Shown: positions 1 through 37,698 of the stretch, in pieces
Layout of the letters: the number at the start of each line of letters is the position of its first letter
Numbering within the stretch: the first letter of the stretch is position 1
NCBI GenBank assembly: GCA_947645355.1
Contig: CANSCI010000015.1
Span: forward strand, 1-37,698
Source: an uncultured Dorea sp.
Lineage (GTDB): Bacteria; Bacillota; Clostridia; Lachnospirales; Lachnospiraceae
Length of the DNA stretch: 37,698 nucleotides
Reading direction: 5' to 3'
Program-made: the position numbers and the translations under genes
The notes under the pieces: model-generated
What the model was told of the DNA's origin: nothing
Databases searched by the model: none
Seen by the model: the letters and a program-made list of their open reading frames with translations, nothing else

Positions 1-636
1 TGGGCTGTTTGTCTTGTGTTCTGTCTCCGACCGGATCTTTCTTTTCAGATTTTTTATATCATACACGCCTGTAAGAATAACAGACTGAAACGTAATTCTC
101 CCTTTTGTCTCCCTCTCCAGGTAATAATTACGCAGCTGTGCAAGAAAATCAAGAAACACCTGATTGTTCGATGCACTGTCCACCTCATCAATCATCAAGA
201 CCAGCTGCTTTTGGCTGCAGTCACATACCTTGAGCAGAAGTCTGAATAATGCCATAAAACCAAATGTCGTCCCTGCATCTTCCACCGTCTTGCGCATTTT
301 TTCCATAATTGCTGCCATATCAGGCATTGTCTCTGCGTTCTGGCGTTCCATTTCCCGCAGGAACAATTCCAGAAAAGCAAGAGAAAATGTATTTTCATTC
401 TGATAAGATGCACTCCCAAGTGCCTGAAAATCAAGCCATATTACCAGATAATCCTCATTCAACGCTCTGTCCAATGCGGCCAATGTCGTGGTTTTCCCAT
501 ACTGGCGCGCGCGGTTTATAGTAAAATACGCACCAAGCTCTATCATCTTTCGGATTTGTCTGACACACTCTGCCGTATCTGCCATATAATGCTTTCTGGG
601 GAGACATGGACCTGTCACATTAAATGCCTTTGTCAC
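1..636 (-). CDS. AAA-ATPase-like protein (PF09820 type), 3' end outside window
   Basis: The visible 212 codons encode the N-terminal ATPase half of the AAA-ATPase-like family that often carries a PD-(D/E)XK nuclease-like C-terminus. I see a Walker A-like motif INRARQYGKTT (GKT about residues 47-49), a Walker B-like LVLMIDEVD and the family-typical ILTGVYDIKNLKRKIR near the visible end. I chose GTG at 636 because GGAG lies 7 bases upstream; a second GTG at 639 sits too close to it. There is no ATG start, so a simple ATG search misses this gene. The C-terminus lies beyond the window edge. Members are abundant in gut anaerobes and their physiological role is not established. Confidence 0.8.
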   Translation of the reverse strand, partial: MTKAFNVTGPCLPRKHYMADTAECVRQIRKMIELGAYFTINRARQYGKTTTLAALDRALNEDYLVIWLDFQALGSASYQNENTFSLAFLELFLREMERQNAETMPDMAAIMEKMRKTVEDAGTTFGFMALFRLLLKVCDCSQKQLVLMIDEVDSASNNQVFLDFLAQLRNYYLERETKGRITFQSVILTGVYDIKNLKRKIRSETEHKTNSP

Positions 637-694
637 CACAATACTCCTTTCCGGCGCCGCAATAGCCTTGCTCTCTGAAAAATTTATCTTTTTT

Positions 695-723
695 ATTGTA
701 TCATGAATGCCTTTATGAAACAA
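695..723 (-). promoter_or_regulatory. sigma-A promoter for the AAA-ATPase gene
   Basis: On the minus strand TTGTTT (-35) and TACAAT (-10) are separated by exactly 17 bases, about 60 bases upstream of the GTG start. Inferred from consensus similarity only. Confidence 0.55.
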
Positions 724-891
724 GCAGACAAAGCTTGAGAAGCGTTATCAAATACATATAAATCTTCTCCAGATATAGCATTCTGTGCCGGACTTTGTTA
801 TAATTCCCCATAGAGAAAAAATAATCACGCTCCGGCATCCTTTGGCCGCCTCAAAAGCAGCCTGCCGGCAGCGCACATGAAGGAGGAACAT

Positions 892-1137
892 ATGGTAGAA
901 TATAAGCCAGTGGGCGTCTGCTCACAATTAATTCGAGTGGATGTAGAAAATGATATTGTCGAGAATGTAGAATTCGTCGGCGGGTGCAACGGGAACCTGA
1001 AAGGGATCTGCAGCCTTGTAAAGGGCATGAAGGTGGAGGAAGCCATCTCCAGACTCCAGGGCATCACCTGCGGGTACAAAGCAACCTCCTGCCCGGATCA
1101 GCTTGCATATGCACTGAGACAGGCAGCTGGCCGATAG
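892..1137 (+). CDS. TSCPD domain protein (TIGR03905 type)
   Basis: This 81-residue protein begins MVEYKPVGVCSQLI and ends with the ATSCPDQLAYAL signature of small TSCPD-domain proteins, a domain also found at the C-terminus of some ribonucleotide reductases. Cysteines occur in GVCS, GGCNGN, GICS, TCGYK and SCPD. I prefer ATG 892 over ATG 877, because AAGGAGG at 880-886 is well placed for 892 and family members start with this VEYKP-like segment. A TATAAT at 799-804 may be its -10 element, but no good -35 is visible. Function is unknown; a nucleotide- or metal-related role is only guessed from the domain. Confidence 0.85.
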   Translation: MVEYKPVGVCSQLIRVDVENDIVENVEFVGGCNGNLKGICSLVKGMKVEEAISRLQGITCGYKATSCPDQLAYALRQAAGR

Positions 1138-1153
1138 TCCTGTAGAAAGAAGA

Positions 1154-1183
1154 AAGGATACCAAGCTTCCGCTAAGTATCCTT
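1154..1183 (+). terminator. hairpin downstream of the TSCPD gene
   Basis: AAGGATAC (1154-1161) pairs perfectly with GTATCCTT (1176-1183), and a bulged extension lengthens the stem. It lies 16 bases after the stop codon. No long T tract follows, so termination efficiency is uncertain. Confidence 0.4.
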
Positions 1184-1206
1184 CTTCCGGCTTATTCGTT
1201 CTTGGC

Positions 1207-1353
1207 GCCAGAGGGCCTGTGACAAGCACCGCATCGGTGACTTTTTGTTTTTCCCTGTTAAGGGCATATCCGGTTTCTCAATGTAAGGTCTGAAAATATT
1301 GTTAATAGTTCCAATTTTGCGCCGCGTACGGTGCTTGTCACAGACCCCCTGGC
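1207..1353. repeat. 25-bp imperfect inverted repeat pair with 97-bp spacer
   Basis: The left arm (1207-1231) and right arm (1329-1353) are reverse complements at 23 of 25 positions and share the core CTGTGACAAGCACCG. The interior starts with a short hairpin, CACCG/CGGTG (1227-1231 and 1235-1239), followed by a T-rich run (1241-1253) that looks like an intrinsic terminator on the plus strand. No coding potential is visible inside. It could be a MITE-like remnant, an invertible segment or a structured RNA tail; I cannot decide between these. Confidence 0.7.
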
Positions 1354-1398
1354 ATGTACTACTTTTCGAGGTCTCTAGTAATTCTTTTAGTAAAAATG

Positions 1399-1917
1399 TT
1401 ATGGTTCCGGATCTGGGTCTGGGTTAAATGGTTCATAGATATATACCCCATTTGTAAAGCTACTACTCATATCTCCATTTGCTGAGTGGATACACCTGGT
1501 ACGATAGAAATATCCGCCTTCGACTTCATATTCCTTGTCGGAAGACACCTTATCGACATCGTAATTAAACTTCTGCCATCCATCGTAAAACTCCCAAGTC
1601 TCGTCCTTATTCTGTGCCCTTTCTACTATTACCGCAACTCCCACTTCAGCCACCGTACGGGTCGCAACGGTGGTGCCGCCTGCATACAGCAGTCCGGGGC
1701 CTCTTCTGCGCGATTTTGAATATCCGGCCAACAGATTATCTCCGCGTGTAAGCTTCGTATCATAACCGATGGACTCCTCTTCGTAAGTCAGATAAGAACC
1801 ATCAATCATCGGAAGCTGGGATGCGGCTTTCGATTCTGTGGACGGGATACCCGTCATTCCCGCGATAACAAACAACATGCAACAAATTGATAGTAGTTTC
1901 CTTTTCCTTTCTTTCAC
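1399..1917 (-). CDS. secreted protein, DUF6147-like
   Basis: The 172-residue protein has a basic N-terminus (MKERKRK), a hydrophobic signal segment (about residues 8-25) and a probable signal peptidase site before ASQLP. The mature part has YEEESIGYDTKLTRGDNLLAGYS followed by a beta-rich stretch with paired aromatic residues, and ends in a short acidic-proline tail (NPDPDPEP). The pattern resembles Lachnospiraceae DUF6147 proteins, whose function is unknown. It lies 67 bases downstream of the stop of the DUF4367-like gene on the same strand and may be co-transcribed. Assignment to the DUF is from memory of the motif and is moderate. Confidence 0.65.
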   Translation of the reverse strand: MKERKRKLLSICCMLFVIAGMTGIPSTESKAASQLPMIDGSYLTYEEESIGYDTKLTRGDNLLAGYSKSRRRGPGLLYAGGTTVATRTVAEVGVAVIVERAQNKDETWEFYDGWQKFNYDVDKVSSDKEYEVEGGYFYRTRCIHSANGDMSSSFTNGVYIYEPFNPDPDPEP

Positions 1918-1984
1918 ACTCTACCTCCGTTTTTACTATCTCCTCATATATAAAGACACATAACTCACGAAAAACTGACGCGAT

Positions 1985-3295
1985 TTACGAAGAAAAATAA
2001 AAATTTTTTACAATTAATTCAAAATCTGCCTTTTCCACCGTTCCAATCAAAAAATATTTTGCCTTTTTATAGTCAAAATCTGCCGAATATTTTTTTGTTC
2101 CTGTTTTTTCCACCTGATATTCCCTAATTCTAATATCCACGCCTTTGACTTCGAGGTAATATTCATCCGTAGCCTTATCCTCCACATCTACACCAAAAGA
2201 GTCCTTTGAATACATCATATTAACTATATATAATATATTTTGATCGTTACATCTATAAAGTAACTCTGCAACCTGTACATCTTCTTCCACATCTGCCGAT
2301 ACAAATTCCGTATCTCTCGGCAATACAACCATTCTTACCGGATTAATTCCGAATGCTTCCTTAATTTCTTGATAAGCTTCTTCTTCCTTTTCCCCCTCCA
2401 TTACTAAATTGTCTTTATCAGAATCTGCCTGTTCAACTGATCTTACTCCAACACCTCTTTTCATCATCCTCATTATATTCTCAGGCCCGCCAAAGGTATT
2501 CACCCCCAAAATTGCCACTAACGCAACCACAGCCGCCGCACCGGCGTAAGCCCGATATCTTCTCCGTCTGCGGACATTTTTCTTCACGCTCCTGCCAATA
2601 TCCTTACCGTCTTCCTCCATGCCCTCTTCATTCTGTCCGGGCAGATCATCTGCACACCTGACACCGGCATCCTCCGACACGGCGGAATGACTTAGCCGAC
2701 TGTCCTCTGTATCTGCCTGTCTGACAGCACCTGGGCAGCTGCCATCCCCGTGCGGCGTCCCGGCGCCGTTGTCTGAACGGCATACAACGTCCTCCGGCAC
2801 GGTGCCTTCCTCCCGCCTCCCGGTGCCTCTGTCTGAACGGCATACAATATCCTCCGGCACGGTGCTTTCCTCCCGCATCCCGGTGCCTCTGTCTGAACGG
2901 CATACGACATCTGCCTTCCCGGTGCCCGTTTCAGGCTTCTTGCCGTCATGATCTGAGGATCCTGCATCCTCAGCCCCGCTGCCGGCAGCATCCAACTTCC
3001 CGGCAACATTCCCTCTTTGCCCCGTATCCATATGCGGCTGCCCTGCATCCGCATCATTCATGGTCTCAAGCCCGACCTTCATTGCCTCCTGATATTTCTC
3101 CGGAAGCTGTTCCACCAGCCTGGCAACCTCATACTCATGGATCTTCTCATACAGTTTCTCTTTAATCTCTGCTTTCTTCTCTGCCGAGAGCATCTCCGGA
3201 TCCTCCTCTGCGGCAATCGTTTCGCGAATCACTGCTGCCTCTTTTTCCAGATCCTCTTTAATCAGTTGCTCCAGAATGTCCCTGTTCTCACTCAT
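1985..3295 (-). CDS. membrane protein with DUF4367-like C-terminus, possible anti-sigma partner
   Basis: The 436-residue protein has an N-terminal charged helical region (residues 1-85), a long low-complexity linker holding a 20-residue tandem repeat (VCRSDRGTG core), one membrane segment (AYAGAAAVVALVAILGVN) and an extracytoplasmic C-terminal domain resembling DUF4367. That layout fits cytoplasmic-TM-extracellular proteins encoded next to ECF sigma genes. Start ATG 3295 has GAGGT 9 bases upstream; a TTG 18 bases further up is less likely. The only sigma gene nearby lies beyond the plus-strand murG gene, so pairing with it is inference. The cytoplasmic N-terminus lacks a visible zinc HxxxCxxC anti-sigma motif. 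Confidence 0.6.
   Translation of the reverse strand: MSENRDILEQLIKEDLEKEAAVIRETIAAEEDPEMLSAEKKAEIKEKLYEKIHEYEVARLVEQLPEKYQEAMKVGLETMNDADAGQPHMDTGQRGNVAGKLDAAGSGAEDAGSSDHDGKKPETGTGKADVVCRSDRGTGMREESTVPEDIVCRSDRGTGRREEGTVPEDVVCRSDNGAGTPHGDGSCPGAVRQADTEDSRLSHSAVSEDAGVRCADDLPGQNEEGMEEDGKDIGRSVKKNVRRRRRYRAYAGAAAVVALVAILGVNTFGGPENIMRMMKRGVGVRSVEQADSDKDNLVMEGEKEEEAYQEIKEAFGINPVRMVVLPRDTEFVSADVEEDVQVAELLYRCNDQNILYIVNMMYSKDSFGVDVEDKATDEYYLEVKGVDIRIREYQVEKTGTKKYSADFDYKKAKYFLIGTVEKADFELIVKNFYFSS
2771..2930. repeat. 60-bp in-gene tandem repeat, about 2.7 copies
   Basis: GTCTGAACGGCATAC starts at 2771, 2831 and 2891, giving an exact 60-bp period and a 20-residue protein repeat in the linker of the DUF4367-like protein. 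The first two units are nearly identical; the third diverges after about 20 bases. The period is a multiple of three, so copy-number change would keep the frame. Confidence 0.9.
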
Positions 3296-3341
3296 CTTGA
3301 TTCTACCTCGCAAAAATTAATAAACTACTTTTGTCTTCCTC

Positions 3342-3369
3342 TTGACCAAATTCGTCTGCAACGTATAAT
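3342..3369 (+). promoter_or_regulatory. sigma-A promoter of the murG gene
   Basis: TTGACC, a 16-base spacer and a perfect TATAAT lie 56 bases upstream of the start codon. It is the clearest promoter in this divergent intergenic region. Confidence 0.7.
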
Positions 3370-3424
3370 ATAATTATAGTACAGTTACCAATCTTATGGT
3401 ACGGCAATTATCTGGGAGGTTACT

Positions 3425-4492
3425 ATGAAACGTATTATTTTAACCGGAGGCGGCACGGCGGGCCATGTTACTCCTAACATCGCACTTCTTCCCCGTCTGA
3501 AAGAGCTGCAATATGATATCCACTATATTGGTTCTTATCATGGAATTGAAAAAGAACTGATCGAACAGTTCGGGATTCCTTATCATGGAATAGCTACCGG
3601 TAAACTCAGACGCTATTTCAGCGTGCAGAATTTCACCGACCCGTTCCGCGTACTGAAAGGTATGGGCGATGCCAAAAAATTAGTAAAAATATTAAAACCG
3701 GATGTAATCTTCTCCAAAGGAGGATTCGTATCCGTTCCCGTCGTACTTGCCGGCAAAAGCCGCCATGTCCCGACCCTCATCCATGAGTCCGATATGACTC
3801 CCGGTCTTGCAAATAAGCTATCCTTATTTGCGGCCACAAAAGTATGCTGCAATTTTCCGGAGACGGTGCTTTTTCTCCCGCAGGGGAAAGCTGTCCTTAC
3901 CGGATCACCGATCCGCCAGGAACTCCTTAACGGAGACAAATACAAGGCCCGCAGCTTCCTTGGCTTTACGTCCGATAAACCAGTAATCCTGATCGTAGGC
4001 GGAAGCCTTGGTTCTGTAGCTGTCAATAATGCAGTCCGTGGGATTTTGCCGGAATTATTAAAGACCTATCAGGTCATCCATCTGTGCGGCAGAGGAAAGA
4101 TTGACGAGTCCTTAAAAGATCTTGAAGGCTACGTGCAGTTTGAATATGTAAAAGAAGAATTGAAAGATCTGTTCGCACTTACCGATATCGTAATATCAAG
4201 AGCCGGAGCCAATGCAATCTGCGAGCTGCTCGCGCTGCATAAGCCTAATCTTCTGATCCCGCTTTCTGCAAATGCAAGCCGGGGAGACCAGATCTTAAAT
4301 GCCCGTTCTTTTGAACGCCAGGGCTTCAGTGTCGTATTGGAAGAAGAAGAACTGACTCCAGAGCTCCTTCTGTCCTCCATCAACCGCCTGTATGAAAATA
4401 AGGAAACTTACATAACTGCAATGAAACAAGCCCCGCAGCAAAATTCTATCGATACTATCATCGATCTGATTGAATCTGTAAGCTGCCGATAA
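3425..4492 (+). CDS. murG: MurG-family UDP-GlcNAc:lipid I N-acetylglucosaminyltransferase
   Basis: MurG transfers GlcNAc from UDP-GlcNAc to undecaprenyl-PP-MurNAc-pentapeptide at the inner face of the membrane, making lipid II. The 355-residue length is normal for the family. Motifs seen: GGGTAGH (residues 8-14) for the lipid/diphosphate loop, KPDVIFSKGGFVSVP, HESDMTPGLANK, IVGGSLGS, and the nucleotide-sugar site SRAGANAICELLAL...LIPL. GGGAGG lies 5 bases before the ATG. The gene stands alone between minus-strand genes and has no dcw cell-wall neighbours, so it may be a stand-alone copy or a second MurG-like enzyme. The HESD motif (rather than HEQN) is a variant I know from Firmicutes. Confidence 0.92.
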   Translation: MKRIILTGGGTAGHVTPNIALLPRLKELQYDIHYIGSYHGIEKELIEQFGIPYHGIATGKLRRYFSVQNFTDPFRVLKGMGDAKKLVKILKPDVIFSKGGFVSVPVVLAGKSRHVPTLIHESDMTPGLANKLSLFAATKVCCNFPETVLFLPQGKAVLTGSPIRQELLNGDKYKARSFLGFTSDKPVILIVGGSLGSVAVNNAVRGILPELLKTYQVIHLCGRGKIDESLKDLEGYVQFEYVKEELKDLFALTDIVISRAGANAICELLALHKPNLLIPLSANASRGDQILNARSFERQGFSVVLEEEELTPELLLSSINRLYENKETYITAMKQAPQQNSIDTIIDLIESVSCR

Positions 4493-4517
4493 TGTTCCGC
4501 AGCGCAACCTTTTGTAC

Positions 4518-4546
4518 AAAACAGGTGCCGTGCCGGCACCTGTTTT
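4518..4546. terminator. bidirectional terminator between murG and the sigma gene
   Basis: AAAACAGGTGCC pairs perfectly with GGCACCTGTTTT over 12 bp with a 5-base loop, and T tracts occur on both strands. Its right edge overlaps the sigma gene stop codon, so it can serve both convergent genes. Confidence 0.85.
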
Positions 4547-5090
4547 ACGCTTTATCCAGATGTCGATATTTCTCTTCGTAATTTCTTCTTATCCACTGCT
4601 TTGCCCGATACAGCATGCTGTGCAGAACTTCCAGCGATACTCCCATAGCCTCTGCTACTTCCTTCTGAGGCTTTTCCAGAAAATATGTAATCATAACCGC
4701 ATCGTACCAACGCTCATTTACGTGGTACAACTCTGAAAATATATTTTCAGCAAGTTCCCGGTGTTCCTTCTCACGCAGTTTCCTTATGAAACCATCTTCT
4801 AAACTTTCTCCTGGTTCGTCCTTGAATATAACTTCTTCAATCAGTGTTATCCGTTCATTGTCCCGTTTATAGTTCAATGCCATATGCTTTACTGTAGTCA
4901 ACAGCCAGGTGTTCACTGCCTTCATATTGACATTATCCATGTTTATATATAATTTCACAAATACGTTTTGCGTAATTTCTTCCGCCGCATGATGATTGCC
5001 AGAGTAATACAGTGCTGTATGATATACACAATCTACGTTGGCCTCATAAATCGCACTAAAAGCCGTTTTGCCGATTGATTTTACTCTCAC
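4545..5090 (-). CDS. ECF-type RNA polymerase sigma factor
   Basis: The 181-residue protein has region 2 (residues about 12-80, including HAAEEITQNVFVKLY and NTWLLTTVKHMALNYKR) and region 4 with a helix-turn-helix (KPQKEVAEAMGVSLEVLHSMLYRAKQWIRRNY), the order of a small sigma-70 family factor. The start is GTG, with AAGGA 7 bases upstream. No anti-sigma gene overlaps or follows it directly; the DUF4367-like membrane protein 1.2 kb downstream is a candidate partner, separated by convergent murG. The stop codon sits inside the shared terminator. Target genes cannot be read from the window. Confidence 0.85.
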   Translation of the reverse strand: MRVKSIGKTAFSAIYEANVDCVYHTALYYSGNHHAAEEITQNVFVKLYINMDNVNMKAVNTWLLTTVKHMALNYKRDNERITLIEEVIFKDEPGESLEDGFIRKLREKEHRELAENIFSELYHVNERWYDAVMITYFLEKPQKEVAEAMGVSLEVLHSMLYRAKQWIRRNYEEKYRHLDKA

Positions 5091-5123
5091 TTTTTCATCC
5101 TTCGCTTTCTAATGCTCATGTCC

Positions 5124-5531
5124 TTATTTTAATCCAGACAGAATCTCATCTTTATCTTGTTCAGTTAATTCTCCCATCTTCCATCCAAGGCCGACACCGT
5201 CGTTCTTATATCTTGGTATCATATGCAGATGGAAATGGAATACCGTCTGCCCGGCTGCCTCCCCGTTATTCTGTACGATATTGTAACCGTCGCACCCAAG
5301 AAAGTCTGTAAGCCGGGTAATCATTTTCTTTGCCAGTACAAGTACCTTCGCCGCAAGCTCATCGCTGAGCTCATACAGGTTGGCATAATGTTCCTTAGGG
5401 AGGATCAAAGCATGCCCCTTTGCTGCCGGCCCTGCATCCAGAATCACCCGGAAATCATCATCTTCATATAAAGTTGCCGTCGGAATATCCCCGTTAGCAA
5501 GTTTACAAAAAATGCAATTCTCGTCCTTCAT
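5124..5531 (-). CDS. HIT family nucleotide hydrolase or transferase
   Basis: The 135-residue protein carries the histidine triad HFHLHMIPR near residues 98-106 and the N-terminal CIFCKLANGDIPTATLYEDDDF block of bacterial HIT (HinT-like) proteins, which hydrolyse nucleoside phosphoramidates or related mononucleotides in the cytosol. The two cysteines of CIFC are part of the zinc-binding N-terminus of many members. Length is typical. It is 33 bases upstream of the sigma gene on the same strand, so the two may form an operon. Confidence 0.92.
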   Translation of the reverse strand: MKDENCIFCKLANGDIPTATLYEDDDFRVILDAGPAAKGHALILPKEHYANLYELSDELAAKVLVLAKKMITRLTDFLGCDGYNIVQNNGEAAGQTVFHFHLHMIPRYKNDGVGLGWKMGELTEQDKDEILSGLK

Positions 5532-5548
5532 GTCACTCTCCTTCTTTC

Positions 5549-5576
5549 TGTATAAAATTATAATTGATTATTTCAA
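5549..5576 (-). promoter_or_regulatory. possible promoter of the HIT gene
   Basis: TTGAAA and TATACA are separated by 16 bases on the minus strand, 18 bases before the start codon. It overlaps the candidate divergent promoter of the histidine kinase. Confidence 0.4.
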
Positions 5577-5592
5577 CCGCCAGTGCTAAACT
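5564..5592 (+). promoter_or_regulatory. possible promoter of the histidine kinase gene
   Basis: TTGATT, a 17-base spacer and an extended -10 (TGCTAAACT) precede the start codon by 27 bases. The match is moderate. Confidence 0.4.
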
Positions 5593-5619
5593 GATGACTC
5601 AGGAAAGGCGGTAAATACT

Positions 5620-6390
5620 ATGTTTTCATCAACAGATTTTGACAAATTACAACAACTCATGGAAGAAAGCACCGAGAACAAAGAGCTTCTCACAAAACTT
5701 CTCGCATCCCACCGGATGGAGATCAGCGCTGTCAGCCATGAGATCCGTAACCCATTAACACTTGTATACAGTACCCTGCAGCTCATCGAATCCCAACATC
5801 CGGAAGTTGCTTCCTTTCAGCACTGGGATGAAATGCGCCGGGATATTGAATATATGAACGAGCTTCTGAATGACCTGTCCCTGTATAACAACAACGACCA
5901 ACTCAGGCTCGCACCTGTAGATTCAAACACACTTTTTAAAACCGCAGCCCTGTCCTTCGCATCCTCCATTGTACATACAGACATCCAGTTTACATCCACA
6001 ATACCGCCGCAGCTTCCGTCCATTTATGCAGATGCGGTAAAATTGCGTCAACTTCTCTTAAACCTTCTCACCAACGCAAAGGATGCTGTATATCCTGCCC
6101 CGTTAAAGGGCCGGACTCCTGCGATCTTCCTTGAAGTCTCTGCAGGGCATCAGTTTCTGACCGTCCGTGTACAGGACAATGGCTGCGGCATCCCGTCTGA
6201 CAGGATCGCACATATCTTCGAGCCCTTTGTCACACACAAACAGCATGGTACCGGACTTGGGCTTGCCATCAGCGCCGGAATTGCAAAAGCACACAATGGT
6301 TCCCTCACCGTTACATCAGATCCGGAAATCTGCACGGTATTCACCCTGACCCTTCCGGTACAAAATAACACCAAAGACAAAACCAGATAA
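5620..6390 (+). CDS. soluble orphan sensor histidine kinase
   Basis: The 256-residue protein has all kinase core boxes: H box SHEIRNPLT with His40, N box NLLTNAKDA, G1 DNGCGIP, F box FEPF and G2 GTGLGLAI. It has no membrane segment, no PAS or GAF domain and only about 35 residues before the H box, so it is a cytosolic kinase that must receive its signal through a partner. No response regulator gene is adjacent. Its 3' end overlaps the convergent rhomboid gene by 75 bases. The H box resembles the KinA/KinC-like spore kinases, but a sporulation role is not shown by the sequence. Confidence 0.9.
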   Translation: MFSSTDFDKLQQLMEESTENKELLTKLLASHRMEISAVSHEIRNPLTLVYSTLQLIESQHPEVASFQHWDEMRRDIEYMNELLNDLSLYNNNDQLRLAPVDSNTLFKTAALSFASSIVHTDIQFTSTIPPQLPSIYADAVKLRQLLLNLLTNAKDAVYPAPLKGRTPAIFLEVSAGHQFLTVRVQDNGCGIPSDRIAHIFEPFVTHKQHGTGLGLAISAGIAKAHNGSLTVTSDPEICTVFTLTLPVQNNTKDKTR

Positions 6391-6930
6391 CAGCCCGCCT
6401 ATGTGGGCATAATTATCTACGCCGCCGCTTATAAAGCCAAAATACAGGCTTAAAGCAACCATGAATACGAGACCTCTGCTGGAAATATCCCTTATACGCC
6501 CTTTATTTCGTATTGCGATATAGAGAAGAGCGCCGATAATCCCGAAAATTGCTCCGGATGCCCCTGCCGATACCGAGAAATCATGTACACCAATATCGTG
6601 ACAGGCCGACAGCACGTTTCCGCAGAAACCACTGAGAACATATATCATCAAGAACTTTATTTTTCCCGTTTCCTGCTCCAGATTCCATCCGATTACAAAA
6701 AGCATTGTCATATTATTTAGTAGATGCTCGAATCAAAAATGCATAAACATAATGGTAAACAGGCGGTAATATTCTCCCCGCTCTGCAATGTACGGCACAT
6801 ACATCGCACCATGTTCCAACATAAATCCCCCATCCTCTGTCATTCCCCGGGACGTCAGAACAATAAATGCAATGATATTGACTGCGGCAAGCACAACTGT
6901 GCAGGGAGCCTTTATTCTATTAATTCTCAT
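6316..6930 (-). pseudogene. rhomboid intramembrane serine protease interrupted by one in-frame TGA
   Basis: Codons from ATG 6930 give MRINRIKAPCTVV..., reach FTIMFMHF, then TGA (6735-6733), then continue in the same frame with FEHLLNNMTMLFVIGWNLE to a stop at 6316. The rhomboid consensus at this point is HFGFEHLLNNM, so a glycine codon GGA has become TGA. The rest is intact: catalytic Ser in GASGAIFG and His in YAHIGGLLSGF, six hydrophobic segments, about 204 codons in total. Either the gene is a recent pseudogene, the base is a sequencing error, or TGA is read through. An internal ATG at 6711 could start a protein lacking the first helix and the HxxxN loop, unlikely to be active. Confidence 0.85.
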
Positions 6931-6962
6931 CTATCATTGTTCACCCTTTGATATTTTCATAT

Positions 6963-7073
6963 CCCGTAATTCTTGCCCTCCAAGCCGGTGGACTTCGTCC
7001 GGTGATGTATACCCTTTCGGACACCCCGTAATTCTTGCCCTCCGGGCTGGCGGACTTCGTCCGGTGATGTATA
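6963..7073. repeat. two 49-bp direct repeats, 62-bp period
   Basis: Copies at 6963-7011 and 7025-7073 differ only around the centre (AAGCCGGTGG versus GGGCTGGCGG). Each has the small hairpin GGAC-TTC-GTCC; the second also has GCCC-TCC-GGGC. They lie immediately upstream of the rhomboid gene, at the edge of the gene-free stretch. They look like a REP-like dispersed unit, but no further copies occur in this window. Confidence 0.85.
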
Positions 7074-7332
7074 GTATAACACAAAATGCGGATTAGCGAA
7101 AGGGCTTATACGCGTTAGTTCATGGAATATCTTGTGGTTTTCTTTTAAATTCTGTACATGAGGTCGTAATTTTAATATTTTTGCCGGCGCGCTGGATACA
7201 AAACCCGTATGTCAGGTCCACGACAAAAATATAATGAAAACAACAATCACAAACATATCTCTCATACGAGCCAACAATTCGTCAAAATAGTTTCCGCCTC
7301 CGAGATTCTATGGACTGCCAGCCTGCAACTTC

Positions 7333-7365
7333 TACCGCTCTTTGGAAGAGCGGTATTTCATTTTT
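7333..7365 (+). terminator. intrinsic terminator-like hairpin
   Basis: TACCGCTCTT (7333-7342) pairs perfectly with AAGAGCGGTA (7346-7355) over 10 bp with a TGG loop, followed by TTTCATTTTT. There is no gene directly upstream that it would serve, which suggests a deleted gene or an unrecognised small RNA. Confidence 0.6.
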
Positions 7366-7523
7366 CTGAAATGTAATGATTACATGCTCCAGCTCCGAGC
7401 CAAGTTGGCCATATAAAAACCTTTCAGTGCCCTCATTCTATCGAGGTTTTCGACACTCCAAGATGGATAAATCTCTATACGGCAGCTAATGATGATGTTT
7501 ATTTATGATACCGGAACGTAAGG

Positions 7524-7566
7524 AACTCAGTTTGTCTATATATTCTCGGACATGCTGAGTTTTTTA
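7524..7566 (+). terminator. intrinsic terminator-like hairpin upstream of abiE
   Basis: AACTCAG/CTGAGTT (7524-7530 and 7555-7561) plus inner TGTC/GACA (7533-7536 and 7549-7552) form an interrupted stem followed by a run of T. It insulates the abiE promoter from anything upstream. Confidence 0.5.
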
Positions 7567-7613
7567 TATTAAACCACACTATTGAATGATTTATTTATGG
7601 CGCTTTACTATAA

Positions 7614-7642
7614 TTGACTTTTCATACAAAAGAGGATATACT
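7614..7642 (+). promoter_or_regulatory. sigma-A promoter of the abiE operon
   Basis: TTGACT, a 17-base spacer and TATACT lie 58 bases upstream of the abiEi start codon. AbiEi antitoxins autorepress their operons in characterised systems; no obvious inverted-repeat operator is visible here. Confidence 0.65.
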
Positions 7643-7699
7643 ATAACAAATCACATAATTGTTGAGATATTTTTGTGTGGATTAATAGAGGTGTAATCA

Positions 7700-8308
7700 A
7701 TGCTTGATGAAAAAGTGATAGATACTGTCAGAAGAATTTTTTTTGACCATGATTGTATCATGACAACCGCTGAACTTAATTCTTATAAATTATATTATGC
7801 AGATATTCAGAAATTATTAGATGAAGGACTAATTGAAAAGGTAAAATGGGGATATTACCATTGGGTGGATTCTTTTGACGGACAGGAGGTCAAGATCATC
7901 AACCGACTTTTTCCAGATGCAGTTCTTTGTATGGAAACAGCTCTCTTTTATTATCATTATAGCGACCGTAATCCAGCCGAATGGAATATTACGGTTGATA
8001 AAAATGTTTCAAGGAATCGTACAAAGATAGATTATCCGTTTGTAAAGGCTTATAGAGTTGAGCCTTATTTCGTGCCACTGGGGGAAATAAAAGGAAGTAT
8101 TGATTTTGTAGATGTCCGCATTTACGACCGTGACCGTACGATTTGTGATGTCTTGCGGAATATGGGCAAGATAGATAAAGAAATTTTTAATAAAGCAGTT
8201 CAAGGTTATGTGAGGGACACACAGAAAAATATCCCAAACCTTATGAAATATGCAAAGGAACTCAGGATGCAGAAGAAAGTAAAAGAATTGATCGGAGTGT
8301 GGTTGTAG
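7700..8308 (+). CDS. abiEi: AbiEi-family type IV antitoxin
   Basis: The 202-residue protein has an N-terminal winged-helix-like segment (MTTAELNSYKLYYADIQKLLDEGLIEKVKWGYY) followed by the AbiEi C-terminal region (DAVLCMETALFYYHYSDRNP, then VDVRIYDRDRTICDVLRN). In AbiE systems this protein neutralises the nucleotidyltransferase toxin without binding it directly and represses the operon. GAGGTG lies upstream of the ATG. Its stop codon TAG shares one base with the GTG start of the toxin gene (TAGTG), indicating translational coupling. The gene is visibly more AT-rich than the Tad genes to its right, consistent with acquisition. Confidence 0.88.
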   Translation: MLDEKVIDTVRRIFFDHDCIMTTAELNSYKLYYADIQKLLDEGLIEKVKWGYYHWVDSFDGQEVKIINRLFPDAVLCMETALFYYHYSDRNPAEWNITVDKNVSRNRTKIDYPFVKAYRVEPYFVPLGEIKGSIDFVDVRIYDRDRTICDVLRNMGKIDKEIFNKAVQGYVRDTQKNIPNLMKYAKELRMQKKVKELIGVWL

Positions 8309-9204
8309 TGGCTGATATTGCGGCATCTGTTTTGGCAAGGCTAAGGAATAAGGCAAAGGCAGCTGGCATTAGTTATCAGCAATGCTTACAGCTTTTTATG
8401 CAGGAGGAATTTTTGCGGAAACTTTCAAAATCGGGGCATGAGGATACTCTTATTCTTAAAGGCGGTTTGTTTATTTATACGCTTACAAACTTTGAAAGTC
8501 GAGCGACTGTTGATGTGGATTTCCTATTGCGCAGTGTTTCTAACTCGTTAGAAGAAGTACAGGCTCTTATTGTAAAAATTCTTGCCGTACCTACGGGCAA
8601 TGATTATATTGAAATGACAGCCAAAGGCTTTGAGAAAATTTCCCCACAAAGGAAATATCACGGCATTAGTACACAGATTATCGGAAAAATTAAAAATGTC
8701 CGTGTGCCGTTCAATGTAGATATAGGAGTCGGGGATGTGATTGTGCCATGTGCCGAGGAACGGACGATTCATACGCAGCTTCCTGATTTTGAATCTCCTG
8801 TTATTATGACGTATTCTCTTGAAAGTACGATTGCTGAAAAGTTTGACGCCATTTTACAGCGGTTTGAGCTGACAGGCAGGATGAAAGATTTTTATGATAT
8901 ATATTATTTGGCAAGGACATTTGATTTTAATGGAACGAGATTGCAGATGGCGATTGCCAGAACATTGGAACGGCGCAGGACACCCTATGAAAAAGATAGT
9001 TTCAAGCATATTCTCGCACTTGCTGAAGATGTGGATATGCAGAAACGGTGGAAATTCTTCTTGAAAACCATAAAAGATGATACGCTTGAGTTTTCGGTGG
9101 TTATTGAGGAAATACAGACCTTCCTTGAGCCTGTATTTGATGCGATTGTGAATGAGTCTAAATGGTATAATTTATGGAAACCAAAAGATGGTATATGGTT
9201 GTAG
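8308..9204 (+). CDS. abiEii: AbiEii/AbiGii nucleotidyltransferase toxin
   Basis: The 298-residue protein has the DUF1814/AbiEii nucleotidyltransferase core: LKGGLFIYT, the metal-site motif TVDVDFLL (two Asp), SLESTIAEKFDAI and RMKDFYDIYYLAR. Such toxins, partnered with AbiEi, cause growth arrest; a related family member modifies tRNA 3' ends, but the target here is not shown. I chose GTG 8308, overlapping the antitoxin stop, because GGAG is 10 bases upstream; an upstream in-frame GTG (8299) lies too close to that site. All catalytic motifs appear intact, so the pair is probably functional although its downstream gene is cut off. Confidence 0.88.
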   Translation: MADIAASVLARLRNKAKAAGISYQQCLQLFMQEEFLRKLSKSGHEDTLILKGGLFIYTLTNFESRATVDVDFLLRSVSNSLEEVQALIVKILAVPTGNDYIEMTAKGFEKISPQRKYHGISTQIIGKIKNVRVPFNVDIGVGDVIVPCAEERTIHTQLPDFESPVIMTYSLESTIAEKFDAILQRFELTGRMKDFYDIYYLARTFDFNGTRLQMAIARTLERRRTPYEKDSFKHILALAEDVDMQKRWKFFLKTIKDDTLEFSVVIEEIQTFLEPVFDAIVNESKWYNLWKPKDGIWL

Positions 9205-9214
9205 GAGAAAGTTT

Positions 9215-9289
9215 ATGGATAAAAATCAAATAGTTGTAGCTATTGAAGGTATAGATGGAGCAGGAAAATTTATTGATAATCGCCTTTAG
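9215..9289 (+). pseudogene. truncated P-loop nucleotide kinase (thymidylate kinase-like) N-terminus
   Basis: An ATG with AGGAG 7 bases upstream begins a 24-codon frame containing VAIEGIDGAGK, the Walker A start of dTMP kinase-like enzymes. Immediately after GK, where Ser/Thr-Thr is expected, homology stops (FIDNRL then TAG). The gene is therefore a stub cut within the P-loop, the third gene of the abiE operon before a deletion or recombination joined it to the Tad locus. The product cannot bind nucleotide. Too short to identify the kinase subtype firmly. Confidence 0.75.
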
Positions 9290-9308
9290 CTCAACCGTTT
9301 CGCTTTCC

Positions 9309-10046
9309 TCAAAGTTCCTCTTCCTCAATATGCAGTCCGTCCCATTCTCCCCACCTCGGCTTTTTATGTTTTTTCAAAAACTTTTTCATCGGTGTCCAGA
9401 AGTTCTCCGCATCTTCCATGATACAGGTTCCCATCTCCTGCTCTGCCTCCCAATCGGTTCTCTCTGCGTCATACCTTACCGTTTCCCCCTGCATGCTCTC
9501 CTTTTGTTTGGAGATATCCTGATTATTAGACACCGCTTCTTCCTCCCGCAGACATTCATCCATAATTTTATCAAGACTATAATTTTCTTCCATAGTTTCT
9601 TTATGGAGAAGAAACGTCATTCTTATGCACTCCTGATCTGCATAATCTGCCCGTTTCACAAAATACTCCGTAAGTTCATGTATATCTTCCCACAGTTGTG
9701 TCTTTTTCAAAGGATAATAGCAAAAATAAAACTGCCCCTCCTCATAGAAAATATAATCCGGGTTCAACAAAATACAGTGGACATCCAGCAAATATTTTTT
9801 TACATTCTCAATCACATCTCTGAGCGCCAAAAGGAATGCTTTCAAGTCTTTTGCGCCTATTTCACTTTTCTCGTACAAAGCCCTGATTGCCAGCTTGCCG
9901 CTCACATCATAATCGTAACAGCTGTTCCCGTCCATCCCTCTTCCCCTTACCGGCAGCAGCCCCCCAATCTCATTGGCCCCCAGCATTCTCATCTGGTAAT
10001 CCTCCCTGTATACAGATGACTCCTCAATTGTGATCCGTCGCTCCAT
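9309..10046 (-). CDS. DUF6382 protein of the Tad locus, probably C-terminally truncated
   Basis: The 245-residue protein matches the DUF6382 N-terminal region found in Lachnospiraceae Tad loci (YDVSGKLAIRALYEKSEI, then VHCILLNPDYIFYEEGQFYFCYYPL), where it is normally followed by a linker and a forkhead-associated (FHA) phosphothreonine-binding domain. Here no FHA domain follows: the frame stops at TGA 9309 after HIEEEEL. One base out of frame the sequence continues as EESETVEL, the kind of segment expected between DUF6382 and FHA, before meeting the AbiE-side DNA near 9269-9290. I infer loss of the FHA half. Last gene of the Tad operon, 11 bases after tadE; GGAGG precedes the ATG. Confidence 0.75.
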   Translation of the reverse strand: MERRITIEESSVYREDYQMRMLGANEIGGLLPVRGRGMDGNSCYDYDVSGKLAIRALYEKSEIGAKDLKAFLLALRDVIENVKKYLLDVHCILLNPDYIFYEEGQFYFCYYPLKKTQLWEDIHELTEYFVKRADYADQECIRMTFLLHKETMEENYSLDKIMDECLREEEAVSNNQDISKQKESMQGETVRYDAERTDWEAEQEMGTCIMEDAENFWTPMKKFLKKHKKPRWGEWDGLHIEEEEL

Positions 10047-10057
10047 TCATAACCTCC

Positions 10058-10522
10058 TCAACCGTTTTTCGTTGCTCCATCTATCATCTCTTTTACTCTT
10101 CGGTGATCCCGGATGTTCTTCTCCGGGTCTGTGACTGCCGCCTTTTTTGATACCGACAGCCGAAATATCCCCTTCTGCGCCGCTGCCTTAACTTCGATTT
10201 CCTTTTCTCCCACACTTACCTGGGCACTGCTGCCGCCGAACAATATACATTTTCCCTTAGTCCGCTCTGTATACAACGCCGTCAGCTCCCCCGCATCTGC
10301 CCCATCCCTCTCCCGCGCACGGTTACTTCCTACTACTGCTGTTTCATAAGCCGCTCCCGCCAGTACATTTTTATCATGGTAATAAAATACAGCCAGAATA
10401 CAACCCATAATCAAAAACAGCACCATCGGCATTAAAAAAGACATCTCCACAGTCATACTTCCTTTTAAATTCATTTTCTCCGGCTTCATCTCTCTGCCCC
10501 TCCCATTTCCTGCATACTCCAT
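10058..10522 (-). CDS. TadE-like pseudopilin
   Basis: The 154-residue protein has the TadE signature KGSMTVEMSFLMPMVLFLIMGCILAVFYYHDK: a short basic leader, a TVE motif with the conserved Glu, and one long N-terminal membrane helix. TadE-type pseudopilins are processed by the locus prepilin peptidase and are needed for pilus assembly. Two start codons have good ribosome sites: ATG 10522 (GGGAG 7 bases upstream) and ATG 10489 (GGGAGG); I kept the first. It lies 33 bases after the prepilin peptidase gene. Confidence 0.82.
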   Translation of the reverse strand: MEYAGNGRGREMKPEKMNLKGSMTVEMSFLMPMVLFLIMGCILAVFYYHDKNVLAGAAYETAVVGSNRARERDGADAGELTALYTERTKGKCILFGGSSAQVSVGEKEIEVKAAAQKGIFRLSVSKKAAVTDPEKNIRDHRRVKEMIDGATKNG

Positions 10523-10555
10523 ATAAAATCTCCCTGACAGCCAATGCCCTTTTCC

Positions 10556-10984
10556 CTATATCTTTGCTAAAAGCTCCAGAAGATACCCGGCAGTCAAAAA
10601 CGGAAACAACGGAAGTGCATATTTTCTTGACATTTTTCTCATACACAGCCCCGCTGCGGACACGACAAACAAAAGTACAAAGGCTCCGGACAGTACCTTC
10701 AATAACTCCCACACGCCCATATATGCTCCCAGAATCATAATTGCCAGGCTGTCCCCATAACCGATCCCTTCCCTTGTAACCTTACTGGCCAGGAGGAACA
10801 ACCCTCCTATACCGACTCCCCCTCCCAGCATCCACAGGCTGATACTCCTGCTGCAGAACTGATAGATTAAAACCCCTGCCGCCCCCATGGCCAGAATTTC
10901 ACCGGACACCTTCCGGTAATAAATATCTGCAACCGACAATCCGGCCAGACTCCCCAGGCATATGACCTGACTTACTGTCCACAT
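10556..10984 (-). CDS. prepilin peptidase, TadV/CpaA type (A24 family)
   Basis: The 142-residue integral membrane aspartyl protease has the two catalytic aspartates of the A24 family: Asp20 in SVADIYYRKV and Asp78 in the GYGD motif. It cleaves Flp and TadE-type prepilins at the cytoplasmic membrane face. It is the short form without the N-methylation domain, as usual for Tad systems. I chose ATG 10984, preceded by AAGGGGG, rather than the longer 166-residue frame, because the membrane segment starts right there. It overlaps the end of the upstream TadE-like gene by 13 bases. Confidence 0.88.
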   Translation of the reverse strand: MWTVSQVICLGSLAGLSVADIYYRKVSGEILAMGAAGVLIYQFCSRSISLWMLGGGVGIGGLFLLASKVTREGIGYGDSLAIMILGAYMGVWELLKVLSGAFVLLFVVSAAGLCMRKMSRKYALPLFPFLTAGYLLELLAKI

Positions 10985-11778
10985 TTTGAACACGCCCCCT
11001 TCCCGGCCGCCTCTGACAACGGCACTGCATAGATCGTCCGCTTTAACCCGCTGCATGAGACAGAACTGTGATACCGATCCCCATGATCAGTAATATAGAG
11101 CCCTGCTCCTCCTCCCCCTCCGCAGCGTTCACAGGCATGGTATTTACCGCCGCCCTGGTTTCTAAGAGTATCAATATCCCCGGCCTGCACCAGGCGGATC
11201 GACAAATCAAGATATGCACAATGGTAATCCTTGTGGTAAACCATACCGGTATCTGTAACATATACTGTCTGCGAATCCGGCTCCCCCAGACCCTCTTTCT
11301 CATAGCCCGTCCAGGTCTTTACACGCATAGATTCCCTGTATGCAACCGGTGGAACAGCAAACACAGGCAGCGGAACCCGGATCCTGTAAACCGCCTCAAG
11401 CCGTGCAATCCCTGTTCTTGCGGACATCACAGAGCCGCTGCAGTCGATTCCTCCGCTTCCACCCTCCACAATACTTCTTTCAAGCCGTTCGGATCCGATC
11501 GCTCTTACAATGTCGCTCTCTACCCGGGACGGTATAAGAACCGGCTGCCCATATGCCTCCTGAGCAGCCATCTTCGCAGCATACTGAAGCCCGGAACGGA
11601 CCGCCGTCTGCACCGCCATTATCTCCAGAAGATAGAGCAGGCAGACGACCCCAAAGAAAAAAACAGGAACCGCCATGGAGGCCTCTACGGTAATGCTGCC
11701 CTTTACAGGGGCGAAGGCAGATGCCCTTTCTCTGTGTGTGTGATAGATTAATTTTGAGGGGAGTTTACAATGAATCAT
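10972..11778 (-). CDS. TadE-like protein with duplicated Cys/His (zinc ribbon-like) C-terminus
   Basis: Residues about 26-60 carry the TadE-like pilin segment KGSITVEASMAVPVFFFGVV plus a membrane helix. A middle region of unknown fold follows, and then two related units. Unit 1 is VYVTDTGMVYHKDYHC...ACERC; unit 2 is LYITDHGDRYHSSVSC...ACSKC. Each has a His, a single Cys and a CxxC, the ligand set of a four-residue zinc site, and resembles a small motif seen in other secreted Firmicute proteins. The C-terminal domain would be outside the membrane on the assembled apparatus. Length 268 residues. One arm of a 25-bp inverted repeat lies in its first codons. Confidence 0.75.
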   Translation of the reverse strand: MIHCKLPSKLIYHTHRERASAFAPVKGSITVEASMAVPVFFFGVVCLLYLLEIMAVQTAVRSGLQYAAKMAAQEAYGQPVLIPSRVESDIVRAIGSERLERSIVEGGSGGIDCSGSVMSARTGIARLEAVYRIRVPLPVFAVPPVAYRESMRVKTWTGYEKEGLGEPDSQTVYVTDTGMVYHKDYHCAYLDLSIRLVQAGDIDTLRNQGGGKYHACERCGGGGGAGLYITDHGDRYHSSVSCSGLKRTIYAVPLSEAAGKGACSKCGQ

Positions 11779-11874
11779 AGTACGAATCCTTCTCCTTTCA
11801 TTTGTTTGTATTTACGTCATTATGACGCTGCTTGGGGAATGTACGAATCGAAAGGGCATCTGCCTTTGCCCCTG
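11706..11874. repeat. 25-bp inverted repeats flanking the start of the TadE-like gene
   Basis: Arms at 11706-11730 and 11850-11874 are reverse complements at 24 of 25 positions (core GGCAGATGCCCTTTC). The left arm codes residues 17-24 of the TadE-like protein; the right arm lies upstream of the gene. The 119-bp interior holds the ribosome site, start codon and first 16 codons, and also two direct copies of GATTCGTAC. Inversion between the arms would separate the gene from its start. Confidence 0.85.
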
Positions 11875-11919
11875 CCGGTAAACTGGCCGAATATTATATG
11901 ACCATTACACCAGACTCCA

Positions 11920-13284
11920 CTAATGATAGCCAAAATACGTTGTAAACCGATAGGTGATCCCTCTTCTCAAATTGCAGGTACTTTTTACCTCTATCTTGCT
12001 GATACACTGATCTGCCTTAAAAAATGCGAGCCCATGCTCCAGCCTCAGATTTTGTTCGATGATATCAAGAGCCCTCATACCTATATCCTCTTCTTTTTCC
12101 AAAAATAGCAGCATCCTCAGATACTCCTTATATGGAAGTCCGCTTCCGGTATCTTTCCCGTCATTCACATCTTCCCCCTGCCCAAGCTTCATAAGCCCGG
12201 AGAGTGACAGCTGCCAGCTGTCCTCAGATTTTACCAGCGGAACCTTTCCTCCTTTTAAAAGCGAACGCATATCCACCAGAGATTCCCCGTACGCCCAGGC
12301 AAGCAGGATCACCTGAGCGGCGGCCTCTGTAACAGCAGGAACGGCAAGGAGGGAACAGAGAGTAAGCGCCAGTGCTTCTGCCTCCGCTTTTTTTGCACTG
12401 CTTCCCTGCAGGTGTGCATAATTAGGAACAAACCGGAGCAGCATAAGCTTTTTTATAACGATCTCCAGATTCTCTCTGTCACTTCCCTTACCGGCCAGAA
12501 TATATTCCAGCTGATAATCAAGAGCTCCCGCGCCCGGTTCATCCGCCCCATGGGTAAAATGAGTGAGCAAATACTCACCAAAAACCAGTGACGTAAGGGT
12601 ACCTGTGTCCTGCGACACATCGGAAAAGTCCCCGTATCCGTGATTGATCCCCCGAAAGGAAAGTGTACCGGCAAGATCACTCGTCTTCTGTGAGACCGGC
12701 TTACCCTTCGGCATAACCAGTTCCAACAGCGAAGATTTTTTTAATTGCTCTACATGTTCTATGGGATTATTATCCGAAGGAAGCTGCCCCTCGTTCTCCT
12801 TTAGTAAGTCTTCAAGTTCTTTTTGTTGTTCCGTTTCAGCCCGCTCACAGTCCTCCGACTGCTCTTCCTGCTGCTTCCACACATCAGTCATGCCAATCTT
12901 ATCCTTTAACAGATCCAGACCGTACTTATGCTGCATGTATGCCCCGACCTGCTCACGAAATGCCTTAGCGCCATGATCTGTCAGAAATTCTATACGTCCC
13001 ACGGACTGTTCTATTCCATCTGCGCCATAAAAATCAAGCCTGCCTTCAATATTGGCTTCCGAATAGCTGCCGCTTTCATAACTCCCCTCCAGCGCAAAGA
13101 CCCCGTACTCTTCCAGCAGTTCTTTCTGATATTCTGCAAATACGGATTCCATTGCCCGGTTCATATCCGCCCGCCGGTAATTTTTTGCCATCTGCACAGA
13201 AGCCGCTTCCATAATCCCGCCCACGAAAGAAACCAGCAGTATAAAGATCAGGCTCAGGTAAGCCGTAACCTCTCCTTTTTTCAT
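11920..13284 (-). CDS. DUF5702 Tad-locus protein
   Basis: The 454-residue protein starts MKKGEVTAYLSLIFILLVSFVGGIMEAASVQMAKN, a single pilin-like membrane segment close to the N-terminus, followed by a long extracytoplasmic region with acidic coiled-coil-like stretch (KQQEEQSEDCERAETEQQKELEDLL). This is the DUF5702 family, regularly found in Firmicute Tad loci and proposed to be a structural or anchoring part of the pilus. The ATG lies 4 bases after the flp stop codon (TGAGAACATG). No catalytic motif is visible. A 141-base gap with inverted repeats separates it from the next gene. Confidence 0.8.
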   Translation of the reverse strand: MKKGEVTAYLSLIFILLVSFVGGIMEAASVQMAKNYRRADMNRAMESVFAEYQKELLEEYGVFALEGSYESGSYSEANIEGRLDFYGADGIEQSVGRIEFLTDHGAKAFREQVGAYMQHKYGLDLLKDKIGMTDVWKQQEEQSEDCERAETEQQKELEDLLKENEGQLPSDNNPIEHVEQLKKSSLLELVMPKGKPVSQKTSDLAGTLSFRGINHGYGDFSDVSQDTGTLTSLVFGEYLLTHFTHGADEPGAGALDYQLEYILAGKGSDRENLEIVIKKLMLLRFVPNYAHLQGSSAKKAEAEALALTLCSLLAVPAVTEAAAQVILLAWAYGESLVDMRSLLKGGKVPLVKSEDSWQLSLSGLMKLGQGEDVNDGKDTGSGLPYKEYLRMLLFLEKEEDIGMRALDIIEQNLRLEHGLAFFKADQCISKIEVKSTCNLRRGITYRFTTYFGYH

Positions 13285-13288
13285 GTTC

Positions 13289-13465
13289 TCAGATCCCCGA
13301 ACTCTCGCTGGTAATCTTTTCGAAGATTGTCTGAACCAGACTGGTAAGCTGGGACTTAAAAATTAAGACCAGGCCGATCAAAACAACCAGTATTAAAATA
13401 ACCTCCACGACCCCGATCCCTTTTTCTTCTTTTAGTATTCTCTGTAAACGATATAATTTCCACAT
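13289..13465 (-). CDS. Flp1-like type IVb major pilin
   Basis: This 58-residue prepilin has a short basic leader MWKLYRLQRILKEEKG, then the cleavage context KG|IGVVEVILILVVLIGLVLIF with Glu at mature position 5, the hallmark of Flp pilins. The hydrophobic helix is followed by a short hydrophilic tail ending TSESSGI. AGGAGG sits 7 bases before the ATG. It is the probable fibre subunit of this Tad system, processed by the prepilin peptidase encoded 2.3 kb downstream. Its position between tadC and the DUF5702 gene matches other Lachnospiraceae loci. Confidence 0.88.
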   Translation of the reverse strand: MWKLYRLQRILKEEKGIGVVEVILILVVLIGLVLIFKSQLTSLVQTIFEKITSESSGI

Positions 13466-13493
13466 ATAATATCCTCCTACTGTTATCTGAATT

Positions 13494-14762
13494 TTATAGC
13501 TGTATAGACATAAATGCAGGCACGATTACAATAAACAGCACGACTGCCAGCATCAAAAACATCGGCCCCAGAAGCTTCGTCCCCGCTTCCTCCCCCAGAC
13601 GCTTCGCTCTGGCCTTTCGCTCTTCAAATGCCTGGGCAGCCTCAAAGCGCAGTACCTGGTTCAGCCCTTTCGTACCCTTTCTGAGATTCTGGGACAACAT
13701 TGCCCCAAGCCTTACATATTCCTGCAGCATACACCGCCGCCCGAACCGTTCATAACTCTCTGACTCCATAATCCCGCTCTCCATCTCATAACTTGTCTTT
13801 TTCATCTCTTCATAAATGTACCGCTCCCCCCAGAGATCCTTTTGCTCCTCATAATCCAATACTATTTTTTTCCAGGCGCGTTTTACAGTCATACCTGCTC
13901 CAAGAAACAGTGTTAACTTATTGACTACCTCCGGGTAATCCAGCAGCATCTGCTTCTTCCTTTCCTGGGCCTCCTTGTCCTGATTCTGTCTCTCCATGGC
14001 ATACATAAGAACCCCTGCCGCTGCTGCCATAATAATTAAGATGATTCCTCTGCGATCCATCTCATAGTAGTATCGTACCGTTTTCCCGTCTACTGTATCA
14101 GGGAGCTGTAATCTCTCTTTTGTACGCCCTTTCTCATCCTCCTCTTGAATAGCATGTTCAAGCCTTGCAGCCCTCTTTTCTTCCGGACTTCTCTCACGGG
14201 GAAATACTACGGCAGCACATTCATACAGCGCCTGCTTTTCCGGATTCTGGGTATAAGTCAGCACAGCGCTTAAGGCAACAGCTGTCCCTTCAGGAATCAA
14301 CGCCTGATCCTGCAGCTCCCCGTATATGTTCATCACATCGTACCGGGAAAGTTCCCAGGTGATTTCCACCGGTTCCCCCGGCAGCGAAGTCATAAGATTC
14401 ATATCCGCATCAATATGATCCAGACTTTCATTTTCTCCGAGAATCAGATGGTCAAGCTTCTTGATGCACCGGTCAAACAGGCTCCTTAGTTCCCCTTCTG
14501 CATACACACGCTCCGTCACCTCCACCTGCAGGCTCATCTTGCCCCCACCCTCCACAACCGCCTGAAGCTGTTCCGTCCTGCTGCCCTCTCCATAAGAATT
14601 CCGCCTGAGGCCATCCTCAATCGGCGCCGCAGAATATTTATAATCCATAACAGCCAACAGAAGCCCCGCCGCAAGAAACAGTCCCGGAACCAACAGATTC
14701 AGACCTCTATATTTACCAGTCCGGCACCGATTATACATGCGCCGGAATAAATGCCCAGGCAT
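13494..14762 (-). CDS. tadC: TadC-type inner membrane platform protein (GspF-like)
   Basis: The 422-residue protein has a membrane segment at residues 24-40, a long soluble domain, a second membrane segment (GIILIIMAAAAGVLMYAM) and a C-terminal T2SSF domain (YPEVVNKLTLFLGAGMTVKRAW, FEERKARAKRLGEEAGTKLLGPM and a terminal membrane helix). TadB and TadC together form the platform that couples the TadA ATPase to pilin extraction. It is longer than classical TadC because of the N-terminal extension of about 250 residues. Its start overlaps the tadB end by 64 bases; GGAG lies 10 bases before the ATG. Confidence 0.85.
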   Translation of the reverse strand: MPGHLFRRMYNRCRTGKYRGLNLLVPGLFLAAGLLLAVMDYKYSAAPIEDGLRRNSYGEGSRTEQLQAVVEGGGKMSLQVEVTERVYAEGELRSLFDRCIKKLDHLILGENESLDHIDADMNLMTSLPGEPVEITWELSRYDVMNIYGELQDQALIPEGTAVALSAVLTYTQNPEKQALYECAAVVFPRERSPEEKRAARLEHAIQEEDEKGRTKERLQLPDTVDGKTVRYYYEMDRRGIILIIMAAAAGVLMYAMERQNQDKEAQERKKQMLLDYPEVVNKLTLFLGAGMTVKRAWKKIVLDYEEQKDLWGERYIYEEMKKTSYEMESGIMESESYERFGRRCMLQEYVRLGAMLSQNLRKGTKGLNQVLRFEAAQAFEERKARAKRLGEEAGTKLLGPMFLMLAVVLFIVIVPAFMSIQL

Positions 14763-15487
14763 ACCGTCATCACTCCAATCCCAATTATATTTCCATACAG
14801 ACAGGACATAAATTCAGGAAAGCTGAGGCTCATATACGCAATAATCCCATAGGGCACTGCCGACATGACCCGAAATTCATATCGTTTTGCCGCTAAAATT
14901 GTATCAATCTCTCTCTTCACTTCTATTTTTCCACCCATCTGGTCTACTGTATTTTGAATAATTGCTATCATATCCCCTCCGCTCCGTTTTGCCGCTGAAA
15001 ATACTGCCGAAAAACTCCTCACATCCTCTACACGCACCCTCCTTGAAAATTCATCAAGGATCTGTTCCATCGGAAGCTGAATCCGCATCTGACGCACCAT
15101 AACCGACAATTCCCTGGTTATCATTGCGCTCTCAGGATACAAAAGCTTTAACTCCTTCTGCGTTTCCCGCAGGGCATTTTCCACCGAATATCCGGTGCCA
15201 AGAGCTGATGCCAGGCTTTGGATCATCTCTTTAAACTGCAGCAGGAATTCATTCTTTTTTCTGCGGATGCATTCCTTTTCATAAGTCTTGTATTTCCATA
15301 CAAAAACCGGAAGCAGCATAACGATACCCCATAATGAACGATAATACAGCCACGCCGTAAGAGATACAATTCCTGCTGCCTTACCGGCCATTGCTGCCCT
15401 CTCCCTTACAGAGATACCCTGCCGCCAGCAGCTTTCCGGTGTGTCTGAGTTCTCCGGTCTTCTTCCAGATTCCTTGAATTTTTCCAT
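14699..15487 (-). CDS. tadB: TadB-type inner membrane platform protein (GspF-like)
   Basis: The 262-residue protein has N-terminal membrane segments (about 40-75), a cytoplasmic T2SSF domain (FKEMIQSLASALGTGYSVENALRET, FSAVFSAAKRSGGDM) and C-terminal membrane helices (YGIIAYMSLSFPEFM onward). It partners TadC. Start choice: ATG 15487 has AGGAG 6 bases upstream. ATG 15508 has none. ATG 15391 also has GGGAG but would remove the conserved ISVRERA segment. With 15487 the gene overlaps tadA by 107 bases, an unusually long same-strand overlap. Confidence 0.82.
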   Translation of the reverse strand: MEKFKESGRRPENSDTPESCWRQGISVRERAAMAGKAAGIVSLTAWLYYRSLWGIVMLLPVFVWKYKTYEKECIRRKKNEFLLQFKEMIQSLASALGTGYSVENALRETQKELKLLYPESAMITRELSVMVRQMRIQLPMEQILDEFSRRVRVEDVRSFSAVFSAAKRSGGDMIAIIQNTVDQMGGKIEVKREIDTILAAKRYEFRVMSAVPYGIIAYMSLSFPEFMSCLYGNIIGIGVMTVCLGIYSGACIIGAGLVNIEV

Positions 15488-16610
15488 CCTTTTCTCCTGT
15501 TTCTTCATATGTATACAATGGCGTCAGCAGTATCTCCCCGTCCCGGTAGTCCACGATCTCCGTGATCTCCAGCATTTTCCTGCTTTTGTCCCGGAGTCTG
15601 CCCAGATGGACAATCACATCAATCCCCGACGCAATCTGCCTTCGGATTGCGGGAAGCGGAAGCTCCATTCCCATGAGTACCATTGTTTCCAGACGGCTTA
15701 ACATATCCCCGGGACTATTGGCATGTCCGGTGCTTAAGCTCCCGTCATGCCCGGTATTGAGCGCCTGCAGCATATCAATAGCCTCGTCAGAACGCACCTC
15801 TCCTACAATACGGTCAGGTCTCATACGGAGCGCCGATTTAATCAGATCCCTGATCGTCACCGCTCCCGTTCCCTCAATATTGGCATTCCTCGCCTCCAGG
15901 CTTACCAGATTGGGCACATCCAGGATCCGAAGCTCCGCGTTATCCTCAATCGTTATAATTCTTTCATCCTTTGGAATATACTGCGACAATGCATTTAAGA
16001 AAGTGGTCTTGCCGGAACCGGTCCCGCCGCTGATGAATATATTGTACCCTGCCGCGACCAGCATGGATAGAAAGTTCACCGTTTCGCTGCTGACAGAGCC
16101 CCATGCAATCAGCTGTTCCATAGTAACAGACTCTCTGGGGAATTTCCGGATAGTGACAATAGGGCCGTTCAATGCAATCGGCGCCAGAACCACGTTTACC
16201 CTGGAGCCGTCCTTAAGCCTTGCATCCACGATGGGAGAGGCTTCATTGACCAGGCGGTTGGAACCCGCGACGATCTGCTGGATTACATCTTCCAGTTTAT
16301 CCCTGGACACAAAACGCCTGTCAGACTGATAAAGCCGTCCGCCTCTCTCATAGAAAATGCTCTGCGTCCCGTTAATCATAATCTCTGTAATCTCCTCATC
16401 CTCCAGGAATTCCTGCAGAAGATCCAGCTTGCGGAACGCGTTAAAAAGTTCCTTCCCAAGGACGGTTCTTGTGCTAAGAGGTATATACTCCTGCTCCCCG
16501 GCTTCCTTGAGAACCTGATATATGATCCTAGTCAGCTCCTCGTCTTCCACTTCTTTCGACAGATCCAGTTCTTCCAGGATCCTCGCGTGCAGCTGTTCGG
16601 CCTTGATCAT
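15381..16610 (-). CDS. tadA: TadA/CpaF pilus assembly ATPase
   Basis: The 409-residue secretion ATPase has Walker A SGGTGSGKTT (about 194-203), Asp box IITIEDNAEL (218-227), Walker B RIVGEVRSDEA (267-277) and His box TGHDGSLSTGHANSP (286-300), all intact. CpaF enzymes hydrolyse ATP as hexamers under the TadB/TadC platform to drive Flp pilus extension, and in some species retraction. AGGAG lies 4 bases before the ATG. It overlaps the tadZ end by 83 bases and the tadB start by about 107, implying tight translational coupling. Confidence 0.95.
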   Translation of the reverse strand: MIKAEQLHARILEELDLSKEVEDEELTRIIYQVLKEAGEQEYIPLSTRTVLGKELFNAFRKLDLLQEFLEDEEITEIMINGTQSIFYERGGRLYQSDRRFVSRDKLEDVIQQIVAGSNRLVNEASPIVDARLKDGSRVNVVLAPIALNGPIVTIRKFPRESVTMEQLIAWGSVSSETVNFLSMLVAAGYNIFISGGTGSGKTTFLNALSQYIPKDERIITIEDNAELRILDVPNLVSLEARNANIEGTGAVTIRDLIKSALRMRPDRIVGEVRSDEAIDMLQALNTGHDGSLSTGHANSPGDMLSRLETMVLMGMELPLPAIRRQIASGIDVIVHLGRLRDKSRKMLEITEIVDYRDGEILLTPLYTYEETGEKDGKIQGIWKKTGELRHTGKLLAAGYLCKGEGSNGR

Positions 16611-17520
16611 ACTGCTCCTTTCTTACTATTTTCTGTAAAACATCCTCATACCCGAGCAGACTGGCCTCTCTCTCAAACTGCCGAAGCTTCGCCTCCGGAT
16701 AATACCCCCGCAGCCACGGCATATGAATCTCTGTGCAGGCCCGAAGCAGCTCGTACACCTCCGGAAGCCCCTCATCAATATCCAAAATAAGCACATCATA
16801 AATACTCTGCTCCAGAATCCTGTGAATAAGCTCTATCCACTCCTTGGACCGGATATTTTTCATATCCTCTGCTACTGCCATCGGCAGTACATAATCAAGC
16901 TTTTTCCTATGCCTTACCACCGTAGTGAGCAGCAGACCTAAGTTTCCTTTCTCCTGCCTCGCATAATACAGGACATCCGACAGGGTCTGCTCTCCCTCCT
17001 CAAAATGTCCCCCGGCCCCTCCGTAGATTTCCAGGTTCAGGTACAGGACATTCCCGGATACAGCCAGCTCTTCTCCGAGCCTCAGCCCATATGAAGTCTT
17101 TCCGATGCGGTGCACCGGTGAAAATATCCCGATAACCCTCTCGTTCTTCCTCCCGCCGGACTTACAGAATATCCCTTCCTCCGAATCCCCCAGTCCACAC
17201 CCACGGATGAATTCCTCCACGATCCGTTCCCCGGACTGGTACTTATACAACCAGATCTCATCTTCCTGCCGGGAACTGCCTCCGCGGCTTCCCAGCAGGA
17301 ATTTCTTTTCTGCCTGAACCTGCCTTCGCTCCTCCTGCCCAAATTCATCTGAAATAAAAAGCAGGTGGATCTCCGTCAGCCTGCAAAGCTCCAACAACCT
17401 GGAAATTGTCTTGCACACCTGTACCTCAACAGCCAGTTCTCTGCGCTGCATTACATACATGGCCAGTGCCTGTGCATAACCCTCCTCCGGGTCACAGATT
17501 ACTAAATTCTTACTGTACAC
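16528..17520 (-). CDS. tadZ: TadZ/CpaE-like ATPase, first gene of the Tad operon
   Basis: The 330-residue protein has an atypical receiver-like N-terminus (NLVICDPEEGYAQALAMYVMQRR, ISRLLELCRLTEIHLLFIS) and a ParA/MinD-like second half with IGIFSPVHRIGKTSYGLRLGEELA as the deviant Walker A, VLYLNLEIYGG, and YDVLILDIDEG as Walker B. TadZ proteins set the polar or surface site of Tad assembly. The start is GTG with AGGAGG 8 bases upstream; the overlapping ATG one base earlier is out of frame. A perfect TTGACA at 17613-17618 on this strand has no convincing -10 partner, so the promoter is undefined. Confidence 0.85.
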   Translation of the reverse strand: MYSKNLVICDPEEGYAQALAMYVMQRRELAVEVQVCKTISRLLELCRLTEIHLLFISDEFGQEERRQVQAEKKFLLGSRGGSSRQEDEIWLYKYQSGERIVEEFIRGCGLGDSEEGIFCKSGGRKNERVIGIFSPVHRIGKTSYGLRLGEELAVSGNVLYLNLEIYGGAGGHFEEGEQTLSDVLYYARQEKGNLGLLLTTVVRHRKKLDYVLPMAVAEDMKNIRSKEWIELIHRILEQSIYDVLILDIDEGLPEVYELLRACTEIHMPWLRGYYPEAKLRQFEREASLLGYEDVLQKIVRKEQYDQGRTAAREDPGRTGSVERSGRRGAD

Positions 17521-17635
17521 ATAATATACCTCCTGTAGTCTGCACTTACTTTTACATAATTACATCTTGAATCCCGCCGATACGGCCTGAAACTTTTGAA
17601 TAACTTTGAAACTGTCAATAGATAAAACAATCAGA

Positions 17636-17659
17636 TACAAGTCCTTTGTTTGACTTGTA
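17636..17659. promoter_or_regulatory. 8-8-8 dyad, candidate operator upstream of the Tad operon
   Basis: TACAAGTC (17636-17643) and GACTTGTA (17652-17659) are perfect inverted arms separated by 8 bases in the 320-base divergent region between tadZ and the phosphopantetheinyl transferase. It lies 18 bases upstream of the TTGACA on the tad side. The rest of this intergenic stretch shows a TATAAT (17789-17794) 46 bases before the transferase start and nothing coding. Confidence 0.5.
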
Positions 17660-17840
17660 GGAAAAGTATACCCCTACTTTCCCCTTCTGTCCATCCCCTA
17701 TTTTTCAAAATGATGATCTTTGTGAAATCCCGACAAAAATCCGAAGAAAATTTCTCCATTCATCCTATGCAAAACTTTTCGGAAAAGATATAATGAAACT
17801 AAGATAAAAAGACGCTAACTGTTCAGAAAGGATTACATTT

Positions 17841-18617
17841 ATGGATATACAGACATTTTCCTGCCGGGATCTTGATTCGCCCCCTCTGCTGCTGACCGGC
17901 TGCCGCCAGCTCCATGTGTGGCTTTTTTCCATGCAGGATTATGACTTATTAGAAAAACAGGCCTCCTGCCTCTCCGGTGATGAGCAAAAACGCGCAGATA
18001 AATGTGTACAGGAACCTGACCGAAAGCGATACATCATCGGCCGCACTGCACTGCGCAGGCTCCTAGGACAGTACCTTCACTCCTCACCGGAAACATTTGC
18101 CTTTCAGACAGGATTGCACGGCAAACCTTATCTAAACGGCGGCTCTATAGATTCCGGTCATTCAGGAACCTTGTCCCGTCCTCTTCCGATCCATTTTAAC
18201 ATATCACATTCCGGAGATATGATCGCACTCGCCTTCTGCCTTGATTCACCAGTTGGCATCGATATCGAGAAAATAAGGGACTCCTCCTATATGGCCGGCA
18301 TTATCCGGCGGTTTTTTCATCCGTCAGAGAGGCTGCTCTTTTCACGTCTTAATGAGATACAAAAAAAAGAAAGCTTCTTCCGTCACTGGACGGTCAGAGA
18401 GGCTTTTTTAAAGGCACTGGGAACAGGATTTTCTGTTTCTCCGGATTCTTTTTGTGTTGAAGCGGCCAGAACGCAGGGGAACCCGCATCCGAAAACAGCC
18501 TCCCCGGACGAAGGGCTGTATCTAATCACACAAAGCCGGGAGGATTATACCTCCTGGAGAGTACAATCCGTCCCGGCTCCTGACGGCTACATGTGCAGCG
18601 CTGCATATCTTGCCTGA
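17841..18617 (+). CDS. 4'-phosphopantetheinyl transferase, Sfp type
   Basis: The enzyme moves phosphopantetheine from CoA to a serine of carrier proteins. The 258-residue length and two-fold pseudo-symmetric layout fit the Sfp/HetI/AcpT group. Key motifs are GLHGKPY (93-98), HFNISHSGDMIALAF (118-132), the Mg site VGIDIEKI (Asp141, Glu143) and FFRHWTVREAFLKALGTGF (Glu187, Lys191). No acyl carrier protein, PKS or NRPS gene is nearby, so it may serve fatty acid ACP or a distant cluster. AAAGGA precedes the ATG. Its end is 5 bases from the convergent bofA end. Confidence 0.9.
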   Translation: MDIQTFSCRDLDSPPLLLTGCRQLHVWLFSMQDYDLLEKQASCLSGDEQKRADKCVQEPDRKRYIIGRTALRRLLGQYLHSSPETFAFQTGLHGKPYLNGGSIDSGHSGTLSRPLPIHFNISHSGDMIALAFCLDSPVGIDIEKIRDSSYMAGIIRRFFHPSERLLFSRLNEIQKKESFFRHWTVREAFLKALGTGFSVSPDSFCVEAARTQGNPHPKTASPDEGLYLITQSREDYTSWRVQSVPAPDGYMCSAAYLA

Positions 18618-18622
18618 GAGAT

Positions 18623-18832
18623 TCAGATTCCCTGATAAAAGGAGATGCCGTACAGAAGCGCCACCCCCGGCGCACCAAATATACCCGACGTTAAAAATGT
18701 AGCCGGATTAAGCCCCACCCTGACACCGATCCCCTGAGATGCCAGAAATTGATTGATAAAAAAAATCAATGCAAATCCGACAATCGCACGGATTACAAAA
18801 TTAATGACCACACTTGAACGGTACTCCGGCAT
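18623..18832 (-). CDS. bofA: BofA-like pro-sigma-K processing inhibitor
   Basis: The 69-residue protein has two membrane helices (about 10-28 and 44-66) and the BofA family ending GLNPATFLTSGIFGAPGVALLYGISF. BofA holds the SpoIVFB protease inactive in the outer forespore membrane until the sigma-K checkpoint is met. Presence points to an endospore former. It is divergent from yaaL here, sharing a 123-base upstream region, whereas the two are co-directional neighbours in Bacillus subtilis. Confidence 0.85.
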   Translation of the reverse strand: MPEYRSSVVINFVIRAIVGFALIFFINQFLASQGIGVRVGLNPATFLTSGIFGAPGVALLYGISFYQGI

Positions 18833-18955
18833 AATGTCCCCTTCTTTCCTCTTCCTATATATTCATGTATATCCCATAGATCCGTATTATATTACCGGAA
18901 AATGCAAATACTACATACAATTCAACAGGATTTAGATTCCAACGGAGGTAATATT

Positions 18956-19192
18956 ATGCGATTATTCACACGCCGGAACACAGCAGAAGAGGATATCTAC
19001 AAAAGGCTCTCATACTCGTCGGAAAACAACACTCTTTTCCAGGAGATTGCAAAAGCAAAACGAGAAATCGACAACGCATACAATAATTTCCAGAATGCGT
19101 CGGATCCTGACCTGATCGACTGCTATATCTATGAAAGCAATGCTGCATGGAAACGCTATCGATTTCTCCTTCGTCAGGCAAAAATGAATTGA
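18956..19192 (+). CDS. yaaL: DUF2508 (YaaL-like) protein
   Basis: The 78-residue helical, charged protein (AKREIDNAYNNFQNASDPDLIDCYIYESNAAWKRYRFLLR) matches the DUF2508/YaaL family, which is found beside bofA in many Firmicutes. Function unknown. I chose ATG 18956 because GGAGG lies 8 bases upstream; the longer frame from 18902 has no ribosome site. Its stop codon is directly adjacent to the stop of the convergent dCMP deaminase gene, with no base between. Confidence 0.85.
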   Translation: MRLFTRRNTAEEDIYKRLSYSSENNTLFQEIAKAKREIDNAYNNFQNASDPDLIDCYIYESNAAWKRYRFLLRQAKMN

Positions 19193-19681
19193 CTACAGTT
19201 TAATATGAATCTCCCTGTTGCTTCTGTGATATTGATGGTATCTTACCCCTGCCGCGTCAAACATCCTCATTGACGCCTGTACGGACGGGGTGTCCTCGTA
19301 TTTATTGCAGTCGTAGATCACTTCTTTGATCCCGCTCTGAATGATTGCTTTGGCACATTCATTGCACGGAAAAAGGGAGACGTACAATTTTGCACCCTCC
19401 AGGCTTCCCCCGCGATAATTTAAGATTGCATTCAATTCGCTGTGCACCGTATACAGATATTTCGTCTCCAATGGATCATCCCCCTCACGGAGCCACGGAA
19501 ATTCATCATCAGAGCATCCGGTCGGAAGCCCGTTATAGCCCATAGACAAAATCTTATTATCCGAACTCACGATACAACAGCCCACCTGGGTATTGGGATC
19601 TTTCGAACGCATCCCTGACAATATGGCAACTCCCATAAAATACTCATCCCAACTAATATAATTATCTCTTTTGTTTCCCAT
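19193..19681 (-). CDS. deoxycytidylate (dCMP) deaminase family protein
   Basis: The 162-residue zinc deaminase has HSELNAI (zinc His and catalytic Glu) and PCNECAK (two zinc Cys), with QVGCCIVSSDNKILSMGYNGLP near the N-terminus as in ComEB-type dCMP deaminases, which convert dCMP to dUMP for thymidylate synthesis. ATG 19681 has GGAGG 8 bases upstream, so the 43 extra upstream codons in the open frame are not used. It follows upp by 64 bases, giving a small pyrimidine-salvage pair. Confidence 0.9.
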   Translation of the reverse strand: MGNKRDNYISWDEYFMGVAILSGMRSKDPNTQVGCCIVSSDNKILSMGYNGLPTGCSDDEFPWLREGDDPLETKYLYTVHSELNAILNYRGGSLEGAKLYVSLFPCNECAKAIIQSGIKEVIYDCNKYEDTPSVQASMRMFDAAGVRYHQYHRSNREIHIKL

Positions 19682-19745
19682 CGGTCTTTCCTCCATCACA
19701 TATCCACATACAGCACAGAACGAAACATATTTCAGTTCAGCTTCC

Positions 19746-20375
19746 CTATTTTGTACCAAAGATACGGTCTCCCGCATCCCCGAGCCCGGGAACAATATAT
19801 TTGTGCTCATTCAGGCACTCATCCAGTGCCCCTATATAAATATCCACATCCGGATGCTCTTTCTCCATCCGCCTGACTCCCTCAGGCGCCGCAATGATGC
19901 ACATAAAGCGAATGTTTTTTACCCCTTTATCCTTAAGCATCTGGATTGCCGCCACACTGGAACCTCCGGTCGCGAGCATCGGGTCAACAACAAACACTTC
20001 CCGTTCACTGCAGTCAGCCGGAAGCTTACAGTAATATTCTACAGGTTCAAAGGTATCGGGATCACGGTATAGCCCGATATGGCCTACCTTCGCAGCCGGA
20101 ATCATGTTCAGCATCCCGTCTACCATTCCAAGACCTGCCCTCAGAATCGGAACGACAGCCAATTTCTTTCCGCTCAGTTCCTTTCCTGTCATTTCACAGA
20201 TAGGCGTACGGATCGTTACGTCCTGAAGCTTCAGATCCCTGGTTGCCTCATAACACATCAGCGAGGCAATCTCCCCCACGATCTGACGGAAATCCTTGGA
20301 CCCGATTTCCTCCCTCCGGATATAATTGATCTTGTGCTGAATTAACGGATGATCCATGATCTGTACTTTTGACAT
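19746..20375 (-). CDS. upp: uracil phosphoribosyltransferase
   Basis: Upp makes UMP from uracil and PRPP. The 209-residue length is exactly typical. The PRPP-binding motif [12 protein letters not shown] spans residues 129-140, with [15 protein letters not shown] at 74-88 and the uracil-site ending [21 protein letters not shown] precedes the ATG. It lies 30 bases downstream of tsaC and is followed by the deaminase gene, so the three are probably co-transcribed. Confidence 0.96.
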
Positions 20376-20405
20376 TGTATTTCCTCCTCTTTTGACCTTC
20401 TATGA

Positions 20406-21455
20406 TTATACATTTATTACATGGTGCCCTGCTGCCTTCAGCAGACGGTTCATAATAGCGCTTCCCATACCTCCTGCGGCAAACGATTCGCTATATATGT
20501 AATCCACCTGATCCTGGTCAAACTCCCTCAGTATGCCATACAGATGGGCAGCTATCGTCGCCTCATCTTCCCGGGTGCCTATGGATTTGACGTCCCCGCA
20601 TGTATACCGGTCCACTGTCTCCTGCGTACCGATAATGCCGACCTTAGAACCTCCGGCAATCTTTTCCTCTGCCATCCTGTTGATCTCAGCCACCACCTGA
20701 TTCATGTCACCTTCTACAACACTGAGCCCTGCCCGGGGCGCATAATGTCTGTATTTCATCCCCGGCGCCTTTGGCTTCACTCCGCTCCCCGGCTCATAAA
20801 AAGCCCTGTCCTCGGCCACCTCACCGATCAACTCCTCAAGCATCTCTTTTGTGACCGCACCCGGGCGCAGGATCATAGGCGGCGCAACGGTCATATCAAG
20901 AATCGTAGATTCCACGCCTATATCCACCGGCCCGCCGTCAATGATCATCTCTATCTTCCCGGCAAGATCCTCCTCCACATGCCCGGCAGTCGTCGGACTC
21001 GGCCTCCCGGATGTATTAGCGCTCGGCGCCGCTATATACCCTCCTCCGGCCGCGATCACCGCCCTTGCCGTCTCATCACTCGGCATACGCACGGCAACTG
21101 TGTCAAGCCCTCCCGTTGTACCGTAAGGAACCGCATCCGTCTTCTCAAAGATCATGGTAAGCGGCCCCGGCCAATATCTGTCTGCAATAACAAGAGCCTC
21201 CCGCGGAACAACCGCCGCAATCTTTTTCAGATCCTCCATCTCTGTGATATGAACAATCAGCGGATTATCGGACGGCCTCCCTTTTGCGGCATAGATTTTC
21301 CCGGCCGCACCTGCATTTAACGCATCTGCACCCAGGCCATATACCGTCTCTGTCGGAAACGCAACCAGTCCTCCGTTCTTTAGAATCTCTCCTGCTTCCT
21401 TAATAATAGCATGATCTAATTGTTGTTTTTTTACTCGCTTTATTTTTGTCCTCAT
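20406..21455 (-). CDS. tsaC: L-threonylcarbamoyladenylate synthase (Sua5/TsaC)
   Basis: The enzyme makes threonylcarbamoyl-AMP for the universal t6A37 tRNA modification. The 349-residue long (Sua5) form has the YrdC domain (GGLVAFPTETVYGLGADA, KGRPSDNPLIVHI, SANTSGRPSPTTA, ESTILDMT...ILRPGAV), the linker PKAPGMKYRHYAPRA and a C-terminal Sua5 domain ending GSAIMNRLLKAAGHHVINV. ATG 21455 is the only plausible start by homology, although the frame is open upstream through cwlD. There is no Shine-Dalgarno sequence before it; see the promoter entry. Confidence 0.95.
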   Translation of the reverse strand: MRTKIKRVKKQQLDHAIIKEAGEILKNGGLVAFPTETVYGLGADALNAGAAGKIYAAKGRPSDNPLIVHITEMEDLKKIAAVVPREALVIADRYWPGPLTMIFEKTDAVPYGTTGGLDTVAVRMPSDETARAVIAAGGGYIAAPSANTSGRPSPTTAGHVEEDLAGKIEMIIDGGPVDIGVESTILDMTVAPPMILRPGAVTKEMLEELIGEVAEDRAFYEPGSGVKPKAPGMKYRHYAPRAGLSVVEGDMNQVVAEINRMAEEKIAGGSKVGIIGTQETVDRYTCGDVKSIGTREDEATIAAHLYGILREFDQDQVDYIYSESFAAGGMGSAIMNRLLKAAGHHVINV

Positions 21456-21462
21456 GTGAATT

Positions 21463-21491
21463 ATTATACTACACTCTAATCTTCCAGACAA
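21463..21491 (-). promoter_or_regulatory. promoter giving a predicted leaderless tsaC transcript
   Basis: TTGTCT, a 17-base spacer and perfect TATAAT end only 7 bases before the tsaC ATG, so transcription should begin at or next to the start codon. The -35 lies inside the last codons of cwlD. Read-through from cwlD is the alternative source of tsaC mRNA. Confidence 0.6.
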
Positions 21492-22156
21492 GCTGTGATT
21501 CCATCTGCAATTGCCTGTGCCATCTCCTTTTGGTACTCTTTTGTCGCCAATTTTTCCGCTTCCTCTGGATTGCTCAGGAACCCGCACTCAATGATAATGA
21601 TCGGCGTCTCTGTCTTTTTCAGCAAATAATAGGTATCATCTGCTTTCGGCTGTTTTGTGTTGCCGACATCTACTGTCCGAAGGGTCTCCTGCATAATACC
21701 GGCATCCCTTTCGCCCTGCGCAGAATGCTTGAAATAAAAAACCTGGGCTCCATGTACATCAGCCTGATGAAAACTGTTTTGGTGGATGCTCACAGTAAGC
21801 TCCGGCCTGTTCTTGTTAATCAGTTTCACCCGCTCCTTCATATCCTGCACTTTCTGGCTCCCTTTACTGCCGTTTCCCAGGGCTTTATCATCCTCCCTTG
21901 TCATAATTACGCGGATTCCTTTTTTTTCCAGAAGCTTTTTTACCTTCTTCGCTATCTTAAGATTGATATCCTTTTCCAGTACATCATTGACGCCAACTTT
22001 TCCAGGATCACTTCCGCCGTGCCCTGCGTCAATTGCCACTGTATTTTTCTTTGTGTCCACCTTATCCGTCAAAACGTATTTTGTAAGATGCCTGCTGCAT
22101 ATAACCAGCCCCGTTATCGCCAGAAGTATTAACAGAAGTTCTATTTTTTTTCGCAA
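21476..22156 (-). CDS. cwlD: CwlD-type N-acetylmuramoyl-L-alanine amidase
   Basis: CwlD, with PdaA, makes muramic-delta-lactam in spore cortex peptidoglycan. The protein has an N-terminal signal-anchor (KIELLLILLAITGLVICS) and an Amidase_3 domain with zinc ligands in IDAGHGGSDPG and SIHQNSF, and the catalytic Glu in IIIECGFLSNPEEAEKL. I propose TTG 22156 as start because AGGAGG is 5 bases upstream and gives a clean basic leader (LRKKIE); the ATG at 22177 has no ribosome site in front of it. The AGGAGG lies in a hairpin arm that also ends the upstream gene. Confidence 0.85.
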   Translation of the reverse strand: MRKKIELLLILLAITGLVICSRHLTKYVLTDKVDTKKNTVAIDAGHGGSDPGKVGVNDVLEKDINLKIAKKVKKLLEKKGIRVIMTREDDKALGNGSKGSQKVQDMKERVKLINKNRPELTVSIHQNSFHQADVHGAQVFYFKHSAQGERDAGIMQETLRTVDVGNTKQPKADDTYYLLKKTETPIIIIECGFLSNPEEAEKLATKEYQKEMAQAIADGITACLED

Positions 22157-22211
22157 AAATGCCTCCTGACAGATCATATTTATTCAAATATATGTCTGCC
22201 GGAGGCATTTT
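22156..22211 (-). terminator. hairpin ending the GH18 gene and covering the cwlD ribosome site
   Basis: Arms 22156-22166 and 22201-22211 are perfect 11-bp complements (AAAATGCCTCC/GGAGGCATTTT), with an inner CAGA/TCTG pair. On the minus strand the second arm ends in a T run, as in an intrinsic terminator. The same arm contains AGGAGG of cwlD, so transcripts that enter from upstream would hide that site. Confidence 0.65.
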
Positions 22212-22220
22212 ATATTTTAT

Positions 22221-24494
22221 TTAGTTTACATATTGCAAGATCAGCTGCCAGATCTCCGGCTTCTCCTGTCCCAATGCCCATGCCGCAGTACCCGCAAGCT
22301 CATTGTCTTTCATAAGCTTAAGCTTCGGTCCCAGAGATTTTTCATCTTCCAGCCAGATCTTGTAAGTCGTTTCTCCGGATGTCCATGTTGCAAAATTCTG
22401 CTGGGCGTTCTCATCCCAGGTGATCTCGGCGCCTGCCTCTGACACCTTGGCTGCCGCATTCGACATGGTCAGCGCTTCACTTGAGACCTTTACCGGATAC
22501 TCTGCCGCATCTGTTCCGGCCTCTTCCGCCAGCTCCGCCTCTGTCTTCGGGGTCTCCTCCCACAGACGCGTAAAGAACGGAATACCGCTGATGACTTTCT
22601 CTGCCGGCACCTCTTTCAGAGTGTTCTCAATCCCTTCCTTCACAAAATTATAGGATGACACAGAGCCTGCCTCCGGAGAACCTGCAAAATGCTCATCATA
22701 GCCCATGATTATTACATAATCTGCCACAATTCCCTGCTCTTTACGGTTGTACTGTTTGTTGTACCCCTTCGGCACATAATTATCCACAGAAAGTACCAGG
22801 CCATTCTGCCGGCATCTTACTGACAATTCCCGGATAAATTGAATATAGTGCTCACCGCACTCCTCTGATATCTTCTCAAAGTCCACATTGATCCCGTCAA
22901 TTCCTGTCTGCAATGCCTCGGCAATCAGCTGGTTAATCAGATTCTCCCTCTTTGAAGTAGAACTTAAAAACGCAAACGATTCATCATAGGAACTGATTCC
23001 TCCGTCAAAATCCCTGATCGTTGCCCACACCTCTACATTTGACTGGTGGGCGTGCTTTACATACTCTGAGGAGGAAATAGACTCCATGTTTCCTTCAATA
23101 TCTTTTACATGATACCAGGTTGGAGCAATTGTTGTAAGCCCCTTCGTCTCTGCGATCTTCTGCAGTACTCCCTTGTTTGCCTGGCTGTTGGTCACATTGT
23201 GCCATGCCAGATTAATAATGTAATCTTTTTTAATGCTTGCGAATTCCTGTTCCTCAAAATCTCTCGAGGTGGTTTTCGTCTCTTCTTTTTTCAGGGCACT
23301 GCTCTTGACATAGCCTATAAATCCATCTTTCGTGCGGACTTTCTTCCAGTTTTCCTCACTCTCAATAATTGTGACTTCATCCTTTTTATTGAGCTTTGCA
23401 AGCACCGGACTCTTAATCCCGCCCCTGTAACGGATCTGGGTATCTTTCCTCACCTGGGCGACTTTTGTTTTTCCCCAGTCACTGACAATCATTACACGGT
23501 TCGGATCGTCATATACTTCATATTCAATATTGGTATATTTCTGAATAAAATCCAGGGCAATATATGCTGTGCTTCCTTCTGTTTTTAATATAACGTAGTT
23601 TTCACTCTGCTTATCCTTGGAAATCGTATAGTCTTTACTTCCCACTTCCACAGATACCATATCCTTCGGAAGTGTATACAACATGATATTCTCGTTGGGA
23701 TCCCAGTAAAACCGACTGTTAATATAATCCCTGACAGTCTCATACTGGACATACGCCTTTCCGTCAGATATCATTCCATGGGCTTCCACGATCTCATTAT
23801 TTACGATAATTGCAAGCTGGCCTTCTTCTTCTATTCCATAATATTTTTTCAAATCTGCCTGCTCCCGGGAAGGACTGTATTTCTTCCACAGGAATATGCC
23901 TGCCGCTGCTGCTATCAATAATATGATCAAAATGACGCCTCTTAAAACCATGTTCCTTTTTCTTCTTCTTTTGGACTGCGGCCTTCTGGTTCCCTGCCTG
24001 CGGGCTCCTGACGATGCCGGCCTTCTGCCCGTCCTGCTTCCTGCAGCACGGCTTCCCGCCGGACGGTTCCCCGTGACGCGGCCTCCTGACGGACGATTCC
24101 CTCTGGGTCGTTCCCCTGCGGCGCGGCCTCCTGTCAGACTGCCCCCCATCGGATCATCTCCTGCCGGGCGGCTCCCTGCGGCGCGGCCTCCTGTCAGATT
24201 ACTTCCTGTCAGACGGCTCCCTGCAGTACGGCTGTCCGCCGAGTTGCTTCCCGCGGCGCGGCCTCCTGTGATACGGCTCCCCGCAGTACGGTTATCTGCC
24301 GGGCTGTTTCCCGCAGCACGACCTCCTGCGGCACGGCCTCCCGCCAGACGGTTTCCTGTGGTGCGGCCTCCCGCCGAATTACTTCCCGCCGAACGGCTCC
24401 CTGCGGTGCGGCCTCCTGTCAGATTGCCCCCTTCCGGACGATTTCCTGCCGGACGGTCTGCACTTGTGCGGCGTTTTATGTCTTTTTCTTCCAT
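22221..24494 (-). CDS. YaaH-type GH18 glycosidase with SH3 domain and Gly/Arg-rich cytoplasmic tail
   Basis: The 757-residue membrane-anchored protein has these regions in order. A Gly/Arg/Ala/Ser-rich repeat tail (about 10-165) precedes a basic stretch and a membrane helix (VILIILLIAAAAGIFLW). A copper-amine-oxidase-N-like or stalk domain (about 225-345) is followed by a bacterial SH3 domain (VAQVRKDTQIRYRGG...GFIGYVKSSAL). Last is a GH18 domain with DGINVDFEKI (catalytic Glu near 540), MGYDEHFAGSPEAGSV and a C-terminal AWALGQEKPEIW. GH18 proteins of the YaaH/YdhD class act on spore or vegetative peptidoglycan, and the cwlD neighbour supports a cell-wall role. The tail is the odd part: it would be cytoplasmic, strongly basic and disordered. 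Confidence 0.85.
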   Translation of the reverse strand: MEEKDIKRRTSADRPAGNRPEGGNLTGGRTAGSRSAGSNSAGGRTTGNRLAGGRAAGGRAAGNSPADNRTAGSRITGGRAAGSNSADSRTAGSRLTGSNLTGGRAAGSRPAGDDPMGGSLTGGRAAGERPRGNRPSGGRVTGNRPAGSRAAGSRTGRRPASSGARRQGTRRPQSKRRRKRNMVLRGVILIILLIAAAAGIFLWKKYSPSREQADLKKYYGIEEEGQLAIIVNNEIVEAHGMISDGKAYVQYETVRDYINSRFYWDPNENIMLYTLPKDMVSVEVGSKDYTISKDKQSENYVILKTEGSTAYIALDFIQKYTNIEYEVYDDPNRVMIVSDWGKTKVAQVRKDTQIRYRGGIKSPVLAKLNKKDEVTIIESEENWKKVRTKDGFIGYVKSSALKKEETKTTSRDFEEQEFASIKKDYIINLAWHNVTNSQANKGVLQKIAETKGLTTIAPTWYHVKDIEGNMESISSSEYVKHAHQSNVEVWATIRDFDGGISSYDESFAFLSSTSKRENLINQLIAEALQTGIDGINVDFEKISEECGEHYIQFIRELSVRCRQNGLVLSVDNYVPKGYNKQYNRKEQGIVADYVIIMGYDEHFAGSPEAGSVSSYNFVKEGIENTLKEVPAEKVISGIPFFTRLWEETPKTEAELAEEAGTDAAEYPVKVSSEALTMSNAAAKVSEAGAEITWDENAQQNFATWTSGETTYKIWLEDEKSLGPKLKLMKDNELAGTAAWALGQEKPEIWQLILQYVN
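24005..24460. repeat. degenerate 15-bp repeat array coding the Gly/Arg tail
   Basis: About 150 codons are built from five-residue units of the type [AST]GxRx with frequent AGGRA and AGSR steps, visible in DNA as recurring GCGGCGCGGCCTCCTG on the plus strand. Units are degenerate but many blocks are near-identical, as expected for expansion by slippage or unequal recombination. Confidence 0.75.
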
Positions 24495-24516
24495 GCTGCA
24501 CCTCCTACTAGACCTT

Positions 24517-24545
24517 ATTATAGCAAAACAAAAGTCCTACGTCAT
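24517..24545 (-). promoter_or_regulatory. promoter of the GH18 gene
   Basis: A perfect TATAAT with ATGACG 17 bases upstream lies 23 bases before the GH18 start codon, which is preceded by AGGAGG. Confidence 0.55.
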
Positions 24546-24589
24546 TATTTATTTCGACATTTTCTCACATTCGAGGGGTATTTACATTC

Positions 24590-24814
24590 TTATTTTTTTA
24601 TTGTTACATTATAAAAGCACAGTTCTTCCACGTCTCCCTTGTCATTCAGCACATAGTCCCGCATGTAAGCCACGTCCTCCCGCATAATATGCGCCTGTAC
24701 AATCTGCATAGGGCTGGCAGGCAGATCATTCAGCAATATGTCTACTCCCCTTTCTTCATAACCTGTCAGTTCTGTAAACAGGCTGTGTGCTTGCTGTTTC
24801 TGATGATCTCCCAT
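24590..24814 (-). CDS. small hypothetical protein
   Basis: I do not recognise this 74-residue protein. It is soluble, acidic-to-neutral, with no signal peptide or Cys cluster (ELTGYEERGVDILLNDLPASPM; MREDVAYMRDYVLNDKGDVEELCFYNV). It is probably real: AAGGAGG is placed 7 bases before the ATG, codon use resembles the neighbours, and the frame is the only open one on this strand. It stands 95 bases upstream of the GH18 gene, which has its own promoter. Confidence 0.6.
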   Translation of the reverse strand: MGDHQKQQAHSLFTELTGYEERGVDILLNDLPASPMQIVQAHIMREDVAYMRDYVLNDKGDVEELCFYNVTIKK

Positions 24815-24964
24815 AGTTTCCCTCCTTTTTGATGCAAAAATTGATAACTATGACTGTATTTTCATATACCGGCACCAAAAGAAAATGCTGTGATACACCT
24901 TTGCCGTATATACAGTTAAATACTAAAAGACAGCCTTTGCACCATTGTCATATTTTGTTTTGAT

Positions 24965-25060
24965 TCTACTGATTGTTTTGTCTTATATTTTCTGTGATAT
25001 TCATGTCTGAACCGACATATAAATGATTAGCTCTATTGACTGTTCTATTGATTGTTTTTG
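24965..25060. repeat. direct repeats in the gene-free region before mecA
   Basis: TCTATTGACTGT and TCTATTGATTGT stand in tandem at 25032-25055, and a related TCTACTGATTGT is at 24965-24976. They lie in the 460-base region between the small hypothetical gene and mecA, which otherwise holds the mecA promoter, a short palindrome and no coding frame. They may be regulator binding sites. Confidence 0.5.
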
Positions 25061-25117
25061 AAAAAAAGATTATTTATCCATAATAGGAATTGAAAACTTG
25101 AAAAACTATCCCTCCTT

Positions 25118-25130
25118 TGTTCTAAGAACA
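25118..25130. promoter_or_regulatory. short palindrome TGTTCTAAGAACA
   Basis: Five-base perfect arms around TAA, nested inside wider AACTAT/ATAGTT arms. It is about 95 bases upstream of the mecA -35. It is not a LexA box, since the GTTC and GAAC halves are in the opposite order. Function unknown. Confidence 0.35.
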
Positions 25131-25223
25131 TAGTTATCAGGGAAAACTATCTTTTAGTATCGTCAATTATATCTGAAAGGATTTTAAAACACAAGTCCTT
25201 TTTTCAATTTATATTATTTTTAT

Positions 25224-25252
25224 TTAACATCCCACATGTTCTATGCTATACT
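25224..25252 (+). promoter_or_regulatory. sigma-A promoter of mecA
   Basis: TTAACA, a 17-base spacer and TATACT lie 22 bases upstream of the mecA start codon; both boxes match consensus at five of six positions. Confidence 0.75.
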
Positions 25253-25274
25253 AAACTAGAAGGAAGTGATGAAT

Positions 25275-26024
25275 ATGAAAATTGAAAAACTCAATGACAA
25301 TCAGATACGTTGTACCTTAACACGTGCTGATCTGGCCGAACGCCAGCTCCAATTAAGTGAACTGGCCTATGGAACCGAAAAAGCAAAGTCACTTTTCCAT
25401 GATATGATGCAGCAGGCTGCTTTTGAATTTGGTTTTGAAGCGGAAGACATTCCTCTTATGATCGAGGCAATTCCGGCTTCTTCCGATTCAATTGTTCTGA
25501 TAATTACTAAAGTTGAAGACCCGGAAGAACTTGATACCCGGTTTTCAAAATTTTCTCCGTCCCCTGACAGGGAGCCGGACGCCAAAAGGAATTCGGCGTT
25601 GGATAAATTAGAAGGGGCTGAGACATTACTCAACCTGCTTGGCAAGGTAAAAGAAAAAATGGATGCGGCAAATGAAAAAAAGGATTCTCAGAAAGAACCC
25701 GACAAAGAGGCAGAAAAAGAATCCGCCAAATCTACCCTCCGTTTATTCTCATTCGTAACAATGGATAATGTGCTTCAGGCATGCCGCCTGCTCGGCGGAC
25801 TGTATACCGGTTCCAACACCTTATATAAAGATCATGCCGAGGATCTCTATATACTGGCTTTGACCCAGTCAGAGCACTCAACCAATGATTTCAACCGCAT
25901 CTGTAATATGCTGACAGAGTACGGAACATTGGAACGAACCTCCGGTATGGCGCTCGCCTTTTTGGAAGAACACTGCGAGATCCTTGTATCCGCAGATGCA
26001 GTCCAGAAACTGGCCGCAGTATAA
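25275..26024 (+). CDS. mecA: MecA adaptor protein for ClpC
   Basis: MecA brings substrates to the ClpCP protease and activates ClpC; in Bacillus it controls ComK and other regulators. The 249-residue protein has the N-terminal substrate domain (MKIEKLNDNQIRCTLTRADL, SLFHDMMQQAAFEFGF), a Lys/Glu-rich linker (about 100-155) and the C-terminal ClpC-binding domain (LRLFSFVTMDNVLQACRLL, GSNTLYKDHAEDLYILAL, AFLEEHCEILVSADAVQKL). ATG 25275 matches the family start and has AGGAAG 8 bases upstream, better than the GTG and ATG just before it. Monocistronic between its promoter and a strong terminator. Confidence 0.92.
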   Translation: MKIEKLNDNQIRCTLTRADLAERQLQLSELAYGTEKAKSLFHDMMQQAAFEFGFEAEDIPLMIEAIPASSDSIVLIITKVEDPEELDTRFSKFSPSPDREPDAKRNSALDKLEGAETLLNLLGKVKEKMDAANEKKDSQKEPDKEAEKESAKSTLRLFSFVTMDNVLQACRLLGGLYTGSNTLYKDHAEDLYILALTQSEHSTNDFNRICNMLTEYGTLERTSGMALAFLEEHCEILVSADAVQKLAAV

Positions 26025-26072
26025 AATTGAATAAAAAGCTTCGATTCCCCGAATACATTTCAGCGGAAAGAG

Positions 26073-26112
26073 AAAACAGGATACAAACTTTAAAAGCTGC
26101 ATCCTGTTTTTT
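26073..26112. terminator. terminator of mecA
   Basis: AAAACAGGAT (26073-26082) pairs with ATCCTGTTTT (26101-26110), followed by more T. It can act on both strands and so may also end the convergent DUF1858 gene. Confidence 0.8.
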
Positions 26113-26150
26113 TATTGGCATCCATATTCTCCGGCTCCGGTTCTTTGCCG

Positions 26151-26372
26151 TTATGCCTGACTCGCTTCAATCGTCGCATTCAGTTTAGCAATCAGAAGAT
26201 CCGGATCAATTCCGTGTCCCATAGCCCCCTGCTCAATAGACTCCATCTGAGAGTGCGGGCAGCCGATGCATCCCATGCCAAGTTCCATCAGGTCATCTAC
26301 GATTTTTGGACATTTGTCATAATAAGTCATTAGCAGTTCACCAAAAGTCATATCCTTTGTAACATATGCCAT
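26151..26372 (-). CDS. DUF1858 redox-disulfide domain protein
   Basis: The 73-residue protein is a stand-alone DUF1858 (hybrid-cluster-protein-associated) domain: TKDMTFGELLMTYYDKCPKIVDDLMELGMGCIGCPHSQMESIEQGAMGHGID. The CIGC pair (Cys35, Cys38) is the predicted redox-active site. Such proteins accompany anaerobic redox and sulfur chemistry but their reaction is unknown. GGAGG lies upstream of the ATG. No hybrid cluster protein gene is adjacent. The 400 bases upstream of it are gene-free and AT-rich. Confidence 0.9.
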   Translation of the reverse strand: MAYVTKDMTFGELLMTYYDKCPKIVDDLMELGMGCIGCPHSQMESIEQGAMGHGIDPDLLIAKLNATIEASQA

Positions 26373-26585
26373 GTGTAACGCCTCCTTTTCCTTTCAGTGT
26401 TATTTATTATATCCGCTTTTTGTCATTGTGTAAACATTTTAATTAAATTTCCTCATAATTTTTGATTTCTCAAATGTCAATATGATTTCCCCTTTTTTTC
26501 GACAAAACTACATTTTTATCACAACTTCACAAAACGCCCGTTCTTTTATTTACCTTGAATAATCCCCCAAATTTCTGCATTTTAA

Positions 26586-26665
26586 TGTGGATAATGTGGA
26601 TAATTATTGTGAATCGACACTTTTTCCACCTTTTTTTGCCTTTTTGATGTGGATAAGTAGGATAA
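26586..26665. other. cluster of DnaA-box 9-mers in an AT-rich gene-free stretch
   Basis: TGTGGATAA, the reverse complement of the consensus DnaA box TTATCCACA, occurs at 26586-26594, directly abutting 26595-26603, and at 26648-26656. The last is followed without spacing by a degenerate GTAGGATAA (26657-26665). Long A/T runs flank the cluster (26440-26530 and 26665-26715). No dnaA, dnaN, rpmH or rnpA gene is near, so this is more likely a DnaA-titration or regulatory cluster than oriC. Confidence 0.6.
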
Positions 26666-26719
26666 TTACTATTTCCATATTTTTACAATTTTTTACATTT
26701 TTGTCTATTTTGTATAATA

Positions 26720-26749
26720 GGGCGGAGCAACTATTTCATTGCTCCGCCC
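26720..26749 (-). terminator. strong hairpin downstream of the NlpC/P60 gene
   Basis: GGGCGGAGCAA (26720-26730) and TTGCTCCGCCC (26739-26749) form a perfect 11-bp GC-rich stem with an 8-base loop, 26 bases after the stop codon. The following minus-strand sequence is TATTATAC, not a clean T run, so it may act mainly as a 3' stabilising stem. Confidence 0.6.
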
Positions 26750-26774
26750 GTTGAAAAAATACTCTTACCCTCTT

Positions 26775-27659
26775 TTAAATTAGTCTTCTTACTGTAATAA
26801 TATTGTCATAAGTAGCCGACAAAATGCCAATTCCTTTTCTGCTGTTAATTGCATTTACAATTTGTCCGTCTCCCATGTAGATTCCGACGTGACCGTCATA
26901 GCAGACAATATCCCCTGGAATTGCTTCACTGTAGCTTACTCCTGTTCCGGAGCTTCTCATTTCTCCGGATGTTCTCGGGAGAGTGATCCCGAAATGCTTG
27001 TAAACGGACTGTACGAACCCGGAACAATCTGCTCCGTTTGTAAGGCTTGTACCACCCCACACATAGGGGTTCCCGATAAACTGACAGGCATAATCAACAA
27101 CAGCCTGTCCGGTCCCGGCCTTCTGCTCTGCCGCCTCTTTTGCTTCCTCGGCCAGCCTTGCTTCTTCCTCTTCTCTAGATTCGGCATAAGTAAAGGATTC
27201 TTCCGGTGCTGCTTCCGGCGCTGTCTCTGTCTCCTTAATAATCTCCTGCGCCTTCTGTTCTGCGTTATTTCCTATTATAATGTAGTCAGAACAGACATAG
27301 CCGGTTACATCTCCGGATCTGACCGGTGTCCATTCTCCTACGGGGCCAAGAATCTCTGCCGCATAATCGGGATACAATTTTCCGACCCATTCACTCTCCT
27401 TCGTTGGTTCACTTCTTATATAAAGAAATGATTGTACATCGGCAAATGCCATATTTAAATACTCGCCCTTTTCAGTCGGTACCAGGTAATCTTCCACCTG
27501 AATCTCCTTTTCAGAAGAATAGCAGTCATTTAATACCTCTTCAATGCCTACACTCGGCAGAACCGTGTCTGTATCCGAGGCCTGCGCTGTGACAGGAAAT
27601 CCGGCAACGGCACCTGAAAAAGTAACCATAAACAATCCTTTTTTAAGAATAGAATCCAT
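26775..27659 (-). CDS. secreted SH3-NlpC/P60 peptidoglycan endopeptidase
   Basis: The 294-residue protein has a signal peptide (about 1-27, ending TAQA), an SH3b domain (about 72-130, YLNMAFADVQSFLYIRSEPTKESE...GYVCSDYIII), a Glu/Ala-rich linker (about 132-182) and a C-terminal NlpC/P60 domain with Cys212 in NGADCSGFVQ and His257 in YDGHVGIYMGDG. It should cut peptide stems of peptidoglycan outside the cell, as gamma-D-Glu-diamino acid endopeptidases do. AAGGAGG precedes the ATG. The gene is monocistronic, with its own promoter and a strong 3' hairpin. Confidence 0.92.
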   Translation of the reverse strand: MDSILKKGLFMVTFSGAVAGFPVTAQASDTDTVLPSVGIEEVLNDCYSSEKEIQVEDYLVPTEKGEYLNMAFADVQSFLYIRSEPTKESEWVGKLYPDYAAEILGPVGEWTPVRSGDVTGYVCSDYIIIGNNAEQKAQEIIKETETAPEAAPEESFTYAESREEEEARLAEEAKEAAEQKAGTGQAVVDYACQFIGNPYVWGGTSLTNGADCSGFVQSVYKHFGITLPRTSGEMRSSGTGVSYSEAIPGDIVCYDGHVGIYMGDGQIVNAINSRKGIGILSATYDNIITVRRLI

Positions 27660-27727
27660 AAACTCCCTCCTTTATGTTTTCTTATCTTTTGTAAATATTA
27701 CAGAATTGTTACATATGTTACGTGATT

Positions 27728-27755
27728 ATTATATCATCTATTTTCATAAAGTCAA
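27728..27755 (-). promoter_or_regulatory. promoter of the NlpC/P60 gene
   Basis: TTGACT, a 16-base spacer and perfect TATAAT lie 68 bases upstream of the start codon on the minus strand. Confidence 0.65.
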
Positions 27756-27861
27756 GCCCGTATTTACATGCTTTTGTCGTCATATTTTTCATATATATGG
27801 TAAATTTTTACATTTTATTTATTTTAAATTATTACGAAATGTTACAAACAGAAACTATGCG

Positions 27862-27890
27862 TTGACAACGGTAATATCATGCATTATAAT
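27862..27890 (+). promoter_or_regulatory. consensus sigma-A promoter of perR
   Basis: Perfect TTGACA and perfect TATAAT with a 17-base spacer, 39 bases before the start codon. Such a strong promoter usually requires repression. Confidence 0.85.
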
Positions 27891-27892
27891 GA

Positions 27893-27907
27893 TTACAATA
27901 ATTGTTA
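27893..27907 (+). promoter_or_regulatory. Per-box-like operator at the perR start site
   Basis: TTACAATAATTGTTA is a near-perfect 15-base palindrome resembling the Per box consensus TTATAATNATTATAA. It lies 2 bases downstream of the -10, where binding would block transcription: predicted autorepression. Confidence 0.65.
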
Positions 27908-27929
27908 CTATTATTGAAGGGAGAAATAA

Positions 27930-28343
27930 ATGACTACCTTAAAATACAGCAGGCAGAGAGCTTCTATAAAAGAATATCTGCTGCACACAAAAGACCATCC
28001 CACTGCTGATACCGTATATCTTCATATTAAAAAGGAGTTTCCCCATATCAGCCTTGGAACCGTATACCGCAACCTGAATCTTCTCACCGATACCGGCGAC
28101 ATTATAAAAATCACTACCCCGAATGGAGGCGACCGTTTTGACGGATGCACAAAACCCCATTACCATATCGTGTGCAGCACCTGCGGCGAGGTATATGACC
28201 TGGAACTGGGAGAAGAACATTTTAACGGGCTGAACCGCCTGGCCGAGCAGAACTTCGAGGGGTCCATTGATTCCCACACTGCTCTGTTCTATGGAACATG
28301 CCCCAGATGTATGGACGGCTGCTGTTCCCCAGGCTCTCAGTAA
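27930..28343 (+). CDS. perR: Fur-family peroxide-responsive repressor, PerR type
   Basis: The 137-residue protein has the Fur winged helix (HPTADTVYLHIKKEFPHISLGTVYRNLNLL), the metal-site stretch GDRFDGCTKPHYHIVC and two structural zinc pairs (CSTCGEVYD and CPRCMDGCC). The short N-terminus and the FDGCTKPHYHIVC arrangement favour PerR over Fur or Zur. PerR senses peroxide by metal-catalysed oxidation of histidines, releasing its regulon. Its own operator and a similar palindrome before the reverse rubrerythrin gene 110 bases downstream support that role. The extra Cys in GCCSPGSQ is beyond the usual CxxC pair. Confidence 0.88.
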   Translation: MTTLKYSRQRASIKEYLLHTKDHPTADTVYLHIKKEFPHISLGTVYRNLNLLTDTGDIIKITTPNGGDRFDGCTKPHYHIVCSTCGEVYDLELGEEHFNGLNRLAEQNFEGSIDSHTALFYGTCPRCMDGCCSPGSQ

Positions 28344-28379
28344 TTTTCACAAAGTTTCACAAATTCATTTAAAATTTGG

Positions 28380-28427
28380 TTGACATTCTGAACTTATTGT
28401 GGTAACTTAATATCAGTAATAATTACT
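28380..28427 (+). promoter_or_regulatory. promoter and Per-box-like palindrome of the reverse rubrerythrin gene
   Basis: TTGACA (28380-28385) has TAACTT (28403-28408) 17 bases downstream. Just after it lies the perfect 13-base palindrome AGTAATAATTACT (28415-28427), containing the TAATNATTA core of the Per box. Position and core match the perR operator. Confidence 0.6.
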
Positions 28428-28465
28428 AATATTAAAATTTATAAATCAAAAAGGAGATCTTAACT

Positions 28466-29008
28466 ATGAAAAAATTTGTATGTACAGTTTGTGGCTATGT
28501 TCATGAAGGAGATTCTGCACCGGAGAAGTGCCCTACATGCGGCGTCGGCGCTGATAAGTTTAAAGAGCAGACAGGCGAGAGAGAGTGGGCTGCTGAGCAC
28601 GTTGTCGGTGTTGCAAAGGGCGTAAGCGAGGATATCCTTGCTGATTTAAGAGCTAACTTTGAAGGAGAGTGTTCTGAAGTAGGTATGTACCTTGCAATGG
28701 CAAGAGTTGCGCACAGAGAAGGCTATCCGGAGATCGGCTTATACTGGGAGAAGGCTGCTTACGAAGAGGCTGAGCATGCTGCTAAATTTGCAGAGCTGCT
28801 TGGTGAGGTTGTAACAGACAGCACAAAGAAGAACCTTGAGATGAGAGTTGACGCTGAGAATGGCGCAACAGCAGGCAAATTTGACCTTGCAAAACGTGCG
28901 AAAGCTGCAAACCTTGACGCAATCCATGATACCGTTCATGAGATGGCAAGAGATGAGGCAAGACACGGCAAAGCATTTGAAGGTCTTCTTAAGAGATACT
29001 TTGGCTAA
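28466..29008 (+). CDS. reverse rubrerythrin
   Basis: Reverse rubrerythrins place the rubredoxin domain first. Here CTVCGY (Cys6, Cys9) and CPTCGV (Cys22, Cys25) bind one iron, followed by a four-helix diiron domain with ExxH-type ligands ([58 protein letters not shown]). Homologues in clostridia reduce hydrogen peroxide and oxygen with electrons from NADH via a reductase and are derepressed when PerR is lost. The 180-residue length is typical. AAGGAG precedes the ATG. Codon use is strongly biased, as for a highly expressed protein. Confidence 0.94.
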
Positions 29009-29036
29009 ACAATTCGCAATAACTTAAGATCATCAT

Positions 29037-29095
29037 GGGGATGCCGCAAAAGTAACGGGCAAAGGCCGGAAGCTGCTTTTACGGCATCCCCTTTT
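29037..29095 (+). terminator. long hairpin between the two rubrerythrin genes
   Basis: GGGGATGCCG (29037-29046) and CGGCATCCCC (29082-29091) pair perfectly, with an inner AAAAG/CTTTT extension, followed by TTTTAT. It looks like an intrinsic terminator or attenuator sitting 26 bases before the next start codon. Confidence 0.75.
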
Positions 29096-29116
29096 ATATC
29101 ACAGGAGGAATTTAAC

Positions 29117-29653
29117 ATGTCAAAATACGCAGGAACAAAAACAGAAAAAAATCTGATGGAAGCATTTGCAGGTGAATCGCAGGCACGAAATAAATATACA
29201 TATTATGCTTCTGCTGCAAAAAAAGCCGGCTTCGTACAGATGGCCAACATTTTTGAGGAGACAGCCAACCAGGAAAAAGAACACGCAAAAATGTGGTTCA
29301 AGGAATTCCATGGAATCGGAACAGTTGAAGAGAATCTTACAGATGCAGCCGCAGGTGAAAATTTTGAATGGACAGACATGTACAAACGCATGGCTCAGGA
29401 AGCAAGAGAAGAAGGCTTCGAGGAGTTGGCAGAAAAATTTGAAGGTGTAGCCGCTGTTGAAGCCGCCCACGAAAAACGCTACAATAAACTGCTGGAAAGC
29501 TATAAGGCAGGAAACACCTTCAAGGGCGACGCGCCTCTTGGATGGAAATGCAATAACTGCGGATATATCCATATCGGAGACGAGGCTCCGGAGGTGTGCC
29601 CTGTATGTGCACACCCACAGGCTCATTTTGAAAGGAAAGCAGAAAATTACTAA
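29117..29653 (+). CDS. classical rubrerythrin
   Basis: The 178-residue protein has the diiron four-helix domain first ([65 protein letters not shown]) and a C-terminal rubredoxin domain ([24 protein letters not shown]). It reduces peroxide in anaerobes. AGGAGG lies 7 bases upstream. No separate promoter is obvious; expression may come from read-through of the hairpin behind the reverse rubrerythrin, giving a two-gene oxidative defence unit. Confidence 0.95.
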
Positions 29654-29679
29654 AAATCATAGATTATATGATTTCTTTT
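29654..29679 (+). terminator. terminator of the rubrerythrin gene
   Basis: AAATCATA and TATGATTT (29654-29661 and 29667-29674) form an 8-bp stem followed by CTTTT. It overlaps the last codons of the convergent AI-2E permease gene. Confidence 0.5.
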
Positions 29680-30824
29680 GGATCTATCTTTCTCTGTTTT
29701 AATTTCAGATAAACAACTTCGCGGAATAAAGCATATATTACGGAAACGATAGGTATAAAGATAAGCATCCCCACAACGCCCATCAGGCTTGCGCCGATGC
29801 TGACTGCCGCGAGCACCCAGATCGAGGGAAGCCCTACAGAATTCCCCACAACGTGTGGATATATGAGGTTTCCCTCGATTTGCTGCAAAACAAGAAACAA
29901 CACAATGAAGACCAGTGCCTTCACCGGATCCACCATAAATATAAGGAATGCCCCCACCGCACAGCCGATAAAGGCTCCAAATATAGGAATCAGTGCGGTA
30001 AATGCAATCACAATTCCTACCAGCAGTGCATACGGAAGCTTTAAAAGTGCCATAGACACTACGAACATACATCCCAGGATAACTGCCTCTACACATTGCC
30101 CTGTCAGAAAGCTTGAAAATGTACTGTATGTCAGGGACAACACCTCCACCGCAGCCTCCGCGCGCCCTCTGCGGACAAACGCAAATAAAATCTTTTTCGC
30201 CTGAATCCCCAGCCGCTCCTTCTGCAGCAAGATATAAATAGCAAAAACAAAAGCTATAAAAAAGGTAGTGAGTCCGTTCACAATGCTCTTTGCCGCCGTG
30301 ATGGTCGAATCTACAACACTCCCTGCACCGTTTTTAAAAAACTGGATGCCGGTATCCATAACTTTATTCCAGTCAAATTCCAGATCATTGACCCACCTCA
30401 TGACCTCCTTGTTGTCGTGGAACAAGGTCCTGGCCCAATCCTGAACCTGCGGAATAAAGGCCTGTATGCTCCTTCCAAGATTTGCAAATGTTTTGCCCAG
30501 CTGCGGGATCAGAATAAACATAATAATCACAACAATACCAATCACTGCAATCAGCACAAGGATCATACTGACCGGACGCGCGATTTTTTGTATAAACGGC
30601 CGCTTCTCTATCTTCTCCTCCGGGAACAGATGTCTTTGTATAAAATTCATCGGGACATTTAACACAAATGCAATTGCCCCTCCGATAATAAACGGTAAAA
30701 ATACATGGAACACAAATAATGTAATATCAAGCACCGCATCAAACTTCCAGAGACACACGACAATAAGAGCCGTAAACACGATCAATTCTTTAATTTTTCT
30801 GATATTCTCCTGATTTAACTCCAT
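29664..30824 (-). CDS. AI-2E family transporter
   Basis: The 386-residue membrane protein has about eight helices in the pattern of the AI-2E/PerM family: an N-terminal pair (LIVFTALIVVCLW; FLPFIIGGAIAFVLN), two more, a long extracellular loop, and the C-terminal block ALIPIFGAFIGCAVGAFLIF and IEGNLIYPHVVGNSVGLPSIWVLAAV. Members export AI-2 or act as Na+/H+ exchangers or general permeases, so the substrate is open. GAGG precedes its ATG, which lies inside the last codons of the P-type ATPase gene (35-base overlap), so the two are coupled and may share manganese control. Confidence 0.9.
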   Translation of the reverse strand: MELNQENIRKIKELIVFTALIVVCLWKFDAVLDITLFVFHVFLPFIIGGAIAFVLNVPMNFIQRHLFPEEKIEKRPFIQKIARPVSMILVLIAVIGIVVIIMFILIPQLGKTFANLGRSIQAFIPQVQDWARTLFHDNKEVMRWVNDLEFDWNKVMDTGIQFFKNGAGSVVDSTITAAKSIVNGLTTFFIAFVFAIYILLQKERLGIQAKKILFAFVRRGRAEAAVEVLSLTYSTFSSFLTGQCVEAVILGCMFVVSMALLKLPYALLVGIVIAFTALIPIFGAFIGCAVGAFLIFMVDPVKALVFIVLFLVLQQIEGNLIYPHVVGNSVGLPSIWVLAAVSIGASLMGVVGMLIFIPIVSVIYALFREVVYLKLKQRKIDPKEII

Positions 30825-33366
30825 ACATACCTCGATTTCTAATCCATTTCATAAACTGTACCGCCGGCAGATTCAGCAGCGCTAACCCAAATACCGTCAA
30901 CAATTGTCTGGGATCCAGGCTTACCACCTTAAAAACTCCCTGCAGCCCGGGAATCACCATGACACCCGTGATCAGACCTAAGCCCAGCACAAATGCGCCG
31001 ATCAGATACAGGTTGTTGAACAATCTCCGGCTGAAGATTATCGGCTTTGCACTCTTACAGTTAAACCCGTGTACAAGCCTGCCTGTGCAGAGCGTTCCAA
31101 ATGCCATCGTACTTGCAAGTGCACTTCCGCCATCCTTATAGCCGATCCAAAATGCTGTCATTGTCATAACCCCGATGATCAATCCTTCTGTCACTATACT
31201 CCATAAAAAAGATCCCGTCAATATAGATTGGGTCATTGGCCTGGGACGTTCCTCCATCACATCCCCGGAATGAGGCTCAAGCCCGAGTGCAATGGCCGGC
31301 AGGCTGTCAGTAAGCAGGTTAATAAACAATAGATGCACCGGTGCAAACGGAACCGGAAGTCCGGCAGCTGACGCATACAGCACTGCCAGGATTGCCCCGA
31401 AATTGCCGGACAGCAAAAACTGAATCGCATTCTTTATATTTCGGTATATATTGCGGCCGTTTTCCACAGCCTTAATAATCGTAGCAAAATTATCATCCGT
31501 CAATACCATAGCCGCAGCATCCTTGGATACTTCGCTCCCGGTAATTCCCATAGCTACACCGATATCTGCCTGCTTAAGCGCCGGGGCATCATTCACACCG
31601 TCCCCTGTCATGGAAACGATATTTCCCTTGTTCTGCCATGCACGGACAATTCGGATCTTATGCTCCGGAGAAACCCTGGCATACACGGAGATTCCCTCCA
31701 CGAATTCTTTGAGTTCCTCATCCGACATTTTCTCAATCACAGCGCCCTCACATGCCTCCGAATCATCCGTCAGAATGCCGATCCGCTTCGCAATAGCTGA
31801 TGCAGTAACCTTATGGTCTCCTGTAATCATAATCGGCCGGATACCTGCACGGATACAGTCCTCTACTGCTGCCCTTGATTCCTCCCTGGGCGGATCCATC
31901 ATGGAGATCAACCCAAGGAACGTAAGACCCTTTTCGTCTCCAAACCTCAACTCCCTCTCTGCTTCCATCTCCTTATAGGCAAAGGCAAGGACGCGCAGAC
32001 CTCCTCTGGAAAACTCCAGATTCTGCTTCTCAATATGTGCCCTGTCTTCCTCCGTAAATTTGTGCACTCCGTCTTTTGTCCGAATATTGTCCACGCGGTT
32101 CAGCAATACATCCACAGCCCCTTTTACGACCATTACATATTTTCCGTCTATGCTGTGGGCCGTTGACATCAGCTTTCGGTCACTGTCAAAGGGAATTTCT
32201 GATTTTCTGTCATAGCAGCTGCGAACCTTAAGAACGTCAAAACCAAGCCTGGCGCCCAGGTTAATCAGAGCCGTTTCTGTAGGATCGCCAATCTCCTGCC
32301 CGTCTGTATTTGTGGAATCATTGCACAGGATGCTGTATTCCAGGAGCCGCTTTTGATTCCCTGCTTTTGGATCAATCTCATCTGCACGGATACGGATCCC
32401 GTCTACATAATAATCCTCTACTGTCATCTTGTTCTGTGTCAATGTCCCTGTTTTATCCGAACATATGACAGATACGCTGCCAAGACCTTCTACTGCCTGA
32501 AGTTTGCGGATAATGGCATGCTCCTTAGCCATCTTCTGCGTCCCAAAGGAGAGGACGATCGTTACAATAGAGCTTAATGCCTCCGGGATTGCAGCTACCG
32601 CCAGTGCGACCGCGAATAAAAACGCATCCACTGCCGATCCGCCGCGAGCAACATTCAGGCCAAATAAGACACCGCAGAATACCAAAATGATAATTGATAA
32701 TTTGCGCCCAAATTCATCCAGGCTGACCTGAAGCGGCGTACGTTTCTCCGATGTGGTCTTTAATAAGCAGGCGATTTTCCCCACCTCTGTCCCCATGCCG
32801 ATCTCCGTCACTTCAAAAGAGCCTCTTCCATAAGTTGCAAAGCTCCCTGAAAATACCTTGTTCGTCTGGTCCCCCAGGGCAGCCCCCTCCGGTACTTTCT
32901 CAAGCGACTTTTCCACAGAAAGGCTTTCTCCCGTAAGTGCACTTTCATCCACCTTAAGACTTGCCGCGCTCAGAAGCCTGCCGTCTGCCGGAATACAATC
33001 ACCGGCCTCAATGATTACTTCATCCCCTACTGTAACCTCGCGTGACGGAATCTGAACTGTCACACCGTCACGGACCACCTTCGCCTCCGGCGCCGAAAGC
33101 TGCTTTAAGCTGTTTAAGGACTGCTCTGCCTTCACCGTCTGTATAGTTCCAAGGACTGCATTGATGGTAATTACCACAACTATAACAGCCGCACTCTCAG
33201 CATCTCCCAAAAAACCTGAGATTACAGCCGCAAAGATCAGAATCACTACAAGAAAGTCCTGGAACTGTTCTAAAAATATCCGGAAAACCCCCTTCCTTTT
33301 TCCCTCCACTAATTCATTATAACCATATTTCTGCTGGTTTCTTTTTGCCTGTTCGCTCGTCAACAT
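30790..33366 (-). CDS. PMCA/SERCA-like P-type cation ATPase, probable Mn2+ or Ca2+/Mn2+ exporter
   Basis: The 858-residue P2-type ATPase has actuator motif LTGES (144-148), the M4 site IPEAL (260-264), phosphorylation loop CSDKTGTLT with Asp304, a hinge TGDGVNDAPALK and M6 NLLTDSLPAIALGL, whose Asn and Asp are calcium-site ligands in SERCA. All catalytic residues are present. The family pumps Ca2+, and several bacterial members pump Mn2+. A manganese riboswitch sits directly in its leader, so I infer Mn2+ export as at least one function. The IPEAL (not IPEGLP) variant is seen in related bacterial pumps. Confidence 0.9.
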   Translation of the reverse strand: MLTSEQAKRNQQKYGYNELVEGKRKGVFRIFLEQFQDFLVVILIFAAVISGFLGDAESAAVIVVVITINAVLGTIQTVKAEQSLNSLKQLSAPEAKVVRDGVTVQIPSREVTVGDEVIIEAGDCIPADGRLLSAASLKVDESALTGESLSVEKSLEKVPEGAALGDQTNKVFSGSFATYGRGSFEVTEIGMGTEVGKIACLLKTTSEKRTPLQVSLDEFGRKLSIIILVFCGVLFGLNVARGGSAVDAFLFAVALAVAAIPEALSSIVTIVLSFGTQKMAKEHAIIRKLQAVEGLGSVSVICSDKTGTLTQNKMTVEDYYVDGIRIRADEIDPKAGNQKRLLEYSILCNDSTNTDGQEIGDPTETALINLGARLGFDVLKVRSCYDRKSEIPFDSDRKLMSTAHSIDGKYVMVVKGAVDVLLNRVDNIRTKDGVHKFTEEDRAHIEKQNLEFSRGGLRVLAFAYKEMEAERELRFGDEKGLTFLGLISMMDPPREESRAAVEDCIRAGIRPIMITGDHKVTASAIAKRIGILTDDSEACEGAVIEKMSDEELKEFVEGISVYARVSPEHKIRIVRAWQNKGNIVSMTGDGVNDAPALKQADIGVAMGITGSEVSKDAAAMVLTDDNFATIIKAVENGRNIYRNIKNAIQFLLSGNFGAILAVLYASAAGLPVPFAPVHLLFINLLTDSLPAIALGLEPHSGDVMEERPRPMTQSILTGSFLWSIVTEGLIIGVMTMTAFWIGYKDGGSALASTMAFGTLCTGRLVHGFNCKSAKPIIFSRRLFNNLYLIGAFVLGLGLITGVMVIPGLQGVFKVVSLDPRQLLTVFGLALLNLPAVQFMKWIRNRGMYGVKSGEYQKN

Positions 33367-33443
33367 ATCATATCCTCACTTTCCTGCAATAAGTCCTCTT
33401 CTTAGTGTTGCCGTTTTTGAACTGCCTTAAAATCAACGGCCGC

Positions 33444-33584
33444 AAAAAAAGAGACCCTTATTGCATAATCAACTATGCAATAAAAGTCTCACTGTTTCAT
33501 TACGATACGGATGACGGATCATCGTACTGACGACATCGTACACGCAGGATATCTTTGGCTCCTCGCGTCAGTTACTCCCTTTTA
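33444..33584 (-). promoter_or_regulatory. yybP-ykoY manganese riboswitch with terminator
   Basis: Minus-strand leader RNA contains GGGAGTAACTGACG, GTCGTCAGTACGATG and GAAACAGTGAGAC, the conserved pieces of the yybP-ykoY aptamer. It ends in a hairpin (33451-33490; GAGAC/GTCTC and TTATTGCATA/TATGCAATAA) followed by seven T. Members bind Mn2+ and turn on downstream efflux genes by preventing termination. It lies between the promoter and the P-type ATPase start, about 80 bases before the start codon. Recognised by eye, not by covariance model. Confidence 0.85.
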
Positions 33585-33593
33585 TGTTTATCT

Positions 33594-33622
33594 AATGTAC
33601 AGCAAAAATGTCAATGTGTCAA
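33594..33622 (-). promoter_or_regulatory. promoter of the Mn riboswitch and P-type ATPase
   Basis: TTGACA, a 17-base spacer and TACATT directly upstream of the riboswitch, just after the end of the GntR gene. Confidence 0.65.
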
Positions 33623-33648
33623 GGATTTCCAACTAATTTATGCAAAAT

Positions 33649-34329
33649 TTATATAAAAGGTCCGGTCAAATTAAAGGTGTCCTCCGGCAGACCTTCTTGT
33701 TTCAAGAAATGCCTGACAGAATTCATATAATGCCTGTGGACCGCATCGCAGATCGTTTCCGTATTCCCCGTTTTCAACGCATCTACCAGTTCGCGGTGAA
33801 TCTGGTATTGCCGTTTTACAGTGTCTGCCTCATCAAACCCATAAATATAGCTGCTGATAATACTTCCGTAGTCCAGATCTGACCATAGCTTCGTAATTCT
33901 CTCGGACCCGGCTCTCTCTACTATGATTCGGTGCAGCATATGGTCACAGCTTACGACTTCTTCATAATTGTCAAGCTTCTCCATCAGCCGGAGAATATTT
34001 TCCATTCTCTGCAGATCCTCTTCTGCATATTCTCCGCCGATTAACCGGACTGCGATAATCTCATAGGTAGACCTGAGCAGATATATCTCATACAAGTCTT
34101 TGATTGTTGCCTCTTTAACAGAACAGCCCACATTTCTCGTGTATCCAACCAAACCCTCCTGTTCAAGCTGACGAAGAGCCTCCCTGATCGGACCTCTGCT
34201 GACATTCAGTTCCTTTGACAGATTCTGCTCGACAATCCTCATTCCTGGTCTCAGCTCATGGGACAATATCTTGTCGCGTATCTCCTTTACGACATTCTCC
34301 CGCAATGTGTGGTATTCCAATTTACTCAT
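33649..34329 (-). CDS. GntR/FadR-subfamily regulator with FCD domain
   Basis: The 226-residue protein has a GntR winged helix (VVKEIRDKILSHELRPGMRIVEQNLSKELNVSRGPIREALRQLEQEGLV) and an all-helical FCD ligand domain with metal/ligand histidines (CDHMLHRIIVERAG, HRELVDALKTGN, HRHYMNSVRHFL). It most likely controls the permease and aminopeptidase genes upstream on the same strand in response to a small organic acid or amino acid. A palindrome before the permease gene is a candidate operator. The M18 gene ends 77 bases upstream of it. Confidence 0.88.
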   Translation of the reverse strand: MSKLEYHTLRENVVKEIRDKILSHELRPGMRIVEQNLSKELNVSRGPIREALRQLEQEGLVGYTRNVGCSVKEATIKDLYEIYLLRSTYEIIAVRLIGGEYAEEDLQRMENILRLMEKLDNYEEVVSCDHMLHRIIVERAGSERITKLWSDLDYGSIISSYIYGFDEADTVKRQYQIHRELVDALKTGNTETICDAVHRHYMNSVRHFLKQEGLPEDTFNLTGPFI

Positions 34330-34406
34330 AACAATCTCATCCTCGTTTATCTGTGCTGTAACGTACTAAAGTCATTTTAGCACACATTTGCAGAAAAATG
34401 AAACCT

Positions 34407-35720
34407 TTACATTAAAAAAATTTTTCCTTTTTTTTCACATATATGAAAATTGAAAAATGTCTCTAATGCTCTTACCATATATTCGGTATCTTTGATTCCC
34501 GCTGTCTCATATGCGGAATGCATGCCAAGCTGCGGCAGACCAATATCAACTGCATTTAAGGACACTCTGGTGGAGGATATATTGCCAAGGGTACTCCCGC
34601 CCGCCTCGTCAGACCGGTTAGCAAAAAACTGCAGCGGTACTCCCGCCCTCTCACAGATACTCCTGAAAATAGCAATGCTGACTGCATCACTGGTATATTT
34701 CTGCCCTGCATGAGCCTTCACTACAATACCTTCATTCATATATACGCAGTTCTCCACATCGGTTTTTTCCGGATGATTCGGGTGCACCGCATGTGCATTG
34801 TCTGCGCTGACCATAAAGCTTGAGGACACTGCACGGTAGTAATCCTCCTGTGTCTTCCCAAGCGCCGTATTGATCCGATTCAGCACGTCATATAAAAATG
34901 TAGAGCCGGCTCCCTGCTTGGTGGCAGAACCCACCTCTTCGTTGTCAAAACATGCGTACACATTTACAGACCTGTTATTATACCCCCGCAAAAATCCTTT
35001 TAACGCGGCAAAAGCACACTGCATATCATCCAGATGCGGCGCTGAGATAAATTCTTCCTTAGCACCCCATACTGTCCCTTCCGCCCGGTTATAGAGATAT
35101 AGATCTTTTCCGTAAACCGCATCCTGAGAGACCTGAAGTTCCTCCGCAATCAATCTGTCAAAATCATCCTTCGTTGTCCCTTCCCCGCCGAACAGCGGAA
35201 GCATATCCACCTGCTTATTGTAAGCATACCCGTCATTAATCTGACGATTCATATGAATTGCCATACTCGGAATCATTACAAGATCTCTGTCAATGTGAAA
35301 CAGCCTGGTTTCCAGATGGTCTTCTTCTTTTACCAGGACCCTTCCGGCAACAGACAATGGACGGTCAAACCATGTAGAGCAAATCATTCCGCCGTATCCT
35401 TCCGTATTAAGCTGAACATATTTTTTCTTAACCTCCAGCCCGGCTTTTTCCTTTACTTTAAAAGTAGGAAAATCACTGTGGGAAGCTGCAATATTAAAGC
35501 TGTAATCCTGCAGGTCGTCTCCTATGTGGAATGCTATAATACTGGTTCCATTCCTTGCAACATAATATTTGCCCTCTGGTTCTAGCTTCCACGCACTGCC
35601 TTCCTCTAATTCTCTATAGCCATGATCCTCTAACTGCTGTGCTATATTATGGACCGCATGGAAAGCAGAGGGACTTGCTTTCAAAAATTCCAATAATTCC
35701 TGGGATATTTTTCTATACAT
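34407..35720 (-). CDS. M18 family zinc aminopeptidase
   Basis: The 437-residue cytosolic aminopeptidase has the M18 metal and catalytic motifs in order: AASHSDFPTFKVK, SAPHLDDMQCAFAAL (bridging Asp), CFDNEEVGSATKQGAGS (catalytic Glu), VSADNAHAVHPNHPEKTD and QLGMHSAYETAG (final His). Family members release N-terminal acidic or neutral residues from peptides. It sits between an APC permease and a GntR regulator on one strand, suggesting joint use of peptides and amino acids. Length is normal and no motif is lost. Confidence 0.94.
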   Translation of the reverse strand: MYRKISQELLEFLKASPSAFHAVHNIAQQLEDHGYRELEEGSAWKLEPEGKYYVARNGTSIIAFHIGDDLQDYSFNIAASHSDFPTFKVKEKAGLEVKKKYVQLNTEGYGGMICSTWFDRPLSVAGRVLVKEEDHLETRLFHIDRDLVMIPSMAIHMNRQINDGYAYNKQVDMLPLFGGEGTTKDDFDRLIAEELQVSQDAVYGKDLYLYNRAEGTVWGAKEEFISAPHLDDMQCAFAALKGFLRGYNNRSVNVYACFDNEEVGSATKQGAGSTFLYDVLNRINTALGKTQEDYYRAVSSSFMVSADNAHAVHPNHPEKTDVENCVYMNEGIVVKAHAGQKYTSDAVSIAIFRSICERAGVPLQFFANRSDEAGGSTLGNISSTRVSLNAVDIGLPQLGMHSAYETAGIKDTEYMVRALETFFNFHICEKKGKIFLM

Positions 35721-35835
35721 TTTCTGATCTCTCCTTTATCTGTTATAAATATATACCCATCCGGACGCCTTGTATCGCATGCCCTTGGGGCCTGCACACT
35801 TTTGTTCCATAAAATATATTATACCAAAAATCAGT

Positions 35836-35880
35836 AAGAGTCCATGACGTATTATTTACTTAGCTACATCCTGGACTCTT
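35836..35880 (-). terminator. hairpin between the permease and aminopeptidase genes
   Basis: AAGAGTCCA (35836-35844) and TGGACTCTT (35872-35880) form a 9-bp stem. On the minus strand it is followed by ACTGATTTTTGG, a weak terminator or attenuator after the permease gene. Confidence 0.5.
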
Positions 35881-35900
35881 ATCATTTCATGTATCAGCTT

Positions 35901-37340
35901 CTACTGGTTTTCTGCTTTTTTAGCTCTTTCTCTTTTCGCAAGATACGGCATAATAACACCTAATGCAGTAAGTACGATCGGTGTAATAATGTTCAATGCC
36001 ATGGTGAAGAAGTCGTCTGAATACATACCAAGCAGACAGCAGGCCGCAGTCAGGATAAAGCACCATGCACCAAATATCTTGGCAACTGCCTGATTCTTCA
36101 CAAAACGATATTCTGCCGGAATCTTGTCATATGCCTTCCGCAATGCAAGATATGCTACAAATACCCACAGATAACGAAGAGGCATACATACGGAATTCAA
36201 CTTTGTAAGCTGCGCCAGTACTGCTGCAGCCCCCGGTACGACAGACTGTATCAGGATAATACTTCCTGACAGTACAATGATTAATTTGATACCGTTAATA
36301 TACGCACCATGCTTGTTCTGCTTTAAGAGCGCACTTGGAACAAACTCTTTGGACTGCTCGTTATCCAGCAGCATACGAAGCGGCGCATCAATACTGATAA
36401 CCAGCACAGAAAACTGTCCGATCATATTGCACAATGCATAAAGCACAAGAAGTGCATCGCCAATGTGATAATATTGTCCCAGCTTCTGGAATGCCCAGTA
36501 TGCACCGTTGGATACATAAGAATTAAATGTATCAGGATCTGCATTGATAATCTTAGGGTCAAACATCATCCCCATTGCAATTGTTCCGAGGATCGCACAC
36601 ACCACGACCATAACAGCCATGGCGATAACACCCTTCGGAAATCCTTTGGCCGGATCTTTGATTTTGTTAACATAAGGTGAAATCTTTTCACATCCGCCTA
36701 CTGCAAATACAAGAATAGACAAAGAAGTAAAGTATGCAATATTAAAGTTCGGAACCAGATTCTTCGCACTGAAATCTAAGGCAACGTATCCGCCGTCCGG
36801 ATTGATTGCCGGAGCCGCAATCATCATAAGTATGTATAGAATAGACATAACAAACATACTTGTCCCGGCGATCGTAGCCAGTTTCTTAAGAGGGTTCAAT
36901 CCCTTGCTGGCTACCCAGCAGAAGAATAAGAATACAGCCATAGTTGCAAGCTGCACGTAAATCGTCGGGAATGTATCATAAGTCTCTGCGTTGCGGAAAA
37001 CTGCCCAGCTTAATGCCTTAAGACCGCCGCTTCCCTTACTTGCGATATATGTGATATGACATGCCCAATAAGTCCACCCGGCATAGTACGCAAGCTTCGG
37101 ACCCATTGTATTGTTGATCCAGGAGCTTACTCCCCCTCCGGATGTTTTGAATGCTGAACCAAGTTCTCCTACCATCAGTGAATATGGCACAAAATAAAGA
37201 ACAAACATAAGGATCCAGCTGAATATAACCTGAATACCATTAAAATACATAAAGCCGTTTGCTACATTTCCGAATCCCCAAACACCGGAAAATGCGATAA
37301 ACGCCAGGGTATACCAGGTCATCTTTTTTGAATTGTCCAT
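35901..37340 (-). CDS. APC family amino acid permease
   Basis: The 479-residue protein has about 12-13 membrane helices and the APC start pattern (WYTLAFIAFSGVWGFGNVANGFMYFNG), plus VFAVGGCEKISPYVNKIKDPAKGFPKG, a conserved region before helix 7. It resembles amino acid:amino acid antiporters of the glutamate:GABA type, but substrate cannot be fixed from sequence. I chose ATG 37340, with GGGAGGAAG upstream, over a frame start 16 codons earlier. Its leader contains a good promoter and a 12-bp palindrome. Followed by the M18 peptidase and GntR genes. Confidence 0.9.
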   Translation of the reverse strand: MDNSKKMTWYTLAFIAFSGVWGFGNVANGFMYFNGIQVIFSWILMFVLYFVPYSLMVGELGSAFKTSGGGVSSWINNTMGPKLAYYAGWTYWACHITYIASKGSGGLKALSWAVFRNAETYDTFPTIYVQLATMAVFLFFCWVASKGLNPLKKLATIAGTSMFVMSILYILMMIAAPAINPDGGYVALDFSAKNLVPNFNIAYFTSLSILVFAVGGCEKISPYVNKIKDPAKGFPKGVIAMAVMVVVCAILGTIAMGMMFDPKIINADPDTFNSYVSNGAYWAFQKLGQYYHIGDALLVLYALCNMIGQFSVLVISIDAPLRMLLDNEQSKEFVPSALLKQNKHGAYINGIKLIIVLSGSIILIQSVVPGAAAVLAQLTKLNSVCMPLRYLWVFVAYLALRKAYDKIPAEYRFVKNQAVAKIFGAWCFILTAACCLLGMYSDDFFTMALNIITPIVLTALGVIMPYLAKRERAKKAENQ

Positions 37341-37377
37341 TTTCTCTTCCTCCCGAAAAAGTAATTGTAGATTGTAG

Positions 37378-37389
37378 ATTGTTAACAAT
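37378..37389. promoter_or_regulatory. 12-bp palindrome, candidate GntR operator
   Basis: ATTGTTAACAAT is a perfect palindrome between the permease promoter and its start codon, next to two tandem copies of GATTGTA. Its TTGT-ACAA half sites suit FadR-subfamily regulators; binding by the GntR protein encoded downstream is inference. Confidence 0.45.
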
Positions 37390-37405
37390 TTATCTCACGT
37401 TAATC

Positions 37406-37434
37406 AGAATACCATACATAATGATTAATTTCAA
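37406..37434 (-). promoter_or_regulatory. promoter of the permease gene
   Basis: TTGAAA, a 17-base spacer and TATTCT on the minus strand, about 66 bases upstream of the start codon. Confidence 0.55.
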
Positions 37435-37457
37435 CAACTTATTCTAAAAAATGAGCA

Positions 37458-37499
37458 TAAAAATAGCGGAAACTCTTACAAATGATGAGTTTCCGCTAT
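37458..37499 (-). terminator. terminator of the tRNA operon
   Basis: Perfect 13-bp arms 37463-37475 and 37487-37499 (ATAGCGGAAACTC/GAGTTTCCGCTAT) are followed on the minus strand by TTTTTATG. It ends transcription from the two tRNA genes before the permease promoter. Confidence 0.85.
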
Positions 37500-37530
37500 C
37501 TTATCCTATGTTCGGATGGTTACCGAATAC

Positions 37531-37603
37531 TGAGCGTGCGGGGATTCGAACCCCGGACAACTTGATTAAAAGTCAAGTGCTCTACCACCTGAGCTACACG
37601 CCC
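37531..37603 (-). tRNA. tRNA-Lys (anticodon TTT)
   Basis: The 73-base cloverleaf has acceptor arms GGGCGTG/CACGCTC with discriminator A, D-arm GCTCAGGTGGTAGAGC, anticodon arm CTTGA-CTTTTAA-TCAAG with TTT, and T-arm CCGGGGTTCGAATCCCCG. CCA is not encoded. Confidence 0.97.
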
Positions 37604-37635
37604 ATATTTCACCAAAACTATTCTGGTAAGATAAA

Positions 37636-37698
<63 letters not shown>

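Follow-up and report, generated by a model that had tools for sequence, protein, structure and literature searches.

In an uncultured Dorea sp., a short kinase-like reading frame behind an AbiE toxin-antitoxin pair ends just short of the stop of a DUF6382 gene belonging to a Tad operon, which raises the question of how these two unrelated segments came to be joined. The original prediction was a double truncation, in which a recombination or deletion fused a mobile AbiE segment to the Tad locus and thereby deprived the kinase of its body and the DUF6382 protein of its FHA half. To answer this question, we analyzed the window, meaning the whole 37,698-nucleotide stretch of DNA (contig CANSCI010000015.1), alongside related loci. 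In our view the joint is likely the right-hand boundary of a mobile defence cassette that has decayed; cassettes of this type are common in Lachnospiraceae, and this one sits between the DUF6382 gene and a rhomboid gene.

DUF6382, rhomboid and the segment between them

The features of the window that bear on the two flanking genes and on the DNA separating them are the following.

6319-6930, minus strand: rhomboid gene, native neighbour of DUF6382 (PF01694, E=4.2e-26; synteny in G001, G036 and G006)
7203-7262, no strand assigned: fragment common to mobile-element regions elsewhere (L168, 87% over 60 nt; L173, 93% over 30 nt)
7255-7309, minus strand: RhuM-family gene fragment of 55 bases, mobile-element rubble (85-91% identity in L168-L172)
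7431-9156, plus strand: AbiE core, common to other Lachnospiraceae at 93-94% (L059-L065, L140, L141)
7614-7642, plus strand: putative abiE promoter, TTGACT-17-TATACT, read from sequence
7700-8308, plus strand: abiEi, intact antitoxin/repressor gene, 202 aa (PADLOC AbiEi, E=3.3e-68)
8299-9204, plus strand: abiEii, intact toxin gene, 301 aa (PF08843, E=5.8e-44; PADLOC AbiEii, E=6.5e-89)
9309-10046, minus strand: complete Tad-operon DUF6382 gene in its short, FHA-less form, 245 aa (PF19909, E=1.7e-47)

The window protein carries the DUF6382 domain, while a C-terminal FHA domain is absent by Pfam from it as well as from its counterparts in G001 and G036. In G001, which belongs to the same genus, the protein has 255 residues and ends in WGEWDELHIEEEEL, and in G036 it has 233 residues and ends in WGDWDGLYIEEDEL; the window protein ends in WGEWDGLHIEEEEL, so that the last residues are the same in all three, the two relatives being the closest ones. 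Short forms occur in G006 and G033 as well, which brings the distribution to four genera, and longer DUF6382 proteins, one of them with a visible FHA-like end, are found in more distant relatives. Because the relatives have it too, the short form must be old in this group, and as judged from the sequences compared, the lack of FHA is an inherited trait and not damage. The supposed loss of an FHA domain thus falls away, relatives with such a short DUF6382 protein having been named in the prediction itself as evidence against it, and the peptide EESETVEL, previously read as an out-of-frame continuation of the gene, lies past the native stop and gains no support.

In G001, G036 and G006 the rhomboid gene directly follows DUF6382, with a gap of 82 bases in G001, whereas in the window the two genes are about 2.4 kb apart. 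It follows from the adjacency in the relatives that about 2.3 kb of the window is an insert between the two genes, made up of mobile-element rubble, an intact AbiEi-AbiEii pair and a kinase stub. An insertion took place here, which carried one gene that is now broken and cut neither DUF6382 nor rhomboid at its boundaries. What stands of the predicted fusion is hence that a foreign AbiE segment was joined to the Tad locus and that the kinase lost its body; the DUF6382 protein lost no FHA domain. The search for a same-genus genome near enough at the DNA level to define the empty site to the base returned only one, about 70% identical.

On the left side of the insert, the two fragments may be read as decayed mobile-element remains, the left edge itself being approximate; the full RhuM-family gene is present in L168 (PF13310, E=4.4e-110). 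The motif CCCGTATGTCAAGTCCACGACAAAAATA (window 7203-7262; L168, L173) recurs directly after integrase-like LRH coding ends in other genomes and is a possible attachment or insertion point. Upstream of rhomboid, two near-identical repeats of about 50 bases (CATCACCGGACGAAGTCC..GGGCAAGAATTACGGG) occupy 6960-7075, with related copies on contigs C26 and C51 of the same genome. The rhomboid frame is interrupted by a single in-frame TGA at 6733-6735, where relatives have a glycine (HF-stop-FEHL versus HFGFDHL), and is intact in its remainder, which makes it either a recent pseudogene or the site of a sequence error.

Both AbiE proteins are recognized over essentially their whole length: AbiEi matches PDLC02248 (E=3.3e-68) over residues 7-202 of 202, and AbiEii, encoded directly 3' of it, matches PF08843 and PDLC02288 over its full length. 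AbiE loci of seven other Lachnospiraceae-type genomes match the core at 93-94% identity; similarity stops sharply on both sides at nearly the same points in all seven, and the flanks there differ. The carrier of L059 is Parablautia muri, which is in culture. AbiE is known as a type IV toxin-antitoxin system in which the toxin, AbiEii, is bacteriostatic and AbiEi acts as the repressor of the abiE promoter (Dy et al., 2014; PMC3985639). The window pair resembles it in having both proteins, an AbiEi-type gene first, overlapping genes (7700-8308 and 8299-9204), an AbiEii nucleotidyltransferase and a putative sigma-70 promoter just upstream. As far as the reading frames indicate, the pair is the sole part of the cassette that is potentially functional, its cargo being dead. 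A search of plasmids for the AbiE insert gave none. The same genome contains a second, more distant AbiE pair (G000:C50, L057, 1519-3055) without a coupled third gene.

The kinase remnant and the outer joint

Three further features describe the right end of the insert.

9215-9289, plus strand: stub of a dTMP-kinase-like gene, 24 codons, MDKNQIVVAIEGIDGAGKFIDNRL followed by a stop (79% DNA identity to the G287 kinase)
9263-9268, plus strand: GGAAA repeat, probable internal-deletion point in the stub (14/16 match to the later KGKFID stretch)
9279-9308, no strand assigned: interval within which the kinase remnant meets, at the outer right joint, the native DNA that follows DUF6382 (last kinase similarity at 9278; DUF6382 stop at 9309-9311)

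The stub begins as a genuine gene would, as had been predicted: the ribosome site GGAGAAAG precedes its ATG at 9215, 10 bases past the abiEii stop, and window positions 9197-9268 share 79% identity with the beginning of a 199-residue dTMP-kinase-like gene, intact and the only close relative found, in G287, another Lachnospiraceae genome. The G287 protein is a P-loop kinase of the thymidylate kinase family (PF02223, E=7e-14) with a weak PADLOC match (PDC-M51B, E=2.7e-6); upstream of its gene stands an RlmD-type gene instead of AbiE, and downstream a dCTP-deaminase-like gene (PF22769, E=2.8e-22). Start and P-loop agree between the two copies, but the G287 kinase is intact and the window copy is dead, keeping only start and P-loop of the PF02223 family and giving no Pfam match. 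From the sequence of the G287 genes, a kinase paired with a dCTP-deaminase-like protein would fit a nucleotide-directed defence. A search of the window's own assembly did not turn up the missing kinase body, kinase homologues were absent from plasmids, phages and viral contigs, and the proposed check, a strain with an intact abiEi-abiEii-kinase arrangement, had no counterpart among the AbiE loci.

The frame had been thought to stop exactly after AIEGIDGAGK. It reads on into GKFID, a stretch that the intact kinase has about 25 codons further along (..THKGKFIDRIV..) and that appears as KGRFID in a second kinase relative, in G129. Over 9263-9278 (GGAAAATTTATTGATA), 14 of 16 bases match this later stretch, and random tails behind GGAAAA match as well in about 0.1% of trials. 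Short as the match is, the stub thus probably keeps ten further kinase bases behind an in-frame GGAAA-to-GGAAA deletion, and the probable order of events is therefore that this internal deletion came before the outer joint. The outer joint probably lies within 9279-9308, bracketed and not placed to the base.

The cassette that we regard as likely would thus consist of an abiEi-abiEii head followed by an exchangeable cargo gene or system. Its cargo in the window would be the dTMP-kinase-like gene, the last gene of the cassette, most of which would have been lost in two steps: slippage between a pair of GGAAA repeats that deleted an internal part, and another deletion extending into the native DNA that follows DUF6382. 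Neither DUF6382 nor its operon would have been cut at any point.

Two other origins of the joint have to be weighed against this one. A double truncation, in which a single event cost the kinase its body and the DUF6382 protein its FHA half, would account for the kinase stub, which is real, and could appeal to the longer DUF6382 proteins of distant relatives; it is nevertheless very hard to reconcile with a short FHA-less protein that recurs across four genera and ends in identical residues in the closest two relatives, and with a rhomboid gene directly after DUF6382 in three of them, and we consider it highly improbable. An assembler might instead have joined two unrelated pieces, as the genome is fragmented (172 contigs, 88% complete) and the joint is known from the assembly alone. 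Against this, the correct native neighbours lie on both outer sides and several separate short remnants occur on both sides with an intact AbiE between them, a picture that looks like decay in a real genome and makes an artefact unlikely.

Exchange of the gene behind abiEii

We asked which gene stands behind abiEii in a set of 80 related AbiE loci. A third gene of one of 16 types (one type unclassified) is present in 55 of them and a recombinase remnant in 2, and the other 23 have no recognized cargo, some of these lying at a contig end. The systems found right behind abiEii are Lamassu, CBASS, Gabija, restriction-modification, Hachiman, TOTE, kinase and dCTP-deaminase-like. As assigned by Pfam and PADLOC, the cargo genes include those for three kinds of Lamassu LmuA, a SAVED-type CBASS effector, a CD-NTase, Gabija GajA, type II and C5 methyltransferases, a PD-T4-6-like protein kinase, HamA, a TOTE protein, a nucleoside phosphorylase (PNP) and two dCTP-deaminase-like (DCD) proteins. 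In the loci checked, partner genes come next (LmuB, GajB, E1-E2, JAB and the CBASS cyclase).

The coupling is one-sided. In 45 of 48 cargo frames the cargo starts within -34 to +22 nt of the abiEii stop, where the first possible codon served as the start and frames were sought from -40 to +120 of that stop only, so that the overlaps are upper limits. Upstream of AbiE, the nearest long reading frame is at least 79 bases away; many loci have there a recombinase or a common unclassified gene with no Pfam or NCBIfam match. The pattern is absent from the second AbiE pair of the same genome and from AbiE relatives under about 60% identity (more distant, on viral contigs), and is a property of one AbiE clade, not of AbiE in general. 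This clade is the constant head of putative composite operons whose second half is exchanged among anti-phage systems. It differs in this from the bicistronic operon described for type IV AbiE (PMC3985639), since a third, exchangeable gene usually stands behind the pair and the end of abiEii belongs to the cargo.

That last point emerges from the comparison of heads and tails. On an AbiEii tree, a quick tree with many weak forks (56 rows, window included, and 17 cargo states), the cargo type changes 33 times, compared with a mean of 38.4 for shuffled labels, which never fell below 33 in 200 trials. Past the conserved ..FLEPVFDAIVNE, the last ~20 residues of AbiEii go with the cargo: among heads sharing 94% identity or more, tail likeness is 94% where the cargo agrees and 37% where it differs, same-cargo tails are still more alike than others when the heads are more diverged, and permutation of tail-cargo labels reached the observed value in 0 of 2000 cases. 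The cargo is almost unlinked from the head because the AbiEii tail follows the cargo, and the exchange point therefore lies inside the abiEii 3' end. For the window abiEii, this analysis assigns the codons after about 286 to the exchangeable tail.

A search of the open-access literature, a scope that leaves most subscription papers and all bioRxiv preprints outside, gave no description of AbiE with exchangeable third genes. According to the abstract of PMC11062541, AbiE stabilizes an integrative and conjugative element (ICE) in Streptococcus suis. The AbiE of these ICESa2603-family elements is likewise carried on mobile DNA, and an addiction role is plausible; it differs in belonging to a streptococcal element, and the abstract makes no mention of an exchangeable defence tail.

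Possible control and protection of the cargo

The layout suggests a broader reading, which we offer tentatively and hold to be quite possible, if short of probable: in Lachnospiraceae and their neighbours, one AbiE clade would serve as a control-and-addiction head for interchangeable anti-phage systems, swapped at a fixed point inside the abiEii 3' end, the last ~20 residues of the toxin changing with the cargo. The cargo would ride on the AbiE transcript from the shared promoter and be held down by AbiEi, AbiEii would protect it by making loss of the cassette costly, and new cargo would be brought in by recombination within the abiEii 3' end.

Alternatively, AbiE and its cargo might be mere neighbours in a defence island, with no functional link and with recombination that happens to end in the abiEii tail. 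This explanation concerns only the control and addiction step, leaving the anatomy as it is, and we take it to be a doubtful but serious contender. Defence genes cluster in general, and the 23 loci without recognized cargo, like the second AbiE pair of this genome, show the head on its own; mere proximity, however, does not readily account for an arrangement coupled downstream with at least 79 bp to the upstream reading frame, nor for an abiEii tail that travels together with the cargo.

Taken by itself, the scar in the window is ordinary genome decay. The interest lies in the layout, with defence systems of widely differing kinds replacing one another behind a constant toxin-antitoxin pair. 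Should AbiE control or protect the cargo, the layout would help to account for the way in which defence systems are retained and passed around among gut Clostridia. It also offers a simple route to new systems, by reading the gene directly behind abiEii in this clade.

A further observation concerns genes found next to such loci. A common tail of about 100 residues (VKVEFGEGEGKVPLDNIAKRAE..; L167 2411-4189, L106 about 3063-5159, L003 3197-3565) closes both an RlmD-type methyltransferase and a Ccr-like serine recombinase, with AbiE or the kinase coming next. It is as though a mobile element appended a C-terminus of its own to the gene it enters.
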